This document shows, piece after piece, positions 1 through 64,000 of a stretch of 64,000 nt of DNA. Below the pieces are notes generated by a model, which did no database searches, was not told the origin of the DNA, and saw only the letters and a list, made by a program, of their open reading frames with translations. Source of the stretch: a virus; the IMG/VR virus record IMGVR_UViG_3300021180_000006, positions 22,799 through 86,798 of that record; one strand, given 5' to 3'. Both the position numbers and the translations under genes were made by a program. How positions within the stretch are numbered: position 1 is the first letter of the stretch; every line of letters begins with the position of its first letter.

Positions 1-1
1 C

Positions 2-271
2 CAGCGGGCGATCGACGACGCGGTGGCGGATTGGCCGCAGCGTTTCACGACCGCCAGCCTGCGCCAGGCGATTCACCGGGCAGCCGACAAGGCCGGCGTG
101 CCGCGCTGGAATCCCAACCAGCTCCGCCATGCCAGGGCAACACTATTGCGCAAGCTCAAAGGGATCGAGGCGGCCCGGGTGCAGCTTGGCCACGCCGCGG
201 TCAAGACCACGGAAATCTACGCCGAGCGCGATCTGGAGGCGGCGATGCGCTTGGCACTGGAGTTTGGATGA
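2..271 (+). CDS. Tyrosine recombinase (integrase), C-terminal part, cut by the window edge
   Basis: Catalyses site-specific integration or excision of phage DNA. The frame is open back to base 2, so the N-terminus and most of the catalytic domain lie outside the window. The visible part holds the catalytic end of the family: box II LRHARAT (the Arg-His pair and following Arg), then LGHA with the second His, and IYAE with the probable nucleophilic Tyr. The stop overlaps the next ATG (ATGA at 268-271), so the two are probably co-translated. It is at the start of the early gene set, as expected for a prophage boundary. Which of phage integrase or host XerC-like enzyme it is cannot be settled from the fragment. 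Confidence 0.85.
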   Translation, partial: QRAIDDAVADWPQRFTTASLRQAIHRAADKAGVPRWNPNQLRHARATLLRKLKGIEAARVQLGHAAVKTTEIYAERDLEAAMRLALEFG

Positions 272-537
272 ACGAGCCAGATGACATGAGCGACACTGAG
301 AAGAAGGCAATCACGCGAGAATTCATCGATCGGGCGATCCGCGCCATCCGCAGCAGCCCGGATGATCTCCGCGCCAAGGGCTTAGCCGTGGCCGTGCACA
401 ACGATTACCGCGTCGATAACAGGCCGCACACCTTCTGGTTGATGACGGACGATAGTGATGGCGCATTCTTCAAAGGCGAGGGCGAAACCGACGCCGAGGC
501 GCTGGACCAGATTCGGAAACAGGTTGGGGCGTTGTAA
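268..537 (+). CDS. Small conserved-looking hypothetical protein
   Basis: 89 aa, started at the ATG that overlaps the integrase stop rather than at upstream in-frame ATGs, which would overlap the integrase completely. The sequence is acidic N-terminally, has a segment reading HTFWLMTDDSDGAFFKGEG, and ends in a short helix-like stretch (DAEALDQIRKQVG). I recognise no domain. It is coupled to the integrase, so a role in lysogeny is possible but not shown. The 71 bases after it hold a small palindrome (AAGCAATTTTGCTT, 568-581) in an AT-rich patch before the next gene. Confidence 0.6.
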   Translation: MNEPDDMSDTEKKAITREFIDRAIRAIRSSPDDLRAKGLAVAVHNDYRVDNRPHTFWLMTDDSDGAFFKGEGETDAEALDQIRKQVGAL

Positions 538-608
538 GCCATGGGTTCGTTCCGGGCGGGAGAGAAAAGCAATTTTGCTTACGTTGTTGTGAAGATGGAG
601 AAGTTCCA

Positions 609-902
609 ATGAGCATCAAAACCGCCCCGACAACCTCCGCCGGATTCGCCATCCAGTCGCGTCAGTGCGCCACCTGCATCTACCGCAAGGATTTGCCCTG
701 GGACATCAAACGCTTGGAAGGGCAGATCGCCGACCCGAAGATGGCGGGTTTCTTCAAAAGCTATCGCGTCTGTCATCACGCCCGACGACTGACCTGCTGC
801 GCGGGATTCTGGGCGCGGCACAAAAACGATTTCACTTTGGGACAGCTCGCCCAGCGGCTGGGGCTCGTTCGTTTTGTGAAGGACGAAAGCAGGAGCGCAT
901 GA
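609..902 (+). CDS. Small Cys/His-rich hypothetical phage protein
   Basis: 97 aa preceded by a purine-rich GATGGAGAAG ribosome site. It has paired metal-binding candidates: CATC near residue 20, CHH near 56 and CC at 63-64, then an aromatic FWARH segment. The layout suggests a small zinc-binding protein. Its stop overlaps the start of the DUF5131 gene (ATGA), and Cys-rich partners of this kind are common next to such phage genes. Function unknown. Confidence 0.65.
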   Translation: MSIKTAPTTSAGFAIQSRQCATCIYRKDLPWDIKRLEGQIADPKMAGFFKSYRVCHHARRLTCCAGFWARHKNDFTLGQLAQRLGLVRFVKDESRSA

Positions 903-1927
903 GCACGAATTCATCCATCGAATGGACGCGGGGCGACGACGGGACGCCCGGCTGCACCTGGAACCCGGTGGCGGGCTGCACTCTGAAAAGCCCCGGCTGC
1001 AAGAACTGCTACGCCATGCGGATGGCGGCGCGGCTGGAAGCGATGGGGCAGGAGAAATATGCCGGGCTGACGAAGAAGGTCAACGGGCGTTACGTCTGGA
1101 CGGGGAAGATCCACCTCGATGAAGAATCGCTCTCGGCCCCGCTGGGCTGGAAGAAACCCCGCCGCGTGTTCGTCAACTCGATGAGCGATTTGTTTCACCC
1201 GGACGTGTCGTTCGAGTTCATCGACAAAGTGTTCGCGGTGATGGCGCTTTGCCCACAGCACGCCTTCCAGGTTCTGACGAAACGGCCGGAGCGGATGGCG
1301 CAATACCTCTCAAACGACAATGTGGGGGCGGCGCGTGATGGCGCGACACGGCGGCGAATCGTCTTGGAGATGCACAGATACAACGCTCCGCCAGCCCCTC
1401 AAGAATGGCGAGAGTGCAGCGCCCGAGTGCATTACGGCCACGGTTGGCCCCTCCCCAACATCTGGCTGGGTTGCTCGACCGAGGACCAAACCCGCGCCGA
1501 CGAGCGAATCCCGCACCTGCTCAAATGCCCGGCGGCTGTGCGCTTCCTCTCATGCGAGCCGCTGCTGGGGACGATTGATTTATCGCGATGGTTCTTCACT
1601 TCCAAACCAGCGCCTCCAAGAGAAGCGATTTACGACGACAGGCAGACTTGGGACGAGAGCGGAATTCATTGGGTGATCGTCGGCGGTGAAAGCGGACCCA
1701 ACGCCCGCCCCATGGTCCTGGGCTGGGCCAAAGACATCGTCCGCCAGTGCCAGTCTGCCGGCGTCCCCGTGTTCGTGAAGCAACTCGGCGCCCATCCCGT
1801 CAATCGCGAGGGCCAGCGCTGCCCGAAGATCAAAGACCGCAAAGGGGCCGATCCCGCAGAATGGCCGGCCGAACTTCGCGTGCGAGAATTTCCCCAGGCC
1901 CGAGCCATGCACGAAGGAGCGCCATGA
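899..1927 (+). CDS. DUF5131 (phage Gp37/Gp68) family protein
   Basis: 342 aa from the ATG overlapping the upstream stop; the in-frame extension back to 665 is a shadow of the previous gene. Family hallmarks are visible: SSIEWT near the N-terminus, WNPVAGC followed by a CxxCYA cluster (SPGCKNCYAMRMA), NSMSDLFHPD, FQVLTKRPERM, and the C-terminal VGGESGPNARPM and FVKQLG segments. This family is widespread in phages and has a radical-SAM/TIM-barrel-like look with a metal-binding Cys cluster, but its reaction is unknown. Length is slightly larger than typical because of an insert around residues 140-175. Confidence 0.9.
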   Translation: MSTNSSIEWTRGDDGTPGCTWNPVAGCTLKSPGCKNCYAMRMAARLEAMGQEKYAGLTKKVNGRYVWTGKIHLDEESLSAPLGWKKPRRVFVNSMSDLFHPDVSFEFIDKVFAVMALCPQHAFQVLTKRPERMAQYLSNDNVGAARDGATRRRIVLEMHRYNAPPAPQEWRECSARVHYGHGWPLPNIWLGCSTEDQTRADERIPHLLKCPAAVRFLSCEPLLGTIDLSRWFFTSKPAPPREAIYDDRQTWDESGIHWVIVGGESGPNARPMVLGWAKDIVRQCQSAGVPVFVKQLGAHPVNREGQRCPKIKDRKGADPAEWPAELRVREFPQARAMHEGAP

Positions 1928-2349
1928 GCGAAGATCGATCGACTTCAGATCAACCGACGCCGGCGCAGGAGACCCCGGCGCTAGAAGCTCCGCCGCCGCC
2001 GCGCGCCATGAAGACCGACGACGAACTCAAAGCGCTGGCCCGCGACATCTATCAGGGCAGAGTCTTCACCAGCAGCCATATCGCCGACCCGCGCGACGTG
2101 GGGTTGGTGTTCATGGTGCTTTCGCTCGGTGCGAAAATCCCGCCCGACACCGCGTTCGTCTACGAATATCTGGACAAGGCCGGCGAGCGCAGCATCAACG
2201 GATACCCAACGTTCTTTAGCTGCAAGCTGCTGAACCAGGCCGAAACCGAAAAGCTGATCGGCTATTTCAACGCCATCAAAAACGCGGTCGAACAGGCGAT
2301 ATCACCTGCGCTGTCGCCTGCGCCATCAGCGCCGATCGAGGGCACATGA
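1924..2349 (+). CDS. Hypothetical early protein
   Basis: 141 aa, ATGA-coupled to the DUF5131 gene. Residues 1-30 are a Pro/Ala-rich disordered leader; residues 35-115 look folded (RDIYQGRVFTSSHI, then GLVFMVLSLGAKIP and TAFVYEYLDKAGERS); the C-terminal 25 residues are again Pro/Ser/Ala rich. No family recognised. It lies inside the coupled early operon. Confidence 0.65.
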   Translation: MSEDRSTSDQPTPAQETPALEAPPPPRAMKTDDELKALARDIYQGRVFTSSHIADPRDVGLVFMVLSLGAKIPPDTAFVYEYLDKAGERSINGYPTFFSCKLLNQAETEKLIGYFNAIKNAVEQAISPALSPAPSAPIEGT

Positions 2350-2362
2350 AAGGAGAGCAACC

Positions 2363-2695
2363 ATGGGCGGTCAATACCAAGACACGTTGAGCAAAGCGGA
2401 GGCGGCGGGAGACGTTGCCGTCAACGACATCCGGATTCACAAGAGCGGCGATGAGGTCCATCTGCACGATGACCAGGCGGGTTTGAAAGTCGCGGTCCCG
2501 GCGCCGGCGTTCAAAGACCAGCTTGCCAATCTGGACGATCCCGACACGCCCTTCGTCACCTTCAGCGATCCCAAGCTGCACACGACGGCGAAGATCGCCA
2601 AGGACGCCAGCGGCGGCGACGTGACGGTCACGATCGAGAAGACCCGGCCATCGGGCCTGTGGGGCAAGCTGAAAGACTTCGCGGGCAAACTGTGA
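2363..2695 (+). CDS. Hypothetical early protein
   Basis: 110 aa with a good AAAGGAG ribosome site 8 bases before the ATG. It is rich in beta-type segments with several Asp/His (DEVHLHDDQAG, LKVAVPAP, PFVTFSDPKLHTTAKI) and ends in a basic amphipathic tail (GKLKDFAGKL). No domain recognised. Genes on both sides are close, consistent with one operon. Confidence 0.65.
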   Translation: MGGQYQDTLSKAEAAGDVAVNDIRIHKSGDEVHLHDDQAGLKVAVPAPAFKDQLANLDDPDTPFVTFSDPKLHTTAKIAKDASGGDVTVTIEKTRPSGLWGKLKDFAGKL

Positions 2696-2706
2696 GGAGG
2701 TCGCCC

Positions 2707-3081
2707 ATGGACCAGCGCTATCAGGAGTTCTATTGCCGGCAAGCCGGCGGCGGCTGTGGGGGATACATCCTGCTGCCGGTGACCAACGCGGGCACATACA
2801 AATTGAAGTTCATCTGCCCCAAGTGCAAACACGTTCACGACCGGGCGGTGTTTAACGGCGAGATCGTCAATCGCACCGTGGCGGACAGCCACACCATCGA
2901 GCTGTTGCCCACGCTCTCCGCCTGGTCGCCCGAGCCGCGGACGCGGAGCATGCGGGCGATGCACCTGCGACGGCTGCGCGCCCACAAACGGGACTGGCTT
3001 CAACAGGGAGCGACCCTCGCCAGCAAACCGCGGCATTTCCTCGACGAATCGTGGTTCAATACCCAGGGAGTTCAAGCATGA
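2707..3081 (+). CDS. Small zinc-ribbon protein
   Basis: 124 aa; GGAGG lies 6 bases before the chosen ATG. A four-Cys ribbon is visible: Cys at about residue 10 and 17 (YCRQAGGGCGG), then CPKC in FICPKCKHVH. The C-terminal half is basic and Arg-rich (MHLRRLRAHKRDW), suggesting nucleic-acid contact. Its stop overlaps the start of the next gene. Function unknown. Confidence 0.7.
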   Translation: MDQRYQEFYCRQAGGGCGGYILLPVTNAGTYKLKFICPKCKHVHDRAVFNGEIVNRTVADSHTIELLPTLSAWSPEPRTRSMRAMHLRRLRAHKRDWLQQGATLASKPRHFLDESWFNTQGVQA

Positions 3082-3515
3082 GCGCCGCCGTCCCGCGAAC
3101 CAGCAGGGGTGTCACCTGTTTCGGCAACGTCGATGTCCCGGTCCCCGAATCGCTCCGCCTGATCGAAGATGGCCAGAAGCGCCAGCGGAAAAAGGGAGAC
3201 GTGATCTTCTGCATCCTCACGCCGCACGATGGGGACAAGCGGATCGTCTGGAACCGTTTCCGGCTCGATGAGGTCAACGACGCCCGCCAGATGTTCGACG
3301 ATCTTCTGGCCCAGGGGATGATCGCCCACCGCGTCAAGCGCAACGGCGAACCCAGCGCCGAGGTGCTGTCCAGCTTCGATCCGCTCCTGGAGGAGGTGAG
3401 TTTCCTGGACACGGCCGAGGAGCAGCAAACCTTCCCCGGCAGCCGGCTGGCACGCCGAATCGCCGCCGGTGAGGAAGTGGTTTTCCTGCCCCGCAAACAG
3501 ATTGTGGGAGGATGA
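3078..3515 (+). CDS. Hypothetical early protein
   Basis: 145 aa, ATGA-coupled to the zinc-ribbon gene, GGGAG ahead of the start. It contains FRLDEVNDARQMFDDLLAQG, typical of an alpha-helical DNA-binding or nuclease-accessory fold, and a C-terminal basic patch (SRLARRIAAGEEVVFLP). No family recognised; the ATGA overlap with the next gene suggests the two act together. Confidence 0.65.
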   Translation: MSAAVPRTSRGVTCFGNVDVPVPESLRLIEDGQKRQRKKGDVIFCILTPHDGDKRIVWNRFRLDEVNDARQMFDDLLAQGMIAHRVKRNGEPSAEVLSSFDPLLEEVSFLDTAEEQQTFPGSRLARRIAAGEEVVFLPRKQIVGG

Positions 3516-4303
3516 CCATGGCAATCACCATCGATTACGGCGGGATGAGTTGCGGGCAGACGGGTTATGCCGGAGTGTGGGTCGATCTCTGCGATGGGAC
3601 GACCGCCGCTTCCTGTCCGAGCTGGCAGCCGATCGGCACACAGACGCAGATCCTCTACGACAAATACAAGCCGCAGTTCATCAACCCCTACGCCACCAGC
3701 AACGCGATGACCGTCACGATCGGCGGCAATGAGTGTGAACAATGGCTGCGGCAGAACATGCACCTCTGGTATCGCAACTTTTACACGGGAAACTGGACGC
3801 AAACATGGACGCAAATCACCGCTCCGCAGAAAACGCCCGGTGAGCGTCTCCGCGAGATCATCCGCGCCCGCCAGGCCCCGCTGCATCTACCCTCGCACCG
3901 CAAGCTGCTTTTGCCCACCGATGACGCCCGCGAACTCCGCGCCCGCGCCAGCTTCCGCAGAATTGTCGGAGAGCACAACTGGCGCAGCTACTGCGCCCGA
4001 GGTTATGTCTCCGTCCGGGGCAAGAGCGGAAGGGTCTATCAGATTTTCGCCGGCCACGATGTCACCCGCGTCTATGAAGGCGGCCGATTGATCGAGCGCT
4101 TGTGCATCGTGCTTTCGGGGCACTACCCGCCGACCGATTCCATCCTCATGCGCTACGTGATGGTGCTGAGCGACGAGGCGGGATTCTGTAAACAGGCCAA
4201 CCGCACGGTCTGCCACGGTGAAAATCCCGCCGTCGTCAGCGAACGCGAAGTCAAAAACGATCTCCTCACCGAATGGCAGCGGATCAAAGGACGGGCAGCA
4301 TGA
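3512..4303 (+). CDS. Phage protein with conserved RGK(S)G C-terminal domain, function unknown
   Basis: 263 aa in two parts. Residues 1-110 are Cys/Trp-rich and beta-type with little similarity I can name. Residues 125-250 carry a domain I have seen in large environmental phages, with ARASFRRIVGEHNWRSY, YVSVRGKSGRVYQIF, then LCIVLSGHYPPTDSILMRY. The role of that domain is not known to me. Start ATG overlaps the preceding stop region, and the stop overlaps the next ATG. Confidence 0.65.
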   Translation: MTMAITIDYGGMSCGQTGYAGVWVDLCDGTTAASCPSWQPIGTQTQILYDKYKPQFINPYATSNAMTVTIGGNECEQWLRQNMHLWYRNFYTGNWTQTWTQITAPQKTPGERLREIIRARQAPLHLPSHRKLLLPTDDARELRARASFRRIVGEHNWRSYCARGYVSVRGKSGRVYQIFAGHDVTRVYEGGRLIERLCIVLSGHYPPTDSILMRYVMVLSDEAGFCKQANRTVCHGENPAVVSEREVKNDLLTEWQRIKGRAA

Positions 4304-4965
4304 TCGAATTCACAGACGGCGAAACCCAAGAACTGAAAAACGCCCAGGAAGGCGCCGATCCCGAGGCCAGGGAACTATTCAGACGGCATTTCGACCGGAG
4401 TAATTATCTTCAAAAGTTGCGCGATCAAAGGGGGATCAGGATCGCGTGGGATATGTGGTCGGTATTGCGTTGGTGGTCGGTTGGCGTCTATTTGGGACGC
4501 CGGGATTTTGCGGCATGGAGGATTGGCGCAGCCGCCATCGAGGCGAGTTGCAGACGGGCCGGCGTCATCCGGTCCGCCGAAGTCGAAGCCGGAAGATTTG
4601 GAGCGGCCGTGGAATCCGCGGTCGGAGAATGCGGAGAATCAGACATGAAGAAGATGAAAACGACAACGGTGCGCGGACAGCGAATCGAAGCTGATGACCT
4701 GGTGGTGGGGCTGATCGACCTGCTGCTTAAAACCGAACGGTCGCTGGAATCGGTGAAGAAGGAACTCGACGCGCATCTGGAAATGATCGCGGAACTCCAG
4801 CCGAAACTGAATCCAGACGGCACGATTACGGTCCTCGCCATGCGGGTCGATGGAGATTCCGCAGACGAGCACCGGGTTACATTGATGCCCATTAAACCCC
4901 TACCTGAAAAGGACAAGAGGCATGAAGAAGATGATGCCCAAGGTGATTTACGCGATGTGGGATAA
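4300..4965 (+). CDS. Hypothetical early protein, possibly two coupled genes
   Basis: 221 aa from the ATG at 4300 that overlaps the previous stop. Residues 30-115 are membrane-like or aromatic (WDMWSVLRWWSVGVYLG) followed by a segment encoded by a 64-bp repeat. From the internal ATG at 4645, preceded by GCGGAG, the sequence changes to a charged alpha-helical protein (LLKTERSLESVKKELDAHLE); this second half could be translated as its own 106-aa gene. Its last 44 bases overlap the next gene. The odd composition around 4450-4640 suggests that the repeat insertion remodelled this gene. Confidence 0.5.
   Translation: MIEFTDGETQELKNAQEGADPEARELFRRHFDRSNYLQKLRDQRGIRIAWDMWSVLRWWSVGVYLGRRDFAAWRIGAAAIEASCRRAGVIRSAEVEAGRFGAAVESAVGECGESDMKKMKTTTVRGQRIEADDLVVGLIDLLLKTERSLESVKKELDAHLEMIAELQPKLNPDGTITVLAMRVDGDSADEHRVTLMPIKPLPEKDKRHEEDDAQGDLRDVG
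4514..4577 (+). repeat. 64-bp dispersed direct repeat, copy 1
   Basis: Identical over 64 bases to 5519-5582 (begins CATGGAGGATTGG, ends GTCATCCGGTCCGC). Here it is read by the host gene in the frame giving AWRIGAAAIEAS, whereas in copy 2 it is read as MEDWRSRHRGELQ. Identity at the DNA level with different reading frames argues for a mobile or recombinogenic DNA repeat rather than related proteins. Confidence 0.9.
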
Positions 4966-5128
4966 TGAAGGAACGCGCGACGAGTTTTTGCATACCTCGG
5001 AGGACGCCTCGGAACTAAACGGAATGGACCAATCCTCGAAGGTCGGCGTGTATGAATTCGTCGGCTTCGCTCAGGTGCAGAACGCGACAACGGTGATTCC
5101 GCCGAAATCCAAGCGGGGAAAGCGCTGA
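4922..5128 (+). CDS. Small hypothetical protein
   Basis: 68 aa, AAGAGG before the ATG. Starts MKKMMPKVIYAMWDNEG and ends with a Lys/Arg tail (PPKSKRGKR). Nothing recognised. It begins inside the 3' end of the preceding gene. The 87 bases after it (5129-5215) are noncoding and include AGTGTGGTGTTTT (5171-5183), repeated at 8013-8025. Confidence 0.6.
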   Translation: MKKMMPKVIYAMWDNEGTRDEFLHTSEDASELNGMDQSSKVGVYEFVGFAQVQNATTVIPPKSKRGKR

Positions 5129-5215
5129 ACTTCAATGACCCCCTCCCTCCGCCAAAACCCCGCCCGCCGCAGTGTGGTGTTTTAACGGAGCCAAGCCACC
5201 AACGGAGCACGAGGC

Positions 5216-5419
5216 ATGACCGACCTGCCAACTCCCATTTCCGAGCGCGGTCCGCCGGGACGCTTCCTCTTTTCTCCGTGGCAGATGGGCCAAACGAGAT
5301 GGGCACACTCTTTAATGGCGGCACCGGAGGCCGCGGACCAGGACAATGCAGATCACCAACGACGACAAGCGCGCAGCCTGCGCGTTACCGGACGAACCGA
5401 CAAGTCTTTTACCCGATGA
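5216..5419 (+). CDS. Possible small protein, weak
   Basis: 67 aa from an ATG with a modest ACGAGG ribosome site. The first 45 residues have plausible codon use, while the last 25 overlap the next gene in another frame and look like its shadow (Arg/Gln-rich). It may be real and translationally coupled to the following ORF, or only an untranslated leader. Confidence 0.35.
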   Translation: MTDLPTPISERGPPGRFLFSPWQMGQTRWAHSLMAAPEAADQDNADHQRRQARSLRVTGRTDKSFTR

Positions 5420-5621
5420 CTACCTGATCGAACGCGAGCAGTGGATCGCCCGATTGGAGTCCATCCACCGGCTCAAGAGAGGAATCTGGCGACGACTTCG
5501 CGACCAGCATGTTCCGCTCATGGAGGATTGGCGCAGCCGCCATCGAGGCGAGTTGCAGACGGGCCGGCGTCATCCGGTCCGCAACGCCGCTTTTAACGTC
5601 GAACCGACCGAAAGGACTTGA
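5346..5621 (+). CDS. Small hypothetical protein carrying repeat copy 2 at its C-terminus
   Basis: 91 aa; residues 1-58 look like a genuine short alpha-helical protein (DDYLIEREQWIARLESIHRL). The last third is encoded by the 64-bp repeat, so the natural C-terminus has probably been replaced. The ATG has no clear ribosome site. It ends four bases before the GTG of the replication gene. Confidence 0.55.
   Translation: MQITNDDKRAACALPDEPTSLLPDDYLIEREQWIARLESIHRLKRGIWRRLRDQHVPLMEDWRSRHRGELQTGRRHPVRNAAFNVEPTERT
5519..5582 (+). repeat. 64-bp dispersed direct repeat, copy 2
   Basis: Exact copy of 4514-4577, about 1 kb away in the same orientation. The two copies could recombine and delete the genes between them. 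Confidence 0.9.
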
Positions 5622-5624
5622 TCG

Positions 5625-6686
5625 GTGCCACGACGCGCTTCGCCGCAGATCGATTTTCATGCGCTCGATTGGGTCGATGACTCGTTCGAGCTTTGCGGGT
5701 TTCAGTTGCAGATGCGCCTTTTAATGCTCAACCCGGACCGTCCCGGCTACCTGCCGACCCACCGTTGCGCTGACAACGACGAATTCGTGGCCCGAAAATT
5801 CGGGACCGACGTCGCCACGGTCGCAGCCCAGGTTCGCGCACTAAGTCAACGGGGCCTACTGGCGTTCAGCGACACTGGCCTTCTGCACGATCCGCAGATC
5901 CTCGCCCAGTTCATCGGGCAACAGAGGATTGATCGGGATCGAGACGCCGTCGCCGCCCGCGTCCGCCGCCATCGCGAAAACAAAGCGTTACGTAACGCGT
6001 TACATCCACCGTTACGTAACGCGTTACATGCGGCGCAACGTCCCCCGCCCCCTGGCCCTTTCCCCCCCCCCACTCCCCCCTTACCCCAAACCCCTTCCCC
6101 CGAGGTTGCTGCGCAACCTTGCGTCGGCGTTCCGCCGATCGCGGGAAACGCGCAAACGCCAGCCGCGGAAGGGCAAAAGCCGCAAACCAGATCGCGAGCG
6201 GCGATCGGGGCGATGCACCGCAAACTCGATGGCGAGGTGAGCGAATACCGCACGTTGACCGACCACTGGTGTCTGCGCAAGCGCGAGCGGATTCCCGGTT
6301 ATGTCTTCACCAAACGCGACGGCGCAATTTTTGCGCAGATCTGGGAGCGGATCGGCGGCAAGACGGCGGCGCGGCCGGCGGAAAACCAGATGGCGTTGCC
6401 GGTGGGCAAGCTGCTGATCGACCTGTTCTTCGGCGATTCCATGCTCCGCGGCCACGACATCCGCACTCTCGCGCACGATCTGGATCATTATCTCGAACGG
6501 GCCTCGCGCCCGGATGGAGCGAAGCATGTCCTCAATGCCCGAGCAAAACCGACCGCCGCCCAGCGCGGAGAATACGCCAGCGATGTCCCCATCATCGTCC
6601 ACGGCTATGGAGGTCAACGTGCAGCGTCCGAGCCTCAAGGAAAGACTGCGGCGGCTGATCGCGCAAAAGACCGAGCGACCGCCTGA
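5625..6686 (+). CDS. Replication initiator-like (DnaD/phage O-type) protein
   Basis: 353 aa from a GTG with AAAGGA ahead. Residues 1-110 look like a winged-helix replication organiser (FARKFGTDVATVAAQVRALSQRGLL, where the helix-turn-helix phase is clear). It continues with a basic RVRRHREN segment and a Pro-rich linker (about 120-180), then a C-terminal helical domain (190-300). The arrangement, a helix-turn-helix initiator followed directly by a DnaC-like loader, is the usual phage pair. The linker DNA contains tandem palindromes that could be the origin, as in lambda O. Assignment rests on architecture and context, not on a named catalytic motif. Confidence 0.65.
   Translation: MPRRASPQIDFHALDWVDDSFELCGFQLQMRLLMLNPDRPGYLPTHRCADNDEFVARKFGTDVATVAAQVRALSQRGLLAFSDTGLLHDPQILAQFIGQQRIDRDRDAVAARVRRHRENKALRNALHPPLRNALHAAQRPPPPGPFPPPTPPLPQTPSPEVAAQPCVGVPPIAGNAQTPAAEGQKPQTRSRAAIGAMHRKLDGEVSEYRTLTDHWCLRKRERIPGYVFTKRDGAIFAQIWERIGGKTAARPAENQMALPVGKLLIDLFFGDSMLRGHDIRTLAHDLDHYLERASRPDGAKHVLNARAKPTAAQRGEYASDVPIIVHGYGGQRAASEPQGKTAAADRAKDRATA
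5985..6110. other. Candidate replication origin: iteron-like palindromes plus C-rich tract inside the initiator gene
   Basis: GTTACGTAACGCGTTACAT occurs at 5987-6005 and again at 6011-6029, a 24-bp period. Each unit contains two overlapping palindromes, GTTACGTAAC and GTAACGCGTTAC. A strongly C-rich, strand-biased tract follows (about 6040-6105). Iterons within the initiator gene next to a low-complexity stretch are the layout of lambdoid origins. Similar strings in linkers of phage replication genes are common, which supports a DNA-level role, but origin activity is inference. Confidence 0.45.
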
Positions 6687-7290
6687 ATCGGATGATCTCC
6701 GTCGCGAGCGCGAAGCCCGGCGGCGCATTGATGCACTGGCCCTGCGGCGCGCCAGCGGTATCGAACAGGAGAAAATGTTTCGCGAGGCCGAACTGCGACA
6801 CCTCGATATCCGGTTGCCGGCGGAATTCCGGGCGCTGGCGGCGCGGCTTCATTCGCTGCTGGACCAGCCGGAATTGATCGCCATTGCCGGCGATCGCGGA
6901 CGCGGCAAGACGTGGCTGGGCTGCGGATTGATAAACGCCTTCTGCGATGCCCTGCGCCCGGCCATCTATCGGCGGACAGCGCGATTCTTCGAGGAGCTTT
7001 CGACCGCAGACTGGTCGGATAAGGAATGGGTCAGACGGAATTACGTGACGCCTGAATTACTGGTGCTGGACGAGGTTCAGGTGCGCGATGCCGATCGGGT
7101 TTGGCAGGACAACGAATTGACGACGTTGATCGACCGCCGCTATGCCCGCTGCTCCGCGACGCTTCTGCTGAGCAACTTCACCCCGGAAATGCTGGCCAAC
7201 AATCTTGGTGAGAGCATTCAGCGCCGGTTGAGCGAATCGGGCGGCACCTGGCCGACGCCGTGGCCCAGGATCAAGGAGATTCTGACGTGA
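6526..7290 (+). CDS. DnaC-like helicase loader (AAA+ ATPase)
   Basis: 254 aa. Loads the replicative helicase at the origin. Walker A GDRGRGKT lies at about 122-129 and Walker B LLVLDEV at about 178-184. The end [13 protein letters not shown] followed by [10 protein letters not shown] corresponds to the sensor 1 and arginine-finger region of DnaC/IstB ATPases. The start at 6526 has GGAG six bases ahead; a later ATG at 6607 would reduce the long overlap with the initiator gene (161 bases) and cannot be excluded. Directly downstream of the initiator, as expected. Confidence 0.85.
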
Positions 7291-7313
7291 TCAACCTTCG
7301 GCGTCGGTTGCGC

Positions 7314-7386
7314 CGGACCCGCCGGTGCGTGGGAGGCACTCCCGGTCCCAACCGGTGCTCTCCCGCGTACCCGGCGGCGTTTTTGA
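7314..7386 (+). terminator. Large GC-rich hairpin with T run, upstream of csrA
   Basis: An outer imperfect stem pairs CCGCCGGTGCGTGGGAG with CTCTCCCGCGTACCCGGCGG, and an inner stem pairs GCA..CCGGT with ACCGG..TGC. The 3' arm runs straight into TTTTT at 7380-7384. It looks like an intrinsic terminator closing the replication genes or a structured leader that attenuates csrA. Stems were read by eye; no folding energy was computed. Confidence 0.5.
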
Positions 7387-7399
7387 AAGGAGTCGCCTC

Positions 7400-7657
7400 A
7401 TGCTAGTCCTTTCCCGACAGCGCGACGAGAAGATCATGATCGGCGACGACATCACCATCACGATCGTCGATATCCGTGGCGACAAGGTGCGCCTGGGCAT
7501 CGAGGCCCCCAAGCACCTGCCGGTCCATCGCCTGGAGGTGTACCTTGAGATTCAGAGAGAAGAACGTCAACGCCAACGCGATGAACGCCAACAACAATCG
7601 TCCGCGCCTCCGACACCGGCGGATGCGCCGCGCGATCCTCCGTCGGGGAGTCCCTGA
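7400..7657 (+). CDS. csrA: CsrA/RsmA carbon storage regulator, phage-borne
   Basis: 85 aa: the family core (about 60 aa) starting [18 protein letters not shown], with VRLGIEAP and VHRLEVY, followed by a Gln/Arg and Pro-rich tail. CsrA binds GGA motifs in mRNA leaders and blocks or stabilises messages. Its own ribosome site AAAGGAG contains the AGGA target, so autorepression is plausible. The VHR arginine used in RNA binding is present. A phage copy could redirect host or phage translation. The 3' extension is longer than in most host CsrA proteins. Confidence 0.92.
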
Positions 7658-7658
7658 G

Positions 7659-8054
7659 ATGGGCCGGCGCCGCACGCCACACCGTTTCGATCCCGATCTG
7701 TTCAACCGATCCGGTGAACGACTTCCCCGTCCGCTCGATCTGGAGGGCGCGTTCATCTGCCCGCTTCCCAAGAACCCGGCGGAGCAGAAGCAAATCCCGG
7801 CGGTAAAGGCGATCAGGCTGGAGGACAAGCTCTGGGTGGTCGAGAGCGCCGCCTGGCGCAAGGATGGCAGCGTGAAGGCGATCCTGCGAAAGCTCCAGGA
7901 GAGGGGGAGATCAGGGGAGGGGGCGAAAGGGAGAGAAGACGAACCTTGGACCGGGTGCCGGGTGAAGGTCGGGAAGAAGGTGATGGTGATCGGGCCGGTG
8001 GGGGAGAGCAGAAGTGTGGTGTTTTCAAATGCAAAGGAGTCCATCCATGAGTGA
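7659..8054 (+). CDS. Hypothetical protein with GA-tract insertion
   Basis: 131 aa, GGGGAG ahead of the ATG, one base after the csrA stop. Residues 20-80 look folded (LEGAFICPLPKNP, LWVVESAAWRKDG). A G/A-rich low-complexity tract (7903-7945) adds a Gly/Arg/Glu-rich loop around residues 85-97, then folded sequence resumes (CRVKVGKKVMVIGP). It is one of several genes here that carry such a tract in frame. Confidence 0.55.
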   Translation: MGRRRTPHRFDPDLFNRSGERLPRPLDLEGAFICPLPKNPAEQKQIPAVKAIRLEDKLWVVESAAWRKDGSVKAILRKLQERGRSGEGAKGREDEPWTGCRVKVGKKVMVIGPVGESRSVVFSNAKESIHE

Positions 8055-8262
8055 ATCCGGATTTGGCCGTCGCCCCAGCAGCGTTGCATCGGGCAATTCC
8101 CGCGCCCGCGCCCTCACCTCGCGGGCCGCGGCGCAGCTCGGCGCGGAGCAGTTCAGCGACCAGAAAACCGACCATGAAGCCCATCCCCGGCGCAAGCCCT
8201 ACGCCCCCGAGGACGTGTTCCGCGTCGAGGGAACGGGAATCCGATTCGTGGTGCCATCATGA
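8047..8262 (+). CDS. Small hypothetical protein
   Basis: 71 aa with AAAGGAG ahead of the ATG. The N-terminal 45 residues are Ser/Arg/Ala-rich; the end reads YAPEDVFRVEGTGIRFVVPS. Not recognised. Its stop overlaps the next start (ATGA). Confidence 0.55.
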   Translation: MSESGFGRRPSSVASGNSRARALTSRAAAQLGAEQFSDQKTDHEAHPRRKPYAPEDVFRVEGTGIRFVVPS

Positions 8263-8495
8263 CGAATTCAGGGATCGCCCCGGCCCACGTGAAACGCGAA
8301 CGCGATGCGCGCGGGCTGGAGAATGACACGATCTACCTCACGGAATTCTGGGCAGGCGTCAACCACGACGGGTCGGTCACGATTTGCCGCCAGCGCGAAG
8401 GGGAATCGCACACGGAGCTCATCCACATTCCCCGCCGGGCCTTCGCCAGGATCGTCGAGTGGTATCACAAGCCGCAATCTCGCGCGGAGGACTGA
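8259..8495 (+). CDS. Small hypothetical protein
   Basis: 78 aa, ATGA-coupled to the gene before. The middle reads IYLTEFWAGVNHDGSVTI and the end IPRRAFARIVEWYHKPQ, a compact alpha/beta look. Function unknown; the next gene starts at the following base. Confidence 0.6.
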   Translation: MTNSGIAPAHVKRERDARGLENDTIYLTEFWAGVNHDGSVTICRQREGESHTELIHIPRRAFARIVEWYHKPQSRAED

Positions 8496-8849
8496 ATGCT
8501 CTACCGCGAACAGCTCGACTCCCTGCCCTGCGCCCACTGCGGCGAGGTCCATCCCGGTCCGCGCTATCTCCATGCCCAGTGCCATCCCCAAGCCGGCGTC
8601 CGCGTCGTCCTGGTCATGCACAATCAGCGCGCCCGAATCGAGTGCGCCCAGTGCGGACGGGGCGTGGCCGAGATCGGCGTGTCTTTTGCAGGCGCGACGG
8701 TGGCCGTGCTGCCGCAATGTCATCGGCGCTCGCCCCATGAAGCGCGCTACGAGGACGGGACACTGCACGTCGTCTGCCACGTCTGCAAAAGCGAACTGGC
8801 CAAGTTGCCGGTAAGGTCGATTCGGACGCGGGCGCTGGAGGAAACGTGA
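8496..8849 (+). CDS. Zinc-ribbon hypothetical protein
   Basis: 117 aa with four candidate metal clusters: CAHC (12-15), CAQC (about 51-54), a CH pair near 75 and CHVC (about 94-97). Probably binds two zincs. No enzyme motif seen. Stop overlaps the GTG of the next gene. Confidence 0.6.
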   Translation: MLYREQLDSLPCAHCGEVHPGPRYLHAQCHPQAGVRVVLVMHNQRARIECAQCGRGVAEIGVSFAGATVAVLPQCHRRSPHEARYEDGTLHVVCHVCKSELAKLPVRSIRTRALEET

Positions 8850-9073
8850 ACGAGAAGAAATACATCGCGATCGTCATCGGCCTGCGCGTGGAGATCACCA
8901 AGGCGCTGCCGCGCAGGACGAAGAAGCGGTTGACGCGATCGCAGAAGTTCCTGTTGTCGGCCGCCGGGCGGGGCGCGGGCTGCGAGCTGGACGTTTCCCA
9001 CATGGCGGACCTGGCGACGTGTCTGGAGCAGATCGAATCCATCATCCGCCGGGCGCGGGCGACCGTTCGATGA
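8846..9073 (+). CDS. Small hypothetical protein
   Basis: 75 aa from a GTG preceded by GGAGGA and overlapping the previous stop. Basic centre (LPRRTKKRLTRSQKFLL) and a C-terminal helix (MADLATCLEQIESIIRRAR). Unknown function. Confidence 0.55.
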   Translation: MNEKKYIAIVIGLRVEITKALPRRTKKRLTRSQKFLLSAAGRGAGCELDVSHMADLATCLEQIESIIRRARATVR

Positions 9074-9390
9074 CGCCGAAGTATCCCATCCCGCTCGATG
9101 AAGCGCTGCGCCGGCTGGCCGATGGCGATCCCGTGGAATGCATGTTTCAGCCCCATGTCGGCAACGTCAACGAGATTCGGCGCTGCACCCGCCAATTGGC
9201 GATCCGCACGCTCTCCCGCTGGCGATGGATCGAGGAATCCGGGCCGGAGGCGCAGGCGATGGACTTCGGGATTCACGTCACCGGTTACTTTGAAGTGTTC
9301 GGAGCCGGATTGCTCTTTTTCAAAACGAAACCGGAACGCCGCGTGAGCGAAGCGCGATTACGGGCGCGGGAAGCGGCGGAGGAATCCTGA
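9070..9390 (+). CDS. Hypothetical protein, last gene of the early arm
   Basis: 106 aa, ATG overlapping the previous stop. Begins PKYPIPLDEALRRLADGDPVE and carries RTLSRWRWIEESGPE; the C-terminus is charged and helical. Not recognised. It faces the leftward late region across a terminator. Confidence 0.6.
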   Translation: MTPKYPIPLDEALRRLADGDPVECMFQPHVGNVNEIRRCTRQLAIRTLSRWRWIEESGPEAQAMDFGIHVTGYFEVFGAGLLFFKTKPERRVSEARLRAREAAEES

Positions 9391-9396
9391 ATGCAT

Positions 9397-9427
9397 GAAA
9401 AAACCGGAGCGCCACAAAGCGCCCCGG
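9397..9427 (-). terminator. Intrinsic terminator of the leftward late operon
   Basis: Read on the - strand, CCGGGGCGC pairs with GCGCTCCGG around a 6-base loop and is followed by TTTTTT (the A6 at 9398-9403 on the + strand). It sits just beyond the last leftward gene. A second GC hairpin, CCCCGA/TCGGGG, lies at 9449-9461 and may stop rightward transcription. Confidence 0.7.
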
Positions 9428-9482
9428 CGTCTTTCAGGAAACCCCCAACCCCGAATCGGGGGCTGGGAGATGGGATTGTATC

Positions 9483-10751
9483 TCAGGCTGTGGGCTCGGC
9501 CACCAGAAACGTCCCCCGCTCGATCCACGAATAACCCTCCCCCAGGGCCGTCTGGAGTTGTTCCAGGGTCGGCCAGTCGCCGGCATCGTGATGCACGTGG
9601 AACTTGCGTCCCTCCCAGCGCTCAGGGAAGTAAATATCGGAGTTGGTCACGATCACCCGCGCCCCCGTTTCGCGCAGGGCGGCCAGCTCCTCCAGCACCG
9701 GACAGGCCGGCAAGCCGTTCTGAGCCCGGTCGAAATTGGCGTCCAGCAGCACCGTCAGCGCCGTCGGACCCATCGGCGACCCCTCCGGCCCCCGCGGAAA
9801 GAGAAACTTGCGGCTGTCTTGAGACAGGATCACCGCCGCGACGCCAAAAATATTCGCGGCCTCTTGGGCGAGCTTGCCGTCCTGCTCGATCCCTATGACC
9901 TCTTTGAATCCCGCCAGCAATGCCGTCTTGAGGTTGCGCCCTTTGCCGCAGCCGGTTTCGATGAAGGTGTCGGCCAGGAGGGATGAAAGCTCGCGGTCGA
10001 AGCGCAGGCGCGCATCTACACTGCGCCATTTGCCCCCTTTGGACCAGTCGATTTCCGCCCAGCCGTCCTCGCCCTCGAACAGCGGGATGCCTACATCGCG
10101 GGCGAACTGCGCCGCCGATTTGCGGTTGTGCAGCGAGATGGGATGCTTGCGGTGCGTCTCCCACCAGGCCGGGCCGTGATCCTCGTGGTAGACCAGGCGG
10201 CGTGAGATGCCGCCGCGATCGGGGGCGTGACTGTCGCGCTCGATCAGCTTGGTCAGACAGGCGTCGAAGGCTTCGGCGGCGATCAGGAAATCCGGCACCT
10301 CGCGATGGACTCTGCGCCACCAGTGCGGCCGGAAGGCGATCAAGTCCGTGCCTGCGGTCGGATCGTCGAAAGCGAACACATAGGACGGGGGGACGTTGCT
10401 GGCGTCGACGACGTTGATCCGCCCGGAATAACAGGCGTCGTTCTTGCCCTCCGCCATCGTCTGGCGCACCGCTTCGTAGGCGTCGGGAACCAGGCAGGCG
10501 TCGCAGTTGGTCCAGACAACGATCGTTTCCTCGGGTTCGCCCCAGCAGCCATAATCGAAGATGTCTTTCAGGTAGGGAACGCGGCGGGCATCGTCGCCGA
10601 AGGCGCGCCGTGGCGCGATCGGCTTGAGCGTCACCCGTTCTTCGTTGCCCCAGGTCTTGACCGCGTTGTCGTTGCGGCGCCGCTCATCGTCGCTCTTGGG
10701 GGAGTGCTCATGGAAGATGTGAACGATTCGTTCCACGGCTATTCGTTCCAT
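9483..10751 (-). CDS. Glycosyltransferase-like and methyltransferase-like fusion
   Basis: 422 aa from the ATG at 10751; longer in-frame extension overlaps the gene upstream. Residues 1-260 resemble GT-A-type sugar transferases encoded by phages (IVHIFHEHSP, then ETIVVWTNCDACLVPDAYE). Residues 262-422 look like a class I SAM methyltransferase: FIETGCGKGRN as the SAM-binding loop, VIGIEQD as the acidic strand, then LTVLLDANFD and VIVTNSD. Two catalytic domains in one chain suggests sugar transfer coupled to methylation. Last gene of the late operon. The start overlaps the neighbour by 13 bases. Confidence 0.55.
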   Translation of the reverse strand: MERIAVERIVHIFHEHSPKSDDERRRNDNAVKTWGNEERVTLKPIAPRRAFGDDARRVPYLKDIFDYGCWGEPEETIVVWTNCDACLVPDAYEAVRQTMAEGKNDACYSGRINVVDASNVPPSYVFAFDDPTAGTDLIAFRPHWWRRVHREVPDFLIAAEAFDACLTKLIERDSHAPDRGGISRRLVYHEDHGPAWWETHRKHPISLHNRKSAAQFARDVGIPLFEGEDGWAEIDWSKGGKWRSVDARLRFDRELSSLLADTFIETGCGKGRNLKTALLAGFKEVIGIEQDGKLAQEAANIFGVAAVILSQDSRKFLFPRGPEGSPMGPTALTVLLDANFDRAQNGLPACPVLEELAALRETGARVIVTNSDIYFPERWEGRKFHVHHDAGDWPTLEQLQTALGEGYSWIERGTFLVAEPTA

Positions 10752-12022
10752 ACATCGACCCCGTACTGCTGGCGCAACAACTCGATCGCCCGCTCGCCGT
10801 GGAAGCCGAAGGTCAGCCGGCGATCCTCCGGCCAGGGGTGCGGCGGCGGCTGATGACACTCGAAGCTGAACCGCGCCGCCACCGTCACCGGGGCAAAGCG
10901 AATTCCCGCCGCCTCCATCGTGGTACGGCAGAACACGCAACTGAACCAGTCCTCGCAGTGCTCAGCCGGCGGGACCGGCGTGTCGGGATGCTCCATGCGC
11001 CCGTAGCCGAGTTTCGCTGTCTCCTGAAGGAACCTGCGGCTGCGCAGGGAGAAGCCGCCGTTACCGACGATCCATTGATCCTGCCAGTGCCACGGACTGC
11101 CGACGTAATCGTAGTCGAGGAACGCCCGGCTCCAGGTCGAGGGATTCCGCGCGAAGCCGTCGCTCTGCACGATCAGGCAGTGCGGCGCGTCGATGAAGCG
11201 GTGCAGCTCCTCGAGAACGAAGCGGGAATAGTCGTAGACGCTGGCGAACGGCTCGATCTTCACATAGGCGGCATCGACGGGCAGCGCCTTCGGGCGCCGC
11301 GGGGCAAGGAACATCACCTTATCGACCTGGCAGTGCCGCAGGGTGCGATTGACCGCGGCGCAGCCCTGCTCGGGATGATTGGTGTCGATGCAAACCAGCG
11401 TGACCCCGCTCAGGTCGGCCTTGGGGCTGTCCCATCCGCCGGGCCGCAGTTCATCGGGATCGCGCAGGATTCCCGCCGGCCGCTCGCCCAAATCGACCCC
11501 CAGCGTCAAGAGGGCGCGGCGCAGGCTGGAATAGTCGTAGATGATCTGCTCGTAGGTGAGCAGGAGCCAGGGTAGGGGAGGAGGGGGAGAAGGGGAGAGG
11601 GGACGAGGGGAGGATGGGGACTCGACAAATTCGCTGATTCGGCGCAGGGCCGAGGCGAGGTTGGCCAGTCCCTCCGATTTGTCCTGAACGTACTGGCGGC
11701 GCAACTGCGACTGCACCGTCGATTCGCCTGACCGCAGAAGCACCAATAGCGCGACGGCGTATCCCGCCGCTTCCAGCTCGCCACGCAGCACGGGTAAATC
11801 CGGCCAGCCGCGCTGGTCGCCCACGCCGTAGGGCAGGCTGCGCTTAACGACGATCTGCCGGCCCATCTCCGAGAGCGGAACATCATGGCGCGGGTCGCCG
11901 GTGTTCCACGACTGCCAGCCAGCCGCTTCCAGGAGACGGTTCAAGAGCGTCGAGCCGCTGCCCTCGGGACAGACGATCAGCAGTGCCCGTTTAGTTGCGC
12001 CCGCAAAATGTTCTGTATCCAT
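10739..12022 (-). CDS. Sulfotransferase-like P-loop domain fused to DUF5672 glycosyltransferase-like domain
   Basis: 427 aa. Residues 12-130 begin with a P-loop-type motif (IVCPEGSGSTLLNRLL) as in sulfotransferases and continue with LVLLRSGESTVQSQL. A Ser/Pro low-complexity stretch (about 132-155) is encoded by a GA-rich tract. Residues 205-420 match the DUF5672 pattern: DYDYVGSPWHWQ, then VGNGGFSLRSRRFL and the acidic EHCEDWFS. DUF5672 proteins are sugar-transferase-like and typical of LPS or capsule loci. Probably modifies a glycan; donor and acceptor unknown. Confidence 0.65.
   Translation of the reverse strand: MDTEHFAGATKRALLIVCPEGSGSTLLNRLLEAAGWQSWNTGDPRHDVPLSEMGRQIVVKRSLPYGVGDQRGWPDLPVLRGELEAAGYAVALLVLLRSGESTVQSQLRRQYVQDKSEGLANLASALRRISEFVESPSSPRPLSPSPPPPLPWLLLTYEQIIYDYSSLRRALLTLGVDLGERPAGILRDPDELRPGGWDSPKADLSGVTLVCIDTNHPEQGCAAVNRTLRHCQVDKVMFLAPRRPKALPVDAAYVKIEPFASVYDYSRFVLEELHRFIDAPHCLIVQSDGFARNPSTWSRAFLDYDYVGSPWHWQDQWIVGNGGFSLRSRRFLQETAKLGYGRMEHPDTPVPPAEHCEDWFSCVFCRTTMEAAGIRFAPVTVAARFSFECHQPPPHPWPEDRRLTFGFHGERAIELLRQQYGVDVWNE
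11570..11613. repeat. GA-rich low-complexity tract inside a gene
   Basis: A run of GGGGAG/GGGGGAGAAG/GGGGACGAG units lying in frame in the fusion gene at 10739-12022, where it encodes Ser/Pro repeats. The same sequence type occurs at 27600-27710, 36693-36793 and 45800-45857. Confidence 0.7.
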
Positions 12023-13050
12023 GCGAATCCGCCGGGTTGGGCGGCTTCCTCGTAGGTCAGTCTCTCGATCCAGTGCGGGTATCTTCGCGAGGCGCGGAGC
12101 GGGTCATCCAGCACCAGCGCGATGGTGGGGACCTGCGTCACCCGGCCCAGGTGCAGGATGCCGTTGTCGCTGGCGACCAGAACCCCCCCAGACTCCGTCG
12201 CGCGCTCGAACAAACCCAGCAGATCATACATCCGCGGGGCCCGGAACGAGCCCAGGTCGAGCCACAGCAGCGCGGGGAACTGTTTCTGGAGAAAGGCAAA
12301 TAGGGCCTCACCGCGGGCGAATCCGGCGGGCCGGCCGGCGCTGCGGAAGTGGGTGCAATTGAACAGGGCCAGGGGAAGGGGAGACGCGGGGGCGTATTTT
12401 TCCACGATCTGCCGCTCCTCGGGATCGCGGCATTCGTGTACGTCCAGCGGCAAGGTGTCGATGAACGACAGCGGGCAGCCGGTCCGGTCCCATTGCACGG
12501 TGATGAAATCGCGCAGGTCGCGGCGGTCCCAGGCGTTGGTGGTGATCCGCACCTCGTCGAAGCGGCCGAACTCGCCCTCGACGGCGCGGTGGAAAAGCGG
12601 CATCGGGCCGCCGGTCCAGTCGCAGACGACTTGCTTCATCCACGCGAAGCGCTCGCACATCTGCACATAAGGCTCATCCACCAGCAGCGTGATGCGGCGG
12701 TGGGCCTGTTCGGTGAGCCAGCGAAATGCGGGGATCAGCGTCAGCAGGTCGCCGGCCCGCCCGGGCTGGAGAATCGCAGTCTTGACCGTGGCAACCTCTT
12801 CGCCGCAGCAGCCTTTGCTCCCCGGTGGAGATGGGGCAGGCGGCGCCGGCCAGCTCCAGGAATCTTCGCCGGTGTCCTCGAGCGCTCGGGCGGCCGCGTC
12901 GTATTTGCCCTTGGGGCATTGGCCGCTTTGGGCGTGGATCGTCAGATCGATGCCATCGACCGTGCAGGCGCAGGCTCCGAAGCAGGGGCGCTGGGCGAAT
13001 GGGCAGGTGTGGCAGAGGGACAGGCGATCGTCTTCGGTCTGGGACTTCAT
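11977..13050 (-). CDS. Glycosyltransferase family 9-like (heptosyltransferase fold)
   Basis: 357 aa. Residues 1-80 are a Cys-rich extension (CHTCPFAQRPCFGACACTV) likely to bind metal. From residue 88 the GT9 pattern appears: KTAILQPGRAGDLLTLIPAF (N-terminal Rossmann loop) and near the end GGVLVASDNGILHLGR followed by VPTIALV, the conserved nucleotide-sugar-binding segment. GT9 enzymes transfer heptose to lipid A core. In a phage it may decorate host surface or virion glycans. The Cys-rich N-terminus is unusual. Confidence 0.75.
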   Translation of the reverse strand: MKSQTEDDRLSLCHTCPFAQRPCFGACACTVDGIDLTIHAQSGQCPKGKYDAAARALEDTGEDSWSWPAPPAPSPPGSKGCCGEEVATVKTAILQPGRAGDLLTLIPAFRWLTEQAHRRITLLVDEPYVQMCERFAWMKQVVCDWTGGPMPLFHRAVEGEFGRFDEVRITTNAWDRRDLRDFITVQWDRTGCPLSFIDTLPLDVHECRDPEERQIVEKYAPASPLPLALFNCTHFRSAGRPAGFARGEALFAFLQKQFPALLWLDLGSFRAPRMYDLLGLFERATESGGVLVASDNGILHLGRVTQVPTIALVLDDPLRASRRYPHWIERLTYEEAAQPGGFAWIQNILRAQLNGHC

Positions 13051-13056
13051 CGCGTA

Positions 13057-13848
13057 CTAGGCGTCCGTCACCACGAATTTACCGCCGAAGAAGCCGCCGG
13101 GCGGAATCGAGAAGCCGCCAAAACCGCCGAAGTTGTCGTTGGGTCCGGTCGGCGGATTATTGGAGACAGCGACGATCGAACCGCCGCAGGGCAGGGGAGG
13201 CCCCAAGGTCATGTAAGGAATGAACGGGGCACCGCTGCCGCCGTAATCTTCGCCAGCGACGATCGCGCCCTGACCGTTGCCGTTGAGCACAGGAGGAATC
13301 CCAATGAGCGGCGCGGCCGGGTTGGTCAGATAGACGATCAGACCGGTGAATCCATCAAAGTCGGGCGATGGCGGAACGATCACCAGCTCAAAGTGGAGCA
13401 CTGAGCAGTGGAACTGGAGCACGCCGGAGCATCCGAGCCCGACCCATTGGTCCGATGAAGCCGGGATGTCCAAACCGTAGTAACAAGCGACGGTGGTGCC
13501 GAAGCTGCGATATTGTGCCCGCAGGGTGAGCGTGAAGGTGCCGTTGACGGGTACGGAATTGAAGCGGTAGGAGAAAAGACCGCCGAAGACCGTCCAGCAG
13601 GTTCCCAAGGCTGCGGCAATGTTGACATTGCTGATGGTCAGCGTCTTGGTTGTCTTGTAGCTCCCGGTGCTGCCCGAGCCGCCGATCGAGGGACAGTTGC
13701 AACAGCAGGGGCACGGTGAGTTGGACGGCGGCAGCGGGCCGGGCGTGAAGGGATAATCGCCCAGCCCCGGATTGCCAGGCACCGTCGCGCCCAGATAGAG
13801 CGCGCCTTTGCTGCCGAACAACCAGCCATCTGCGCCGAACAGGGCCAT
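13057..13848 (-). CDS. Putative virion structural protein
   Basis: 263 aa, Gly/Pro/Ser-rich with a Cys cluster (CPCCCNC near residue 46) and beta-type sequence throughout (TLTISNVNIAAALGTCW, FTLTLRAQYRSFG, FELVIVPPSPDF). It starts MALFGADGWLFGSKGALYLG, ending with a Gly/Phe-rich tail. Composition and location among tail genes suggest a tail tip or fibre accessory. No family recognised. Confidence 0.55.
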   Translation of the reverse strand: MALFGADGWLFGSKGALYLGATVPGNPGLGDYPFTPGPLPPSNSPCPCCCNCPSIGGSGSTGSYKTTKTLTISNVNIAAALGTCWTVFGGLFSYRFNSVPVNGTFTLTLRAQYRSFGTTVACYYGLDIPASSDQWVGLGCSGVLQFHCSVLHFELVIVPPSPDFDGFTGLIVYLTNPAAPLIGIPPVLNGNGQGAIVAGEDYGGSGAPFIPYMTLGPPLPCGGSIVAVSNNPPTGPNDNFGGFGGFSIPPGGFFGGKFVVTDA

Positions 13849-13899
13849 GGGAGAGAAGAAGACACGGGGACGGGGAGACGCGGGGACGCGGAGAAGGGA

Positions 13900-14652
13900 T
13901 CATGAGGATGGCGGGACGCAGGATCCGACATCAATGACCTCGTTCGTAATCAGCAGGTGGGGTTTGAACATATTGGCTTGGGAATCCGGGTAATACAGCC
14001 CGCGCGTCCCCAGGCCGGCGTCGCTGACATGGCCGGGAAAGCGCCAATCGACCGGCACGTTGTCGGCGATTTTCACCCCGTCAAGCGCCGTGATGGTGTA
14101 GGTGAGGGTGGCCGCCACCGGCGGAAGGCTGGTTCCGCGCGAGCCCATGGGATTGCTCAAGGTCACTGGCACGCCCAGCCAGAGCTGCTGGCTTTCGCAG
14201 ATCACCAGCGGGCGGACGGCGAGCGAGGAGCTGGAGCTGGTCTGCCCCGCCAGGTATCCCCAGACGAAGCGGGTGCCGTTGACGTTGAGATCATGGCCCA
14301 TGGGGGCGAAATCGTTCTCGTTGATGTTGGCGATCCAGCAGTCGTCGCTGGTGTTGACGTCCTGAAACAGGTTCTCCAGCTTCATGTCCTGCGCCGGATC
14401 GATGCCGTTGCCGTTGTTGAGCGTTTGCTGTCGGCCCCCGTAAAATCCCCGTCCGCAGCCGGCGCTGGAGGTGATGCGGGCGACGGTCGGATTGAAGACA
14501 TCCGATGAGACCGAGCGCGCTTGCCGCTGTTGCATGATGCGGATGCGCTGTCCGTCGTTGACCACGCCGTCGCCGGAGATGGTCGAGACGGTCTGGCGCA
14601 GATCGCGCAACCACTGGATATCCGCGGCGGTGAGATAGTAGCGGTCGGGCAT
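13900..14652 (-). CDS. Putative virion structural protein
   Basis: 250 aa. N-terminus MPDRYYLTAADIQWLRDLRQ is helical; the rest is beta-rich (VNGTRFVWGYLAGQTSSSSS, QQLWLGVPVTLSNPMG, ATLTYTITALDGVKI). Resembles phage tail or neck proteins that begin with a short helix. Position between the tape measure and the operon end suggests a distal tail role. Not recognised. Confidence 0.55.
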   Translation of the reverse strand: MPDRYYLTAADIQWLRDLRQTVSTISGDGVVNDGQRIRIMQQRQARSVSSDVFNPTVARITSSAGCGRGFYGGRQQTLNNGNGIDPAQDMKLENLFQDVNTSDDCWIANINENDFAPMGHDLNVNGTRFVWGYLAGQTSSSSSLAVRPLVICESQQLWLGVPVTLSNPMGSRGTSLPPVAATLTYTITALDGVKIADNVPVDWRFPGHVSDAGLGTRGLYYPDSQANMFKPHLLITNEVIDVGSCVPPSS

Positions 14653-14685
14653 GGGGCGTTAGAATGTGGCCGTTCGGAGTTTGGA

Positions 14686-14895
14686 ATGAAGAAATGCTCG
14701 TTGCCGGCTTTGGAAACTCCATGCGCGCATTGCGGAGGTAAGGGATGGTATTGGCCGGAGGACCGCGATAAGGCGCTGCGTTGCGAGGCTTGCGGGGGCG
14801 CGGGGTATATTCCTACCGGCGATGGCGAGCGAATCCTTGACTTAATGCGCCATTCAGTCCGGGCATGGGTTGAGGATATCCCCCCGGCCGGTTGA
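14686..14895 (+). CDS. Small DnaJ-type zinc finger protein
   Basis: 69 aa, rightward, with GGAG ahead of the ATG. Two CxxCxGxG repeats (CAHCGGKGW and CEACGGAGY) form one half of a DnaJ-style zinc finger, without a J domain. A TTAGAAT box at 14659-14665, just past the divergent gene start, could be its -10 promoter element. It is one of the rightward cassettes set into the leftward late region. Confidence 0.7.
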   Translation: MKKCSLPALETPCAHCGGKGWYWPEDRDKALRCEACGGAGYIPTGDGERILDLMRHSVRAWVEDIPPAG

Positions 14896-15074
14896 CATAC
14901 TTCAAGCGATGCGCAGCTTTACGGCGCTGTCTGCCCCGTCGCACGCTCACTTCCGAATACGCGCGATTCCCAAAGGCGCTACTGTGTTTGAAGTATGGGA
15001 ACCATCACACCGGCAGCTTTAACGACCAACGACCCGAGTTTCGCCAAGCGTCGTTGATCGAGCAAAATGGCAAA

Positions 15075-15323
15075 ATGGATCGCCAAAATAAAACTCGTGC
15101 CCTCCCGGCATATACAGAACTTGACGTACTCAGGCGACACGCCGCAAGGGCGGCCGTTGCCGCGGCCGAACTGCTGAAAGATACGGATGGCGAACCGAAT
15201 CCGGTGGTTCTTGAGATTGGATCGGAGAGGCTCAAGAGAATCGAAGCGGCGGCGGAAAAACTCCGCGACGAGAGCGTACTTTCCTGGCTTGCCGCAATGA
15301 AAGTGTCCCGTGACGCGGATTGA
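15075..15323 (+). CDS. Small alpha-helical hypothetical protein
   Basis: 82 aa from ATG 15075; the in-frame extension back to a TTG at 14892 lacks protein-like sequence. Ala/Glu/Arg-rich helices (LRRHAARAAVAAAELLKD, SERLKRIEAAAEKL). Between 14896 and 15074 I see no gene; TTGACA at 14892 has no convincing partner. Function unknown. Confidence 0.45.
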   Translation: MDRQNKTRALPAYTELDVLRRHAARAAVAAAELLKDTDGEPNPVVLEIGSERLKRIEAAAEKLRDESVLSWLAAMKVSRDAD

Positions 15324-15326
15324 ATC

Positions 15327-15599
15327 TCATTGCTTTTCGTGGGGCGTGAGATGCTCGGTCAACATCGCGTAGTATCCGATCCAAGTCGCGAATAGGTCCA
15401 ACGTCGCGATTGGGTTCCCACGCATGTCCGCCTTCCGCTCTGCCTCAATTTGCTTCGCGCACCGCGCGAGCCTTCGGGCCTCCAAAAGTTCCGTAGCGAG
15501 ATCCCTTACCGCATTATCAACGCCATCGCCGCAGTCTCCCGAAAATCCGACCTTGGCGTATCGTTCCAGGTCTTCGTTATTTATCACGTCGCACATCAC
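15327..15599 (-). CDS. Small hypothetical protein
   Basis: 90 aa, leftward. Contains AVRDLATELLEARRLARCAKQIEAE, a heptad-like helix of the kind seen in small phage regulatory proteins, and an aromatic end (LFATWIGYYAMLTEHL). It is convergent with the rightward gene before it and follows the structural gene at 15603 by three bases. Function unknown. Confidence 0.55.
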   Translation of the reverse strand: MMCDVINNEDLERYAKVGFSGDCGDGVDNAVRDLATELLEARRLARCAKQIEAERKADMRGNPIATLDLFATWIGYYAMLTEHLTPHEKQ

Positions 15600-15602
15600 A
15601 CA

Positions 15603-16658
15603 TCATAACAGATTCGCATACGGGATCGGCTTCAAGCGCCGCCAGTGTCCGACATAAATCTGGCCGGTAGGGACCGATGGAGCCTGGAGCGTTTCCCAGA
15701 AGAAGTCCGGCCCTTCCACCATCGGCGTCGGATTGGCGACGGGAGTAGCGAGCTGGTGCCCGACCTTGAAGCTGGCGGTATCCAACGGGAGTCCCGTCTT
15801 GTCGAGATAAACGATCGCTTCCGTGACTCTGGTCGGCGGCTGCTCGCCCACGTAATAAAACGGGGCCATCTGCGGGGTGGGGGCCTCTGTGTCGGGCGTC
15901 ATCGATTGTGCGGGCGTCGATGGTTGGAACCAACCGACCGAGCCCTTGTTGATTTCCCGAACGTCCCAGGCATCGCTCAATCCATCCGGTCCGGTAGCGC
16001 TGAACGTGGGTCGGATTTCAAAGGTCCATCTGACTTTCACGAAATACGCCTGTAGCGAGTATTCGCCGATCGGCACGATGTTTTTAACCCGCGCCTGTCC
16101 GGGCTGCACCGCCGCGTTCATCACCTTGCCCTTGATCACGAAGTTGTCTTTATTCATCGTCCCCATCAGCCGGGTTGCCGCCGCCGGATCGTAAAACGGC
16201 TGGTAGCGCGTGTAGACGAGGTTCATCGTCGGCAGATCGGTCTGCGCCGGCGGATCGTAAGGTTGTCCTGCCGCGGTCTGCACCGGCGTACCCTGGATGG
16301 TGTGGCTGAAATCGACGCTCTGAAGCGCCGGCTCCCAAGCCATCATGGGCGGCTGACTCAGAGGATCGGCGCTGGCTGGCGCTTCGCCGCCATCAGGGAC
16401 GCCGTATTCAGCGTGAACCCGGTAGACGGAGTAGAGGGATTTGTCGGCGCTGATGCTCAGACAGCGCAGGGTCGAGGAGAGATTGTGGGGTGCGTTGTAA
16501 TCCACCGCGAACTGCGCCGAGCAGGCCGCGATCGCGTCCACCTCGTCGACGGCGTAGGCCACGTCGAACTCGCGGTGGGCGGTCCACTTGAGCAGGTCGA
16601 CGTTGAAGTTGAGCCGCTGGTTTTCCCAGCGCTCGCTGGCTTGGGCGATGGTGGACAT
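15603..16658 (-). CDS. Putative distal tail/virion protein
   Basis: 351 aa directly downstream of the tape measure, where phages place distal tail or baseplate-hub genes. Mixed alpha/beta sequence: MSTIAQASERWENQRLNFNV at the start, YFVKVRWTFEIRPTF in the middle, YVGEQPPTRVTEAIVYLD later. I recognise no family. Role assigned from position only. Confidence 0.5.
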   Translation of the reverse strand: MSTIAQASERWENQRLNFNVDLLKWTAHREFDVAYAVDEVDAIAACSAQFAVDYNAPHNLSSTLRCLSISADKSLYSVYRVHAEYGVPDGGEAPASADPLSQPPMMAWEPALQSVDFSHTIQGTPVQTAAGQPYDPPAQTDLPTMNLVYTRYQPFYDPAAATRLMGTMNKDNFVIKGKVMNAAVQPGQARVKNIVPIGEYSLQAYFVKVRWTFEIRPTFSATGPDGLSDAWDVREINKGSVGWFQPSTPAQSMTPDTEAPTPQMAPFYYVGEQPPTRVTEAIVYLDKTGLPLDTASFKVGHQLATPVANPTPMVEGPDFFWETLQAPSVPTGQIYVGHWRRLKPIPYANLL

Positions 16659-16668
16659 GGGAGTTGAG

Positions 16669-18285
16669 TCAAAGACCGGCTGGAGCCATTGCGTCTTTGA
16701 GGAATTGACGGGCCATTTCGATCAGATGCTGGAGGTGGGTATTGGAGGCGTTCTGGGCGTCGAGCTGCTTTTGCCAGATGGCGCGTGCCGTCTGTTCCGC
16801 CTGCCGGGCATTGGCGGCAAACGCTTCCCGCCCTGCATCCTGGCCGAATTTCAATTCCGGCGACTGGGCAAATGGTGAGCTGAACGGCCCGAATTCCGGC
16901 ATGCCGGCCCGCGCGATCGCGGCCTTTTCGACGCCGACCGTCGCATCCCGCGCCGCCTCGATTTGCTTGCGTTCATCAGCGGTGAGGTCCTGGCCCTCGC
17001 GGAGCAGCTTGTTGAACTCCTCGCGTTTTTCGTTGAACTTCTCGTGAATCTCCAGGATCGTCGCCGCCTTCTTGGCCTGATTGCTGCCCAACTCCGCTTC
17101 CTCGTGCAACATTTCCAGGCCGGCTGACATCACGGCTCGTCGGCGCTCCTCGCGCTCATCCTGAATCTGGTTCTGGTGTTCGATCGTGGCTCGGTGATCG
17201 GCTTCTGTTTTCTGCGCATCAATGGCCTTCTGGGTTTGATCGTGCTGCCGATAAGCGCGCTCCCTTTCGGCGGCATCGTTGAGGGGAGGCTGGCCCGCGT
17301 CCTTTCGCTTCTGGGCCTCGTCGCGGATGCGATTCAGATCGTCATTGAGCTTCAAGTCGGCGCGGCGTTTTTCTTCCTCGTATTGATTATCGCGCAGCAC
17401 CTGCTCGGCCTCGAAACTTTCGTTCAACCCGTGCAGTTCTTCGGCGTCAGCTTCGGCGGCAAGACGCCTCAGCTTTATTTCATGCTCGGCGTCGTCGGAC
17501 TCCAATCGCTCGTTGTGCGCGGCGTTGCGGTCGCGCTCCTCACGGCGAAATTTATCGTGGATGTTCTCTATCTCAATCTGCGCAGCCTTGGTGGTATCCT
17601 CGATCGCGGAATCCTTCTGGGCGATGACCCCTTTCTCCAACTCGGTCGGATTGAAGTGGTGTTTCTTGTATTCTTCAAGTTCCTTCCGCAGGTCCGCGAT
17701 GCGATCGGCTGCCGCCCGCGCCGCGTTTCCGACCGCCGCCCCCTCCGCGCTCATACCCGGTCGTTGCTGAGCCCGCGCCTCCGCCAGTTCATTCAGGGCC
17801 GATCGCTGCTCGTGATAGGCGCGGGTGGTTTCTTCCAGCTTCTCGTGCAGATATTTCAGGGTGCCGGCGTCCGAGCGGGCGCGGTCGATCACCTTGTCTG
17901 AAGCGCCGGCCTCTTTGAGTTGTTCTGCGTGCAAGTCTTTGTAAGCATCGACGACCCGATCGAGGGCACCGACCAGCGGGTCGATTGACGACACCACATC
18001 AAGCATGCCTTGAACCTTGGCCTTGTGCAGGTCTTCGGCATCCGTCGCCTCCGAGACTCTTTCCGTGTAGGCCCGCATCCCCTCTGCCGCTCGATTCAAC
18101 CCTTCGGCCAAAAGGGCGACCACAATCCCGGCACCGCCGAGCTTCAAGCCATGCTCCAGCAGGCGCGCTCCTCCACGGCTTTCGTGGATAAAGTTTTCCA
18201 GCTTTTCCTTTGCCGACTTATAAGCCTCGGCAGTCATGTCCTTTGCGCGGAGCCAGAAAGTGATTTGTTCGGTGCGCTCGGCCAT
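16669..18285 (-). CDS. Tape-measure-like coiled-coil tail protein
   Basis: 538 aa, short for a tape measure. Residues 1-35 begin MAERTEQITFWLRAKDMTAEAYKSAKEKL, the usual N-terminal signature of phage tape measures (damaged copy at 19281-19415). A hydrophobic segment GGAGIVVALLAEGL follows at about 50-63. Residues 150-470 are almost pure charged coiled coil. It lies downstream of the tail tube and chaperone genes, as expected. If it is the length ruler the tail would be modest in length. Confidence 0.7.
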   Translation of the reverse strand: MAERTEQITFWLRAKDMTAEAYKSAKEKLENFIHESRGGARLLEHGLKLGGAGIVVALLAEGLNRAAEGMRAYTERVSEATDAEDLHKAKVQGMLDVVSSIDPLVGALDRVVDAYKDLHAEQLKEAGASDKVIDRARSDAGTLKYLHEKLEETTRAYHEQRSALNELAEARAQQRPGMSAEGAAVGNAARAAADRIADLRKELEEYKKHHFNPTELEKGVIAQKDSAIEDTTKAAQIEIENIHDKFRREERDRNAAHNERLESDDAEHEIKLRRLAAEADAEELHGLNESFEAEQVLRDNQYEEEKRRADLKLNDDLNRIRDEAQKRKDAGQPPLNDAAERERAYRQHDQTQKAIDAQKTEADHRATIEHQNQIQDEREERRRAVMSAGLEMLHEEAELGSNQAKKAATILEIHEKFNEKREEFNKLLREGQDLTADERKQIEAARDATVGVEKAAIARAGMPEFGPFSSPFAQSPELKFGQDAGREAFAANARQAEQTARAIWQKQLDAQNASNTHLQHLIEMARQFLKDAMAPAGL

Positions 18286-18358
18286 GGGGAGATTCGTAAA
18301 GGGGTTGCGTGGTCGCTAGGGTATCGCGGTACGGGGGAACATTTCGGGAGTCCCGCCC

Positions 18359-19288
18359 ATGAAAACGTCAATCGCGGTTCTGCTGGTCCTGTTGTGTGCC
18401 GCCGGTCCACAGCCGACGCGCCCGGCCTGGGACGGGAAAACCTGGCAGCTTGGCTGGGCCCACGGCACGGCGCAGCAGGTGGCGGATCAGATCAACGGCG
18501 ACGTTCTGCGTCTGGGTCGCCGCTGCGCCGAAGCGCGCTCGAGCATCGCCGATGAACGGGTGCGCTTGGGCAAACTGCACGATGCCCGGTTGGCCACGCT
18601 GCACGCCACAGACGCGGCGGGCAAGATCGCCCAGATCGCCGACCTCACACAGCGCCTCAACCAGGCGCGGGCCGATCACGATTCAGCCGCGGCCATCGCC
18701 CTCAGCTCGCAACTGAATCACGACCGCCAGGACCTGGCCGGGATGGAGACGGCGGCCATCGCCGGCGACGATTCCCTCAACCGTTCGCAGGCGCTCTTGC
18801 GCGATCAGGAGGTCCAGCTTGCGGCGCTGGCGAATTCATTGTCCGATGCCCGAGCGTGGCGCGGGCAGATGCTCGATGCCATGCGGAACTCATTTCAACT
18901 CGCCTGGCCGCTGCACAAGGGCGACGTCGGACTTCTGGGGCCGACCAAAAGCACCGATCCGCTGCGCGATCTGGTCCGAAAGACGCACGGGGCGCGGGTG
19001 TCCGCGATGATCTTCGACAACACCCGCCTGGCCTACGCCACCGAATGGCGCGAACAGACCGAGGAGCACGAATCGATCACCACCAACAAGGTGGTGCAGC
19101 ATCCCTTCCTGGTCCAGCCCGACGGCGCGATGCCCGAGGCGGATACCGTCGTGGAGATTGCCGTGCTCGATGAAGACCCGCCCGCCGCCACGGCGATCGG
19201 CCAGGCGGTCGAATTGGCGGTGATCGCGCCGCGGCCGGATCACCCGTTCAGCCAGTTGATGAAGGCGATCGACGACGGGATCAAGTAG
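18359..19288 (+). CDS. Secreted hypothetical protein
   Basis: 309 aa with a signal peptide (MKTSIAVLLVLLCAAGPQPT). The mature part is largely helical with many Ala/Gln/Arg (residues 45-170) and then an alpha/beta domain with ARVSAMIFDNTRLAYATEW and EADTVVEIAVLDED. GGGAG lies before the ATG. Divergent from the tape measure across a 73-base gap. Possibly periplasmic, acting with the pseudopilin genes that follow; function unknown. Confidence 0.65.
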   Translation: MKTSIAVLLVLLCAAGPQPTRPAWDGKTWQLGWAHGTAQQVADQINGDVLRLGRRCAEARSSIADERVRLGKLHDARLATLHATDAAGKIAQIADLTQRLNQARADHDSAAAIALSSQLNHDRQDLAGMETAAIAGDDSLNRSQALLRDQEVQLAALANSLSDARAWRGQMLDAMRNSFQLAWPLHKGDVGLLGPTKSTDPLRDLVRKTHGARVSAMIFDNTRLAYATEWREQTEEHESITTNKVVQHPFLVQPDGAMPEADTVVEIAVLDEDPPAATAIGQAVELAVIAPRPDHPFSQLMKAIDDGIK

Positions 19289-19415
19289 GAGACGCGAAGT
19301 CCCCGAGCCGCCGAGCGCCAGTTCTTCCCTGCCTTTTGTTGGCCGAGTCGTAAGCCTCGCCGGTTTCGTCCTTTGCGCGGAGCTTAAACGTGATCTGTTC
19401 GGTGCGGTCGGCCAT
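19281..19415 (-). pseudogene. Decayed copy of the tape-measure 5' end
   Basis: Reads MADRTEQITFKLRAKDETGEAYDSA and then diverges, against MAERTEQITFWLRAKDMTAEAYKSA in the tape-measure gene; the DNA is also clearly similar around 18213-18285. It stops after 44 codons, overlapping the end of the secreted-protein gene on the other strand. It suggests that the rightward block 18359-21046 was inserted at or near a duplicated tape-measure start. Confidence 0.7.
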
Positions 19416-19471
19416 GGTCTTTACTATTTGCTGTTTGACTTGCCCGGCTCACCAAGGGCATGATGGCTTCC

Positions 19472-19586
19472 GCTGTCCAAAAAACGTGATTCCCCCCGCG
19501 TCACAAACGGAATCACCACGAAACGCATCCGCCTCAGCGCCAAACTCGCCTCGCGCGTTATTTGGACAGCCGCTGTGTGCGGATGC
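19472..19586. other. Interleaved inverted repeats upstream of the pseudopilin genes
   Basis: GCTGTCCAAA (19472-19481) pairs with TTTGGACAGC (19561-19570); GTGATTCC (19486-19493) with GGAATCAC (19509-19516); GCATCCGC (19525-19532) with GCGGATGC (19579-19586). The first and third pairs interleave. It could be a structured leader RNA or recombination footprint; no gene is visible from 19416 to 19606. Confidence 0.4.
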
Positions 19587-19606
19587 TTGCGCTACGGAGA
19601 GCAAAC

Positions 19607-19810
19607 ATGAAACGCCTTTTTGAATTGATCGTCTGCCTGGCGATCGTCGCAGTGATGGTCGTCATCGCCGAGCGCCGCTACGCGAGGCCGACGATTCCCG
19701 AGGTCCCCGACAACCTCGCCCGCTCAATGGACTCGCTCCGGGCCGAAGTCGGACCGCATACTTACCGCGGGCAGGTTTTGCCACAGCAGTCGCCCCAGCC
19801 CCAGCACTAG
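19607..19810 (+). CDS. Small single-pass membrane protein
   Basis: 67 aa with GGAG ahead of the ATG. MKRLFELIVCLAIVAVMVVIAERRYA is a short N-terminal membrane anchor followed by a 40-residue polar tail. It is ten bases upstream of the pseudopilin and probably its partner. Confidence 0.6.
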   Translation: MKRLFELIVCLAIVAVMVVIAERRYARPTIPEVPDNLARSMDSLRAEVGPHTYRGQVLPQQSPQPQH

Positions 19811-19819
19811 GAGATCACC

Positions 19820-21046
19820 ATGAACGCAGGACGCACATCGAACTCACTCGCACGACGCGGTTTTTCCTTCACCGAGATTCTGTTCGCCATCATGATCCTG
19901 GGCATCGGCTTCATTCTGGTGGCTTCCATGTTCCCGGTGGCCATCAAACAGGCAGATACCAGCAAGTCAGAGACGGTCGGCGCTCAACTCGCCCGCACCG
20001 GCGTCTCGTTCGTTCAGCAGATGGGGAGCACGAGCTTCTACCAGATTTCGCCCACGGCCGTTCCTGCTGGCGACAAGCTCTGCGTTCTGCGGCCGACCGT
20101 GCAATTTCCCGGCACTCATCTTTTCACGGATCAGGACTTGTATAACGCCATCAAGCCCGGCAGCGCTGTTGATCCAACGAACGCATTGCCGCCCTACACG
20201 GTGCCGGGAACTTACATCGTGCCTGGTGAGGTGTGGGACTTCATGCCGATCAGCCCAACCGGATTCGGCGCTGAGCCGGTCGCGGCGGTGGCTTCCGGCA
20301 GTGGTTCCGTGCCCACCAGCACGAATCTGAGTGCGCTGCTATGCTCGATGATTTCTGAGAACATGGTGCAGACCGCCGACCCGAAATACGGGTGGGTGGC
20401 ATTCTACAAGCGCGACATGATCGAAACGGTGATTGCCCCGCCCGGCGGCGCCATCACGCGATCGCTGGCTTACGCGCCGTCTGCTCAGATCATCGTTGTT
20501 GCCGTTGCCGACCGCAACGCCACGTCCTACACCACTTCCATCAACCCCAGCGGAACGCCGGCCCTTGATGTGCCCGCCGTTCCCTCATCGCCCACGCCGC
20601 CTGCGGTTGTCACTCAGCCGCCATCCCTGCAAGCGTCCCGATCCGCACCCGGTTCCCCGGCCACGATCATCCCGCCCGATGCGAATAGCCTGGACGCCAC
20701 CATTAGCTTCTCCGATCCAATTCAGAACCAGCGGGCCGACGAAGGCGCGTTTGTCATTGTCGCGGCCGACGCCCAGGGGACGATGCCGCTGAGCAGCCCG
20801 TTTCATGGATTGCTGAATGGGCGAATCTACCGGCTTGGGGCATTCGACGCAGGATCGTCGCAGTGGAAGTTCGCGCCGGGGTACGGGCCATCAACCTCCG
20901 ACATCACGGCGATGGCCGGCCACAACAGATTTTCCGTCTACCTGATCGGCCGAGGGCTCAACCCGGACGGCTCAACGCCGGTCTATTCGGGGCTGGCGCA
21001 GGACGTGGCCGCCTACAGCACGTTCGTTTCCTGTCCGATCAATTGA
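19820..21046 (+). CDS. Type II secretion/type IV pilus pseudopilin-like protein
   Basis: 408 aa. Residues 13-43 form a prepilin cleavage and anchor region: RRG followed by FSFTEILFAIMILGIGFILV, with the conserved Glu at +5 after the predicted cleavage between Gly and Phe. The remainder is a long beta-rich Ser/Pro/Thr ectodomain with no named family. Minor pseudopilins of planctomycete secretion systems have this form. It needs a host prepilin peptidase; none is encoded here. Unusual as phage cargo. Confidence 0.75.
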   Translation: MNAGRTSNSLARRGFSFTEILFAIMILGIGFILVASMFPVAIKQADTSKSETVGAQLARTGVSFVQQMGSTSFYQISPTAVPAGDKLCVLRPTVQFPGTHLFTDQDLYNAIKPGSAVDPTNALPPYTVPGTYIVPGEVWDFMPISPTGFGAEPVAAVASGSGSVPTSTNLSALLCSMISENMVQTADPKYGWVAFYKRDMIETVIAPPGGAITRSLAYAPSAQIIVVAVADRNATSYTTSINPSGTPALDVPAVPSSPTPPAVVTQPPSLQASRSAPGSPATIIPPDANSLDATISFSDPIQNQRADEGAFVIVAADAQGTMPLSSPFHGLLNGRIYRLGAFDAGSSQWKFAPGYGPSTSDITAMAGHNRFSVYLIGRGLNPDGSTPVYSGLAQDVAAYSTFVSCPIN

Positions 21047-21051
21047 AGCGG

Positions 21052-21684
21052 TCATCGTCCCGCTTTGAGCCGGTCGATCTGCGATTCGATGTTCTTGGAC
21101 AAACTCCCCTGCAACTCGGTCTGAATGGACTCGATGCGCGAGGGATTGTTGGCCAATACGCCGATCGCCGTCGGGCCGTACAACTCGCGGATGGGCAGGG
21201 CGGGGCGCTTCTGCACCAGCGCCTTGCGCTTGCCCTTGACCATTTGCAATCCGGCGCCCGGTTTGCGCTTGAAGACGCCCTGATGTCCTTCGCGCTGCTG
21301 ACTGCCGCGCAGGGGCATGGTGGCGATGAAGGCCCCGCGGATCAACTGACTTCCCCCGCCCTTGCGCACCGACACCCTCACGCCCTGCCGCGTCTGCACG
21401 GGATGGTATTCCCCCATGGGCACTTCGTCGTGCGAGACGTTGATGCTGCCGGCGAGCACTTGCGGCGTCGAACGGTGCAGTCTCAGCGCCCGCAATGCCG
21501 CCTTCTGGCTGATGTTCAATTCCTCGGTGATGGTTTTCTTCAAGAGGGTGCGGCCGTGCTCCAGCGTCTTGTTGATCGCCCCCGACAGAGCGCGGCGGGC
21601 GCCGTTGGGGATCGAGGAGAGCATCTTCTTGACGCGGGCCTCCTCAACCGGATCGATCACCAGCTCGAAATGGATATCGGGCAT
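21052..21684 (-). CDS. Prophage minor tail protein Z (GPZ)-like
   Basis: 210 aa. Starts MPDIHFELVIDPVEEARVKK and contains ARRALSGAINKTLEHGRTLL, ITEELNISQKAALRALRL, then repeated Gly/Arg patches (FIATMPLRG, FKRKPGAG) as in the GPZ family, a tail-completion protein of lambda-like siphophages. Lies between tail chaperone and tape measure. The start is three bases from the divergent methyltransferase start. Confidence 0.7.
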   Translation of the reverse strand: MPDIHFELVIDPVEEARVKKMLSSIPNGARRALSGAINKTLEHGRTLLKKTITEELNISQKAALRALRLHRSTPQVLAGSINVSHDEVPMGEYHPVQTRQGVRVSVRKGGGSQLIRGAFIATMPLRGSQQREGHQGVFKRKPGAGLQMVKGKRKALVQKRPALPIRELYGPTAIGVLANNPSRIESIQTELQGSLSKNIESQIDRLKAGR

Positions 21685-21687
21685 AAT

Positions 21688-22491
21688 ATGCGTCCGATGA
21701 GTTCAACCCTCGCCAAGTCGCGCTACCGCGAAGCCCGCCAAGTGTGGACGATGGCGCAAGCGGTTGCAGCCTGGCAAGCGCATTTCCCGGCGATCCGCCA
21801 GCGCGCGGCCGTGATGGGCCAAATTTCGCGCAATATCGATCAGTCGCTCGGATCGCAATGGCGCGAAGTGGATGTGGAAGCGTTCTTGGCCGAATTTGAT
21901 CCCTCACGCTCTTATTCGCGAAAGTGGTGGGAACAGAAACTCGGCAGCGCGGGATTCGCACGCGAGATCGAGATCGACCACTACATGATCGTGCGCGAGG
22001 CCTTCGCCCACACGTTTTCCTTTACCATCCCCTCGACCGAAGCATTAAACGCGATCCGGTCATTCATCGGCGATGCGCCGGTCATCGAATATTTCGCCGG
22101 TCGAGGCTATTGGGCTTATCTGCTCAACCGGGAGTTTGGCGTGCAGATCACCGCCACCGACCGCAATCAGGTCCAGGGTGAACACAGCTTTGACTGCTCG
22201 GGTGGCGGAAGCTTCATGCCCGTCGATCCCCTGGACATCGGCGGAGCGCGCCTTCCCAATGGGTTTGTCGCCATGATCGCGTGGATTCCTTATCTGAGCA
22301 CGGCCGCCGATCGATTCCTCAAGCGCATGCAGCCGGGTGAAAAACTGATCCTGATCGGCGAATGGGGCGGTTGCTGCGCCGCCGATTCGACCTTCGACAT
22401 TCTGGAAAAGCATTTCGAGCAGGTCAGTGAGTTCGCCGTCCCGCAGTTCTACGGCCTGCACGATCGCGGCTGTTTTCTGGAGCGGCGCTAG
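21688..22491 (+). CDS. SAM-dependent methyltransferase-like protein
   Basis: 267 aa from ATG 21688 (ATG 21697 also possible); the long in-frame extension to 20863 is antisense to the tail gene and discarded. Motif I reads VIEYFAGRGYWAYLL, followed by ITATDRN as the acidic strand end, and AMIAWIPYLST in the motif IV position. An N-terminal helical part (1-110) is unassigned. Rightward cassette in the tail operon; a TAATAT box overlaps the start. Acceptor unknown. Confidence 0.6.
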   Translation: MRPMSSTLAKSRYREARQVWTMAQAVAAWQAHFPAIRQRAAVMGQISRNIDQSLGSQWREVDVEAFLAEFDPSRSYSRKWWEQKLGSAGFAREIEIDHYMIVREAFAHTFSFTIPSTEALNAIRSFIGDAPVIEYFAGRGYWAYLLNREFGVQITATDRNQVQGEHSFDCSGGGSFMPVDPLDIGGARLPNGFVAMIAWIPYLSTAADRFLKRMQPGEKLILIGEWGGCCAADSTFDILEKHFEQVSEFAVPQFYGLHDRGCFLERR

Positions 22492-22919
22492 AACTCCTCC
22501 TCCTCCCCATCGATCTTCACCGGCGCGCCGCGGGCGAGCTTGTGCATCTGCTCCTGCTGTCTGACAAACTCGATCGCCTCAAGAAAAATAGCGGCCTGGT
22601 CGTACAGGCCGCCGGCCGCCGGATAGCGTCCGGCTTTGAAATCGGGCAGGAGGTTGAGGATCTCCCATACGTCCGGGGTGACGAAATCCAGCGGGCAAGC
22701 CGTCAATCGCTCGGCCTCGAAGCGCCGGCCTCCGCAGCGCGGGCAGACGCGCTCGCCGTTCTGATCGAAGCCGCTGGTGCCCTGGCCGCCGCACTCCAGG
22801 CAGGGGATGTTCAAGCCGTCGGCGTCGCAGGTGGGTTTGAAGCACTTTCGCTTGGTGCGGCAGGGGGGATCGGTGAGGCAGAGTTTGCCCCAGCGGATTG
22901 CCGCTCCAATAGCAAGGCT
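22488..22919 (-). CDS. Tail assembly chaperone, -1 frame extension (GT-like) with zinc ribbons
   Basis: This frame has no ATG; the only canonical start is a TTG at 22814. It is open without stop from the A9 run of the upstream gene (22919) to 22488 and reads as coherent Cys-rich protein: KLCLTDPPCRTKRKC, FKPTC, CLECGG and CPRCGG, then a helical end. Third codon positions are nearly all G or C, which is not so in the 0 frame over the same bases. I infer it is made as the C-terminal part of a frameshift fusion of about 271 aa, like lambda G-T. Confidence 0.65.
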   Translation of the reverse strand, partial: SLAIGAAIRWGKLCLTDPPCRTKRKCFKPTCDADGLNIPCLECGGQGTSGFDQNGERVCPRCGGRRFEAERLTACPLDFVTPDVWEILNLLPDFKAGRYPAAGGLYDQAAIFLEAIEFVRQQEQMHKLARGAPVKIDGEEEEF

Positions 22920-23302
22920 TTTTTTTTGTCTACGTGCATCCTGATGGCGTTCTCCGTGCCCAGATCGAGCAGCTCGTACTTGTCCACCAGATCGATGATG
23001 TCGTCGAAGTTCGGGATGCCGTTCTCGTCGCGCTTGAACTCGACCGGCTTGCCTTCGCGGTCGGTGAGGTTCTTCCAGCCCATGTAGATGATGCCCAGGG
23101 CCTCGTCGAGCTTGGCCTCGGATTCTTCATTGCTCAGGCGCGCACTCTGGGAGCGCAGTTCTTCTTCCAGCTTCTGAATCCGCTTGGCCTCGCGGCGGGT
23201 GACGAAGCGGGCGAGAAACGTCGGGCGCGTTTCCTCGGGCTTGGCCTGGTCGGTAATCAGAACCACGGGGAAGGTTTCGGTGGGATCGCAGCTCAAAGGC
23301 AT
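22811..23302 (-). CDS. Tail assembly chaperone (G-like)
   Basis: 163 aa, downstream of the tail tube gene apart from an inserted HNH gene. Residues 1-125 are a helical charged protein (LARFVTRREAKRIQKLEEEL, IIYMGWKNLTDREGKPVEF, IIDLVDKYELLDLGTENAI), typical of tail chaperones. VDKKK ends at an A9 run; the remaining 35 residues in frame 0 are Ser/Pro/Ala-rich filler. Stop overlaps the TTG of the downstream frame. Function by position and frameshift architecture. Confidence 0.65.
   Translation of the reverse strand: MPLSCDPTETFPVVLITDQAKPEETRPTFLARFVTRREAKRIQKLEEELRSQSARLSNEESEAKLDEALGIIYMGWKNLTDREGKPVEFKRDENGIPNFDDIIDLVDKYELLDLGTENAIRMHVDKKKALLLERQSAGANSASPIPPAAPSESASNPPATPTA
22892..22927 (-). 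promoter_or_regulatory. Candidate -1 programmed frameshift site (A9) with hairpin
   Basis: On the - strand AAA AAA AAA (22927-22919) supplies A AAA AAA slippery heptamers in frame. Thirteen bases on, AGCGG pairs with CCGCT around a CAAT loop (22905-22892). A -1 slip enters the long open frame ending at 22488. A homopolymer length error in the assembly would give the same picture. Confidence 0.6.
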
Positions 23303-23305
23303 AGG

Positions 23306-23995
23306 TCATTTTTCCTTACGGGGAATCCGACGCACGGGACCGTCTTCAATCTTGTGGCATCCGTTGCAAAGCCATCGCACGTCCAGGCGATGCTTGCGCG
23401 CGTAACCCTTGTGGTGATGGGCGGTGAGCCGTCGTCGTTTCCCGCAGCGTTGACAACGTTCCGGTTTTTGCAATCGTCCATCGCGCAGCGCATTTGCGAC
23501 GTGGTAACGGGCGGCGATTTTTCCCGCGTGGTGTTGTTTCTCGCGGGCATGGGCGGCTGCGAAAACCCGTTTGCCGCGGGCGGTTTCCCGGTACTGCTTT
23601 TGGTACTCGATCAGCTCGTCGCGGTGCTGGCGATAATATCGATGCGCACGTTTTTTTATTCGCGACTTCACCTCCGGTCGCGATCGATATTCCGCACTTT
23701 CTGCTAAATAGCGCTCGCGGTAGCGCAGGTAACGGGCACGCTGTTGCGCAGCCACTTTCTCAGGATTTTCCAAACGGTAGCGCCGCACTGCCGCCAGTCG
23801 TTCCTTGCGATGACGCCGATAGTGTTCGCGGGACCGCTTTCGCAGTTCATCTCCCTTGGCGATCGTCCGAGCCTTCATGTAGGCGGATACGCACTTCTTA
23901 CACTTGGCTTGGCGACCATCTTTAGACCGCGCATTTTTGCTGAATGATGAAAGAAAAAGGTAACGGCGACATTTCTGACAGCGCTTTTTTGCCAT
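23306..23995 (-). CDS. Free-standing HNH endonuclease with zinc ribbon
   Basis: 229 aa from the ATG at 23995 (an ATG eight codons earlier exists). N-terminus CQKCRRYLFLSSFSKNARSK followed by CKKC is the zinc ribbon seen on many phage HNH proteins. Then come repeated basic EHYRRHRKE-type helices. The C-terminus CQRCGKRRRLTAHHHKGYAR with LCNGCHK forms the HNH/zinc core. It sits between tail tube and chaperone genes and is AT-richer than its neighbours, so it is likely a homing insertion. Confidence 0.8.
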   Translation of the reverse strand: MAKKRCQKCRRYLFLSSFSKNARSKDGRQAKCKKCVSAYMKARTIAKGDELRKRSREHYRRHRKERLAAVRRYRLENPEKVAAQQRARYLRYRERYLAESAEYRSRPEVKSRIKKRAHRYYRQHRDELIEYQKQYRETARGKRVFAAAHAREKQHHAGKIAARYHVANALRDGRLQKPERCQRCGKRRRLTAHHHKGYARKHRLDVRWLCNGCHKIEDGPVRRIPRKEK

Positions 23996-24040
23996 CCCCG
24001 GACAATACCCGAATGGCATCGCGTTTACTATTACATTCTG

Positions 24041-25003
24041 CTAATTAAAAGTTAATGAATAGTCATCGTCTCCAGAAGTCCGGGTCGCAATAAACTCCAA
24101 CGTGTCCGCCATCACGCCCTCGCGGTCCTCATCCTGCGGCGGGTTATTCAACTGCGCCTTGGGGGCGGAGAACTGGAGTTGGTTGCCCGCCGGGCCAGCG
24201 GTGAAGGCGAAGTTGTAGGTGGTCTGCGCGGTATGGGCCGCGAAAAAGTCCAGCGTCGAGAGCAGGTAGCTTTCCGGGGCAATACGGATTAGAGGCTCGC
24301 GATCGGTGACGATGCCGCCGCGGAATCCGGTGCCGACCGGGGTGGAAGCGCTATCGACGGCGGATTGGTCCTGTCTCAGATAGAGCTTATTTCCCGAATG
24401 AAACTCGAAATTGGGGAAGCGCATCGACTGGCCGCCCACCGTGACCGTCACTCCCGCGAAGCGCGGCGGAATCGTCGTCGGATAGGTAATGCCGCCGGGG
24501 ATGGCCGTCGTCGAAGGGCTCTGCCAGACGCCGTCGAAAGTCCACTCGAAATAGATTGGGTTCCCCGCCTGCGCCCGGATGACGAAGTCGCCAGCGCAAC
24601 CGGCCAGGAGCTTCAAGCGCCCGGCCTGGAACAAACCGATCGAGATGGTGTTGATCGGGCTGGCCGGGGTGGGGGTGAAGGGAGAGAAGGGGCTGCTGGT
24701 GCCGGGACCCAAACCGCAAGCCGGCAGAAGCAAGCTGGCCCAGGCCGGGGCGCCGGCAGTGGAGAAGAACTCGGTGCGGAACGTCGCCTTGCCGGCGCGG
24801 GCGCCGGGGATGGTGAGCAGCTTGGAAAGATACTGCTGTCCCTGGCGGACATTGGGCTTGATGTCCGGGGTGATCTTGGGATCGAAGACGGCGCTGAACA
24901 GTTGGCAGTCGGAGCTGCCGGGCGTGACGACGACGCCGGTCGTAGCCTCGAGTTTTGCGCCGAAAACTCGGTTGCGTACTAACAAGTTTGGGTCGAACGC
25001 CAT
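24041..25003 (-). CDS. Major tail tube protein
   Basis: 320 aa. Begins MAFDPNLLVRNRVFGAKLE, has ITPDIKPNVRQGQQYLSKLL and GARAGKATFRTEF, a strand-rich middle (YFEWTFDGVWQSP) and a DREGVMADTLEFIATR end, a pattern of phage tail tube proteins with internal insertions. Placement upstream of chaperone and tape measure agrees. Expected to be an abundant virion protein. Confidence 0.75.
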   Translation of the reverse strand: MAFDPNLLVRNRVFGAKLEATTGVVVTPGSSDCQLFSAVFDPKITPDIKPNVRQGQQYLSKLLTIPGARAGKATFRTEFFSTAGAPAWASLLLPACGLGPGTSSPFSPFTPTPASPINTISIGLFQAGRLKLLAGCAGDFVIRAQAGNPIYFEWTFDGVWQSPSTTAIPGGITYPTTIPPRFAGVTVTVGGQSMRFPNFEFHSGNKLYLRQDQSAVDSASTPVGTGFRGGIVTDREPLIRIAPESYLLSTLDFFAAHTAQTTYNFAFTAGPAGNQLQFSAPKAQLNNPPQDEDREGVMADTLEFIATRTSGDDDYSLTFN

Positions 25004-25061
25004 TTGGGTTTACCTCGGGTGAATTGTCGGGGGAGAGTCGAAGGGATTAGGATCGTTGCCC

Positions 25062-25337
25062 ATGCAGTGGCCGATGCAGCCGTTTCAGATGCCGAGCTTT
25101 TTCGCGCCAGTGGGTGGCCCGCCAACTCCACCGACAGAAGAAGAAAAACTCGCGCGGCAAATCCGCATATGGCTCAAGTTCGAGCCGGGGATGAAACTGC
25201 GACGCATCGCGCGGAACTCTTGGATTTACGGGCGCGCCGCTAAACCGCTGGAAATCGAGGAGGTCTTAGTGCAGTTGATCCGGGAGGGCGTCGTGGTCAT
25301 GTCCAATGGCGGGTTCCGTCTGGTCGATGCGCGCTAA
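25062..25337 (+). CDS. Small hypothetical protein, possible winged helix
   Basis: 91 aa from ATG 25062 with AGGA upstream. After a Pro/Phe/Met-rich start, residues 30-90 (ARQIRIWLKFEPGMKLRRIA, LEIEEVLVQLIREGVVVMSN) fit a small winged-helix fold. Rightward, overlapping the 3' end of a leftward gene by 72 bases, so at least one boundary may be wrong. Confidence 0.5.
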   Translation: MQWPMQPFQMPSFFAPVGGPPTPPTEEEKLARQIRIWLKFEPGMKLRRIARNSWIYGRAAKPLEIEEVLVQLIREGVVVMSNGGFRLVDAR

Positions 25338-25568
25338 CGGAGCGGAGACGTTGACGGTCGGCGCTTCCATGGTACGGCCGTGGTCGATCGCCTTCTGTGG
25401 CGTCTCGAACTCGATCCGATGGCCATCCTCGGTGATCAGGTAATACAGCGGCGGGCGCGAAGGCGAGAAGCTGACCCACACGTCAAAGTGCAGATCGCTA
25501 TGCACCGGCTGGCCCGGATGTTCACCACCTCGAGCGCCCGCGAAATCATGGAATTGTTTGAATGGCAT
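25266..25568 (-). CDS. Small hypothetical protein
   Basis: 100 aa. The centre, LHFDVWVSFSPSRPPLYYLI followed by EDGHRIEFETPQKAIDHG, looks like real coding; the last 25 residues overlap the rightward gene and may be shadow. Located between the propeller gene and the tail tube gene, just after a TCACTTG hairpin. Confidence 0.5.
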   Translation of the reverse strand: MPFKQFHDFAGARGGEHPGQPVHSDLHFDVWVSFSPSRPPLYYLITEDGHRIEFETPQKAIDHGRTMEAPTVNVSAPLARIDQTEPAIGHDHDALPDQLH

Positions 25569-25575
25569 GATGTTT

Positions 25576-25660
25576 GGTCATTTGTCACTGGTCACTGGTC
25601 ATTGGTCACTTGCCCGAGCCGCGCGGCAAAACAAATGACCAGTGGCAAATGACCAGTGAC
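25576..25660. repeat. TCACTTG-type long hairpin, copy 1
   Basis: Left arm made of seven-base units (GTCATTT, GTCACTG, GTCACTG, GTCATTG, GTCACTT; 25576-25612) and right arm of their complements (25632-25660), with a GC-rich centre. It lies between two leftward genes. Related hairpins are at 48076, 48561 and 50522. Confidence 0.85.
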
Positions 25661-25670
25661 GCCGGGCGCT

Positions 25671-27596
25671 TCACGCCCGGAAGCTGTACGGATCGTTCCA
25701 GTTGGTTCGGTATTCGACGTAGACGCGCGTGATGACCCCTTCGTGCTCGCCCGCCTCGCGCTCGAACCACGACGGCGGCGCCGGCAGCGTATTGGCCGCC
25801 AGACCGCCGCGGTGGGGATCGAGCTGGAGCGCCTTCTCGATGTCGGCGCGGACGATCAGGACCAGTTGATCGGCGGGGATGGGCGGTGAACCGCTCGGTC
25901 CTGGCTCGGGCTGGGCGCAGGTGGCGATGATCTCGAATTCCTGAATCCAGCATTGGATGTTGTTGCACTGGAGTTCGCGGTTCCACTGCGCTCCGCCGAG
26001 TTGCACGTCGGCGACGACGGTGATGCCGTCCGTCCCCACTTCACCCAAGCGATCGGGCTCGGTCGAATAGCAGTTGCACTGGTAGCCTTGCTCGACCGAG
26101 ATGTCTCCGACGACCTGGAGGATGTTCTGGCGGATGCGCTCGATCAGGGGGAGATTGCCGCCCAGGAGTGTGGCGCCGGCGGTGACGATGCTGAACGAGT
26201 GCTGATGGAAGAACGAGCCGGTGGCGAATACGTCGTTGGCCTGGACCGTGAAGGTGCTGCTGCCGGCGGTGGTGGGCGTGCCGGAAATCGTCCCCGTCGA
26301 AGCATTCAGAGTGAGGCCGGCCGGAAGGCTCCCGGATGCGATGCTGAAATTCTGGCTGGTTCCCTGCGTCTTGGCGATCTGGAGGGCCTGAGAATAAACC
26401 TGGCCCACGACCGCACTGGCGACTGAGGCGGTGGTGATGTTGATCAGGTCAAACTCGACGACGCGGTATTTGAAACTTTCGTAACCATAGAGGACGTTGT
26501 TGACGGGATCGAAGGCGTGACCCGGCTCCAGTCCGGTGAAGGCGCTTTGCGAAGTTCCCGCATTGCTGCTGACCCAATCGGCGGCGTTGAGGTTCTGGCT
26601 GGCGTTGGCGCCGTTGAAACTGGAGGTCGCGCTGTTGGGAACGATAAACTCGACGATGCGGACGTTACTGGAGTCGCAAGCCCAGAGCCGGTTCGCCGTC
26701 GAATCGTAATTCAGATCGTCGGGACCGTTCAATCCGTTCTGCGTATAGGTGCTGCCGGCGTAGTGGGTGAAGTCGGCTTGCCCGAGCACGAAGGTCGCGT
26801 TCTCACCGTTGATGCCGCTGCCTGATCCGGGGGGCGCGCTAAAGCACAAGATACGGTTGTTGGCCGAATCGGAGACGAACACGCGGGCATTGACCGGATC
26901 GTATGCGATCCCAAAGGGGCTGGTCATCCCCGCTTGTCCGTTGCCTGCGACCTTGGCGGTGAAACTCGATTGACCCAGGACGAACGAGGCGGCCGGGTTG
27001 CTGGCGCTGGAATCGTAGACGCCGTTGGCGACCGGGAAGCACATGACCCGGTTGTTGCCCGAGTCGCTCACAAACAATCTTCCGTTGACCGCGTCATAAT
27101 CGATGTCGTCCGGTCCGGCCAGTCCGGTTTGGGTTGTGGCCGATCCGTTGTGAGTAAAGTCGGTCTGCCCGATGACAAAAACCGCTGCGGCAAAATCGGT
27201 CAGATTCCCCGGCCGGCAATCGAAACAGAGGACGCGACGGAGGCCGCTATCGCTGAGGAACAAGCGGGCGTTGGCGTTGTCATAGCAGAGATTGCAAAAA
27301 CGAAAAGTCTGTGACGTGGTCGCCCCGCTGCCGACGACGTTGAAATTGGCGGCGCCCAGCACGTGAATGGGAAGGATGGGCATCGTTCCCGGCACGCGAT
27401 TGTTGTTGTCCAGTTGGAAAACCAGGACGCGGTTGTTTACGTCGTCCGCCACAAACAGGCGGTGCTGAACGGTATCGAGCGCGATGCTGGTGGTCTGATT
27501 GACTCCCTGCGAAGTGGTACTGCCGCTGGGCGAGTTCACGACGTTGGCCGTGAAGCTGGTCTGACCCAGGACGATGGAACAGTTCAGGATGGCCAT
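25671..27596 (-). CDS. NHL-type beta-propeller fused to putative tail terminator domain
   Basis: 641 aa. Residues 1-380 hold about six repeats of the type VIGQTDFT, then RLFVSDSGNNRVMCF, the NHL/six-bladed propeller pattern. Residues about 385-465 form a putative Ig domain (ASGSLPAGLTLNASTGTISG, the He_PIG signature). Residues 475-641 (LPLIERIRQNILQVVGDISV to VYVEYRTNWNDPYSF) look like a tail-terminator/neck protein and sit where phages place that gene, just upstream of the tail tube. A propeller on a neck protein is unusual and may bind host surface ligands. Confidence 0.65.
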   Translation of the reverse strand: MAILNCSIVLGQTSFTANVVNSPSGSTTSQGVNQTTSIALDTVQHRLFVADDVNNRVLVFQLDNNNRVPGTMPILPIHVLGAANFNVVGSGATTSQTFRFCNLCYDNANARLFLSDSGLRRVLCFDCRPGNLTDFAAAVFVIGQTDFTHNGSATTQTGLAGPDDIDYDAVNGRLFVSDSGNNRVMCFPVANGVYDSSASNPAASFVLGQSSFTAKVAGNGQAGMTSPFGIAYDPVNARVFVSDSANNRILCFSAPPGSGSGINGENATFVLGQADFTHYAGSTYTQNGLNGPDDLNYDSTANRLWACDSSNVRIVEFIVPNSATSSFNGANASQNLNAADWVSSNAGTSQSAFTGLEPGHAFDPVNNVLYGYESFKYRVVEFDLINITTASVASAVVGQVYSQALQIAKTQGTSQNFSIASGSLPAGLTLNASTGTISGTPTTAGSSTFTVQANDVFATGSFFHQHSFSIVTAGATLLGGNLPLIERIRQNILQVVGDISVEQGYQCNCYSTEPDRLGEVGTDGITVVADVQLGGAQWNRELQCNNIQCWIQEFEIIATCAQPEPGPSGSPPIPADQLVLIVRADIEKALQLDPHRGGLAANTLPAPPSWFEREAGEHEGVITRVYVEYRTNWNDPYSFRA

Positions 27597-27599
27597 GGT

Positions 27600-27715
27600 T
27601 CGAGGAGGAGGGGGTGAGGGGGGAGGAGGAGGGGGTGAGGGGGAGAAGGGGCGAGGGGGTGAAGGACAGAAGCTCTCCCCCTCGCCCCCTCACCCACTCT
27701 CCCCCTCTCTTCACG
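27600..27715. repeat. GA-rich tract folding back as a hairpin
   Basis: GGGTGAGGGGGAGAAGGGGC-type repeats run to 27660 and are followed by the complementary CTCCCCCTCGCCCCCTCACC at 27673-27705, so the whole intergenic segment can form a long hairpin between two virion genes. Confidence 0.8.
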
Positions 27716-28637
27716 AATTTTGCCCGCTCCAGGCGTTGGCGGCGTTGAAGTCGGGGCTGATCCCGTTGGTGAAGACGATCTGCGTATCGCTGACCGTCTT
27801 GAATCGTCCGTTGCGCAGGCTGGTCGAGGTGATGGTGAAGCTCTCCCCGCTCTGGCTCAGATCGAGCAGTCCGCCGTTGCGCAGGTTCAGTTGCGTGATG
27901 CAGGCCGCGCCGGCGTTGCGGTGCAGGCAGTGGATGGTGCCGCCGTCACAGGTTGCCGTGGGGACGAGGTAGGTGCCGCGGGTGAACAGGTCTCCAGCGA
28001 AACAGATCAGGGCCGTGACCGGGGTCGAGTTGACCAGAACCTGGCCGCCGTCGTTGACCACGTTGCTGTAGGTGACGCCCGAGCCCAGATTGCAGACGCC
28101 GCCGGTGACGTTGACGTTTCCGACCGTGGTGGTGTCGGTGTAGTTGTCGGTGGCGATGCCGATGCCGCCTGATCCGCCCAGGACGTTGATATCGCAGGCG
28201 GCGTTGTTGGCGCGGATGCGGACGGTTTCCTTGCCGGTGTCGATGGCGCGGGGATTGGCCTGGAAGACGTTGACGATCGGCGACGTCGTCCCCAGATCGA
28301 GGTTGATGCGCTGGCAGCCGACTTGGGTAGAGCTACTGGCGGCGGCGGCGGGGAGGTTGATGCCGACTTGGTTGCCGTTGGTGACGTTGAGCTTGAGGGG
28401 CGTGCCGTTGCTTCCGAACAGGATGGTCCCCGGTGAGGAGGAGCCGAAGGTGCCGTAGATGGTCAAGGTGTTGAAGACGACCCCGCCACCGGTTTGATCG
28501 GAGCCGTTGATGGCGCTGACGGCGGTGGCATCGAAGATCAGATCGTCACCGTTGCCGGGCACGCCGGAGGGGGACCAGTTGCCCGAGGTGGCGAAGTTGA
28601 AATCGCCGATGGTGCCGGACCATGTTTTCTTAGCCAT
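27711..28637 (-). CDS. Beta-helix/autotransporter-like virion protein
   Basis: 308 aa. Begins TWSGTIGDFNFATSGNWSPS and continues with VPGNGDDLIFDA, a pattern typical of autotransporter-associated beta-helix repeats. The remainder has regular Asn/Gly/Thr-rich strands (FNTLTIYGTFGSSSPG, VGNVNVTGGVCNLGSG). No signal peptide, so a virion protein (fibre or decoration) is more likely than a secreted adhesin. Confidence 0.6.
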   Translation of the reverse strand: MAKKTWSGTIGDFNFATSGNWSPSGVPGNGDDLIFDATAVSAINGSDQTGGGVVFNTLTIYGTFGSSSPGTILFGSNGTPLKLNVTNGNQVGINLPAAAASSSTQVGCQRINLDLGTTSPIVNVFQANPRAIDTGKETVRIRANNAACDINVLGGSGGIGIATDNYTDTTTVGNVNVTGGVCNLGSGVTYSNVVNDGGQVLVNSTPVTALICFAGDLFTRGTYLVPTATCDGGTIHCLHRNAGAACITQLNLRNGGLLDLSQSGESFTITSTSLRNGRFKTVSDTQIVFTNGISPDFNAANAWSGQNS

Positions 28638-28708
28638 GATGGTTCAGGGGGGTGAGGGAGAGGGAGAGGGTGAGGCAGAGCAGCGGCCCCGATAGCGCCC
28701 GGATCGCT

Positions 28709-28927
28709 TCAACGGTCGTTTGCTGATGGCGCTGAAATCAGGGCAAATCGTTCGCTGAACAGGGTTTGCCCGTCGCCCCGGTACAGATGAACCGCGACCG
28801 GCTTTCCCGTCTCCCTGTCCACTTCGAGGCCGTTGAGGACGCGGTTTCCGGCGTAGCTCAGGATGCGATCATCGAATCGCCAGATGGGCGTGGGCAATCT
28901 GTCGGCAGGGATTTTTTTGTTTGACAC
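28709..28927 (-). CDS. Small hypothetical protein
   Basis: 72 aa from a GTG at 28927. A beta-rich module: TPIWRFDDRILSYAGNRVL, then LEVDRETGKPVAVHLYRGDG. It precedes the beta-helix gene in transcription order and may be a small virion component. The rightward leader RNA begins nine bases beyond its start. Confidence 0.55.
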   Translation of the reverse strand: MSNKKIPADRLPTPIWRFDDRILSYAGNRVLNGLEVDRETGKPVAVHLYRGDGQTLFSERFALISAPSANDR

Positions 28928-28935
28928 GGGCCGGG

Positions 28936-29067
28936 AGTTGTTAGAGTCGCGGGCGTTGATCGCTGGTTTCTAATCGCACAAGTACGATTCTCACGCCGCT
29001 CCCGCGAGACGCCTTTCCGGCGATCAACACTCGCGCCGGGGCGGCATGCGCTTCGGAACTTCGGAAG
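28936..29067 (+). ncRNA. Structured leader RNA candidate, copy 1 (upstream of zinc-ribbon array gene)
   Basis: Homologous over about 130 bases to 52143-52273. It begins with an extended -10-like TGTTAGAGT (28939-28947). The predicted start of transcription falls at about 28954, directly before GTTGATCGCTGG (28955-28966), which pairs with CCGGCGATCAAC (29017-29028). Against copy 2, three of the twelve pairs change on both sides and two more change consistently. A small AATCG/CGATT hairpin lies inside. TCGCGGG (28947-28953) and CCCGCGA (29001-29007) could form an alternative stem. Confidence 0.6.
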
Positions 29068-30096
29068 ATGAAGAAGAAATGCTGCGTTTGCGGTGATTTT
29101 TTCACGGCATCGAAATTCACGCCGAACGTTCAAATTCTCTGCGCATCTCCGGAATGCAAATCCAAACATAAGCGGAAGCTTGCCGGCTCGGAGTCGAGGG
29201 GGAGCAAAAAGGCATGCGTGATATGCGGGCTGCAATTCAGTTGTTGGACCCGTCTTCAACTGGCATGCTCTTCAAAAAAATGCCAACGAAGTCTACAGGA
29301 TTCTCGCCGAAGAAGCAGAACAGGGCTCATATTAGCGAACAGTAAATGCTCGATTTGCGGTCGGGACTTCAAGACGGCGTCCAAAAATCGCGTGACCTGC
29401 GGCGCCCTGCGGTGCCGGCGTCAATCCGCAATCCGAAGAAGCCGCCTTCTTTCCGGTTGGATTGCCAAAGAACGGCGCTGCGAATCTTGCGGACGCAGTT
29501 TCCATCCTCGCCACCGCGCACATATTTGCTGTAGCAAAGTCTGCATGAATAAATGCCAAGCCCTTCGCGGTTATCTCTCCCGCGGGTGGCATCCGATGAT
29601 GATGCGGTGTCCGTTTTGCGCTAAAGAATTTATGCCGGACACCCGTCGCCGAGTGACGTGCGGCGCACTCGAATGCAAATCTGCTCTTTCACGCCAGAGG
29701 GCAGGCGTTGAGAAACGAGGGAAAAAAGGAATCTGTCGTTTTTGTGGAAAGGATTTTCTCGCTAGAAATCGTCGGCAGATAACATGCGGTAATACCCCCT
29801 GCCGGCGCAAACTTGACGCCAAGGCGCAGCTTTTCAATTGTTCGATCTGTGGAAGGGCGTTCTGGACATCGCGACATGACCGCATTACATGCGGCGACCC
29901 GAAATGTCAGAAAGAACACTGCCTAGCCCGGCATCGAAATAGAGACCCAATCATCCGGATGAAATTGACGCCGCAGGACTTGGAACGCCGGCGTCAAAAA
30001 GCGTATGACAAATATCACGCGAAACATGATAGAGCGAAGATGGACGAACTCCGACGAATGAAACTCATTTTGAAAGGAGCACTGACCAATGCCTGA
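29068..30096 (+). CDS. Protein of seven tandem zinc ribbons
   Basis: 342 aa. Seven modules of about 35-45 residues each show CxxC, a Phe three residues on, then C..(4)..C: CCVCGDFF, CVICGLQF, CSICGRDF, CESCGRSF, CPFCAKEF, CRFCGKDF and CSICGRAF, each closed by a motif such as VTCGALRCR or ITCGDPKCQ. A basic helical tail (about 290-342) follows. No HNH or other catalytic motif is visible. Single modules of this type occur on phage endonucleases and recombinases, so sequence-specific DNA binding is likely. AT-richer than its surroundings and rightward, it looks acquired. Confidence 0.75.
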   Translation: MKKKCCVCGDFFTASKFTPNVQILCASPECKSKHKRKLAGSESRGSKKACVICGLQFSCWTRLQLACSSKKCQRSLQDSRRRSRTGLILANSKCSICGRDFKTASKNRVTCGALRCRRQSAIRRSRLLSGWIAKERRCESCGRSFHPRHRAHICCSKVCMNKCQALRGYLSRGWHPMMMRCPFCAKEFMPDTRRRVTCGALECKSALSRQRAGVEKRGKKGICRFCGKDFLARNRRQITCGNTPCRRKLDAKAQLFNCSICGRAFWTSRHDRITCGDPKCQKEHCLARHRNRDPIIRMKLTPQDLERRRQKAYDKYHAKHDRAKMDELRRMKLILKGALTNA

Positions 30097-30715
30097 GACA
30101 AAACTGACGACGCGATCGGCTGGACTTCCGAGCTTGGATGATTTCCTCACCAAGTTCGACCGAATGACAAACGAGCAGATCGCCGGTCGAATCACCGAGC
30201 TGCTCGGCATCGACCGCAATGTCGTTCTCGAAATCGCGGCCGGCATCAAAACGATCGAGCTACGCGACCCTAACTCCGAGGAACTTCAACGAGTGAAGGA
30301 GATGACGGGCCTCTTTGAATACTGCCGCCGCGTTGCATTCGACAATCTGTATCCGGACATCATCGTCCGCTTTCATGGTGAGATGCTCCGCTACGTCGCC
30401 GCGCTCACTCGACCAGATCAGGAAAAGGTCTGCGCCAGCGAACGGATGCTCTACGTCGTCATCGAGAACGGCGAGACCAAGAAGACATGGGTTCCCACGA
30501 TGAAGATGCGGACCCGCCACATCCGCCAGATTTTCAATGATCGCAAGATCAACGACGAAGGCGATCAAATCGCCTACGCCCGCGCGAAAATCCCCAACAC
30601 CGGCAAGACAACCAAACCCTACGAAATCCTCAAAGGCGGGACGATCTGCCGGGTTGCAGCCCAAACGGACTGGAACAAATCCGATCTACTGATGATTCTC
30701 GGGCGGATGAAATAG
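30089..30715 (+). CDS. Hypothetical protein, coupled to the zinc-ribbon array gene
   Basis: 208 aa with a strong AAAGGAG site within the end of the preceding gene. Residues 20-110 are helical (LDDFLTKFDRMTNEQIAGRI, LGIDRNVVLEIAAGIKTIEL); residues 120-205 are alpha/beta with ENGETKKTWVPTMKMRTRH. Not recognised. Co-expression with the zinc protein suggests a functional pair. Confidence 0.65.
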   Translation: MPETKLTTRSAGLPSLDDFLTKFDRMTNEQIAGRITELLGIDRNVVLEIAAGIKTIELRDPNSEELQRVKEMTGLFEYCRRVAFDNLYPDIIVRFHGEMLRYVAALTRPDQEKVCASERMLYVVIENGETKKTWVPTMKMRTRHIRQIFNDRKINDEGDQIAYARAKIPNTGKTTKPYEILKGGTICRVAAQTDWNKSDLLMILGRMK

Positions 30716-31051
30716 AAGCACGTCTTCGACCGCCATTTCGGCGTCCCTGTGAAGCAGCGAAAAGTGCTGCCGGAGGAATTCGTTTATTTCCTGAACGGCG
30801 AGCATCATCTTCAATGCCTGAAACGCCAACCGCGCAATCACCCACGCTTGCCTTTCGTCATTGGCACTTCGTGGCGCGGCTGGCAAAAATGCGCCAGCGC
30901 AAGCCGCAGTTTTCACCCTCTCAAAAAGCCAAGAGAATGCACGCCGTTCGCAGAATTGTTGTATCTCGCTTTCGGCTGCGATTCGGCATCCCACGTTGAA
31001 TGGTTGTTCGCAAACCCTTCGACGGTCATGGTCATTCGGGTGATACATCAT
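30686..31051 (-). CDS. Hypothetical partner of the excisionase-like gene
   Basis: 121 aa. The ATG at 31051 overlaps the stop of the upstream helix-turn-helix gene (ATGA), which supports this start over the longer ORF. The protein has an N-terminal Cys/His-containing half and a helical end (ARLAFQALKMMLAVQEINEF). Not recognised. Its last 30 bases overlap the convergent gene. Confidence 0.5.
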   Translation of the reverse strand: MMYHPNDHDRRRVCEQPFNVGCRIAAESEIQQFCERRAFSWLFERVKTAACAGAFLPAAPRSANDERQAWVIARLAFQALKMMLAVQEINEFLRQHFSLLHRDAEMAVEDVLLFHPPENHQ

Positions 31052-31245
31052 TTTCCAGATCGCTTGCCCTTCGGCCCGCGCGGGAGCCTCTTGAACTTGG
31101 CAAGCGACGAAGGATAGATCAGCCAGTCCCGCCCCACCTTCTGGGCCTTCAATCGCTTCTCGTCGATGAACTGGCGGACGCGATGCACCCCCACGCCCAA
31201 GAGCTTCCCCGCCTCCGCCGTCGTCAATGAGGGTTTTTCGCCCAT
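31048..31245 (-). CDS. Excisionase/MerR-type helix-turn-helix protein
   Basis: 65 aa. LTTAEAGKLLGVGVHRVRQF is a clear winged helix-turn-helix of the excisionase (SinR/MerR-like HTH_17) class, followed by DEKRLKAQKVGRDWLI and a basic tail. Probably a DNA-binding regulator or recombination directionality factor. Divergent from the gene at 31354 across a palindromic region that may be its operator. Confidence 0.75.
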   Translation of the reverse strand: MGEKPSLTTAEAGKLLGVGVHRVRQFIDEKRLKAQKVGRDWLIYPSSLAKFKRLPRGPKGKRSGK

Positions 31246-31276
31246 CGAGGCCCATTCTGACCCATGGGTGAGGAAA

Positions 31277-31333
31277 TTGCCAGCCGTTTATAGTCGAAAG
31301 TATCCTTACCCGTGAGTAAGATACGGGCGTAAG
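31277..31333 (+). promoter_or_regulatory. Divergent operator/promoter region
   Basis: TATCCTTAC (31301-31309) faces GTAAGATA (31316-31323), and CTTACCCG faces CGGGCGTAAG (31324-31333). TTGCCA at 31277 lies 18 bases before TATCCT, a passable promoter for the rightward gene. The palindrome would let the neighbouring helix-turn-helix protein repress it. Confidence 0.45.
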
Positions 31334-31353
31334 CGAACAAAAGGAGCTTTCAA

Positions 31354-31539
31354 ATGACTGAAACCAATCGAATCACTGAACTGGATAACGCCCGCAAGCA
31401 AGCCGACGAAGCCAAAAGCCGCGTGGAAAACGCCCGCTACAGCCAGAGCCGCCGCGATGCCTGGGCGGATTACGAATTCTGGACGAGCAAGACCGCGTTC
31501 CTCACCGCGATCGGCGTTCAGGGACAGACGCGAGCGTGA
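31354..31539 (+). CDS. Small helical hypothetical protein
   Basis: 61 aa with a strong AAAAGGAG site. Charged helical sequence (ELDNARKQADEAKSRVENAR) then an aromatic segment (AWADYEFWTSKTAFLTAIG). Unknown; expressed from the palindromic divergent region. Confidence 0.6.
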   Translation: MTETNRITELDNARKQADEAKSRVENARYSQSRRDAWADYEFWTSKTAFLTAIGVQGQTRA

Positions 31540-31541
31540 GC

Positions 31542-32360
31542 CTATGCCAGTTCATACGTCTTCACCGCCCCCGGCGCAATTCCCTCCTCCATCAACGTCG
31601 GCACGTCCAAGCTGAAATCCGCGGGCTGGCCCTTCTTCGTCCAGGCGTCCAGCGCCACGTCGTTACGGTGATGGGCCACGATGCACAGGGTCTTGCCGGG
31701 ATAGTTCGCGTGGATGTTCGTCATCTCGTCCAGAAACCGGCTCTTGAAATCGTTGAACGATTCGCCGCCGGGAATCTTCTCGTCCGGGTGCTCGATGAAA
31801 TAGCGCAGCTTGGGCAAGACGCTCTTGGATTCCACCCCCTGGAAAATCCCCGCATTCAACGGCCGCAGCGCCTGCGTCGAATAGAGGATCGGCGCCCCGG
31901 TCGCTTGGGCGATTTCCCCTGCCGTTTCGCGGGCTCGCCCCAGATCGGAGCTGATGATCCCGTCCAGAGGCGTATCCGCAAGCTGCTGACCCACGGCGAT
32001 GGCCGCGGCTTTGCCCTTGGGCGAAAGCGGAACGTCCACCCAGCCGCGAATCTTGTCCCCGTCCTCGTTCAGTTGAGTATCGCCATGACGGACGAAGACC
32101 AGCTTGGTGGGTTGCGAGGCAGGGGGGGTCACGGATTCCTCGTTGTGGAGAAGGGCCAATCCCCGCGAGGCTTCGACGGCACGCAGAGTCACCGCCGGAT
32201 CGCTGCGATCGACTAAAGTCCGGTCGCGCTCGAAGTCCGCGCGCCAGATGGAGACGGGGATCATCTCCTGCCTCTGCCGGGCATTCTCAGCCAGGACAGC
32301 GGAGACGGCCGCGGAAACGGCGATGGCGACCACATCGGGATCGAATGGGTTGGGCATCAT
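31542..32360 (-). CDS. Histidine phosphatase family protein
   Basis: 272 aa. Residues 1-85 are an extra N-terminal part with an Ala-rich helix. From 86 on the phosphoglycerate-mutase-like superfamily is clear: LVFVRHGDTQLN (catalytic RHG), then ISSDLGRARETA, LRPLNAGIFQG, and LCIVAHHRNDV with the second His. The family dephosphorylates sugars, nucleotides or proteins. Among glycan enzymes a sugar-phosphate substrate is likely, but not shown. Confidence 0.85.
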   Translation of the reverse strand: MMPNPFDPDVVAIAVSAAVSAVLAENARQRQEMIPVSIWRADFERDRTLVDRSDPAVTLRAVEASRGLALLHNEESVTPPASQPTKLVFVRHGDTQLNEDGDKIRGWVDVPLSPKGKAAAIAVGQQLADTPLDGIISSDLGRARETAGEIAQATGAPILYSTQALRPLNAGIFQGVESKSVLPKLRYFIEHPDEKIPGGESFNDFKSRFLDEMTNIHANYPGKTLCIVAHHRNDVALDAWTKKGQPADFSLDVPTLMEEGIAPGAVKTYELA

Positions 32361-32363
32361 TGA

Positions 32364-32431
32364 TTTCCAAAGGTGGCGGGAAGGTGGCGGGGAAGGTGGC
32401 GGAAGGTGGCGGAAGGTGGCGGAAGGTAGCC
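32364..32431. repeat. Tandem GGTGGCGGAA repeat
   Basis: About six near-identical units (GGAAGGTGGCGG type, 10-12 bases) between the phosphatase start and the head-closure-like gene. Short tandem repeats of this kind can change copy number. Confidence 0.8.
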
Positions 32432-32432
32432 T

Positions 32433-32795
32433 TTATCCCATCGCTGCTTCGGCGTGAATCGTCCAGCCCCCCAGGTCCTGACTGATGATGGCGGTGATGC
32501 GGAAAGTCGTCGGGGTATCTTGAATCTGCCAGGGACCGACCAGCTTGTCGCCACGCTCCGGCCGGGTGGTCAATCCTCCGGCGGGACTTGCGGCGATGAA
32601 CATGGAGACCATCTTCACCCGGTACTTCTGCCCCTCTTTGATGACCTCGGGCTGATGGCGATCGACGACCGGAGTGATGTTGATCGAAGGCTGTACGACT
32701 CCCCCGACCGGCTTGGGCGTGTAGACCCAGGGCTCGCCGAAATCCAGGAGCATGGCCGCAGCGTCGGCGCCGAGTGCTGTATCGAGGGAGCCCAT
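32433..32795 (-). CDS. Head-closure/head-tail connector-like protein
   Basis: 120 aa, beta-rich: WVYTPKPVGGVVQPSINITP, KYRVKMVSMFIAASPAGG and TTFRITAIISQDLGGWTIHA. Small beta-barrel proteins of this size join head and tail in siphophages. Assigned on size, strand pattern and position between capsid and tail genes. Confidence 0.5.
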   Translation of the reverse strand: MGSLDTALGADAAAMLLDFGEPWVYTPKPVGGVVQPSINITPVVDRHQPEVIKEGQKYRVKMVSMFIAASPAGGLTTRPERGDKLVGPWQIQDTPTTFRITAIISQDLGGWTIHAEAAMG

Positions 32796-32836
32796 CAGTT
32801 AAAACTCGAAACTCGAATGACGAATGACGAAACCGG

Positions 32837-32854
32837 AGCGCTACACGTAGCGCT
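32837..32854. repeat. Short perfect hairpin between genes
   Basis: AGCGCTAC and GTAGCGCT are separated by two bases. The same bases form a direct repeat GCGCTACACG. Possibly an RNA processing or termination hairpin for the leftward transcript; there is no T run. Confidence 0.45.
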
Positions 32855-32865
32855 ACACGACGCAT

Positions 32866-33408
32866 CTAACCGTGGTGCCGGAAAAGACTTACGCCGCGGG
32901 CATTTAGCCAGGGGGTGAGCAGGTTCTCGAAGATGTTCCGCTCCAGCCGCCAGCGTTCCGGGCTGCGATTGCCGCCGGCCTTCACCCCGTCAAAGTCCGC
33001 CTCACCCTGCCAGTCGGCACCGAAGACCTCGATGCGCTTGCACCCGATGAACTCGGCATAGACACAGGCGGCGATGGCGGTGAAGACGCGCCACTGCGGA
33101 ACCCCGCCTGCCCCTTGGCAATGAGGATCGAGGCTCTCGAAGCTGGGGAGTACCCGCCAGGGCCAGGGCTTGTCGGTCTGTCTCAGATGCTCGATCGCGC
33201 CTTCGGTGGTCAACAGCTCGGGCATGCCGCGGACGTGGGCGCGTTCGGCTTCGATCAGCGGATAGTCTCCGGCGGCCCAGACATCGGCCGGGAAGAACGC
33301 GCTCGCGCGGTTGACGGCGATCACGATGACATCGGCGCCGAAGCCAATCGGGGACGTGGCAGATAGTGACGTACCGGGGCAGAGGATGGCGGCGGTGGGG
33401 GGGTTCAT
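32866..33408 (-). CDS. Sugar-transferase-like (MptE/DUF115-type) protein
   Basis: 180 aa. ILCPGTSLSATSPIGFGADV then VIAVNRASAFFPADVWAAGD resembles the Rossmann-like core of MptE/DUF115 and sialyltransferase-like proteins common in phage glycan loci. A later CKRIEVFGADWQGEADFD is consistent. ATGA overlap with the glycosyltransferase upstream. Activity inferred. Confidence 0.5.
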   Translation of the reverse strand: MNPPTAAILCPGTSLSATSPIGFGADVIVIAVNRASAFFPADVWAAGDYPLIEAERAHVRGMPELLTTEGAIEHLRQTDKPWPWRVLPSFESLDPHCQGAGGVPQWRVFTAIAACVYAEFIGCKRIEVFGADWQGEADFDGVKAGGNRSPERWRLERNIFENLLTPWLNARGVSLFRHHG

Positions 33409-33965
33409 GGTGCGAAGTAGTGGTAAACCGGCCCCTCCAGAAACACCTCGCTCTTGAGCAGCGGGCGCAATCGGTGCGAGTAATCCCGGTCCTCCCCGTG
33501 CGTCAAAGGCTTGAATCCCGTTGCGATGGCCAGCTCGGTCTTCACCGGGTTCAGATGATTCGGTGGCCGGAAGTAGGTCTTGCTCCCCGGAGGCCCGGTT
33601 TCAAACCAGCGCGAATACTGCATCGAATGAATGAATGTTTCGGGCTTGGCCGGCGCCGGTCGCACGAGAAGACCTTCCAGCCCCACCACATCGGGATTCT
33701 CCTGGAGCGCAGTCAGAATCCGCGGGCAATAGTCGTCGGTCACCAGGTCGTCGTCGTCGATGAACGAGCAGTAGGGGATCGACCATTCTTGCGGACCGCG
33801 GAGCAATTCGTTGCGCTTCTGGCCCACCGGTTTTTCCCCGGCGTCGGTGTGGATGAAGATCGATATCTCGGTGATCGAGCACTGCGCTGAGAGGCGGTCC
33901 ATCAGGCGCTGGAGCTGCCCGACGCGATGGTTCAGATGGCAGATCAGGATCGCCAGGCGGGGCAT
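33405..33965 (-). CDS. GT-A glycosyltransferase (family 2-like)
   Basis: 186 aa from ATG 33965. LAILICHLNHRVGQLQRLMD opens the fold, CSFIDDDDLVTDDY carries the acidic metal-binding motif (DDDD) and FKPLTHGEDRDYSHRLRPLL the conserved ED acceptor-side segment. Transfers a sugar from a nucleotide donor. Overlaps the next gene by four bases. Confidence 0.7.
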   Translation of the reverse strand: MPRLAILICHLNHRVGQLQRLMDRLSAQCSITEISIFIHTDAGEKPVGQKRNELLRGPQEWSIPYCSFIDDDDLVTDDYCPRILTALQENPDVVGLEGLLVRPAPAKPETFIHSMQYSRWFETGPPGSKTYFRPPNHLNPVKTELAIATGFKPLTHGEDRDYSHRLRPLLKSEVFLEGPVYHYFAP

Positions 33966-33983
33966 GCGGGCATGCGCCAAAAG

Positions 33984-34562
33984 TCAGAGGGGGAGACGGG
34001 GAGACACGGGGACACGGAGACAGCGTTTGTGTAGCGCCCGGCGCACCATGTCTTTGACGACCGAGGGGTGGACGCAGCCCGGCGGGGAAGGCAGGTGCAG
34101 CTTGCCGTAATCCGCCGCAACTTCGTCCGCGATTTCTTCGATCTGTTCGGCGATTTCAGCCTTTTCTTTTTCGGTCAAGGCCGCGCGTCCGAACTGTTCC
34201 CCCCCGCGGTTGATCGCCTCGCGAATGCCCCGCGTGAAGGCGTCCAGCTCCTCGTAAGGACCGCCGCCGCGTGGGCCTGCGTTGCGGATTTCGGGTTCCA
34301 GCCCGGCGAAATAGTCGAGCGTCTGGCCGTTCCGGCACTGGCAGTCCTTGACGACGATCGTCCCCTGCGGCGGCGTTTGGAGCGTCATGTCGCGGGTGCA
34401 TAACGGCTCGTCCCCATCGCGGAGTGAGTCGTCGATTTCCGGCGGCGATGGGACAACGCCCGGCGCCAGATCGCGCACCTCTCCCGTCCCCGCGCAGCGC
34501 TCGCACTTGCGCGTATGCAACAGCGTGATGGCGCCTTTACCTTGGCAGTCGGGACAGATCAT
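33984..34562 (-). CDS. DnaJ-type zinc finger protein
   Basis: 192 aa from ATG 34562 with AAAGGA ahead. CPDCQGKGAI and CERCAGTGEV form one DnaJ-like zinc finger at residues 3-31, and CQC recurs near 85. The C-terminal half is helical (LTEKEKAEIAEQIEEIADEV). No J domain. The 3' end runs into a GGGAGACACGGGGACACGG-type repeat that encodes its last residues. Confidence 0.6.
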   Translation of the reverse strand: MICPDCQGKGAITLLHTRKCERCAGTGEVRDLAPGVVPSPPEIDDSLRDGDEPLCTRDMTLQTPPQGTIVVKDCQCRNGQTLDYFAGLEPEIRNAGPRGGGPYEELDAFTRGIREAINRGGEQFGRAALTEKEKAEIAEQIEEIADEVAADYGKLHLPSPPGCVHPSVVKDMVRRALHKRCLRVPVSPRLPL

Positions 34563-34827
34563 GACTGATCCTTTCTCGCACACGTTTCATTGTCCACGGC
34601 GCGATCCCCCGTTCGCCCCCGTTGTGTTCGGCCGTCATCAGAATCCAGTGAATCCGCAGCGCCCCGATGGTCATCAAGAGGGAGGCGCGGAGCGCTTGCC
34701 GTCGTGAAATCGTTGACGGTCCCCAAGGCGTTGCGGCGCGAAGAAAACGGTAATGGCTGATCGCGAGTGCCGGCATCCGCAGGATGAAATCGGGCCAGCG
34801 CCGCGGCGTGAGTTTGAACGGCTTCAT
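34537..34827 (-). CDS. Small basic, partly hydrophobic protein
   Basis: 96 aa. N-terminus MKPFKLTPRRWPDFILRMPA; a hydrophobic segment LRASLLMTIGALRIHWILM may touch membrane; the end is basic (MKRVRERISHDLSRLPR). Couples to the gene upstream by an ATGA overlap. Unknown. Confidence 0.55.
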   Translation of the reverse strand: MKPFKLTPRRWPDFILRMPALAISHYRFLRAATPWGPSTISRRQALRASLLMTIGALRIHWILMTAEHNGGERGIAPWTMKRVRERISHDLSRLPR

Positions 34828-35057
34828 GCGTTCAGTATCTCCAGACAGGTGCGTACCGACACGTGCTCCTCGATCTGGCGCGGTTCGGTCACGGCAAAGC
34901 CGGCCAGGCGGTAATCGTGCAGGCGGCTCGTCAGCGTGCGGAGGGAAATATCCAGGCTCCGCGCCGTCATCGTGCGATGGCCCTCCAGCGCCGCCAGACG
35001 ATCGAGGATCGCCGCCCGTTCGATCTCGGCTAACGTGGGCTCGATCACGGCTGACAT
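34824..35057 (-). CDS. Fis/NtrC-type helix-turn-helix protein
   Basis: 77 aa. AAILDRLAALEGHRTMTARS followed by LDISLRTLTSRLHDYRLAGF matches the Fis-family C-terminal DNA-binding domain of NtrC-type regulators, here without a sigma-54 ATPase domain. It could regulate the phage or be structural to the nucleoid. Overlaps the glycosyltransferase gene by 13 bases. Confidence 0.7.
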   Translation of the reverse strand: MSAVIEPTLAEIERAAILDRLAALEGHRTMTARSLDISLRTLTSRLHDYRLAGFAVTEPRQIEEHVSVRTCLEILNA

Positions 35058-35815
35058 AGTGCCGCCTCGACGCAGCTCCTGAAAGTCAATTCGCTCGTGA
35101 GTCGCCGGTAGTTCGTCTCCCCATCCCCGTTCTGCATCGCCTCTTTCAACCGCTCCAGGGGATAAACATCGTAGGGATAAAAGTCGTGACAGAACTCCGA
35201 CACCAGCGGCAGTTTCCAGCAGGAGAACAGCGTAAATCTCAGAGGTTCCAGCAGAAACAAATTATCTTGATGGAGGCACAATCCCACCCGTGAAGTCGCA
35301 AGCTGCTCGTCGCGTTCTTTGCCCCAGCAGGCGTTGCCGATGACGATCCCGGCGCGCTGGAGTTCCTGCACGATATGGTCGCGGCGGCCGTAGATGTAGG
35401 CTTGATGGGTGGCGTCGTATTGGAACGTGCTCGAGCGCTCGCCGCCCAGCCCCGCATGACCGCCCATGGGGACGTAGCGGACTCTGGGATTGTCCTTGAA
35501 CTGTCCCGCCAGCCAGCGGTCGCTGATCCATACCTCGTCGAATTTCTCGGGGATGAAACCCGCCAGTCCGTTGATGGGCCGCTCCAGCATCCAGGCGATC
35601 ATGCGGCAGCGCTTGACGCGCCGGGCCGCCGCCACTGCCAGCGCGTTTCCATTCGTCGGAGCCAGGACATAAACCGTCGGGTCCGGAGGGAAGTGATTGA
35701 TCTCCGACATTTCGCAGCGGGGAAAGCCCGACAGGTCGATCAGCTTGTGGTAATCCGAATAGCTGTCATACGTCTTACCCTCGTCGTTGCGGAGTGTGAC
35801 AAAGCGGATGTTCAT
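35045..35815 (-). CDS. GT-B-like glycosyltransferase
   Basis: 256 aa from ATG 35815. NIRFVTLRNDEGKTYDSYSD at the start, EVWISDRWLAGQF in the middle, and the C-terminal ATSRVGLCLHQDNLFLLEPL, FSCWKLPLVSEFCHDFYPY correspond to the donor-binding half of GT-B enzymes of the CgeB/GT1 type (the serine, glutamate and Arg positions are present). Probable sugar transfer. Confidence 0.6.
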   Translation of the reverse strand: MNIRFVTLRNDEGKTYDSYSDYHKLIDLSGFPRCEMSEINHFPPDPTVYVLAPTNGNALAVAAARRVKRCRMIAWMLERPINGLAGFIPEKFDEVWISDRWLAGQFKDNPRVRYVPMGGHAGLGGERSSTFQYDATHQAYIYGRRDHIVQELQRAGIVIGNACWGKERDEQLATSRVGLCLHQDNLFLLEPLRFTLFSCWKLPLVSEFCHDFYPYDVYPLERLKEAMQNGDGETNYRRLTSELTFRSCVEAALCQP

Positions 35816-35829
35816 CGGAGTCACTCCCC

Positions 35830-36159
35830 TCATTTGCAGTGTGACAGCACGGACGCCGCTTGTTTCTGAGTCAGGACTTTGCGCTTGAACGCCTTGAGGG
35901 CTTCTTCATTCGTGTCGTAGAAGGACCGGGCCAGGAGCAGATTGTAAGCCTCTTTCTTGTGCTCCAGGGACAGCGGGCGACCGGCCATGTACTCGGTATA
36001 AGCCTTGGCGATCAACTCCCACACATAGATTTCCCCATCGACGCCAAACAGGTCTTTTTTGAAATTGGCGATCACCTGCTCATCGGTGAATCCGTCCACT
36101 TCCGCGAGCTTGGCGTGGAATTGTTTGATGCGGTCTATTTGCGAAACGGTGAGGCTCAT
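35830..36159 (-). CDS. Hypothetical helical protein
   Basis: 109 aa from the ATG overlapping the upstream stop. Helical throughout: IDRIKQFHAKLAEVDGFTDE, VWELIAKAYTEYMAGRPLSL, EALKAFKRKVLTQKQAASVL. Not recognised. It lies between a methyltransferase and a glycosyltransferase gene and is coupled to the former. Confidence 0.6.
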   Translation of the reverse strand: MSLTVSQIDRIKQFHAKLAEVDGFTDEQVIANFKKDLFGVDGEIYVWELIAKAYTEYMAGRPLSLEHKKEAYNLLLARSFYDTNEEALKAFKRKVLTQKQAASVLSHCK

Positions 36160-36689
36160 TGCTTCTCCGGCCAGCGCATCCACGGATGAAGATAAGTCAC
36201 GATCCCCTCTTTCACCATCTCGTCGATCGCCTTGTGGCAGCCGGCGCAGTAACGGTAGTCATCCACCAGCGCCATGGCGCCCGGGAGCATGCGCTTGGCC
36301 AGCCATTCACAGACGAAGCGGTAGGAGGAATACCAGTCGCAATCGAGATACACGAACGCGAACTTCACCTCAGGGTCGAACTCCGGCAGCGTCTTCTGGA
36401 ACGTCCCTTTGACGCAGATGACGTTGTGATACTCGGCCAGGTGCTCGATCACATGATCGCTCCTGAACTGGCCCGGTGGATTGTCCTGATCCAGCCAGGG
36501 ATCATAAGGGGCGTCATACGGCATGCCCTCGAAGGTGTCGAAGGCGTAGACCGTCCGTCCATAGCCAGCGAGCTGCACCGTCGAGCCGCCTTCAAACACG
36601 CCGAATTCCGCGATCGGTCCCGGCGGCACCTTGGGGATCATCTGCGAGAAATCCGCTGAGTGGGAAATGATCGGCGCGGGGGTGTACAT
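36156..36689 (-). CDS. TylF/macrocin-type O-methyltransferase
   Basis: 177 aa. GPIAEFGVFEGGSTVQLAGY is the SAM-binding loop, VYAFDTFEGMPYD the family hallmark, VICVKGTFQKTLPEFD and FAFVYLDCDWYSSY carry the Asp metal ligands, and GAMALVDDY completes the site. TylF-type enzymes methylate sugar hydroxyls on macrolides and other glycans. This directly supports sugar decoration as the theme of the locus. Slightly shorter than most family members at the N-terminus. Confidence 0.85.
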   Translation of the reverse strand: MYTPAPIISHSADFSQMIPKVPPGPIAEFGVFEGGSTVQLAGYGRTVYAFDTFEGMPYDAPYDPWLDQDNPPGQFRSDHVIEHLAEYHNVICVKGTFQKTLPEFDPEVKFAFVYLDCDWYSSYRFVCEWLAKRMLPGAMALVDDYRYCAGCHKAIDEMVKEGIVTYLHPWMRWPEKQ

Positions 36690-36692
36690 GGA

Positions 36693-36793
36693 GGAAAGAG
36701 AGAGGGGGAGTGGGTGAGGGGGAGAGGGGGGTGACGGGGGAAAGCCTAGCTTTGCTTTTCTCCCACTCGCCCACTCGCCCCCTCTCCCCCTCC
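36693..36793. repeat. GA-rich tract and its inverted arm
   Basis: GAGAGGGGGAGTGGGTGAGG-type sequence (36699-36740) is followed after a short AT-rich loop by CTCCCACTCGCCCACTCGCC and CCTCTCCCCCTCC (36761-36793). The second arm lies in frame at the 3' end of the next gene and encodes its Gly/Glu/Arg-rich tail. Confidence 0.8.
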
Positions 36794-37483
36794 TCCCGCC
36801 TCCGGCCGCAACGGCTCAAACCCCTCGGGCAGCGCGACATCCGGCGGCGGGGGCAATTCCCGCTCGACTTTCCTGCCCAGGTTCTCCCACTGCCGCTGGA
36901 AGTGATAGGCGTAGGAGCCGATCCGCGCGAAGCGGCAGCCCTCGTTGAAGACCTTCACCTTGAAATCGGCGTCGTTGTCGTGCGGGAACGGGATCTTGTC
37001 GGGCAGCCCGCCCTTCTCGAGAAACCAGCTTTTGCGGAAGGCCGAGGGGCTGTACCAGCCGAAAATGTCCAGCTCGATCGAGGACCGGCCGGCGTTGTCG
37101 ACGGCGCAGAAGTGCTCGAAGCCGGGGCGATCGAAACTCGTGGCGGTGCGGCCGAAGTTGGCCCCGATGTTCGAGCCCGCCACCCCGATGGCGCCGCACT
37201 CGACCAGTCGCAGACAGAGCCAGTCGGCATCGTTGATGTGCCGGCGGATATTCTCGTCCCAGCCGGGGGCATAGACGATATCGGAGTTGTCCCAGAGGAG
37301 AATGTCGTACTTAGCGCGTTTGGCCAGCCAGTTCCATGCCGGATAAACATCATCGGGCGTGGTGCCCACGACGTAGAGCAACTGGTAGGGACAGCAGGTA
37401 TTGTCCGCCAGCATCTGGCGTTTGAGTTCCAGGCAGGCGTTGTTCTCCGGGCTGTCGTGATGGGGGAAGATCAGGGAGATCAT
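36746..37483 (-). CDS. GT-A glycosyltransferase (family 2-like)
   Basis: 245 aa. MISLIFPHHDSPENNACLEL is the N-terminal strand-loop, ILLWDNSDIVYAPGWDENI carries the DxD-like acidic site, and FPHDNDADFKVKVFNEG the second acidic loop before a basic end. The C-terminal 20 residues come from the GA-rich repeat and are probably not native. Sits within the glycan block. Confidence 0.65.
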   Translation of the reverse strand: MISLIFPHHDSPENNACLELKRQMLADNTCCPYQLLYVVGTTPDDVYPAWNWLAKRAKYDILLWDNSDIVYAPGWDENIRRHINDADWLCLRLVECGAIGVAGSNIGANFGRTATSFDRPGFEHFCAVDNAGRSSIELDIFGWYSPSAFRKSWFLEKGGLPDKIPFPHDNDADFKVKVFNEGCRFARIGSYAYHFQRQWENLGRKVERELPPPPDVALPEGFEPLRPEAGGGGEGASGRVGEKQS

Positions 37484-37509
37484 TGTAATAATGGCGATAG
37501 GAGATCGGC

Positions 37510-37986
37510 ATGGTCACAACAGTTACAACGCGAAATCACATCCCGGGCGATTTGGTGGAAGACAAAACCGTGGAAGATCAAGAAGTACTGTTGGATGTCG
37601 ATGACATCACGAACGTCCACTTCATCGCAAGCATGAGCGGTGCCTACTGGCTTTCGGAGATGCGCAACGGGCAGAAATATCTAATCGTGCCCGATGCCGA
37701 CAATCACATTCTCCGGAAAGCGGTGCGAAAATTCATGTCCGATCTGATGATTATGGAGGCCGTCGCGCAAAAAGTTGGCTTCTACCACGTTCGCCAGGAT
37801 GGCATACGATTCACCGGTTGCTTCTGGAGAAAAGACATTGAGCGCCATGACCAACCAAAGGAACTGCCAGCACTTCCGCAATCTGCCTTCGATAAAATCA
37901 GAGACGTTGGGCTCGATGAGGCGTGGCCTGAAATCGAGCCACTCGTTGTCGGCTGGAGGGCCAAGCAACTTCCCGAACGCCCATGA
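37510..37986 (+). CDS. Hypothetical protein
   Basis: 158 aa, rightward. A TGTAATAAT box at 37483-37491 looks like an extended -10, and AGGAG precedes the ATG. The protein is alpha/beta with VHFIASMSGAYWLSEMRNGQ, KYLIVPDADNHILRKAVRK and FTGCFWRKDIERHD. Not recognised. It is another rightward insert in the leftward glycan block. Confidence 0.65.
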   Translation: MVTTVTTRNHIPGDLVEDKTVEDQEVLLDVDDITNVHFIASMSGAYWLSEMRNGQKYLIVPDADNHILRKAVRKFMSDLMIMEAVAQKVGFYHVRQDGIRFTGCFWRKDIERHDQPKELPALPQSAFDKIRDVGLDEAWPEIEPLVVGWRAKQLPERP

Positions 37987-37988
37987 AC

Positions 37989-38579
37989 CTACAGAATCAG
38001 CACTCCGATTCCGCAGCCCGTGTTCGGATCGTCGTGAATGAACTCGATCGTCTTGCCGGGATTCTCCTGTTTCAACTCGTTCCAGTGCTCCGCCGCGCCG
38101 TCGCACATGCGCAGGCCGCAGATGTCATGGAAGGCGATCAGCTTCGGGAGGAGCATCAGGGCGTTGCGGTAATCGCTTTCGATCGAGCGGTAGGAATGAT
38201 CGGCGTCGATCCATACCAGATCGGCCTGGCTCACGGTCGAGTTCATGAACAGCCGGAAATTCACCGACTGGCTGTCGCCGATGAACAGGCGGATGCCCTC
38301 ACCTTTGCCGAAGCCTGGTGCGATTCCGGTAGGAGCGCGGAGGTCGGCGCCGAAGCATTCCCAGGCGAAGGTGTCGTGGAAGAACTGGATCAATCCCCCG
38401 GTGGAGACGCCGATTTCCAGGTAGCGCTTGATCCCGCGGCCTTCCACCCATTGGCAGAAGTTGGCCAGTTCAAGGGGATTCTGCTCGATGGTGTACGGTC
38501 CGGGGAAGGCCGGGTCGATCGCCGGGAGGATTCCGCGGGCGGTGATTTCGGAGAAGTAGTCCAGGATCGGCTCGACTAT
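37989..38579 (-). CDS. Class I SAM methyltransferase, unusual start
   Basis: The canonical start is the GTG at 38447 (152 aa). The same frame, open and protein-like, continues upstream to 38579 as VEPILDYFSEITARG then PAFPGPYTIEQNPLELANF, the normal N-terminal helices of this family, with an ATA codon where ATG would overlap the previous stop. I annotate the longer form. Motif I is KRYLEIGVSTGGLIQFF, with ADLVWIDADHSYRS as the metal-binding Asp region. Likely sugar or small-molecule methylation. Confidence 0.65.
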   Translation of the reverse strand: MVEPILDYFSEITARGILPAIDPAFPGPYTIEQNPLELANFCQWVEGRGIKRYLEIGVSTGGLIQFFHDTFAWECFGADLRAPTGIAPGFGKGEGIRLFIGDSQSVNFRLFMNSTVSQADLVWIDADHSYRSIESDYRNALMLLPKLIAFHDICGLRMCDGAAEHWNELKQENPGKTIEFIHDDPNTGCGIGVLIL

Positions 38580-39175
38580 GAAAGCCGGTTTCGTTCCAAA
38601 AAAACCCCGTAGGGACTGCGAAGTATCCTTCGTCGGGCGGTCTCCATCATCTTTGGGTCGCTATTGAACATCTCGTTGAAGTTGTCGCCTTCAACAGCTT
38701 CGGCAGCGTGCACGCAGACGACGAATCTTTCCCCTCCAGCAGCGGTTCCCCAGATGCTGTCGTAGTTCGCGCCATCGGCCAGGATGGATGTCGCCAGATC
38801 GCAGGCCAACTCGTCTCGGGCCAACTCCGACGCCGATGGGACATACATGCCGTTGCCGTTTTCGTAGAACGCCTGATCTGGAGCACCGGCGGCGCGGTGT
38901 TTGGCGATGCGATCCTTCAAGGTTTGGTCGCCCCATGCGCCCAGCCGCATGGTGCGCTCGGCCTGCTCATTAAGCCATATTCCACGGCGATTAAGCCATG
39001 TTGCACGGCGGACCAATTGAATCTGGAACAGAATGATGCCGAGGTATAAGAAATCACGCCAAGGCCACCATCCCTGCGGCCAAACGACGAGATACACGGC
39101 GCACAGAAGCAATCCAGGCCATAGTGCGGGCTTTGGTTTCAGCGTGTAATGCAGTTTGGCAAGCGGTTCGCTCAT
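38576..39175 (-). CDS. Membrane-anchored hypothetical protein
   Basis: 199 aa. Two hydrophobic spans: ALWPGLLLCAVYLVVWPQGW and FLYLGIILFQIQLV. The soluble C-terminal part (80-199) has GDQTLKDRIAKHRAAGAPDQ and ERFVVCVHAAEAVEGDNF. Not recognised. Overlaps the upstream methyltransferase gene by four bases. Confidence 0.6.
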   Translation of the reverse strand: MSEPLAKLHYTLKPKPALWPGLLLCAVYLVVWPQGWWPWRDFLYLGIILFQIQLVRRATWLNRRGIWLNEQAERTMRLGAWGDQTLKDRIAKHRAAGAPDQAFYENGNGMYVPSASELARDELACDLATSILADGANYDSIWGTAAGGERFVVCVHAAEAVEGDNFNEMFNSDPKMMETARRRILRSPYGVFLERNRLS

Positions 39176-39777
39176 CGCCGATAAACAGCATATCCGCAGT
39201 CGCTGGGCGGCTCGAAGAAGATTTCATCCGGCTCGCCCAGCACCTTCTGACATTCGGCGGCCACGGTTTCCTGGCAGGTGCGATGGCAGTAATCGTGCAC
39301 GATGACGGTGCCCCCCTTGGCCACCGGGAAATTCCGCAGCACGTGCTCGGTCGAGCCCCAGGTGTGCGGTCCGTCCTCCAGGAGCAGATCGATCGGGCCG
39401 CCGGCGAAGCGCTCGATCGACGGGCCATCGAGGCTGAACAGATCGACGTTGATGAAGTCGATGAACTGGCGCAGCTCCGGCGGGATCATCTGGCCGGTAT
39501 CGGCGTTGTTGTCGATGGAGAAGACTCGACCGAATTGGTTGTGCTGACAGCCCAGGGCCAGGTGCGAGGTCGAGCAGCCGAACAGACGGCCCACTTCCAC
39601 GATCACCTTGGGGCGCTTCTGCCGCACGGTGTTGTAGAGATAGACGCCCTCGTTCTCGAAACAGGAGCCGCAGGGCCAGTAGGACGGCACCGGGGAACCA
39701 TCGCCCAGGTAGCCGCCAAGTCGATCGACCAGGCCGTCGAGCTTGAGTAATTCGCTGCGCGCTTCATCGGGCGTCAT
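39172..39777 (-). CDS. Class I SAM methyltransferase (Methyltransf_24-like)
   Basis: 201 aa. VIVEVGRLFGCSTSHLALG is motif I, GRVFSIDNNADTGQ the acidic strand, PIDLLLEDGPHTWGSTEHVL the Asp/Gly/His region typical of the O-methyltransferase-3 and Methyltransf_24 group, and GTVIVHDYCHR the last ligand segment. Coupled by ATGA overlaps on both sides to glycan genes. Confidence 0.75.
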   Translation of the reverse strand: MTPDEARSELLKLDGLVDRLGGYLGDGSPVPSYWPCGSCFENEGVYLYNTVRQKRPKVIVEVGRLFGCSTSHLALGCQHNQFGRVFSIDNNADTGQMIPPELRQFIDFINVDLFSLDGPSIERFAGGPIDLLLEDGPHTWGSTEHVLRNFPVAKGGTVIVHDYCHRTCQETVAAECQKVLGEPDEIFFEPPSDCGYAVYRR

Positions 39778-40859
39778 GATCGATCCCGGTAGCTTTCCAT
39801 GAACGAGAGAATCTGTTTCATCCGCGCGTCCCAGGAATGATTGTGGTGCACGTGCCGGCAGCCGGCTTCGGCGATCTTCCGCCGCTCGTCATCATGCTCC
39901 AGATAGTAGTCGATCTGCTGGCAGAGGTGATCGAAGTCATGCGGCTTCCACGTCGCCAGGTGCTCGCCGTCCGTGTATTCATCCTCCATCTTGGGCCAGA
40001 CGTTGGAGATCATAAACGCGCCCGAGCCCATGCCGCGGAGAATGCGGTCGCTGCTGAAACCGGGCACGTCGTCAAAATGATTGTGATTCAATGCAATTTT
40101 GCAGCTTCGATAGGCGGCCGCTTCTTCCTCTTCCAGGAGAAACGGATTGTCCGGACCCCACCCGGTGCCAAAGACAGCGAAGCGCTCGCCATAGCGCTGC
40201 CTCAGATGGGCGACCATCATCTGCCGCTCGTGCGAGCGCGGGAAAACCGAGCCGTAATTTGTGCCGGCAAAGATCACCGGCGGAATCTCCGCCAGCGTCG
40301 GCATCACGTCTGGCACGCGCACGTGGTTCTGGTACGCCTGCTCGATCGCGGTCTTGCGCAGCCGGCGGTTGACCCGATCGCGCAGTTCGCCCTCCAGCCG
40401 CGGTCCATCAGGGCAGAAGGTGTCGGTCGAGAACCCGATATTCAAAAACTCGGCCGGATGGCCTTTGGCCCGAAGGTTCTCCACGTCGCGAAGGTTGGAG
40501 AAACAGTTCAGATCGACGTGACCGGCGACTTCCCATACCCACGTCCGCGTGTCGTTGCGCAGATCGCCGCACCACTGCATCACCCAGGCACCGGTCGAGC
40601 GTGCTTCATCCAAGAGCCGGCCGGGGAGAATCCCTTCGTCCTGTATCTGGCAGAAGACCAGATCGGGCTTGAAGGATCGCACCAGGCCGATAAACCCCTC
40701 GCGGATGGCCGGCCGATCGTTGTCGCGCAGGGGGAACCAGTTGAGTTCCTGGTAGTTCTCCCGCCCCCCCTGCCCGCCGCCCGACAGCTTCTCCAGGGCA
40801 CGGCGCAGTCCCCACTGTGGGCTGGTGGGGGTGATGAGGGCGAAGTGGAGGACTTTCAT
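39774..40859 (-). CDS. GT-B glycosyltransferase (CgeB-like)
   Basis: 361 aa from ATG 40859. MKVLHFALITPTSPQWGLRR starts the N-terminal Rossmann half; residues 60-85 read FKPDLVFCQIQDEGIL. The donor half has PPVIFAGTNYGSVFPRSHER, ERFAVFGTGWGP, CKIALNHNHFDDVPGFSSDR and ILRGMGSGAFMISN, the CgeB/GT1 pattern. Processive or single-sugar transfer cannot be told. Confidence 0.8.
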   Translation of the reverse strand: MKVLHFALITPTSPQWGLRRALEKLSGGGQGGRENYQELNWFPLRDNDRPAIREGFIGLVRSFKPDLVFCQIQDEGILPGRLLDEARSTGAWVMQWCGDLRNDTRTWVWEVAGHVDLNCFSNLRDVENLRAKGHPAEFLNIGFSTDTFCPDGPRLEGELRDRVNRRLRKTAIEQAYQNHVRVPDVMPTLAEIPPVIFAGTNYGSVFPRSHERQMMVAHLRQRYGERFAVFGTGWGPDNPFLLEEEEAAAYRSCKIALNHNHFDDVPGFSSDRILRGMGSGAFMISNVWPKMEDEYTDGEHLATWKPHDFDHLCQQIDYYLEHDDERRKIAEAGCRHVHHNHSWDARMKQILSFMESYRDRS

Positions 40860-40870
40860 TGGAAGCAAGA

Positions 40871-41509
40871 TCAGTGCGCGAAACGTTCAAAAGTAATCGC
40901 GCCAGTCGTATGAAAACGCAGGATGATGTAGATGATCGGGGCGAGTTTGGCCGGATCATCGAGCTGGCAATAGTCGGGCAGTCCGGCGCCGGAAAGTTCC
41001 AGGATCGCCAGGTCGCCGTCGCAGACGCACAATCGCGCCTTCACGCCAGCGGGCAAACAAAGCAATTCGGCCCAGCGCTCGGCCGTCATCTCTTTAACCA
41101 GATGAGGCGACAGGTTCATCATTTGCAGACTGACGCGGGTGATCGCTCGCTTGTTTACCCTCGGACCAAGGTCGTTCAGGAAATCCGTTCGGGCCGAAGA
41201 AGAATATTCCGCGTCCGGCTTCGCGCTGGCCAACACCGTCCGGATCGATTTCTCAAGCTCCGGGGCTTCCAGCACATACGCGATCGGGGTGTCCTCCAGC
41301 CGTTCTTCTTCATCCCACAGCGCCAGGGCGACGTAGCCGTTGGGCAGCAGATGGTTCTCGCGAAAACCAGCGTCACCGATCTCGGCGAGATTGCGCACGA
41401 TCACGTTGCCCACGTTGAAACGAAATGCATTCGGGTCGTGGCGCAGGGCGCGATAACTCCCCCGCTTGTTGCACGGCTCGGTGATGGTGACGATGAAGGT
41501 TTCAGCCAT
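40871..41509 (-). CDS. Hypothetical protein
   Basis: 212 aa from ATG 41509. Alpha/beta sequence with HLLPNGYVALALWDEEERLE, IAYVLEAPELEKSIRTVLAS and VKARLCVCDGDLAILELSG. Not recognised. Between two glycan-enzyme genes, overlapping the methyltransferase upstream by eight bases. Confidence 0.6.
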   Translation of the reverse strand: MAETFIVTITEPCNKRGSYRALRHDPNAFRFNVGNVIVRNLAEIGDAGFRENHLLPNGYVALALWDEEERLEDTPIAYVLEAPELEKSIRTVLASAKPDAEYSSSARTDFLNDLGPRVNKRAITRVSLQMMNLSPHLVKEMTAERWAELLCLPAGVKARLCVCDGDLAILELSGAGLPDYCQLDDPAKLAPIIYIILRFHTTGAITFERFAH

Positions 41510-42116
41510 TGCGTTCCAAAAAGAACAGCGTCTCACTCTGATACTGCGTATTGGTGTCCCAGCTCTCCTCGCGGAAAGTACACCCTGCGGCAGTGAACAG
41601 GTCGGTGAGGTCTTCCCGCTTGAACCCGATGTCCGGTACGCCCATGCTCGGCCAGAAGACGATCTCGTGCGTCTGATCGGCGAACGGGGTGAAGATGATC
41701 AGCACCATCCGCCGGGTAAACGAATCCAGTGCGTTCTGGAGCACCTTGCGCCACTGCCGATTGTGCTCCAGGACGTGACGCATGAGGATGAACTCGGGCT
41801 TGGGGTCCGGCCGGTAGAAGCGCAGGTCGGTCACCAGGTCGCTGAACTTGGTCTGTGTCCCGTCGATGCCCCGGTAGCTGGCGTGATGGACGTAGCGCTT
41901 GGCCCAACAGAGTCCGCAGCCCCAGTCTTCCAGGAGTCCCGGTTGATCGAGGAAGGGGACGGCGATGTCGTAGGTGACTTCCTCACCGATGAAACCCCCT
42001 GCGCCTCCACTCCCGATGGCCGCGTTCTGCGCCTGATAGAACTTCTGCCAGCGTCCCAGCATGCTCTGCGGGTCCAGAGTCCGGGGGTCGACGTCGGTGC
42101 GGGTCATGGTCATCAT
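41502..42116 (-). CDS. SAM-dependent methyltransferase-like protein
   Basis: 204 aa from the double ATG at 42116-42111. LLEDWGCGLCWAKRYVHHAS is a motif I variant, YRGIDGTQTKFSD the acidic strand, and FILMRHVLEHNRQWRKVLQN the class I HxLEH signature of methyltransferases acting on small molecules or sugars. The end VPDIGFKREDLTDLF is typical too. Confidence 0.7.
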   Translation of the reverse strand: MMTMTRTDVDPRTLDPQSMLGRWQKFYQAQNAAIGSGGAGGFIGEEVTYDIAVPFLDQPGLLEDWGCGLCWAKRYVHHASYRGIDGTQTKFSDLVTDLRFYRPDPKPEFILMRHVLEHNRQWRKVLQNALDSFTRRMVLIIFTPFADQTHEIVFWPSMGVPDIGFKREDLTDLFTAAGCTFREESWDTNTQYQSETLFFLERNG

Positions 42117-42118
42117 TT

Positions 42119-42319
42119 TCACCTCAGACTTTTGCGAAGCTGGTCGCGGGTCTTGCGCTCCCGATCGCACAGCGCTTGTTCGGCGACCCCCAAATCGACC
42201 GGTCCTCTGCGTCCGCCGTCATAGGTGTTCAGTTGAGCGGCGTAGTGCGCCTGCAACCAGACGAGATCGAGGAACAGCTCGCGCGGAATCTTGATGAGGA
42301 CATGGACTTCGTCGCTCAT
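42119..42319 (-). CDS. Small hypothetical protein
   Basis: 66 aa. MSDEVHVLIKIPRELFLDLV begins a possible ribbon-helix-like fold, followed by LQAHYAAQLNTYDGG and a basic helical end. Too short to assign. Ends two bases before the methyltransferase ATG. Confidence 0.55.
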   Translation of the reverse strand: MSDEVHVLIKIPRELFLDLVWLQAHYAAQLNTYDGGRRGPVDLGVAEQALCDRERKTRDQLRKSLR

Positions 42320-42328
42320 GCGATCACT

Positions 42329-42550
42329 TTACCATTTACTCCGCCGCGCATCGCTAATCAGATCGATGACGACGGAACCGACGACAAATAGCAGGGTAAA
42401 GAACAATCCGAGCGGCCCCAAGATGCTGGCGATCATCCAAAGCCGGCGGTCCCCGACGGTCCAATGGGTCTCACGCCACCATCCGAACGCACGCATCACC
42501 AGATAAATGCAAGGGCAACAAACGAACCAAACAAGCAGGATCAACGTCAC
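42329..42550 (-). CDS. Small two-span membrane protein
   Basis: 73 aa. Two hydrophobic spans, TLILLVWFVCCPCIYLVM and IASILGPLGLFFTLLFVVGS, with a short polar loop (FGWWRETHWTVGDRRLW). Could be a holin-like or accessory membrane protein; no endolysin was recognised beside it, so no function is assigned. Confidence 0.55.
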   Translation of the reverse strand: MTLILLVWFVCCPCIYLVMRAFGWWRETHWTVGDRRLWMIASILGPLGLFFTLLFVVGSVVIDLISDARRSKW

Positions 42551-42741
42551 GGGATTTCCATCGGGTATTTGATCGAATGCTTCCTGACGATCTCGTACAG
42601 ATTGCCGAACCTGTCCACGATGCGCCGGTCCACGAGTTCTCCCTCCAAGAGCAGTACGGTGTAATCGCCTTCGCGAAACGCCTTCCTGATCTGATCGGGC
42701 CGCACGATCAAATTGCGTTCGATCTCGATCAGGGGCTTCAT
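42547..42741 (-). CDS. Small hypothetical protein
   Basis: 64 aa from ATG 42741; the longer frame upstream is antisense shadow of the phosphatase gene. IRKAFREGDYTVLLLEGELV and RIVDRFGNLYEIVRKHS suggest a compact beta/alpha module similar in flavour to the gene at 43167. Unknown. Confidence 0.55.
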   Translation of the reverse strand: MKPLIEIERNLIVRPDQIRKAFREGDYTVLLLEGELVDRRIVDRFGNLYEIVRKHSIKYPMEIP

Positions 42742-42742
42742 T

Positions 42743-43162
42743 TCAGCCCTTACCATACCACACCGCCATAATGGTTGAGGCATTGGCGGCGCAGGGGCGG
42801 ATGGCGCGAATCTCGTCCAGGACAGCATCGAAGCTCTTGCCCTCGCGCTTGGCCAGGCACAACGCGGAAATGTATGGGCTCCGGTTGCAGCCGCCGGCGC
42901 AGTGGATGAAGACCTTGTGACCGGCGGACAGGAGATAATCCAGCAGCGCACACGCCGCGTTGATGCGCGGTTGATCGCCCTGCGCCTGCTCGCTCAGGCC
43001 GGCCTTGCAGATCAAGAGGCCGAAGTCGCGCCCGGCCAGGTCGTTGATCTCGGCGGCCACGTTGAGGATGGCGGTGATGCCGGCGGCGTGCAACTGGCCG
43101 ACGTTCACTGCCATCGCGGGCGAGGAGTCGCCGATCCAAAGGTTGGGGCGGATTTGATTCAA
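42743..43162 (-). CDS. Dual-specificity protein phosphatase-like
   Basis: 139 aa from a TTG at 43162 preceded by a segment duplicated at the next gene. Begins QIRPNLWIGDSSPAMAVN, typical of DSPs, has ILNVAAEINDL, and the active-site loop HCAGGCNRSP (HCxxGxxRS) at about 86-94, with the general acid Asp plausibly in the WIGDSS or DQP region. Could remove phosphate from proteins or carbohydrates; the second phosphatase of the locus. Confidence 0.85.
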   Translation of the reverse strand: MNQIRPNLWIGDSSPAMAVNVGQLHAAGITAILNVAAEINDLAGRDFGLLICKAGLSEQAQGDQPRINAACALLDYLLSAGHKVFIHCAGGCNRSPYISALCLAKREGKSFDAVLDEIRAIRPCAANASTIMAVWYGKG

Positions 43163-43170
43163 GGGATCAC
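43150..43170. repeat. 21-bp direct repeat, copy 1
   Basis: GGATTTGATTCAAGGGATCAC, identical to 43400-43420. It supplies the TTG start and the bases ahead of it for the phosphatase gene. Confidence 0.9.
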
Positions 43171-43412
43171 GGTTGTAAGACCCATTTCGTTTCGCGTCTC
43201 GCCTTCGACAGAAGGGACTTCATTTCCTCCAGCGATGACGGCGGATAGCTGATCGGTCGGCGCTCTTCTCCGAGCAGCACTTTCCATCCCCGCCCGAATT
43301 CGTCTGAGTAGACGAGCCCGACATAATCGCCGTCACGGAACAGCTTGTGAACATCGGTGTCGAGACGGTCGTCGAACTCGGCAACCCAAACATCGTTCAG
43401 GATTTGATTCAA
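43167..43412 (-). CDS. Small hypothetical protein between direct repeats
   Basis: 81 aa from a TTG at 43412 that overlaps the upstream stop; both the start and the corresponding start of the phosphatase lie in the 21-bp repeat. ILNDVWVAEFDDRLDTDVHK, then LFRDGDYVGLVYSDEFGRG. Not recognised. The repeat-flanked unit looks like an insertion or duplication product. Confidence 0.55.
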   Translation of the reverse strand: MNQILNDVWVAEFDDRLDTDVHKLFRDGDYVGLVYSDEFGRGWKVLLGEERRPISYPPSSLEEMKSLLSKARRETKWVLQP

Positions 43413-43420
43413 GGGATCAC
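43400..43420. repeat. 21-bp direct repeat, copy 2
   Basis: Second copy, 250 bases from the first in the same orientation, flanking the gene at 43167-43412. Confidence 0.9.
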
Positions 43421-44164
43421 TTCCAATTCGTACCACGGATGGCGCTTGAGCGAATCGGGCAGCGTGTCTTTGGCAAACGGCTCGACGTTCCACCAGTCAT
43501 AAACGCAAGGGTGAACGTCCTTTTTACGCTCGGGCCACTTACAGAAGATGTCTTCGATCCACCCCGGCCGCAGCTCGCTCTTGTGGCCGTGACAACTCCA
43601 CTTATATCTCATCAGCGCTTCGGGGACGGCGTAACCGAAGTGATAAATCCGTCCGTCAAGAATCTCCTGCGGCGCGCCGGGTCCGCAGCGATCGGGGCGG
43701 AGCAATCGCGTCGGCGTCCACACGTCCCGGCAGCACCAGGCGAAAGAACGCCAGAAGTGAATCCAGGAGGGACCGCGGATGGGGAAGATAGCGGCGGGCG
43801 ATTCGAGGGCGCGGGCGATGGCGCGGGCGAGGGCCTCGGTGTCCCACACTTCATCGCCATCGCACTGCACCACCAGGTCGGCGCCGGCTTCACGGCACAG
43901 GTCATAACCCGCCTGGCGGTGCAATCCTTCGTGCGGGAAGTCGCCGCGGTGCCAGTCCAATTGGCCGGCAGAGCAGTAGGGGGGGTCGAAACAGGCGCGA
44001 AGTTCTTCCTCGCTGTCGGGATTGGGCAGATCGCCGGCCTGGCCGTAGCTGGGCCGCGGGGCGTAGACGACGACGATGCGATCGACGCACGGGGCCAGAG
44101 CTTCAACGGCCTCGCGCAGATACGCTTTGCCGTAATGCAGGGGGAAAAAGCCGGCGACGTTCAT
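43409..44164 (-). CDS. GT-A glycosyltransferase (family 2-like)
   Basis: 251 aa from ATG 44164. MNVAGFFPLHYGKAYLREAV opens the fold, GADLVVQCDGDEVWDTEALA carries the DGD metal-binding motif, and DVWTPTRLLRPDRCGPGAPQ the acceptor loop. Residues 200-250 are aromatic (ALMRYKWSCHGHKS). Sits downstream of a small membrane protein gene with ATGA overlap. Confidence 0.7.
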   Translation of the reverse strand: MNVAGFFPLHYGKAYLREAVEALAPCVDRIVVVYAPRPSYGQAGDLPNPDSEEELRACFDPPYCSAGQLDWHRGDFPHEGLHRQAGYDLCREAGADLVVQCDGDEVWDTEALARAIARALESPAAIFPIRGPSWIHFWRSFAWCCRDVWTPTRLLRPDRCGPGAPQEILDGRIYHFGYAVPEALMRYKWSCHGHKSELRPGWIEDIFCKWPERKKDVHPCVYDWWNVEPFAKDTLPDSLKRHPWYELEVIP

Positions 44165-44283
44165 CGACGTATCCGGTCCTTCCAAGTCCCGTCGTACCAG
44201 CCCCTTAATTTCCAGCCCCACATGACCATCAGCCCCATCGTCGTGAAGGTCGCGAGGATTTTCCAAAAAAGGATGTCGTTCAT
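44161..44283 (-). CDS. 40-aa single-pass membrane peptide
   Basis: A short gene that fits exactly between its neighbours: ATG at 44283 overlaps the upstream stop (TGATG), and its TGA overlaps the downstream ATG (ATGA). It reads MNDILFWKILATFTTMGLMV then MWGWKLRGWYDGTWKDRIRR, one membrane span with a basic tail. Perfect double coupling makes it credible despite its length. Possibly a membrane partner of the glycosyltransferase. Confidence 0.6.
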   Translation of the reverse strand: MNDILFWKILATFTTMGLMVMWGWKLRGWYDGTWKDRIRR

Positions 44284-44924
44284 CACGCTCGGTATTCCTT
44301 CCGCGGCATCTCCCCCAGCACGTGCGGCGCGATCAAGAGATACGGCTTGGCAACCGCGCCTCTGGGCTCACGATCGTACCGTCGCAGTCCGCTCTCGTGC
44401 AGATGGTGCGCCCGGATGCTCCAGCCTGGGCCGCACACTCCACCGTTCACGCCATCACCGGGATAAAAGTTGTCGAACAGCCACGCCAGGTGATTGTCGC
44501 AGCCGGGGACGCCGGGGCGGAAGTTCAAATGCTGGAGGGGAATCTTGCACGGTCCGCGCCAGATCCAGGCATCGGTGCAGTCGATGGTCGGATGGCCGTC
44601 CTTGCCGTACAGCTCGAAGTGCCGGCTGCCGTCCGAGTGCGTCTGCCATTCCCAGCGCGACAGGAGATACGCGGCGTCTGCGGGCACGTCTTGCGCCAGG
44701 GCGATCGTCTCATCGAAGTAGATGTCCGAGTTGGCAAAGACATTCACGTCATCCGGTCCGCTGCGCTGGTTGATCGAGTCGAAGATTTCCCCGAAGGTGG
44801 GGCGGCCGTCGATACCGTGCACTTCCAGGAGGGGGTTAGACTTGTTCCGGGCCAGGGCCTCCAGCAGCTCGTGATTGCGCTGGGGATCGGGGTCGGTGTA
44901 GAGATTGAGGTAGAGTGAGATCAT
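44283..44924 (-). CDS. Glycosyltransferase-like protein
   Basis: 213 aa. MISLYLNLYTDPDPQRNHEL then LEALARNKSNPLLEVHGI and DVNVFANSDIYFDETIALAQ resemble phage GT-A-like enzymes that carry an NSD-type acidic motif (compare TNCD and NSD in the gene at 9483). Residues 105-200 are aromatic and Gly-rich. Activity inferred from similarity within this locus. Confidence 0.55.
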   Translation of the reverse strand: MISLYLNLYTDPDPQRNHELLEALARNKSNPLLEVHGIDGRPTFGEIFDSINQRSGPDDVNVFANSDIYFDETIALAQDVPADAAYLLSRWEWQTHSDGSRHFELYGKDGHPTIDCTDAWIWRGPCKIPLQHLNFRPGVPGCDNHLAWLFDNFYPGDGVNGGVCGPGWSIRAHHLHESGLRRYDREPRGAVAKPYLLIAPHVLGEMPRKEYRA

Positions 44925-45637
44925 TGCATGAACTCGATCATCAACAGCAGCCCCGCGCTGGCATGAATCCAGTCGGTCGATTCGATCGCTTCGACGGTGG
45001 TTCGTTCATCGATGCTCAGGTCCATTCCCGAAGTCGCCTGATGCAGTAAGCGCCGGCAGAGGCGCAGGGATCGGATGGCGCTTTTGCGCTGAGCGGGGAT
45101 GGCGAGTTGGCGGATCAGTCCGCGGACGATGAGGCGTTCCCCGGCGCTGATCGGCGCTTCACCCTCGATCAGGGCCAGCACGTCCGCCAGCGAAGGAATC
45201 TGCGGGTTCTGCCCGATCCGGGCCAGCATCGGTGCGATGGCATTGGCCACCGCGGGATCGCGCCAGGCGCTCGGCAGGTCGTGATATTTCCGCGTGTGGT
45301 CGTAGACCAGGGGATTGTCGCCCGGTCCGGCCCATTCGTGGACGAGAATCAGCCCATCGCGCGCCCCCTGCCCCCGCTCCTGGCGGATTTCCGCGTAGAG
45401 CCACCAGGGCGTGTGCGTCAGATCGATGGTGCAGCGGATGCCCAGCTCGCGGTCGTTCTCGTAGAGCCAGACGGAATCGTTCCCGAGTCGGATCGTCGTA
45501 TCGCAGCGGCCGTCGGTGGTGAACAGGTGCAATCGCCCCTGATCGCGGTAGAGCAGAACGTCGTCGGCATTCGTCCCCCCGTGGGAATCGGCGCAGAAGA
45601 TGGAGGTCAGCAGCCCAACAGCGATCCATGTTTTCAT
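44921..45637 (-). CDS. Secreted hypothetical protein
   Basis: 238 aa with a signal peptide (MKTWIAVGLLTSIFCADSHG). Mature part: VLLYRDQGRLHLFTTDGRCD and VWLYENDRELGIRCTIDLTH (beta), then a helical half (VRGLIRQLAIPAQRKSAIRS). Not recognised. It may act in the periplasm. Confidence 0.6.
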   Translation of the reverse strand: MKTWIAVGLLTSIFCADSHGGTNADDVLLYRDQGRLHLFTTDGRCDTTIRLGNDSVWLYENDRELGIRCTIDLTHTPWWLYAEIRQERGQGARDGLILVHEWAGPGDNPLVYDHTRKYHDLPSAWRDPAVANAIAPMLARIGQNPQIPSLADVLALIEGEAPISAGERLIVRGLIRQLAIPAQRKSAIRSLRLCRRLLHQATSGMDLSIDERTTVEAIESTDWIHASAGLLLMIEFMQ

Positions 45638-46323
45638 GCCGCCAGCGGTTCACACCCCGGAAATCCTCCCGCCTTCCGCGCCAGAAACAGGGCCTGATCG
45701 TGTCCCCACCGCGCCGTCGCCTTGTGCATGTAAAGCGGCTGGGGCTGTCCCGTGCGCGAATAGTGCTCGTGCCGGATGGTCAGGTCCGGGCGCTGCCAGA
45801 GGAGAGGAGAAACGGGAGAGGGGGAGAGGGGGTGAGGGGGCGAGGGGGTGAGGGTGACATCGTGCAATTCCTCATCCGCGAAGTAATGGTTGTATCCCGG
45901 CCAGAACGCTCCAGCGCCGCGGTTGAATCTCAGGATGAACCCGCGGCTCAGCAGGGGCGAACCGCAGATGCGCTCAGAACCCGATTCGCCGGTGCACTGC
46001 ATCACACCTAAAGCCCCGTGGCCAAAATGGGCGGTACACTCATGGGCAATCCGGCAGGCGGGCAGGTCCGGGGGATACATATCGTCGCCGGCACAGCAGA
46101 TCCACTGGAGGTCGAATTCCTCCTCCAAGAGGAAGCGGCACAGGGCGTTGGTCGCTTTGGGATAACCTTCGTAGGCACCCCAGAGGACGTATTCGGCGCC
46201 GACCCGCTCCATGCCTTCATCGCGGAAGACAGCGCACTTCCAGCCCTTGTCCCGCCAGGCACAGAGGACGGGATCGCAGTCCGAGGCGGACTTGGCGCTG
46301 GGGAAAGCGACGAAGGGGGACAC
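45634..46323 (-). CDS. GT-A glycosyltransferase-like protein with low-complexity insert
   Basis: 229 aa. SPFVAFPSAKSASDCDPVLC opens, LQWICCAGDDMYPPDLPACR bears the DD motif and RHEHYSRTGQPQPLYMHKAT the C-terminal His/Asp region. A GA-rich tract (45800-45857) inserts about 20 Ser/Pro-rich residues around 155-176 without breaking the frame. Probable sugar transferase. Confidence 0.55.
   Translation of the reverse strand: MSPFVAFPSAKSASDCDPVLCAWRDKGWKCAVFRDEGMERVGAEYVLWGAYEGYPKATNALCRFLLEEEFDLQWICCAGDDMYPPDLPACRIAHECTAHFGHGALGVMQCTGESGSERICGSPLLSRGFILRFNRGAGAFWPGYNHYFADEELHDVTLTPSPPHPLSPSPVSPLLWQRPDLTIRHEHYSRTGQPQPLYMHKATARWGHDQALFLARKAGGFPGCEPLAA
45800..45857. repeat. GA-rich tract inside a gene
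   Basis: GGAGAGGGGGAGAGGGGGTG-type units in the coding region of the gene at 45634; the reading frame is preserved. Only one arm is present here. Confidence 0.75.
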
Positions 46324-46488
46324 GATTTCTCTTGAAGGGCGATTCCGGCGCGGTTATCGTTCGCGCCCAGCGAGGCGCATCCATGTCCAAATCTTCTAAT
46401 TCCGTCTCTGGCCCCCGGCAGCGGTCGCAAGATGCGCCTCGCAGCCTTCCTGCGGTCCTGTCGGGGTCCGGCGACGGGGAGTGAAAAG

Positions 46489-46710
46489 ATGCTGAGATTG
46501 ATATTCAACAGCCGAATATGGCCCGAGGAGAACTCCGGAGGCATTGTGACGACGTTCAAAACTTTCGATGTCGAACTGCCCGAGATCGAGAGATTCCTTC
46601 GCAAAGTAGACGCCTACCCGCGGCCCGATGATTGCGCGATTGTTGGTATTGAACTCATCCGCACGCCCAAGGATGGGGACAATTCCGGAAACTTTACGGA
46701 GCGCACATGA
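46489..46710 (+). CDS. Small hypothetical protein
   Basis: 73 aa from ATG 46489 with GGGGAG ahead. MLRLIFNSRIWPEENSGGIV then TFDVELPEIERFLRKVDAYP. Rightward; coupled by ATGA to the next gene. Unknown function. The 165 bases before it (46324-46488) hold no other gene that I can see. Confidence 0.6.
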   Translation: MLRLIFNSRIWPEENSGGIVTTFKTFDVELPEIERFLRKVDAYPRPDDCAIVGIELIRTPKDGDNSGNFTERT

Positions 46711-47060
46711 ATGAGCCAATTGAGGGATTCACGGTCAGACAGCTCATCGACATCGCGAAAAAGGAGGAGCACAGAACGCAGTGGGGCGAATGGAAATTCG
46801 ATCCTTCGCGCTTAACCTTGACTCACGAAGGGGAGGGGTACGAGATCGATCTTGAGCTAATTAATTCCAGCGCCGGGATTCTCGATTGGATCATGCAGAT
46901 AAACGCGAAGGATTGGGGCGATCCGCCGACGATTAAAAACCTGTTGGACGCTTTCGACAATCTTCTCCACCCGCAGGCGAACTATTGCAGCGGCGGATCG
47001 CATATGCGAGTGAACGCTGCCGTCGTTATTAGACGCAATTCGCAGAGGCTGAGCCGATGA
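46707..47060 (+). CDS. Small hypothetical protein
   Basis: 117 aa, ATGA-coupled on the 5' side. GFTVRQLIDIAKKEEHRTQW, LTHEGEGYEIDLELINSSAG and IKNLLDAFDNLLHPQANYCS. AT-richer than the glycan genes. Not recognised; the pair could be an accessory cassette. Confidence 0.6.
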   Translation: MNEPIEGFTVRQLIDIAKKEEHRTQWGEWKFDPSRLTLTHEGEGYEIDLELINSSAGILDWIMQINAKDWGDPPTIKNLLDAFDNLLHPQANYCSGGSHMRVNAAVVIRRNSQRLSR

Positions 47061-47182
47061 ACGAGAAACCGCCAAGCCGCAGAATTGAAACGGCTCAACT
47101 TCCGCGGTACTTCCGACTCGCTTGGAGATGTTCCACTACTGGCGGTCCCATCGACGGCTCGGCATCGAAGATACAGGTATAG
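47057..47182 (+). CDS. Possible third gene of the cassette, probably truncated
   Basis: 41 aa, ATGA overlap with the gene before. MNEKPPSRRIETAQLPRYF then enters sequence antisense to the glycosyltransferase at 47095, so the real 3' end was likely lost when the cassette was inserted. Weak. Confidence 0.25.
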   Translation: MNEKPPSRRIETAQLPRYFRLAWRCSTTGGPIDGSASKIQV

Positions 47183-47706
47183 GCGGAGGGCAATTGCATC
47201 ACGGCCAGGTGCGGATGTTCCTTGACCACGTTCTCCAGGGAGAGCTGGTCGTAATCATCGGGATGACTCTCGCATCTCTCCCGCCAGTCTTCCACCAGCT
47301 CGATCGACGCCTTCCCTCCTGAGAAATACAGCGTCCCGCTCAAGAGTTCCGTCCCGCCAAGCGGCGCGGGCCTGGCCTTCCAATGCGCCGCAAAGTCCGG
47401 CGCCGGCAGCGGTCCCAGATCGTGCCCCATCTGTTTGAGCGCTTCGCGCTGCGCCCAGATTTCAAACAGCTCGGGATATTTCCGGACCCGTGAATCGGCG
47501 TCGAGCCAGACGACTGGCCGACGGGGATGGGAAAACATCGTCAGCCCCAGGAACCACGCCTTCTGCTGCGTGTTGACCACCCAGCCGCCGCGATCTCCCA
47601 GAGGCAGAACTTCATGCTCCAGCTCGAAGCGCGACAGCGTCTCGATCAGCCCCCCGGCATGGGCCTCGTACAGCGGCGTATAGAAGCTGACGTAAAGCGG
47701 ATGCAA
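47095..47706 (-). CDS. GT-A glycosyltransferase-like protein
   Basis: 203 aa from a TTG at 47706 with GGAG five bases ahead; the longer frame is shadow of the next gene. HPLYVSFYTPLYEAHAGGLI, then RRPVVWLDADSRVRKYPELF with the DxD metal motif, and LLSGTLYFSGGKASIELVED as acceptor-side segment. The start lies in a GACGCGGTGACGCGAAGACG-type repeat. Confidence 0.6.
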   Translation of the reverse strand: MHPLYVSFYTPLYEAHAGGLIETLSRFELEHEVLPLGDRGGWVVNTQQKAWFLGLTMFSHPRRPVVWLDADSRVRKYPELFEIWAQREALKQMGHDLGPLPAPDFAAHWKARPAPLGGTELLSGTLYFSGGKASIELVEDWRERCESHPDDYDQLSLENVVKEHPHLAVMQLPSAYTCIFDAEPSMGPPVVEHLQASRKYRGS

Positions 47707-47744
47707 CTTGTCTCCGTGTCCCCGCGTCTTCGCGTCACCGCGTC

Positions 47745-48044
47745 TCAAATTTTGACCCACTCGGCAAACCCGAACACGCTGGTCATGTCGCCGTTGACGC
47801 TGGCCTTGATGAGGACGTTGTTGTTGTGCTCCTCCCAGCTCTCGGCGTACTGCGTGATGTTCGCCGTGCTCTTGGGGATGTAGGCCCAGGTGTTGCCCCC
47901 ATCGAGCGAGAAAAACCCGTCGGCGGTCGTGGAGTTGTTCCAGATGATGACGTGGTTGTACATCGCCGAGGAGGACGGCATTTTGATGAGCGTGACCGGG
48001 GTCGCGCCGTTGGAGCTGATGCCGATGGTGCCGCTTGAGTACAT
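47745..48044 (-). CDS. Small virion protein (decoration/fibre-like)
   Basis: 99 aa from ATG 48044. MYSSGTIGISSNGATPVTLI then ADGFFSLDGGNTWAYIPKST: a beta-rich module with a sialidase-like Asp-box (LDGGNTWAYI). Next to the DUF2190 gene, so possibly a capsid surface protein. Confidence 0.6.
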   Translation of the reverse strand: MYSSGTIGISSNGATPVTLIKMPSSSAMYNHVIIWNNSTTADGFFSLDGGNTWAYIPKSTANITQYAESWEEHNNNVLIKASVNGDMTSVFGFAEWVKI

Positions 48045-48075
48045 GATAAATCTCGGGAGGAGGGGAGGAGGGAGA

Positions 48076-48153
48076 GTCACTTGTCACTTGTCACTGGTCA
48101 CTTGTTGGGCGCGCGCCCTCTGGCAAGTGACCAATGACAAATGACCCATGACC
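48076..48153. repeat. TCACTTG-type long hairpin, copy 2
   Basis: Left arm 48076-48104, perfect palindrome GGGCGCGCGCCC in the centre (48108-48119), right arm 48124-48153. Lies between two capsid-surface genes. Confidence 0.85.
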
Positions 48154-48158
48154 AATAA

Positions 48159-48518
48159 TCAGGCGTTGAGGATCAGGGCCGCCGTGGTGGCGGCGGAGTT
48201 GAACACGCCGTAGGACCGGCCGCAGCGGGTGTTGGTCCCCGAGGTGCCGGTAAGCCACAGATTGAACGGGTCCCAGTAGAGGATCTGCCCGTCCGTGAAG
48301 GCTTCGCCGACTCTTTTGGCGATGGGGGAGACGACGCGCTCGTCGCCGCCGCCGATGGCCAGCTCGCCCGAGGCCCCGATAGCGATCGAGGTAATGGCGA
48401 TGCCGACAAAGCCGGTGGTGGGACCGGGGGAGAGGATCTGGAGCTGGCTGCTCGCGATCGCCACCCCGGTGTTGTTGGTGTAGGTGTAACGATTGCCACG
48501 TTTGAATCCGACGATCAT
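48159..48518 (-). CDS. DUF2190-like capsid decoration protein
   Basis: 119 aa from ATG 48518. YTNNTGVAIASSQLQILSPG, TTGFVGIAITSIAIGASGEL and AIGGGDERVVSPIAKRVGEA follow the DUF2190 pattern (a small beta-barrel found beside phage capsid genes). Immediately downstream of the major capsid gene. Probably stabilises the head surface. Confidence 0.7.
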   Translation of the reverse strand: MIVGFKRGNRYTYTNNTGVAIASSQLQILSPGPTTGFVGIAITSIAIGASGELAIGGGDERVVSPIAKRVGEAFTDGQILYWDPFNLWLTGTSGTNTRCGRSYGVFNSAATTAALILNA

Positions 48519-48560
48519 GACTGTTTCTCGCTTTTTGTGTTTGAGGGAAAGAGGAGGGGA

Positions 48561-48632
48561 GTCACTGGTCACTTGTCATTGGTCACTTGGAATGACCGCT
48601 GACCAATGACAAATGACAAGTGACAAATGACC
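48561..48632. repeat. TCACTTG-type long hairpin, copy 3
   Basis: Left arm 48561-48589, short GAATGACCGCT centre, right arm 48601-48632. It lies between the decoration and major capsid genes. Confidence 0.85.
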
Positions 48633-48635
48633 GCT

Positions 48636-50429
48636 TTAATGCCCGGCGTTCTTGTAGACGCCGCGGAAGTCGATGGCCTTTCCGGCAACCGTATGGCGCA
48701 CCAGGTATTTCACGTCCTCGGTGTCGAAGTCGGTCTCCTGGCGGATGACGGGCTCGGGCTCGTCGGTCAGGAAGCTGAGTTCGATGGTGTTGACCTGTCC
48801 GTCGCGGAAATCGGCCACCAGGAACCAGGCTTGCGTGTCGGCATCGTCCAGACGGACGCTCCCGACCACCTGGTAGCGGTTGTTGTAGGGGTTGAAATCG
48901 CCCACCGTCTGCGGCACCGCAGCCGACGACGACTGGCTGGCGATCAGGGTCCGGGAACCGATCAGTTCCTTGGTCTGCTCCTCGATCGAGGAGGGGACCA
49001 GGAGGAACTTGGGCTCCAATTCAAGGCGGGCCGCACCGGCCAGACCTTTCTGCTTCTTCATCGCCGTCGAGCCGATTTGAAGCTGGAGCACGCTGGGCAC
49101 GCCGCCCGAACCGGCGGTGGTGAGGTTGCTGTGGGCGGCGGAGAAGATGGCGTTGCCGTCGGCCATGTTGGCGTTGCCGGTGATGACGGCGTAGGCCACG
49201 TCGTCTTCCTTACGGGCGGCGGAATTGGCCTGCGCCCTGGGAATTGCGCTAAAAGCATCCAAGTCGTCGTTAATGATGGCGTTGCGCGTTAAACGGACAC
49301 CAGCTTTGTACGTGACCAGCACGTAGGTCTCTTTCGAGTCCTGGAGCTGGACGTACTGCATTTCGCCGGCTTCGTTGGCCGCGACCATGTTCGGGGCTTC
49401 CGACAGGACAACCCGATTGATGTTCTTGAAGTCCGGGTTGAAGCGCTTCTCCGCCCAGGCGGGCCAGGTCCGCTTGGCGTCCAGATAGTTGAAGCGCAAA
49501 CTTTTGTTGATCGCGTCGAGCGTGATGTTGCCGAAATCCGGGGTGGATTCCGCCAACGCCGCCATGCGCGGGAAGGCTTGCCGCATGCGGCGCGGGCCCA
49601 GGCAATCGGCCAGGCGGGTCTTGGAGTAGCCGTAGACCTCGGTGAATCCAAGGGACGCCAGGTAATGCCGGAACATGTCGAGCATGGACAGCTCGCGCAG
49701 TTCCTTGGCCCGATCGAGGATCTTGCCCTCGTATTTGATGATCTGCTCGGCCGCCAGTCCGGCGCGGAGCACGATGGCCTGCGGCATGGCGGCGCGCAGG
49801 CTGGCGAGGTTCTTGTCCTCGCCCACCTTCACGCTCAGGAGCGGCTTGGCCGACTCGTGCACGTAGCGCAGGATGGCCATCCGGGCCTGCTCGAAGGTGC
49901 CGTTTTCCGCGATCACCGTATTGGCATAGGCATCGGGAACGGCGTGCAGGGCGGCCAGTTTGCGGATGCGGGCCACTCTTTTTGCCTCGAAATCCAATGC
50001 CGCGTTGTCGTTGTCGGCATCGTCCAGCTTGGCGGCGACACCGCCGGCCGCCGGCGCTTGCATGCGCTGGCCCTGGGGGAGTTTGGCGCCGGTGGCGGCG
50101 CCCAGTGCGGCGATCGCGGCCTCGGTGGCCAGCTTGATGATCTGCTCCTGGCTCATGCCGGTGGCGGGGACGGCCACGCCCTGGCCGGGCAATGCGCCAG
50201 CGGCGCCGGAATCGCCGGAGTTGCCGGCGACGGAGGGCTGGCCGGGAACGGGCGGGCCGGCGTGCAGGCCGGTATCGCCGCCGTCGCCGTCCATCATGCG
50301 CGCGAGCTTGGCGTCGATGTCGGCGCGTTTGTCGGCCGACAGGCCGTCGTAATAGGACTTGGCGTCATCATCTGAGGCATCGGCGTCGCAGCCGTTCGCC
50401 ACGAGAAGTGACTTGAGATGGGGGTGCAT
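48636..50429 (-). CDS. Major capsid protein with N-terminal scaffold-like region
   Basis: 597 aa from ATG 50429, preceded by AAGGAG. Residues 1-190 are Ala/Gly/Asp-rich and probably a cleaved scaffold or delta domain. From about 200 the capsid domain follows: LRELSMLDMFRHYLASLGF, PAWAEKRFNPDFKNINRVVL, YAVITGNANMADGNAIFSAA and LSFLTDEPEPVIRQETDFDT, as in the Mu gpT/protease-associated capsid families. Upstream protease and downstream decoration gene agree. Should be the most abundant virion protein. Confidence 0.8.
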   Translation of the reverse strand: MHPHLKSLLVANGCDADASDDDAKSYYDGLSADKRADIDAKLARMMDGDGGDTGLHAGPPVPGQPSVAGNSGDSGAAGALPGQGVAVPATGMSQEQIIKLATEAAIAALGAATGAKLPQGQRMQAPAAGGVAAKLDDADNDNAALDFEAKRVARIRKLAALHAVPDAYANTVIAENGTFEQARMAILRYVHESAKPLLSVKVGEDKNLASLRAAMPQAIVLRAGLAAEQIIKYEGKILDRAKELRELSMLDMFRHYLASLGFTEVYGYSKTRLADCLGPRRMRQAFPRMAALAESTPDFGNITLDAINKSLRFNYLDAKRTWPAWAEKRFNPDFKNINRVVLSEAPNMVAANEAGEMQYVQLQDSKETYVLVTYKAGVRLTRNAIINDDLDAFSAIPRAQANSAARKEDDVAYAVITGNANMADGNAIFSAAHSNLTTAGSGGVPSVLQLQIGSTAMKKQKGLAGAARLELEPKFLLVPSSIEEQTKELIGSRTLIASQSSSAAVPQTVGDFNPYNNRYQVVGSVRLDDADTQAWFLVADFRDGQVNTIELSFLTDEPEPVIRQETDFDTEDVKYLVRHTVAGKAIDFRGVYKNAGH

Positions 50430-50521
50430 ATGCACTCCTTCAAAAATGGAGAGGGAGAACGAACTGCGACCCGGCAACGCGCCGAGTCCATGCACCGCCG
50501 TTTTCAAGAGCTGGTGGGGGA

Positions 50522-50640
50522 GGTCACTCGTCATTGGTCACTGGTCATTTGTTTAGGGTTCCCATCCGCGATCAATCGCGGATGGGAGGCCCTTGGGCGC
50601 GCGGCCCTGGCAAGTGACCAGTGACAAGTGACAAATGACC
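50522..50640. repeat. TCACTTG-type long hairpin, copy 4
   Basis: Left arm 50522-50551, right arm 50610-50640. Inside is a perfect 12-bp hairpin CCCATCCGCGAT/ATCGCGGATGGG (50561-50586) and TTGGGCGCGCG near 50594, shared with copy 2. It is in the leader between protease and major capsid gene. Confidence 0.85.
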
Positions 50641-50650
50641 AGGGGGTTAA

Positions 50651-50723
50651 AGCGTCGACCGGAGTTTCCTCCGATCGAGCGCTGAAAACGGCGGACGACT
50701 AACGCGCCCAAGCGTCCACCGTT
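50651..50723. other. Two strong hairpins in the major capsid leader
   Basis: AGCGTCGACCGGAG pairs with CTCCGATCGAGCGCT (50651-50685; one mismatch, one bulge), then AACGGCGGACG with CGTCCACCGTT (50687-50723; one mismatch). With the TCACTTG hairpin they fill the gap between protease and capsid genes. From 50724 to 50891 I see no gene and no clear element. Confidence 0.55.
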
Positions 50724-50891
50724 CGTTTCACAAGGGAGCCAATTTAATTTACAGGAGGGATGGTCCCGGCCGGCTTCCACGGGCTCGTTATCACCGGCAG
50801 AATCGTTTCGATTCCGGCTGCACTGCTGGCCATTTAAGGCCCGACTTGCGTTGCATTTACGGGCTTTCACCGTCAGAACCACCATGTCCTG

Positions 50892-52124
50892 TTATTTCCG
50901 CGGCGTGCTCTGCGCCTGCACGGGATCACCGGGCGAGGGCCAGATGCCGTTGGCGGCCATGGCGGTTTTACCCTTGGGCGTGGCCTCATACCCGGTCGAT
51001 CTTCCGCCGTGGGCCATCACCCGTTTGGCATAGCCGTTGTCCGCCAGCCATTCACAGCCCGCCCGCATCGCTTCCAAGCGTCCGTTGAATCGCGAGGCCA
51101 GAGAGCCCATGGTCTGCATGCCGTGCTTGACGATGTGGCCCAGATAAGCCCCGCGGGTGTCGTGAGGAAAGACGGGCGCCTCAGGCGGCGCTGCGGGCCG
51201 GGGCGGTCGGCCGGCGTCGGAGCTTGGAGGATCAGGGGTGCCGGCGGGGATGGGGGCCTTGGCTTTGTCGGCGGGCTTGGGCTCCTGCCAGCCGGAGGAG
51301 TTGGGTGCGCCCGAGGGCGGCTGAGGGTCGTAGAGGACGGCTGAGGCACTGAGCAGGCCGCGGGGGTTACTCGCTGGTTTGCCCACGAAATCCAGAGCCT
51401 CAAGCCCAACGGGGCGGGCGGGATTAGAAAGTATTGCGCCCCAATTGTCTAAGATCGGTTCGACGGTGTACGGGAAAAAAGCGCTAAGCCCAATTCCGGC
51501 CGCGTCCTCGTTGGCGAAATTCAGCAGGTAGCCGCGCACGTCGCCCATGCCCGGTACTGCACTCGCGTAATCGCCCAAAAACACGTCCCCTCTCCCCTGC
51601 GCCACCGGTTTGCCATCCTGCATCACCGTCGCGATCCTGCCATTCTTGATCCGTCCCACCATGGTCCCGGTGTCGTCCGCCACTTCCTGAATCACGTTGC
51701 CTTCGGGGTCGGTGGAGGTCTTGACGTTGGGATGGCGGAACCGGCACTTGATCCCATCGGCGGAAGCGTTGACCAGGGCGACGATTTGCTCGACGGTGGT
51801 TTTGTCGATGTCGAAGGGCTTGCCCAGGGCGATGCCTTCGGTGATGAGCGCGACGTTCTTGATGATCCCGTTGTCGAAATCGACGGAGACGCCGGAATCG
51901 GAATACGCAGTCGGAGCGCGGAGAGCGGCGAAGGGGCCTTTGAGCGCGGCGGCATTGGCGGCGGCCGCTGCGGGCTTGGCCTTTTTCTTGTTGTGCTTGC
52001 GGAACATCGAATACGCGATAGCCGCGGCCTGGGCCTGGTCCTTGGCGGTGCCATCTTTCAAGAGGATAGGGATTGCCCGAGCCACGAAGGATTTCTCAGA
52101 CTCTCCGGGATTTACGTCTGGCAC
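50892..52124 (-). CDS. Capsid maturation protease-like protein with C-terminal extension
   Basis: 410 aa from a GTG at 52124 with AAGGA ahead. Residues 75-230 resemble phage head proteases: VDFDNGIIKNVALITEGIAL, IKCRFRHPNVKTSTDPEGN (catalytic His candidate), GTMVGRIKNGRIATVMQDGK, then a probable active-site region near FANEDAAGIGLSAFF. The C-terminal 100 residues (Pro-rich, then a helical HTH-like end) are extra. Located just upstream of the capsid gene. Confidence 0.6.
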   Translation of the reverse strand: MPDVNPGESEKSFVARAIPILLKDGTAKDQAQAAAIAYSMFRKHNKKKAKPAAAAANAAALKGPFAALRAPTAYSDSGVSVDFDNGIIKNVALITEGIALGKPFDIDKTTVEQIVALVNASADGIKCRFRHPNVKTSTDPEGNVIQEVADDTGTMVGRIKNGRIATVMQDGKPVAQGRGDVFLGDYASAVPGMGDVRGYLLNFANEDAAGIGLSAFFPYTVEPILDNWGAILSNPARPVGLEALDFVGKPASNPRGLLSASAVLYDPQPPSGAPNSSGWQEPKPADKAKAPIPAGTPDPPSSDAGRPPRPAAPPEAPVFPHDTRGAYLGHIVKHGMQTMGSLASRFNGRLEAMRAGCEWLADNGYAKRVMAHGGRSTGYEATPKGKTAMAANGIWPSPGDPVQAQSTPRK

Positions 52125-52142
52125 AGCGAGTTTTCCTTGAAA

Positions 52143-52273
52143 AAGTTGTTAGAATGGCGGCGTCAGTCGCCAGGTTCACGATCCACAATTCACGCCGTCC
52201 CTCGCCGCGAGAAGTCTTTCTGGCGATTGACCTCGCGCGGGGGCGGCGCTGCGCCGGACAGGAAGAAAACAAA
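52143..52273 (+). ncRNA. Structured leader RNA candidate, copy 2 (upstream of HNH gene)
   Basis: Begins AGTTGTTAGAAT with an extended -10 (TG-T-TAGAAT, 52147-52155). The predicted start falls at about 52161, directly before GTCAGTCGCCAG (52162-52173), which pairs with CTGGCGATTGAC (52220-52231) with one G-U pair. Conserved with copy 1: TCACGCCG, CGCGAGA, CTTTC.GGCGAT and GGGGCGGC. A final GGCGC/GCGCC hairpin lies before the ribosome site GGAAG. Confidence 0.6.
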
Positions 52274-53166
52274 TTGAAGCCCCTCATCAAACTTGGCGAT
52301 CATTTCGGGCGCTTGACCGTCGCGGAATCTCTCGGCTCCAAGCTCATGAACGGCAAACGGCGCAGTCTGTGGCGTTGCACTTGCGAATGCGGTGGAGAAG
52401 CGACGACCATCACGGCATCTCTGAGAAACGGAACAACGCGGAGTTGCGGATGCCTGCGTGGTTCAGCCCATTTCAAACGGGCGACGAATCAAAATGACGA
52501 GGTGCTTCCGACGAAGGATTTGCGCGGCAAGGTCTTCGGGCGACTTCGGGTCATGAAGTTCGATGGCTATCGAAGATTTAAAGGGGGCCAAAATAGACCA
52601 AACGGCGCTTCGCGCGGAATGTGGCTCTGTCAATGCGAATGTGGAAACACCACGATTGTCGAAACGTCGTCGCTGACCACGGGGAACGCTAAAAGCTGCG
52701 GATGCCTCCAGCGCCATCGGGCTTCGGAAGCCAAAACGGGGACGATTCCCAAATCCCGCCTGCGTCTCGGCGAATCGGAAATGCGAAGAACCTTCCGAAA
52801 CTGCCGTCGCACCGCCTTAAAGAAGGGCTTTGCATTCGAGTTGGACGTAGAAACGTTTCACCGGATCACACGGTCGAATTGTCATTACTGTGGCGCGGAA
52901 CCCGCTGGCTTTAGTAAAACCGGAAGGGCTTTCGGACCTTACGTCCACAACGGCATCGATCGCGTGAACAATAATCTCGGCTATCTCATGTCCAATTGCG
53001 TCCGGCCAAACGTCACATGGATGTCTCCACTTTTCTACGCTGGGCGCGGGCCGTCACGATGAACATGGACCGTAAGCGGCACGAATGCCCCGGCCAACTT
53101 AGTCTATTCGAGCCTGTTGCGCAGTCGGTTCAGACCAGCAGCGCCGTCAATTCCTCGTCATCCTGA
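52274..53166 (+). pseudogene. HNH endonuclease with two zinc-binding repeats, disrupted near the active site
   Basis: The intact frame runs from a TTG at 52274 (AGGAAG ahead) to 53062, 262 aa. Two repeats of the form W-C-x-C-x-CG then SCGCL (52364-52460 and 52621-52715) precede an HNH core, CHYCGAEPAGF then NGIDRVNNNLGY. At about 53000-53006 the frame breaks. The other frame continues as AKRHMDVSTFLRWARAVT to 53166, the normal HNH end. The usual CxxC..CN segment between is missing, so a deletion of roughly 15-20 bases, not a multiple of three, is inferred. Confidence 0.7.
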
Positions 53167-53224
53167 TAGCGCCGGGCCAGCAGCGGATCGGCCTCGAAGC
53201 TGCGGGCGGACAGATCGAGCGGGC
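53135..53224 (-). pseudogene. Remnant resembling the C-terminus of the next virion gene
   Basis: Read leftward, a frame ending at 53133 gives ARSFEADPLLARRYQDDEE then LTALLV, similar to the end of the adjacent protein (IARLKREDELLLLV). No start codon is visible. Either a C-terminal fragment of a duplicated gene or a frameshift extension of its neighbour. Confidence 0.35.
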
Positions 53225-53689
53225 TCAGACCAGCAACAGCAGCTCGTCCTCGCGTTTGAGTCGGGCGATGCGGTCCTCGAAGGAAGTGTCACCGTGCAGA
53301 GCCAGCGCCATTCTCAATCGTGCCGAGCGCCCGAAGGTCCGGGCTCCAGTGATCTGGACCGAGCGTCCGCCGAAGTTGAAGCGCAAGAGCGAAGGCGTGG
53401 CATCGGCGAAATGATCCTGCCGGGGCGATTGCGAACTGGCGGCGGCGCGGAGGGTGAAGGCCAGACGCCCGAGGATGCCGGTATCGTTCTGCTCGGGCTC
53501 CTCGTACCAGCCACCCAGCGCTCCCCCGCCAGCTTGAGGGCGAATTACCGGGACGATGACGGTGACGGTGCCGACGCTGCCGGTGGCGCTGACGCCGCTG
53601 ACGACGACGGTGACATTGCCGCCGACGGAATAGCTGAGGGCGTATTCGCCGAAATACCCGCCGCCGAATGATTCGCTGCCGAAGGCCAT
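53225..53689 (-). CDS. Small virion protein
   Basis: 154 aa. Gly/Ser/Val-rich beta sequence at the N-terminus (SESFGGGYFGEYALSYSVGG, VTVVVSGVSATGSVGTVTVI) and a helical charged end. Typical of phage fibre or decoration proteins. Position just before the capsid protease in transcription order. Confidence 0.55.
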   Translation of the reverse strand: MAFGSESFGGGYFGEYALSYSVGGNVTVVVSGVSATGSVGTVTVIVPVIRPQAGGGALGGWYEEPEQNDTGILGRLAFTLRAAASSQSPRQDHFADATPSLLRFNFGGRSVQITGARTFGRSARLRMALALHGDTSFEDRIARLKREDELLLLV

Positions 53690-53692
53690 TGC

Positions 53693-54010
53693 TCAGTAGC
53701 AGCTTTCAAAACGCGCGATCGGCGGACAGCGGCATTCACCGTCGCGACCGACTTGGCAACCCTCCAGATGGCGCTCGACGACGAGGAAGAATCCTTCGTC
53801 CTCATGCGCTCCCTCCAGCATCTCGGCCCCCAGCGCTTTCAGCTCAGATTGGATACGATTCAATTCGCGGTCTTTGGCGTGCAGCCGCATGAAGCCGCTT
53901 TGGCAGATGTCTTTGGCTTCCCCGGCCAGCCCGCGAATTCGCTCTGCCGCCGTCCCTTCGTGCTTTTCCGGAACGTATTTCAGAGAGCTTTCCCCCGTCC
54001 GAAAATCCAT
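53693..54010 (-). CDS. Small helical hypothetical protein
   Basis: 105 aa. EGTAAERIRGLAGEAKDICQ, AKDRELNRIQSELKALGAEM and a C-terminal Cys-rich end (CQVGRDGECRCPP). Possibly a virion accessory. Not recognised. Confidence 0.55.
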   Translation of the reverse strand: MDFRTGESSLKYVPEKHEGTAAERIRGLAGEAKDICQSGFMRLHAKDRELNRIQSELKALGAEMLEGAHEDEGFFLVVERHLEGCQVGRDGECRCPPIARFESCY

Positions 54011-54369
54011 CTTGCCACGGCGATCAGGCTCACTTTGAACGCCGCCCAGCGCGTTGGCTCAAGTGTGTAGGTGTTCTGGGCCTTGATCGATTCATGGGCG
54101 ACAATGAAATTGTGCAGCAGTTGTTTGAGATTCTTCGGCCCGTCCGGCGTGTCGATCCAGGTATATTCGGGGACCGGCGTCGAGGTGCCATCGGGATGCA
54201 AGTTGACCGCATAGACACCAGCGCGGTGATAGCTCGAATAGGCCGCCGATGATGATGACATGCCGAAGCTCGCGCATTGAACGTCGTAGGGGCCGCTGCT
54301 CGTCCACTGAACGTCATAGGGGCGGCTACTCGCCATCGCAACGTCGTAGGGGCGGCTCGAAACCATCAC
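53980..54369 (-). CDS. Hypothetical protein with three N-terminal decapeptide repeats
   Basis: 129 aa. The first 30 residues are three copies of a 10-residue unit (SSRPYDVAMA type) encoded by 30-bp tandem DNA repeats. Then AYSSYHRAGVYAVNLHPDGT and a helical end with LIAVARWIFGRGK. A start after the repeats is possible. ATGA overlap with the methyltransferase gene. Confidence 0.55.
   Translation of the reverse strand: MMVSSRPYDVAMASSRPYDVQWTSSGPYDVQCASFGMSSSSAAYSSYHRAGVYAVNLHPDGTSTPVPEYTWIDTPDGPKNLKQLLHNFIVAHESIKAQNTYTLEPTRWAAFKVSLIAVARWIFGRGKAL
54278..54367. repeat. 30-bp tandem repeat, three copies
   Basis: Units at 54278, 54308 and 54338 (TGAACGTCGTAGGGGCCGCT type) differ at a few bases. 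In frame within the gene at 53980-54369; copy number changes would add or remove ten residues each. Confidence 0.9.
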
Positions 54370-54989
54370 GCCTTCCGGGTAAGAGTCGCGATCGTATCCA
54401 TCGCTGCCCCTTTGTAATTCGCCAACGCGAACTGCTGGTAGTCCTGGTTCCGCACGATCAGGTCCGGGCGCATCGAGTAGCCCCAGGTCGCATCGAAGTC
54501 GCAGTTGAACCCACCGGGAAGGACTTCGGCGTCGCTATGCGGGGCGTTGGCCCGGCGCCATTCGCGGTTCAAATAAAAATACCAGAATTCACTCAGGGGG
54601 GGCCACTGATGGGTTGGGTCTCCATAGGCGCGTTCACTGCACCAGTGCGGGGTGATGATCTGGCACTTGCCGCCGGGGACGAGAATCCGGTACAGCTCGT
54701 TGACGAAGCCGCAGCGCTGCATCGCCGTCAGGTGCTCCAGAAAATGACTGGCATGCGCTTCGGCGACCGAGGCGTCTTTCCACGGCCAGGGGATGATCGT
54801 CAGATCGACCACTTGATCCACGCCGACGAAGGGATGGCGATCGCATCCGGTGAAGCCCTCGCGCTTGTGGGGACCGCAGCCGAAGTCCAATTTGAGCAGC
54901 GGCGCAGCGGCGACGGCGGGAATCGCGGGCGCAATCGGCGGCGCAATACTTGGCGCAATCGGGGCCGGGCGGCGTTTGGATTTCACCAC
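54366..54989 (-). CDS. SAM-dependent methyltransferase
   Basis: 207 aa. An Ala/Pro/Ile-rich leader (residues 7-30) precedes LLKLDFGCGPHKREGFTGCD (motif I), then VVDLTIIPWPWKDASVAEAH, HASHFLEHLTAMQRCGFVNE and LYRILVPGGKCQIITPHW, the class I pattern. Belongs to the glycan set near the fibre genes. Confidence 0.8.
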   Translation of the reverse strand: MVKSKRRPAPIAPSIAPPIAPAIPAVAAAPLLKLDFGCGPHKREGFTGCDRHPFVGVDQVVDLTIIPWPWKDASVAEAHASHFLEHLTAMQRCGFVNELYRILVPGGKCQIITPHWCSERAYGDPTHQWPPLSEFWYFYLNREWRRANAPHSDAEVLPGGFNCDFDATWGYSMRPDLIVRNQDYQQFALANYKGAAMDTIATLTRKA

Positions 54990-55741
54990 ATCATGTCCGT
55001 GTTGGAATCAAAATGCCCGACGAGAACGCCGCAATCGACGGCGCATCTATACCCGTACTTCCGCGCTTCCCCCCAGAACGCCAGATCCTGGGTTCCGACA
55101 CCTTCCTTGCTCGCCAGCGTTTTGAACCACGGCCTGCGGAGACGAGCGTCTTTGAACATGGGCAAGCGCCAGAGCGCGAATCCCATCGATAATCCGCAGC
55201 ACTCGACCAGCTCGCCGGGGCGAGGCGGCTGGGGCCGGAAGTTCACCACCGGATCGTTCACGTCGCCCCAAATGTGCGGAGTCCCGACGCCGCCCGGCAG
55301 TCCGCCCCCTTCCCCCTTACACCAGTACAACCCGGAGATCGCCGCCAGTTCGGGATGCTCCTCCATCCGCGCCACCAGCTTCAAAACCCCATCTGACGGC
55401 GGGGCGTTATCGTGCTCCATCGTCAAGAGGTATTCCCACTGGCTCAGTTCCGGATGGGCCAGGATGTCTTCGATGGCCTTGGAATACGCCTGTCCGACTT
55501 CCTCTCCCAGCGCCAGGTGTCGATGCACGCCCTGATTCGGGGGAAAGATGAGGGAGCAGTGGGAGAGGTACACCCGTGAAGGAATCGATTCGGCCGCCGG
55601 GATGATGACCGCGATTCGCTGTTTCTTCCACGTCCCTCCGCGCAGGACACGCTGGGTCGAGGCCGCCAGATCGCCGTTGTGACGGCCGGCCTGGGCGGGG
55701 TCGATGGCATCGATGACGGCGTTTTGCAGGCGGGGTTTCAT
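54983..55741 (-). CDS. GT-A glycosyltransferase (family 2-like)
   Basis: 252 aa. RIAVIIPAAESIPSRVYLSH, then YLLTMEHDNAPPSDGVLKLV with an ExD-type acidic motif, ELAAISGLYWCKGEGGGLPG and VECCGLSMGFALWRLPMFKD, typical of phage GT2-type enzymes. Stop overlaps the next ATG. Confidence 0.7.
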   Translation of the reverse strand: MKPRLQNAVIDAIDPAQAGRHNGDLAASTQRVLRGGTWKKQRIAVIIPAAESIPSRVYLSHCSLIFPPNQGVHRHLALGEEVGQAYSKAIEDILAHPELSQWEYLLTMEHDNAPPSDGVLKLVARMEEHPELAAISGLYWCKGEGGGLPGGVGTPHIWGDVNDPVVNFRPQPPRPGELVECCGLSMGFALWRLPMFKDARLRRPWFKTLASKEGVGTQDLAFWGEARKYGYRCAVDCGVLVGHFDSNTDMMW

Positions 55742-56895
55742 CAGGGATGGGTGATGAGGAAGATCGTCGCGGTGCCTTTGGGTCCTCCGACTTTGACCAT
55801 TCCGAACGACCGATTCGGCCGCGTGCGGTACAGTTCCCAGCGCGTTTCCGGGGCATACATATGCTGGGCGAGGGCGAGACCCTGTGACATGATGGCCAAG
55901 GGATCAGCCAGGCCCGGCTGACCCGGATAGCCCACAGACCCAGAAAATCCGTAAAGACGATGATCCGAGATCAGACCCAGAAACGGCGACGACACTCCGT
56001 CATCATCGGACCCGATGAACTGATATACCGCGTTGATCGCAGCTTTTCCCGCATTCTGCGGCGATCCTACGTTGGCTTGACTTTTGGATATGCCGAACGG
56101 CTGTAGCTGGCCGCCGCCCTGGACATCGTTACCGCTGACCGGGCCGAGTTGGCCATCGACGAGGATCACTTGCCACGAATTGTTGTAGCCGCCCGATCCC
56201 GACGTAGAGAACGGCATGTAAAGACCACAGATCAGATGCCACTGGCCATCGTTGACTACTTGGCAGCTTTGCACTCCAAACGGAATAGCGCCGCCCTCGT
56301 TGTTGTCAAACATCGTGGCCGCAGCGTTGGCGGTGTTGACGCCGGAACCATCATAAATCTGCATGATAACGCCCATCGTGTGGCCGGGATAACCGGAGTT
56401 GTCGTTGCGATCGAAGGAATAGATATATGTGTCATGCGGCGTGTCACCAGCGGTGAAGGTGAGCGCTGAGTCGCTGGTGCGTATCCAAGCCGTCGCCATG
56501 TAGGCTTGGCCAAGCACGACGGTATCGGGGATTCCTCCGAAATCCACCGGGTCAACTGAGGTCGCAGATTGATAAGCGTAGGGCCGCGACTGAGATTGGC
56601 CAGAGAATATCCCCGCCATCCCCGCAGGATTGGGAATGCCAAACCAACACGTTCCCATCTGAGGATCGCCGGCGTGAAGCGTGTTCACACTCGGTGTCAT
56701 GTGCAGGCCATAAGGTCCGTAGTCCATCGCACACGGAGCCTTGGCCGCGTTGGACATCGGCTCCCAGATCGGCCACCAAGCGTACAGATTTTTCGCCTGG
56801 AAGCTGTCCTGATTTATGCCGACAAACTCGTCGCGGGAAGGGCGCTGATCCATCCCCTCTGAGAGGCCGACGAACTTTTTCATCAGCGGCGTCAT
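55741..56895 (-). CDS. LamG/concanavalin-like virion adhesin
   Basis: 384 aa from ATG 56895; the extension to 57264 is shadow of the neighbouring gene. Residues 150-320 show the LamG pattern: YMATAWIRTSDSALTFTAGD, NDGQWHLICGLYMPFSTSGS, VILVDGQLG and ISDHRLYGFSGSVGYPGQPG. LamG domains bind glycans; expected at the tail tip or capsid surface. Confidence 0.7.
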   Translation of the reverse strand: MTPLMKKFVGLSEGMDQRPSRDEFVGINQDSFQAKNLYAWWPIWEPMSNAAKAPCAMDYGPYGLHMTPSVNTLHAGDPQMGTCWFGIPNPAGMAGIFSGQSQSRPYAYQSATSVDPVDFGGIPDTVVLGQAYMATAWIRTSDSALTFTAGDTPHDTYIYSFDRNDNSGYPGHTMGVIMQIYDGSGVNTANAAATMFDNNEGGAIPFGVQSCQVVNDGQWHLICGLYMPFSTSGSGGYNNSWQVILVDGQLGPVSGNDVQGGGQLQPFGISKSQANVGSPQNAGKAAINAVYQFIGSDDDGVSSPFLGLISDHRLYGFSGSVGYPGQPGLADPLAIMSQGLALAQHMYAPETRWELYRTRPNRSFGMVKVGGPKGTATIFLITHP

Positions 56896-56899
56896 GTGG

Positions 56900-57286
56900 T
56901 TACTGGTTGATGATCGCGGTCGTGACTTCCTGAGTCTGAACCTGTACCGTCCACGTCGCAACTGACCCGCCACCGGACAACACTTGTACGGCGTACTGCC
57001 CTGTCTCAAGCCGAAGACTGACCTGCTGCAAACCGCCTGACTGGCGTGGCAATCCCAGAGGTTGAAGCGGCTGCGTATCGAAGGTGTTTCCGCCGTCTGT
57101 CGAGCGATAAGCGAAGACTTGCGGTCCGGCCGAAACGTTGGTGGGGAACTGAACGATGATCGGGATCTTGATCTGCCACGCCTGCGTGATGTTGACGGTG
57201 AATGTGAAGGACGAAGATTGCCCGATGCCGATGCCGGCTTGAATCGTCGCGGTCCAGGTTTCAACAGGTGTTGCGACGGTGCTCAT
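56900..57286 (-). CDS. Small virion protein
   Basis: 128 aa. All-beta: TWTATIQAGIGIGQSSSFTF, VFAYRSTDGGNTFDTQPLQP (an Asp-box-like STDGGNTF) and YAVQVLSGGGSVATWTVQVQ. Immediately upstream of the LamG gene. Not recognised. Confidence 0.6.
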   Translation of the reverse strand: MSTVATPVETWTATIQAGIGIGQSSSFTFTVNITQAWQIKIPIIVQFPTNVSAGPQVFAYRSTDGGNTFDTQPLQPLGLPRQSGGLQQVSLRLETGQYAVQVLSGGGSVATWTVQVQTQEVTTAIINQ

Positions 57287-57960
57287 CTATACCCCACTGC
57301 CATCTCTGGCTCTTGAAGTTCCACCACATCCGGGTCGTAGTCGGCCAGCGATAGCGCCCGCATTTGCAGGTGATGGCACTCGACGCGCATGGCGCAGACG
57401 GCCTTGATCTTCAGTTTCTTCAGACGCAGGAAAAACGAGTGGTCTTCACCGTAGCCGGAAATACGGGAGAACGGCTGCTCTTTCAATTCATCCTCGATTC
57501 GCTCGAACACGCTCCGCTTGACCCACAGACACCCGGCCCCGGCGGAATCGACCTCCAGGACCTCGACCGACTCATCCCATGCCCCAACCGGATGAAGCCC
57601 TTCGCCCTGCAATCGGAAAACCACCGGAGAGTGCGGCGGGTCTTTGTACTGGTAGACGGCGGTGACGACTTCCGCCCCGGTGCGATCCGCCACGTTGAGC
57701 AGCCGGTAAGCGATGTCCGGGTCGAAAGCATGGTCCGTGTCAAGCATCAGCAGCCAATCGCCCCGCATGTTGTCGGCCATGATGTTGCGGGCAACGTCGT
57801 GGATGCTCACACGCGGCGGTCGCGGGTAGTGGATGCACTCACCGGGCAGGCAGAGGTATTGCGCGTTCCACTGGATCAGGTCGGCAAAGGAATCGACGAA
57901 CGGGGAGAGAACGGCAGGCGTTCCGCCCATTCTTGCCACCGTGCCGATGTATTTGTTCAT
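57283..57960 (-). CDS. GT-A glycosyltransferase-like protein
   Basis: 225 aa from ATG 57960, which overlaps the upstream stop. YIGTVARMGGTPAVLSPFVD, then RGDWLLMLDTDHAFDPDIAY with the DTD motif, TAVYQYKDPPHSPVVFRL, and ISGYGEDHSFFLRLKKLKIK with the ED acceptor motif. Clear GT-A layout. Confidence 0.75.
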   Translation of the reverse strand: MNKYIGTVARMGGTPAVLSPFVDSFADLIQWNAQYLCLPGECIHYPRPPRVSIHDVARNIMADNMRGDWLLMLDTDHAFDPDIAYRLLNVADRTGAEVVTAVYQYKDPPHSPVVFRLQGEGLHPVGAWDESVEVLEVDSAGAGCLWVKRSVFERIEDELKEQPFSRISGYGEDHSFFLRLKKLKIKAVCAMRVECHHLQMRALSLADYDPDVVELQEPEMAVGYR

Positions 57961-59150
57961 CAGGAGCACGCGACTTCCTCCATCACTTCCGCCCACTGCT
58001 CGTACTGGTCCACGATCCGCTCCCAATCGAACTTCGCGCGAGCCCATTCCATCATGGGTCCGCGTATCTGTTCTTGCAGCGACAGATCGCTCGTCAGCCT
58101 GCGGATTTCATGGACGTACTGAGCCATCACCAGCGGCTCGTTGGCGGGATCGCCGTTGATGAAGATGCCGTGCCGCACGTTGTCAGCCAGCGCCCAGAGC
58201 GGATTGGTGATGGGGATTGCCCCGCACGCCTGGGCAGACATGCAGGTAATGCAGGATGTCTCGGTAAACGTCGTCGGATAGACCCAAAGCCCCGCCGACA
58301 GGAACTCGCGGTCGAGCTGCGTCTGCCCGATTCGCCCCAGCCACGTCACGCCCGGCTGTTCCAGTCCCGGCCCGCATTCGGCTTCGACGTTCTGCCAGTA
58401 TTTGCCCTGGTCGTCTATCTCGACTGGCGGCTTTGTCCTGTCGCCGCACGCCCTACGGACGGCCCAATACTTTTTCTTGCACTTCTTGATGTTGTCCCAT
58501 CCGTAGGCAACGGTGAGGGACAGTCGCGGCTCGAACTCGCGGGCACGCCGGAAGATTTTCAGGAGGGACGGGAGGCCGCGGTCGGGGCTGCTAGAGTAGA
58601 TGAGTTTGAAGGGGTCACGTCCTATCTGTTTGATCCCCTCGATTCTCTCGACGTTGATCCCATTGCTCGACAGGTGAATCTTGCCTTCAAGCGTCGGCGA
58701 CCTCTGTACCAAATACTCCGCCTGCGCCTTGCACAATGCGAGACATCGATCCAGCTTCGTAATCCGTTCGGCTGAAATGCCCTGCGGATTGTCCTTCCAT
58801 CCGCTCGCGAAAAACTGATCTGGATAGCACACATCCTGACAGACAAGCCACGTCGTCTGCTCGGGATGGTCCACGGGGAAGTTATCCAGTGCAGACGGGC
58901 AACGTGACAAAACCCACACGCCGGGAGCGGCAAAGTCGGCGGCTTCAAGCGGAAGCCAGCGGGCGTTGCCGTCGTATTCGGGGCAGTTGTCGCGGAGCGG
59001 GGCGTAGACCGTGACGACGTGCCCGCGAGCGGCAAGACGACGGGCCATCTCGACAACCGAAGTCTCAGAGCCGCCTATCCCCGGATTCTCCGGGCTGCGG
59101 TGGTCCCACTTCTCAAAGTGGATCGGGCAGTAGAAATAAAAGGTGCGCAT
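57960..59150 (-). CDS. GT-B glycosyltransferase (family 4-like)
   Basis: 396 aa from ATG 59150, overlapping the fibre gene stop; the longer frame is shadow of the fibre gene. IGGSETSVVEMARRLAARGH is the N-terminal Gly-rich loop, FKLIYSSSPDRGLPSLLKIF starts the donor half, PGVTWLGRIGQTQLDREFLS and WVYPTTFTETSCITCMSAQA (with the ExxC-type E) and GAIPITNP follow. Strong GT4 pattern. Confidence 0.85.
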   Translation of the reverse strand: MRTFYFYCPIHFEKWDHRSPENPGIGGSETSVVEMARRLAARGHVVTVYAPLRDNCPEYDGNARWLPLEAADFAAPGVWVLSRCPSALDNFPVDHPEQTTWLVCQDVCYPDQFFASGWKDNPQGISAERITKLDRCLALCKAQAEYLVQRSPTLEGKIHLSSNGINVERIEGIKQIGRDPFKLIYSSSPDRGLPSLLKIFRRAREFEPRLSLTVAYGWDNIKKCKKKYWAVRRACGDRTKPPVEIDDQGKYWQNVEAECGPGLEQPGVTWLGRIGQTQLDREFLSAGLWVYPTTFTETSCITCMSAQACGAIPITNPLWALADNVRHGIFINGDPANEPLVMAQYVHEIRRLTSDLSLQEQIRGPMMEWARAKFDWERIVDQYEQWAEVMEEVACS

Positions 59151-62100
59151 CAGACGCGGTTGTTGGCGAATTCCAGCCAGGTCTTGAACAGGCTCCCGGC
59201 GGTGCTGATCTGAGAGAAGGCGATGGCGCCGTTGGCTTGGCCGGCGTTGTTCAGGTACGTCGAAGCGGGCGAGTAGGTGGCGCTGAACGAACCGTGGCCC
59301 GGCGAAGGTGCCATAGTGGCGGCGCTGCCCTGTCCCATCCGGCCAAGAGAAGACGCGAGCGAATTGGTGAAGCCGACGTAAGTCAACTGGCCGCTGAGCG
59401 TGAGGTTCGAGGCGTTGACCGACAGGGTGAAGGTTCTCCCGGCCGCGCCGCTGGTGCTGGCAGATGAACTGCTCGACGACGTGCTCGACGCCATGTTGAC
59501 GCCGATCCAGTAATCGCCCGGTGAAAGGGAAGATGCGAAGGCGAGAGGCACGATCTTGTTGGAGGCCCAAGCCGTCGTCGCCATCCAGGTTCCGGTCAAC
59601 GAGAAGGAAGACGTGGCGCCGGTCGCCCCAGTGGTGCTGCTGGAGTTGCTGATGCTGCTGGTCCATGATCCGTAGCCGGGCGCCCAGGTGGTGATGGTCG
59701 TCGCCGCGTTGATCGTCGTCATCGTGTTGCTGGTCAACGATGGGAAAGAGACGGTCGCGGCGGCGCTGGAGCTGATGCTGATGGTGCTGTTGGTGACGTT
59801 GAAGGCGTAGGTGTGACCCTCATAGGTAACGAAGGAATTCCGCGTCGAGGCGAAGGTCCACAGTTCATCGGTGAAGCCGCCCGAGCCCCGGCTGAACAGG
59901 TACAGGTCCACCAGGTTGGAGTTGGTGAAAGAGTAGGAGGCGTTGGCGTTGAAGCTGCTCGCCCCGCCGTTGCTGAACGTGACCGTGTTCGCCGCCGAGG
60001 TGCTAGTCAGGCTGGCGCTGGCGATGACGTTGACGACGTTGAAACTGAGGTAATTGTCGAGGCGGAAGGGCTGGAGGAACATCGTCCCCAAACCGCCGCT
60101 GGTCGTCGCCGAGCCGACATTGAATTCGTAAGGCTCGAAATACGAATTGGTGTAAGCGGGGACGCCGATGGAGATGGTGCTGGCATTGACGCTGATGGAG
60201 ACCAGACCCGTGCCGGAGAGTGATGAAGTCTGCGGGACGGAGACGACCCAGCCGGAATTCGAGGCCGCGATCGAGCATGCCCCGCTCCCGGCCATGGAAA
60301 TACTTCGGGCATCATAGCTTCCCGATGAAGTTCCGAAGGTGTTCGAGGAAGCGTAGACGCTGCCGGTTTGATTCGTCTGCGAGGCGGCCGAGATCGTCAC
60401 CGACTGGCCGTTCTGGCTGAGCGTGACGTTGTTCCCGCCCGCCAGAATCGCGGTGCCGCTGGAGATGAGGGCATAGCCAGCGCCGGCTGAGGTCGAGTTC
60501 CCGGCCAGGCTCAGGTCAACGCAGTTCTGGGTTTGCACCGTCTGCGTGAAGGCCGACACGGTGACGGAATTCCCGTTCTGCGAAAGCGTGACATTGTTCC
60601 CACCAGCCAGGACAAGCGTACCGCTGGAGACCAGAACGTAACCGGCCCCGGCTGAGGTCGAGTTTCCCGAGAGCGTGACATCGACGCAATTCTGTGTCTG
60701 CACCGTCTGCGTGAAGGCCGAGACCGTGACCGCGTTGCCGTTCTGGCTCAGGGTGACGTTGTTGCCACCGGCCAGGGTCATCGTGCCCGAGGAGATCAGG
60801 ACATAACCAGCTCCTGCGGAGGTCGAGTTGCCGGCGAGCGTGGCATCGACACAGTTCTGGGTCTGCACGCTCTGCGAAGCGGTTGCGGTGATGGTCGAGC
60901 CGTTGAGGCCGAAGCTGACGTTGTTGGAGTTGGAGAAGACGACGCTGCCGAGATTGCCACTATTAGCGCCCGCTGAGAAATTCACCGGAGCGGCAGCGGC
61001 GTTGGCACCGGAGATGGTGACCGACTGGCCGTTTTGCGAGAGCGTGATGTTGTTGCCGCCCGCCAGGATCGCCGTGCCGCTGGAAATCAGGATGTAACCG
61101 GCGCCGGCGGAAGTCGAGTTGCCCGACAAACTCAAGTCCACGCAATTCTGCGTCTGCACCGTTTGCGTCGGCGCGGAGATGATCCAGCCGGAGTTGGTCG
61201 CCGCGACACTGACCGCGCCGCTGCCGGCGATGCTGATCGACCGCGCATCATACGTCCCCGAGGTGCTGCTGAACGTGTTGCTGGAAGCGTAGAGGTTGCC
61301 GGTCTGATTAGTCTGGGCGACCGCGTTGGCAGCCGAGACCGTGACCGAATTCCCGTTCTGGCTGAGCGTGATATTGTTTCCACCGGCCAGGACCATCGTG
61401 CCACTGGAAATCAGGACATAGCCAGCCCCGGCCGAGGTGGAGTTGCCCGACAGCGTCACATCGACGCAATTCTGGGTCTGGACCGTCTGACTGGCGGCCG
61501 AGACGGTGACCGCGTTGCCGTTCTGGCTTAGGGTGACGTTGTTACCGCCCGCCAGCGTCATCGTGCCCGAGGAAATCAGGGCATAGCCGGCCCCGGCCGA
61601 GGTCGAGTTGCCCGCGAGGGTGGCATCGACACAGTTCTGGGTTTGAACAGTCTGCGCCGGCGCGGAAATCACCCACCCGGAATTCGAGGCCGCCACCGAG
61701 ACTGCGCCACTGCCCGCGATGGAAATGCTCCGGGCGTCGTAGGTGCCCGAAGAAGTGCCGAAGGTATTGCTCGAAGCATAGACGTTGCCCGATTGATTGC
61801 TCTGGGCGGCGAAGCTGGCGGTCGCGGTAATCGTCGAGCCGCTGAGTCCGAAACTGACGTTGTTTGAGTTGGAGAAGGTGACCGCCGAGAGATTGTTCGA
61901 GGTCGCGCCGGCTGACAGGTTGATATTGCTGATCGTGGCGGCATTCGACTGCATTGCCGTCGTCAGATAAGGCCCCGGCGATTGATAGTTGGTCGCGACG
62001 GTCGCCGTCAGCGTTGAGCCAGTCAGCCCGAAGGAGACGCCGTTGGAATTCGAGAACGTAAGAGCCGACAGGTTATTGGAAGTCGCGCCCGCCGAAATGT

Positions 62101-62662
62101 TGACGTTGGAGATCGTCGCCGCGTTCGACTGCATCGCCGTCGTCAGATAGGGCGGCAGATTTACACTGACCCCGCTGGTATTGACGGTGATCGAGCCGCC
62201 GGTGATCGCGCCGTTCACCCCCGCGTAGTTGCTGGAATTCTGCGACAGGTCCGCCGTGGTCAGGTAGGGCGGCAGGTTGACCGACACACCCGAGGTGTTC
62301 ACCGTGATCGAGCCGCCGGTGATCGCGCCGTTCGTCCCGGCAAACGCCGTTTCGATGTCGGTGATCGTCTTGACGGTGATGGTCGCGGCGATCTGATCGC
62401 CCACCACAATCGAGCGGGCCGAGGTTCCTTCCTGGGTTCGGACGATGGTCAGCGTGTCGGTCGAGACGTTGGTGACGCGGACGATCTCGGCATTGCTGGC
62501 CATCGGGATCGAGCCGGTCGGCCAGACGGTGGCATTGAACGGCACCGGGGGGAAAAGGCTGCCGCCACCGGCCGAAACGACCAGGGTGGTGCCGCTGGAC
62601 GCCGGCGCGGGCGCAGTGGCAACCAAGGTATACGCGAGGTTCTTGTGTTGATCGAAGGGCAT
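59150..62662 (-). CDS. Long repetitive tail fibre protein
   Basis: 1,170 aa. The N-terminus (MPFDQHKNLAYTLVATAPAP, then IVRTQEGTSARSIVVGDQIA) is a head-side attachment module common in phage fibres. Residues 110-830 are many related strands-and-turn repeats with NNVSFGLNGSTITAT and VQTQNCVDATLAGNSTSAGA as repeat units. The C-terminal 300 residues are Ser/Thr/Ala-rich and unique, the likely receptor-binding or trimerising part. No chaperone or protease motif seen. Confidence 0.8.
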   Translation of the reverse strand: MPFDQHKNLAYTLVATAPAPASSGTTLVVSAGGGSLFPPVPFNATVWPTGSIPMASNAEIVRVTNVSTDTLTIVRTQEGTSARSIVVGDQIAATITVKTITDIETAFAGTNGAITGGSITVNTSGVSVNLPPYLTTADLSQNSSNYAGVNGAITGGSITVNTSGVSVNLPPYLTTAMQSNAATISNVNISAGATSNNLSALTFSNSNGVSFGLTGSTLTATVATNYQSPGPYLTTAMQSNAATISNINLSAGATSNNLSAVTFSNSNNVSFGLSGSTITATASFAAQSNQSGNVYASSNTFGTSSGTYDARSISIAGSGAVSVAASNSGWVISAPAQTVQTQNCVDATLAGNSTSAGAGYALISSGTMTLAGGNNVTLSQNGNAVTVSAASQTVQTQNCVDVTLSGNSTSAGAGYVLISSGTMVLAGGNNITLSQNGNSVTVSAANAVAQTNQTGNLYASSNTFSSTSGTYDARSISIAGSGAVSVAATNSGWIISAPTQTVQTQNCVDLSLSGNSTSAGAGYILISSGTAILAGGNNITLSQNGQSVTISGANAAAAPVNFSAGANSGNLGSVVFSNSNNVSFGLNGSTITATASQSVQTQNCVDATLAGNSTSAGAGYVLISSGTMTLAGGNNVTLSQNGNAVTVSAFTQTVQTQNCVDVTLSGNSTSAGAGYVLVSSGTLVLAGGNNVTLSQNGNSVTVSAFTQTVQTQNCVDLSLAGNSTSAGAGYALISSGTAILAGGNNVTLSQNGQSVTISAASQTNQTGSVYASSNTFGTSSGSYDARSISMAGSGACSIAASNSGWVVSVPQTSSLSGTGLVSISVNASTISIGVPAYTNSYFEPYEFNVGSATTSGGLGTMFLQPFRLDNYLSFNVVNVIASASLTSTSAANTVTFSNGGASSFNANASYSFTNSNLVDLYLFSRGSGGFTDELWTFASTRNSFVTYEGHTYAFNVTNSTISISSSAAATVSFPSLTSNTMTTINAATTITTWAPGYGSWTSSISNSSSTTGATGATSSFSLTGTWMATTAWASNKIVPLAFASSLSPGDYWIGVNMASSTSSSSSSASTSGAAGRTFTLSVNASNLTLSGQLTYVGFTNSLASSLGRMGQGSAATMAPSPGHGSFSATYSPASTYLNNAGQANGAIAFSQISTAGSLFKTWLEFANNRV
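60365..61690. repeat. DNA repeat array within the tail fibre gene
   Basis: Six copies of a unit of about 170-180 bases encoding TQNCVD, GNSTSAGAGY and LAGGNN(V/I)TLSQNG, with an intervening longer unit. Copies differ mainly at synonymous sites, so they are old but kept under protein selection. Unequal exchange could change fibre length. Confidence 0.75.
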
Positions 62663-62678
62663 CGCTCAAAGGTGAAAG

Positions 62679-63089
62679 TCAGTTGATGACCACCATTGCA
62701 CTCGCGCCGGCCGGGGGAAGCTGCACGGTGAAATTGGCGGCGCTGACGGCAAAGTCGCTGCCGAAGTTGATGACCGCAATCGCGTTGTTGGAGCGGGTGG
62801 CGTTGTAGATCAAGGCCCCTCGCGCTGTGAACGTCGCCATCGTCCACACGGGATTGTTCCAGCTCAGATAAGCCGAATCGCCTGACAATCCCGCCGCGTA
62901 ACCCGAAAGCGCCATCCCCCCAGCCGTGTAGCCGCTGCCGACCACTTCACCGGCTGAGGTGTAAGCCGTCGTCGTCTTGTCCAGGTTCGCGCTTGAGGTG
63001 TACAGCGCGATCATGTACTGATCGCCCGGCTGGTGCAGCCCGGCCTGGAAATCCTGCTTGGCCTGATCGGTGAACGCGTGGGTGATCAT
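62679..63089 (-). CDS. Fibre-associated virion protein
   Basis: 136 aa. MITHAFTDQAKQDFQAGLHQ, IALYTSSANLDKTTTAYTSA and GEVVGSGYTAGGMALSGYAA match a small protein commonly encoded next to phage tail fibres. Its exact role is unknown to me. Overlaps the upstream gene by four bases. Confidence 0.65.
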   Translation of the reverse strand: MITHAFTDQAKQDFQAGLHQPGDQYMIALYTSSANLDKTTTAYTSAGEVVGSGYTAGGMALSGYAAGLSGDSAYLSWNNPVWTMATFTARGALIYNATRSNNAIAVINFGSDFAVSAANFTVQLPPAGASAMVVIN

Positions 63090-63484
63090 TCATCGCCGTC
63101 GTCGTTGTCGCTGCCGCCGATCTGGAGATCGATTTTAATTTGGTGCCCATTGTTCTCCACCTTATATGGGCCGTCACTAAACCGGTGTCCGCCCACGATG
63201 ACATCGCCGCAGCTCACGTAATAGCCGTAGACGTTCTCCGGGGGCTGGGGCGAGGTGGAGCGGAAAATCTGCTGCGGATAAACGATCGCCGGCTCTCCCT
63301 CGTTTTGCACTTCGCGCCAGCGGGCGGGGTCGAGCGGAATCGGCGAGTAGCCCAGGAAATTCGGTTGGGTGAAGAAATTCTCCTCGAAGTCCGGACGCAC
63401 GTCGTTGCCGAACAGGCGCAGGACCAGGTCGTTGCGGGCGGTGAGTCCGCGCAGACAGAGCACGATTGCAGCGCGGGTGAGCAT
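63086..63484 (-). CDS. Hypothetical virion-region protein
   Basis: 132 aa. AAIVLCLRGLTARNDLVLRL begins with a hydrophobic helix; residues 30-100 are Pro/aromatic rich (FLGYSPIPLDPARWREVQNE); the end is beta-rich with an acidic tail (GGSDNDDGDE). Not recognised. Confidence 0.55.
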   Translation of the reverse strand: MLTRAAIVLCLRGLTARNDLVLRLFGNDVRPDFEENFFTQPNFLGYSPIPLDPARWREVQNEGEPAIVYPQQIFRSTSPQPPENVYGYYVSCGDVIVGGHRFSDGPYKVENNGHQIKIDLQIGGSDNDDGDE

Positions 63485-63487
63485 CGA

Positions 63488-64000
63488 TTACTTTTCCCCG
63501 CCGGACGCCTCATCAGGCGGATTCGGCTCCACGGTAGGTTCGGGAGGCGCCGGGGGGGGCGAGGCGGGAAGAATGGGCGTTGGGTTCTGGGTAGTGATCT
63601 CGTCGCGGAATCCGGTGACCGTTCCATCGGCATCGCGGATGAAATGACGGGTCATTCCCGACGTCTCGTCTTTCACTTCCGAAGTCAATCCATCGGCATC
63701 GCGGACGATCGTATGAATCCCCGGAGCGCGAGGCGGCACGGTGACGTTGACGATCGGCGCTTCCACATTCACCTGCGCGGGAGGTGCCGGCGGCGGAAGG
63801 ACCGGGGCGGCCACGTTGACGATCGGCGCTTCGACGGTGATCTGCGGCGGCTCGGGTGGCTCGGGTGGATCGGGGAGCTGAATGATCGGAGCGAGATTCA
63901 CCACCGGCGCTTCCAGATACACATCGGGCGCAGCTGACGGCGGCGGGGCGTGCAGATGAATGACCGGCGGGTGCACTGTCACCTGCGGCGCGGCAGACGG
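63488..64000 (-). CDS. Pro/Val-rich repetitive protein, 5' end outside the window
   Basis: The frame is open through the right edge, so the N-terminus is missing. VEAPIVNVAAPVLPPPAPPA-type repeats (VxAPxVxV) are followed by two short repeats, HTIVRDADGLTSEVKDETSG and HFIRDADGTVTGFRDEITTQ, and a Pro-rich end. Probably an elongated virion linker or tail-spike component. Unknown family. Confidence 0.5.
   Translation of the reverse strand, partial: PSAAPQVTVHPPVIHLHAPPPSAAPDVYLEAPVVNLAPIIQLPDPPEPPEPPQITVEAPIVNVAAPVLPPPAPPAQVNVEAPIVNVTVPPRAPGIHTIVRDADGLTSEVKDETSGMTRHFIRDADGTVTGFRDEITTQNPTPILPASPPPAPPEPTVEPNPPDEASGGEK

Follow-up and report, generated by a model that had tools for sequence, protein, structure and literature searches.

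Why should two unlike genes of one phage be preceded by the same short stretch of DNA, and does that stretch act as RNA, as DNA, or as part of a protein? The question arises from two gene cassettes in the 86.8-kb record of an uncultured phage in IMG/VR, IMGVR_UViG_3300021180_000006. Positions 22799-86798 of this record were studied; this stretch of 64,000 nt is called the window here, and its features are listed in Table 1. A PHROGs family was matched by 5 of the 20 large ORFs that were scanned in the window. Relatives of the capsid protein were found at 28 loci in IMG/VR, but they were only 25-36% identical, and those in the ten phage records listed were about 31% identical. Therefore, no near relative of this phage was at hand.

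The two stretches, leader copies A and B, were compared by blastn inside the window and were 81% identical over 59 columns (E 3.7e-8). A gap-friendly search extended the match to 28936-29051 against 52144-52254, with 71% identity over 122 columns (E 2.8e-10). This confirmed what an earlier note on this DNA had claimed, namely that the leaders are homologous and are followed by unlike genes. The homology runs from AGTTGTTAGA to just 5' of the ribosome-binding region and stops before the genes; the first 115 columns of the alignment contain gaps of 1, 8, 4, and 1 columns. A model built from both copies found A and B as the sole places in the 86.8-kb record. Both leaders fold into structures that are more stable than those of dinucleotide shuffles (A, z -2.65, reached by 2 of 200; B, z -2.97, reached by 0 of 200). 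Their GC content of 60-61% is like that of the phage (61.4% overall), and the cassette genes have 52-56%. We take the shared stretch to be non-coding.

The seven zinc ribbons that the earlier note had counted in the first protein of cassette A were found again as seven CxxC...C units. This 342-aa protein matched an HNH endonuclease family, phrog_1271, at 4.8e-9, with the best stretch at residues 79-215. Since this HNH profile matches the zinc-ribbon part only and searches of Pfam, PHROGs, and NCBIfam assigned the second ORF to no family at E 0.001 or better, no nuclease domain was found in cassette A. The second ORF (208 aa) is a possible partner of the zinc array, and its AlphaFold model was unusable (pLDDT 34.6). 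No relatives were found for either protein.

The protein of cassette B has the two zinc-ribbon repeats and the HNH domain previously ascribed to it, but the end of the HNH domain is broken. An HNH-family protein with DNA-binding repeats has the composition of a free-standing phage HNH homing endonuclease, and this one is 33% identical over 97% of its length (as query) to an HNH gene of Xanthomonas phage phiXaf18. Its C-terminal end is lost or out of frame after SNCV, leaving the catalytic core incomplete. The missing Cys/Asn end is kept in two of three aligned relatives (phiXaf18 and Acinetobacter phage phi1_092033); the third, a Moonbeam protein, aligns poorly there. Because of this loss relative to its relatives, the B protein as written probably has no activity, barring an assembly error at this point. 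It matched no solved structure at E 0.1.

Both cassettes point rightward between leftward ORFs. In phiXaf18, the annotation places the relative, an HNH gene without an intron, between head genes and marks a promoter and a terminator at the junction. Given their orientation, their lower GC content, and this arrangement in phiXaf18, the cassettes look like free-standing insertions of the homing-endonuclease type. The mobile module suggested in the earlier note is thus plausible for the cassettes, but movement of the leader by itself goes beyond what was established. No near relative with an empty insertion site was found, the capsid relatives being as distant as stated above. Beside cassette B, the tail of a leftward gene (53225-53689) is nearly duplicated as a 71% direct repeat (53127-53157 and 53222-53252), possibly a scar of insertion or recombination. 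Cassette A is adjoined by a 65-aa ORF on the minus strand (31048-31245), which we take to resemble an excisionase/MerR-type helix-turn-helix protein. Further to the left, at 25574-25660, short GGTCA(C/T)T-like tandem units lie opposite inverted copies, and a long hairpin is possible there.

Table 1. Positions in the window of the two leaders, their helices, the cassette genes, and other features of the phage.
Feature	Positions	Strand	Remarks
Leader copy A	28936-29067	+	Homology to copy B stops near 29051
Extended -10-like TGTTAGAGT	28939-28947	+	Putative promoter, copy A; predicted start ~28954
P1 5' arm, copy A: GTTGATCGCTGG	28955-28966	+	
P2 5' arm, copy A: GCCGCTCC + CGCGAG	28995-29008	+	
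P1 3' arm, copy A: CCGGCGATCAAC	29017-29028	+	50 nt between arms
P2 3' arm, copy A: CTCGCG + 2-nt bulge (CC) + GGGGCGGC	29030-29045	+	
342-aa protein, seven zinc-ribbon-like units (CxxC...C)	29068-30096	+	Cassette A
Weak terminator-like hairpin and T-run	29080-29095		Inside first codons of zinc-array gene (A)
208-aa second ORF	30089-30715	+	Cassette A; overlaps zinc-array gene
Leader copy B	52143-52273	+	Homology to copy A stops near 52254
Extended -10-like TGTTAGAAT	52147-52155	+	Putative promoter, copy B
P1 5' arm, copy B: GTCAGTCGCCAG	52162-52173	+	
P2 5' arm, copy B: GCCGTCCC, CGC, GCGAG, single-base bulges	52194-52211	+	
P1 3' arm, copy B: CTGGCGATTGAC	52220-52231	+	46 nt between arms
P2 3' arm, copy B: CTCGC, GCG, GGGGCGGC	52232-52247	+	
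AGGAAG Shine-Dalgarno-like site	52260-52265	+	Before TTG start at 52274
Zinc-ribbon/HNH endonuclease-like gene	52274-53062	+	Cassette B; phrog_374, 1.8e-33
Minor-tail-like protein	24041-25003	leftward	PHROGs scan
Fused protease/major capsid protein	48636-50534	leftward	phrog_4523, 3e-96

According to the earlier note, a 12-base arm in each leader pairs with a second arm about 50 bases further on, and between the copies both bases differ in three of the pairs and two pairs change consistently. Both observations held. This helix, P1, is intact at 12 bp in each copy: three pairs differ on both sides, two on one side, and seven are invariant, with no pair broken. The two one-sided changes are both G-U compatible. 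All 8 differences among the 24 arm positions are transitions; in the rest of columns 1-115, where 77 were compared, there are 8 transitions and 8 transversions. When 5 + 3 changes were placed at random on the arms, survival of all 12 pairs had a p of 1.4e-4 to 4.2e-3 for a transition share of 0.5-0.7, and of 0.0095 to 0.054 if every change was a transition. In the alignment shuffle control, which has little power with two rows, the value observed for P1 with its outer pairs was reached by 84 of 500. Plain shuffling of the 160 bases upstream of the gene gave a stem at least as long in 10 (A) and 2 (B) of 200 cases, and the energy of the P1 region was reached by 11 (A) and 41 (B) of 1000 dinucleotide shuffles. 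Since the alignment and stem-length controls were reached, the covariation in P1, drawn from two sequences, is suggestive but is not proof. We did not count an outer extension of P1 (GCGGG pairing with CTCGC), as it occupies the 3' strand of P2 and lies upstream of the predicted start.

The internal blocks that the earlier note had listed as conserved are real, and they pair with each other in a helix that was not seen at that time. This second helix, P2, is 14 bp long in A and 16 bp in B. Its 5' strand sits in the loop of P1 and its 3' strand directly follows P1; the connectors are 28 (A) or 20 (B) nt, 8 nt, and 1 (A) or 0 (B) nt. P1 and P2 therefore cross, and because they have no bases in common, an H-type pseudoknot or an alternation between two folds is possible. 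P2 shows no both-sided change and two one-sided changes, with 2 of its 28 arm positions varying. When P1 and P2 were scored together, 26 of 26 pairs (52 of 52 cells) held in both copies, compared to 31-53% of the cells when the partners were slid by 1-3 columns. Part of this excess is to be expected, because these two sequences were themselves used to draw the structure. The observed values for P1 and P2 were reached by 73 of 500 in the alignment shuffle control. The energy of the best duplex between the loop and the 3' flank, the core of which is P2, was reached by 14 (A) and 3 (B) of 1000 dinucleotide shuffles.

A scan of both strands of the window for a 12-bp stem with P1's span, crossed by a helix of 14 or more pairs, picked out A (14), B (16), and, near 25.6 and 27.6 kb, two stretches of simple repeats, and no other place. 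At two further places the crossing helix had 13 pairs. A relaxed scan (10 + 6 bp) was unspecific, with 24 places on the plus strand and 9 on the minus strand. Nested folding from the predicted start placed P2, not P1, in the minimum-energy fold; folding from a few bases further upstream gave P1 in A and a P2-containing fold in B. Judged from their sequences, both helices are possible and unbroken in A and B, and they would act as a pseudoknot or as a two-state switch.

The earlier note had looked for support in further copies upstream of zinc-ribbon or HNH genes, and none were found in IMG/VR, GTDB, or Rfam. No third copy was detected in four exact-pattern scans of IMG/VR, in one of GTDB, or with the model on 67 phage or viral records and about 930 bacterial genomes. 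The IMG/VR scans yielded 22, 3, 60, and 54 stretches and the scan of GTDB bacterial and archaeal genomes yielded 61, all of which were judged to be chance. The best flanking helix in the 60-stretch scan was 10 bp. Among the 115 matches from the 54-stretch and GTDB scans, a 12-bp helix was found in two, and none was followed by GGGGCGG. From the 22-stretch scan, 3 were searched with the model as loci and 11 (the same 3 among them) as whole records; the remaining 11 were judged by reading. Model scores in the pattern loci tested did not exceed 19.5 bits.

Relatives of the B protein were found at 32 HNH loci. The model was run on 29 of them, the window, and the rest of the record, and it returned A, B, and two 10-bit noise matches. 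The model thus detected no leader at the 29 of 32 HNH loci given to it, which counts against the cis-acting leader proposed below. No match was found at E 1 in 50 whole records (24 of the 28 with capsid relatives and 26 of the 32 with HNH relatives) or at E 0.1 in another 17 records, which included three named phages. Helices upstream of the HNH relatives, with 24 of 32 loci given and 23 assessed, were mostly as in plain shuffles. A separate observation is a 13-bp stem with a span of about 70 bases upstream of one HNH relative (L030, about 1850-1935), which 0 of 30 shuffles reach and which may be coding DNA.

A first set of 6 bacterial genomes gave no match to the model. Searches of 297, 294, and 337 genomes, run with stricter filters by which weak matches are lost, gave one match each (at E 0.01, 0.01, and 5e-4, respectively). 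All three matches (22.8, 25.6, and 31.5 bits; 928 genomes) were rejected because they lie in protein-coding DNA: one antisense to a 438-aa ORF (L267), one in what is presumably a gyrase-like stretch (L268), and one within a 442-aa ORF (L269) that we take to be a TRAP-type binding protein. They indicate that false positives of the two-sequence model can have E values as low as 2.4e-5. Blastn against phages found nothing for A and short matches only for B (best E 0.4), and against plasmids it found short matches only for A. Rfam had no match in the window at the gathering threshold; at E up to 10, each leader had two sub-threshold matches on the minus strand (four in all), and none was HEARO. 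The leader family is undescribed in Rfam and in the literature searched and is a probable new leader RNA. The absence of further homologs is weak evidence, because the bacterial groups were picked without knowledge of the host and the collections may omit close kin of this phage.

We give about an even chance to the explanation that the leader is a cis-acting 5' element that brings its own promoter and controls the expression of mobile nuclease-type genes. It would be a leader RNA that is probably new but whose kind of function is known. In this scheme, a 5' leader of about 95-115 nt would be carried by two free-standing homing-endonuclease-type cassettes of one phage, each with its own extended -10 promoter. 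The transcript would begin at or just before P1, fold P1, and be able to add P2, and the two helices would form an H-type pseudoknot or alternate. This fold would be placed just upstream of the ribosome footprint, where it could limit or time the translation, or stabilize the message, of nucleic-acid-binding proteins whose unrestrained production would do harm. The most plausible route would be a binding platform for a protein, either the zinc-ribbon product itself or another factor, as with gp32 on its own mRNA pseudoknot. The transcript, its regulatory role, and its binding partner are all putative.

Several of the results weigh against this explanation: the comparison has two sequences only, no pair of P2 is changed on both sides, nested folding from the predicted start favors P2 over P1, the two long helices would have to coexist across connectors of 8 nt and 0-1 nt, the alignment shuffle controls were reached both for P1 with its outer pairs and for P1 with P2, and the leaders resemble the phage in GC content and not the cassette genes. 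Also, since the B gene is broken, the B leader may no longer be under selection. The promoter is a further point. The extended -10-like TGTTAGA(G/A)T claimed in the earlier note is present at both sites, but a sigma-70 consensus scan called no promoter at either, and we infer the promoter and the transcription start of both leaders. There is no clear sequestration of the ribosome-binding site: P2 stops 22 nt (A) or 26 nt (B) short of the start codon, and a possible pairing of CUUUC with the site amounts to only 5-6 bp. The reading frame of leader B, which is open, is considered below.

The strongest rival is that the element acts as DNA, being an inverted repeat (an operator or a mobility/insertion site) that zinc-ribbon proteins bind beside the promoter. 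Both downstream proteins look DNA-binding, and the repeat starts directly behind the -10-like site. There is also a precedent in the autorepression of I-TevI at an operator over its own promoter (PMC2988022). Moreover, matched half-sites would change in concert just as paired RNA strands would. The two asymmetric positions in P1 are G-U compatible, which RNA tolerates and an operator does not need, although with two of two positions this is a weak argument. The half-sites are 46-50 nt apart, and P2, formed over other conserved blocks, would be superfluous for a simple operator. On balance, we consider a DNA operator unlikely. These considerations also bear on the earlier conclusion that selection has acted on the RNA fold. 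A common structured leader before two unlike cassettes, pairing-preserving changes, and, in addition, a crossing helix were all found, but selection on the fold was not established: two sequences are insufficient for it, a DNA inverted repeat would covary as well, and no further homologs were found in the collections searched.

Another possible explanation is that the copies are the common left end of one lineage of mobile cassettes, recently copied, with a barely functional fold and an exchanged gene behind it. This would fit the finding of only two copies, both in one phage, the decay of the B gene, and the near-duplicate gene tail beside cassette B, which hints at recombination. Free drift, though, would not be expected to change 8 of 24 arm positions in P1 without breaking a pair, compared to 2 of 28 in P2, and this explanation seems to us rather improbable.

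The leader could also be a small RNA that acts in trans, or a sponge, transcribed from the cassette promoter independently of the gene behind. That the leader is common while the genes differ would agree with this, as would the weak terminator-like hairpin and T-run in A. However, the genes follow the leaders directly, no terminator-like site lies between P2 and the start codon in either copy, and B has none nearby. The site in A is within chance, with 3 terminator-like sites found in the region and 3.7 expected. Together, these results make a small RNA quite improbable. Under the cis-acting explanation, the same hairpin in A would allow attenuation in that copy and is a possible attenuator.

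The closest known systems for a cis-acting leader are found in T4-type phages. PMC2988022 describes RNA structures and operators that limit the expression of T4-type homing endonuclease genes. I-TevI, I-TevII, I-TevIII, segB, and mobE of Aeh1 have a structured RNA directly before the endonuclease gene and a promoter immediately upstream, which is the arrangement proposed here. Those leaders are described as hairpins that mostly hide the ribosome-binding site, whereas the two crossing helices described here leave it largely outside. P1 and P2 both end upstream of the site and form no Shine-Dalgarno-pairing hairpin. Because the site is not clearly hidden, the leader is not a classical T4 hairpin. 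In this it is like seg43 of Aeromonas phage 25, whose stable hairpin likewise leaves the site unhidden. Also unlike the T4-type leaders, the same leader here serves two unrelated genes.

A second likeness is to gene 32 of T4 and RB69, in which, according to PMC535899, the operator of the protein includes a 5' pseudoknot. Here too, a pseudoknot, in this case a predicted one, lies upstream of the ribosome-binding site in the message of a nucleic-acid-binding protein. The T4 gene 32 pseudoknot is about 28 nt and is followed by a UUAAA-rich stretch, whereas the leader here is about 90 nt and GC-rich.

An RNA-like element with a possible pseudoknot before an HNH-containing gene also recalls the HEARO/omega RNA of IscB-type elements, and a guide-like RNA used by the nuclease behind the leader was among the proposals of the earlier note. 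This proposal found no support and is very improbable: Rfam gave no HEARO match, the same leader also precedes a protein in which no HNH was found, and in Pfam, PHROGs, and NCBIfam the cassette proteins were assigned to phage zinc-ribbon/HNH families, with no match to an RNA-guided nuclease family and no IscB/IsrB/IshB-type neighbor among the results.

It is just as improbable that the conserved stretch encodes an N-terminal extension common to both proteins; the B leader is open in frame into its gene with an ATG at 52154, and tblastx of the 3' part of the leaders gave a weak in-frame match (36 aa, 36%, E 0.002), but leader A has an in-frame stop at 28957 and no ATG, GTG, or TTG between it and 29068, the five changes in an in-frame stretch of 27 nt fall at codon positions 1, 2, 2, 3, and 3 with no third-position excess, and the TTG start of the B protein aligns with the start of its phiXaf18 relative.

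Returning to the cis-acting leader, a broader version of it would be a hitherto undescribed family of pseudoknotted or two-state leaders that moves as a promoter-plus-RNA unit before unrelated phage zinc-ribbon genes and is read by a zinc-ribbon protein, cross-controlling the cassettes. We regard this version as doubtful. If it were true, the product of one invading cassette would control the message of another through their common RNA. Mobile nuclease genes of phages must be expressed without harming the phage, for which the T4-type phages use hairpins and operators. From a leader shared by two cassettes, the clear prediction is that both copies should answer to a common factor. The leader pair would give a small, directly testable pseudoknot system, and one folded leader reused by two unrelated cassettes would show that the control element is a modular, exchangeable part.

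Follow-up and report, generated by a model that had tools for sequence, protein, structure and literature searches.

Heptamer-built hairpins behind stop codons in the virion genes of an uncultivated virus: a possible REP-like RNA element

Introduction

REP sequences adjoin the 3' ends of open reading frames in unidirectional as well as convergent gaps (PMC3733652), and those lying no more than 15 nt from a stop codon stall ribosomes and induce mRNA decay, according to Liang 2015 as cited in PMC5082802. The hairpins described here resemble the REP/BIME/REPIN group (PMC3733652, PMC3116915) in being extragenic palindromes near ORF 3' ends, in occupying unidirectional and convergent gaps, in occurring in several phyla and in their likely role at the RNA level. 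They differ from that group in lacking a GTAG/CGTC tag, in their much longer stems made of 7-mers and in having no link to RAYT.

Heptameric repeats are also known from intergenic DNA, namely STRR of Calothrix, GGGAATC/GGGGAYT of Xanthomonas and Nostoc (PMC4692102) and TAACTGA of Beggiatoaceae (PMC4679880). Our elements share with them the 7-nt tandem unit, the intergenic location and the patchy occurrence across phyla; the GGGAATC family (PMC4692102) additionally shows a stop-codon bias and occasional inverted pairs in convergent gaps, and TAACTGA (PMC4679880) overlaps a GTCAGTA/TAACTGA variant found here. The unit is nevertheless a different one, and the inverted, base-paired form dominates in our case. 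Roles as G-quadruplexes or at start codons were proposed for those repeats (PMC4692102, PMC4679880), whose occurrence in phages is not described there. Paired degenerate heptanucleotide repeats likewise make up the P6b hairpin of the cyanobacterial tRNA-Leu(UAA) intron, including that of Nostoc (Costa 2002; PMC3488679). As in our elements, these repeats pair, vary in copy number and receive extra inserts; P6b sits in a group I intron, whereas the phage and bacterial elements are free-standing behind stop codons.

Here we analyse four heptamer hairpins in the late region of a phage, within a window of 64,000 nucleotides (the whole stretch of DNA under study, bases 22799-86798 of the 86.8-kb uncultivated virus record IMGVR_UViG_3300021180_000006; GC content of the window, 61%). 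Intercistronic RNase III sites cut the late polycistronic mRNA of T7-like phages. Those sites, like the present hairpins, lie between virion genes in a phage operon; unlike them, they are not built from repeats, and processing at the present hairpins is putative.

Results

The original prediction that four loci carry facing arms of a degenerate heptamer is borne out by array counts and by folding. Tandem GTCAYTK units stand opposite MARTGAC in an exact 7-bp register, with 4-5 units per arm and stems of 25-30 bp. Runs of three tandem units with no more than one mismatch number 17 in the window, all inside the four loci, as against none in 100 dinucleotide shuffles, and the hairpins fold at -36 to -80 kcal/mol (z = -6 to -11 relative to dinucleotide shuffles). 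The other 22.8 kb of the record contains no heptamer array.

All four hairpins, and the genes around them, lie on the minus strand. Copy 1 (25577-25660; five GTCAYTK and about four MARTGAC units) has its first unit 10 nt past the stop codon (25671) of the gene on its 5' side, which encodes Ig-like and NHL repeats (25671-27596), and a minor tail protein gene lies close to it (24041-25003; phrog_290, E = 3e-10). A small GC hairpin, CCGGGCG TGAAG CGCCCGG (25662-25682), just precedes copy 1 and holds the stop codon of gene 25671-27596 in its loop. Copy 2 (48076-48152; four units facing four, core TTGGGCGCGCGCCCTCTGGCAAGTGACC) is found 6 nt past the stop (48159) of a gene for a 119-aa head decoration or cement protein (48159-48518; phrog_122, E = 4e-9; Phage_cement_2, E = 6e-11), which is flanked by copies 2 and 3. 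On the 3' side of copy 2 follows a probable small gene of 99 aa (47745-48044); the ORF 47095-48087, which extends into the hairpin, is probably not the real gene. Copy 3 (48561-48631; four units facing four, with a short loop) begins 4 nt past the stop (48636) of the gene for a 597-aa Mu-like major capsid/protease fusion protein (48636-50429; PHROG phrog_4523, E = 2e-96; Pfam Phage_capsid_4, E = 7e-42), which by tblastn is 31% identical to Rhodobacter phage capsid-protease fusions. Copy 4 (50523-50639; four units facing four, with the core of copy 2) is separated from the previous stop by 252 nt and falls within the capsid 5' leader. Three of the four copies are thus post-stop elements and copy 4 is not.

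The centres of the hairpins had been described as different, apart from a core common to copies 2 and 4. This holds for that pair and leaves out copy 1, which has the same core inverted. The core, absent from copy 3, consists of TTGTT, a GC-rich mini-palindrome and GGCAAGTGACC, and copies 1 (inverted), 2 and 4 have both end motifs in common as well, so that these three look like copies of each other. Such a family could have arisen if a small mobile element of the host, MITE or REPIN-like, had moved into the phage by transposition and then made further copies of itself. Other elements do sit in loops, as would suit this explanation: about 41 nt with their own palindrome are nested in the loop of copy 4, and small dispersed GC-rich palindromes have been inserted repeatedly into the loop or arms in different Nostoc species (L251-L257, L264-L270). 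Several observations nevertheless speak against mobility and make it improbable: the record and the hairpin-rich genome G009 both lack a Y1 transposase, there is no GTAG tag, a target duplication was not found, the core is unmatched in species genomes, and bacterial loops are conserved across orthologous sites but differ among sites within a genome. A 12-bp inverted repeat encloses copy 4, with CCGCCGTTTTCA as its left arm (50495-50506) and TGAAAACGGCGG as its right arm (50683-50694; both on the plus strand), and no duplication is seen flanking it.

Three established identities were considered and rejected. For REPIN/RAYT, the Y1 tyrosine transposase (PF01797) is absent from the phage record and from G009, a genome with 26 + 29 strict matches. 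For tagged REPs, which have a GTAG or CGTC foot and a stem of 5-13 bp, no GTAG occurs on the sense-strand feet and CGTC occurs at one foot in a single copy, with stems of 25-30 bp. For the P6b hairpin of the tRNA-Leu intron, there is no Rfam match and no tRNA in the window.

Strong hairpins past stop codons might also be intrinsic transcription terminators, as had been suggested. That suggestion failed: no T-run follows the stems, the corresponding RNA has no U-run, no terminator-like site is present at the hairpins, and their tails are C-rich or mixed. We regard intrinsic termination as highly improbable. The C-rich, G-poor tracts of the sense strand are found after hairpins 2 (48046-48075) and 3 (48519-48560) and, less clearly, 4 (50480-50522); the first 25 nt past these three hairpins contain 44-60% C and 0-16% G, a composition compatible with Rho loading.

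The same late region holds two hairpins in which an unrelated 8-mer, NGAGKGGG, faces CCCMCTCN with the same architecture. One (27611-27708, minus strand; z = -3.3) starts 2 nt past the stop at 27711, at the 3' end of gene 27711-28637; in the other (36692-36795, minus strand; z = -3.2), the stop of gene 36746-37483 falls inside the loop region. A search of other viral contigs for the 8-mer hairpin gave no match. The 8-mer also forms a direct array at 45818-45856, and direct arrays in the gaps 32361-32432 and 32796-32865 consist of 7-mers (GTCATTC and TTTCGAG) and of CCTTCCGCCA-type 10-mers; short tandem units occur in several of the larger late-region gaps. Because these 8-mer hairpins and direct short-unit arrays co-occur with the heptamer hairpins, the phage carries a style of intergenic repeat and not one sequence.

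Beyond this phage, the heptamer repeat is present in many phyla but patchily, in scattered species. Among viral contigs, 39 stretches carry four direct units and eight carry the inverted form; about ten other, unrelated phages have heptamer arrays. In species genomes the inverted form occurs in at least 104 stretches from at least eight phyla; among the matches listed are Nostocales and other Cyanobacteria, Planctomycetota, Saprospiraceae and other Bacteroidota, Mucilaginibacter, Nitrospinota, Anaerolineae (Chloroflexota), Desulfobacterota, Acidobacteria and Kapabacteria. Strict matches in positive genomes reach 26 in the forward and 29 in the reverse orientation, compared with 0-1 for a control pattern read backwards. 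Two genomes, G370 and G309, do match the pattern read backwards without complementing, which points to a mirror-image 7-mer family (CAGTRAM-like) in them. With a 7-nt tandem period and dispersed intergenic copies biased to gene 3' ends, the elements are heptameric repeats of the STRR-like kind. Viral contigs with GTCACTGGTCACTT / GTCACTGGTCACTTTCGATTTGACACTAG or close variants, mostly beside TTCC arrays (L013, L014, L017, L021, L023, L026, L035, L037, L038, L043, L045, L049), represent an unrelated repeat family of their own and were set aside.

It had further been proposed that a dispersed host repeat was captured by the phage. In favour of this, the unit forms the same hairpins in many bacterial genomes; against it, none of 84,980 species genomes matches the phage core pattern. 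A blastn search with copy 2 against cultured phages and plasmids also returned no match, although the low-complexity filter may hide matches. One candidate host phylum has capsid homologues of no more than 35% identity and few heptamer elements, with 3 of 294 genomes positive. Genome G476 carries a GGCAAGTGAC variant, which none of its relatives in the same order has. Since the core is unmatched and the repeat is patchy, we can only infer that the hairpins may have come from a host.

Where the elements lie within intergenic gaps is the feature most suggestive of a function. We called genes at the bacterial loci as simple longest ORFs and took gaps of at least 80 bp as background. Inverted elements fall into co-directional, convergent and, rarely, divergent gaps in the proportions 90/23/9, with 283/49/80 among background gaps. 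Among the 90 co-directional elements the stop upstream is 4 nt away in the median, and 82% of them are within 15 nt of it, as opposed to 60% expected with uniform placement in the gap (upstream versus downstream distance, Wilcoxon p = 0.001); this control is conservative, because longest ORFs also shift the downstream start toward the element. Direct arrays in co-directional gaps have GTCA on the sense strand in 16 of 18 cases, and all 16 are within 15 nt of the stop. In other phages, too, intergenic arrays, inverted or direct, are mostly found between -8 and +13 nt relative to a stop (L011, L012, L016, L020, L025, L028, L040, L042, L051, L053). Their neighbours include terminase and portal genes (L051), tape measure, tail chaperone and major tail protein genes (L053), genes for a major head protein and a protease (L016) and a major head protein gene (L025). 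Virion genes are not enriched beside phage arrays above the control, however, at 14 of 30 flanking genes versus 8 of 20 other genes of the same loci.

The evolution of such an element was followed at one orthologous Nostoc gap (L113 5394-5451) in 53 genomes from a single genus and some 60 from its family. The gap holds 2-10 units per arm, a number that changes fast between species, while the loop is kept across orthologues. Where the heptamer array is missing, family members show a different unit arrayed on both arms, another palindrome or a small inverted repeat. The unit classes at this gap are GTCATT/AATGAC, GTCAGT/ACTGAC and GTTAG/CTAAC; among the replaced units, GTCAGTA faces ACTGAC in two sequences (L283, L284) and GTTAGGA faces CTAAC in four (L344, L346, L348, L370). 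The two arms co-evolve at this slot. In 59 Nostocaceae orthologues the halves of each element fold together at -16.1 kcal/mol, compared with -13.0 +/- 0.45 kcal/mol when halves are swapped, and none of 2000 permutations was as low; for 29 family-level sequences the values are -13.8 and -10.4 kcal/mol, again with 0 of 2000. Own arms thus pair better than swapped ones, so pairing was kept, or copied, while the unit sequence was replaced. Because orthologues share ancestry, the swap result is no tally of independent events.

These data bear directly on a neutral or selfish origin, in which arrays grow by replication slippage from a small inverted repeat behind a stop, are tolerated there because nothing is broken, and travel in the phage as passengers. 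Heptamer slippage has been proposed earlier (PMC4679880; PMC4692102), and it would account for the rapid shifts in unit number between Nostoc species and for array-less relatives such as L289, in which one small inverted repeat, GTCAT..ATGAC, marks the corresponding spot. It also fits the uncorrelated arm lengths, the missing RNA strand signature and the existence of single-arm arrays. It explains less readily why the two arms change in concert, why placement within the gap is biased toward the stop codon, why arrays are retained in compact phage operons, and why a quite different 8-mer has the same form in the same phage. Neutral slippage is a real though not leading possibility, which ranks close behind the REP-like reading developed below.

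The strand signals just mentioned are null results. Among 82 co-directional elements the sense strand folds better in 42 and the antisense strand in 38, G-U pairs number 103 on the sense and 107 on the antisense strand with no bias, and the lengths of the two arms show no coordination among independent elements (rho 0.06). In some Nostocaceae orthologues just one arm has survived (L288, six units versus none), and some gaps are weakly structured. The absent strand bias also weighs against a further putative role, in which the hairpins would serve as RNase III sites or stabilise 3' ends and the late polycistronic message would be cut between virion genes in a T7-like manner. Stems of 25-30 bp at gene boundaries near the capsid and decoration genes are what such sites might look like, yet the elements are common in bacterial convergent gaps too, and we consider this explanation unlikely.

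Discussion

Based on the above data, we tentatively favour the view that in its four hairpins the phage carries copies of a widespread, patchy class of REP-like post-stop RNA hairpins, which end cistrons and are made from tandem degenerate 7-mers. It is supported by the post-stop bias, the folding z-scores of -6 to -11, the arm-swap result, the precedent of REPs and the 8-mer with the same architecture. According to this model, the hairpins would be transcribed as part of the late virion operon, and each 25-30 bp stem would fold a few bases past the stop codon of its cistron. The stem could then obstruct a terminating or reinitiating ribosome as well as 3'-to-5' exonucleases, whereby the upstream cistron would have its yield and stability set separately from those of its neighbours. 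Copy 4 might act in the same way within the leader of the capsid gene. Transcription, action at the RNA level and the direction of the effect are thus all suggested by structure and position, from which we infer that the hairpins are used, or tolerated, in virion operons. The case for an RNA function is weakened by the missing sense-strand advantage, the uncorrelated arm lengths, the single-arm orthologues and the location of copy 4 away from a stop, and also because the flanking of arrays by virion genes is not above the same-locus control. RNA processing or the setting of capsid gene dosage, as named in the original prediction, is a possible role. To that prediction the present analysis adds the post-stop position, which is the strongest functional clue, the concerted replacement of arms at the Nostocaceae gap, and the two 8-mer hairpins, which had been overlooked.

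A broader and rather doubtful generalization would be that bacteria and phages have in common a broad class of post-stop hairpins selected only for their pairing. Behind one and the same stop codon, tandem arrays of 7- or 8-mers would be rebuilt continually, with new units on both arms. Through an effect on the mRNA end or on the ribosome as it terminates, the hairpins would determine how much the upstream cistron yields, capsid genes included.

Heptamer arrays to which no function has so far been attached occupy the gaps between genes in scattered species from many phyla, where they yield repetitive nonsense ORFs. Their recurrence behind stop codons across phyla and in unrelated phages suggests an under-described way to mark gene ends. 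Arrays that lie post-stop in compact virion operons, and whose arms change in concert, offer a small, testable setting in which a functional RNA hairpin can be told from tolerated slippage, and they may provide a handle on how stoichiometry is set in late phage operons.
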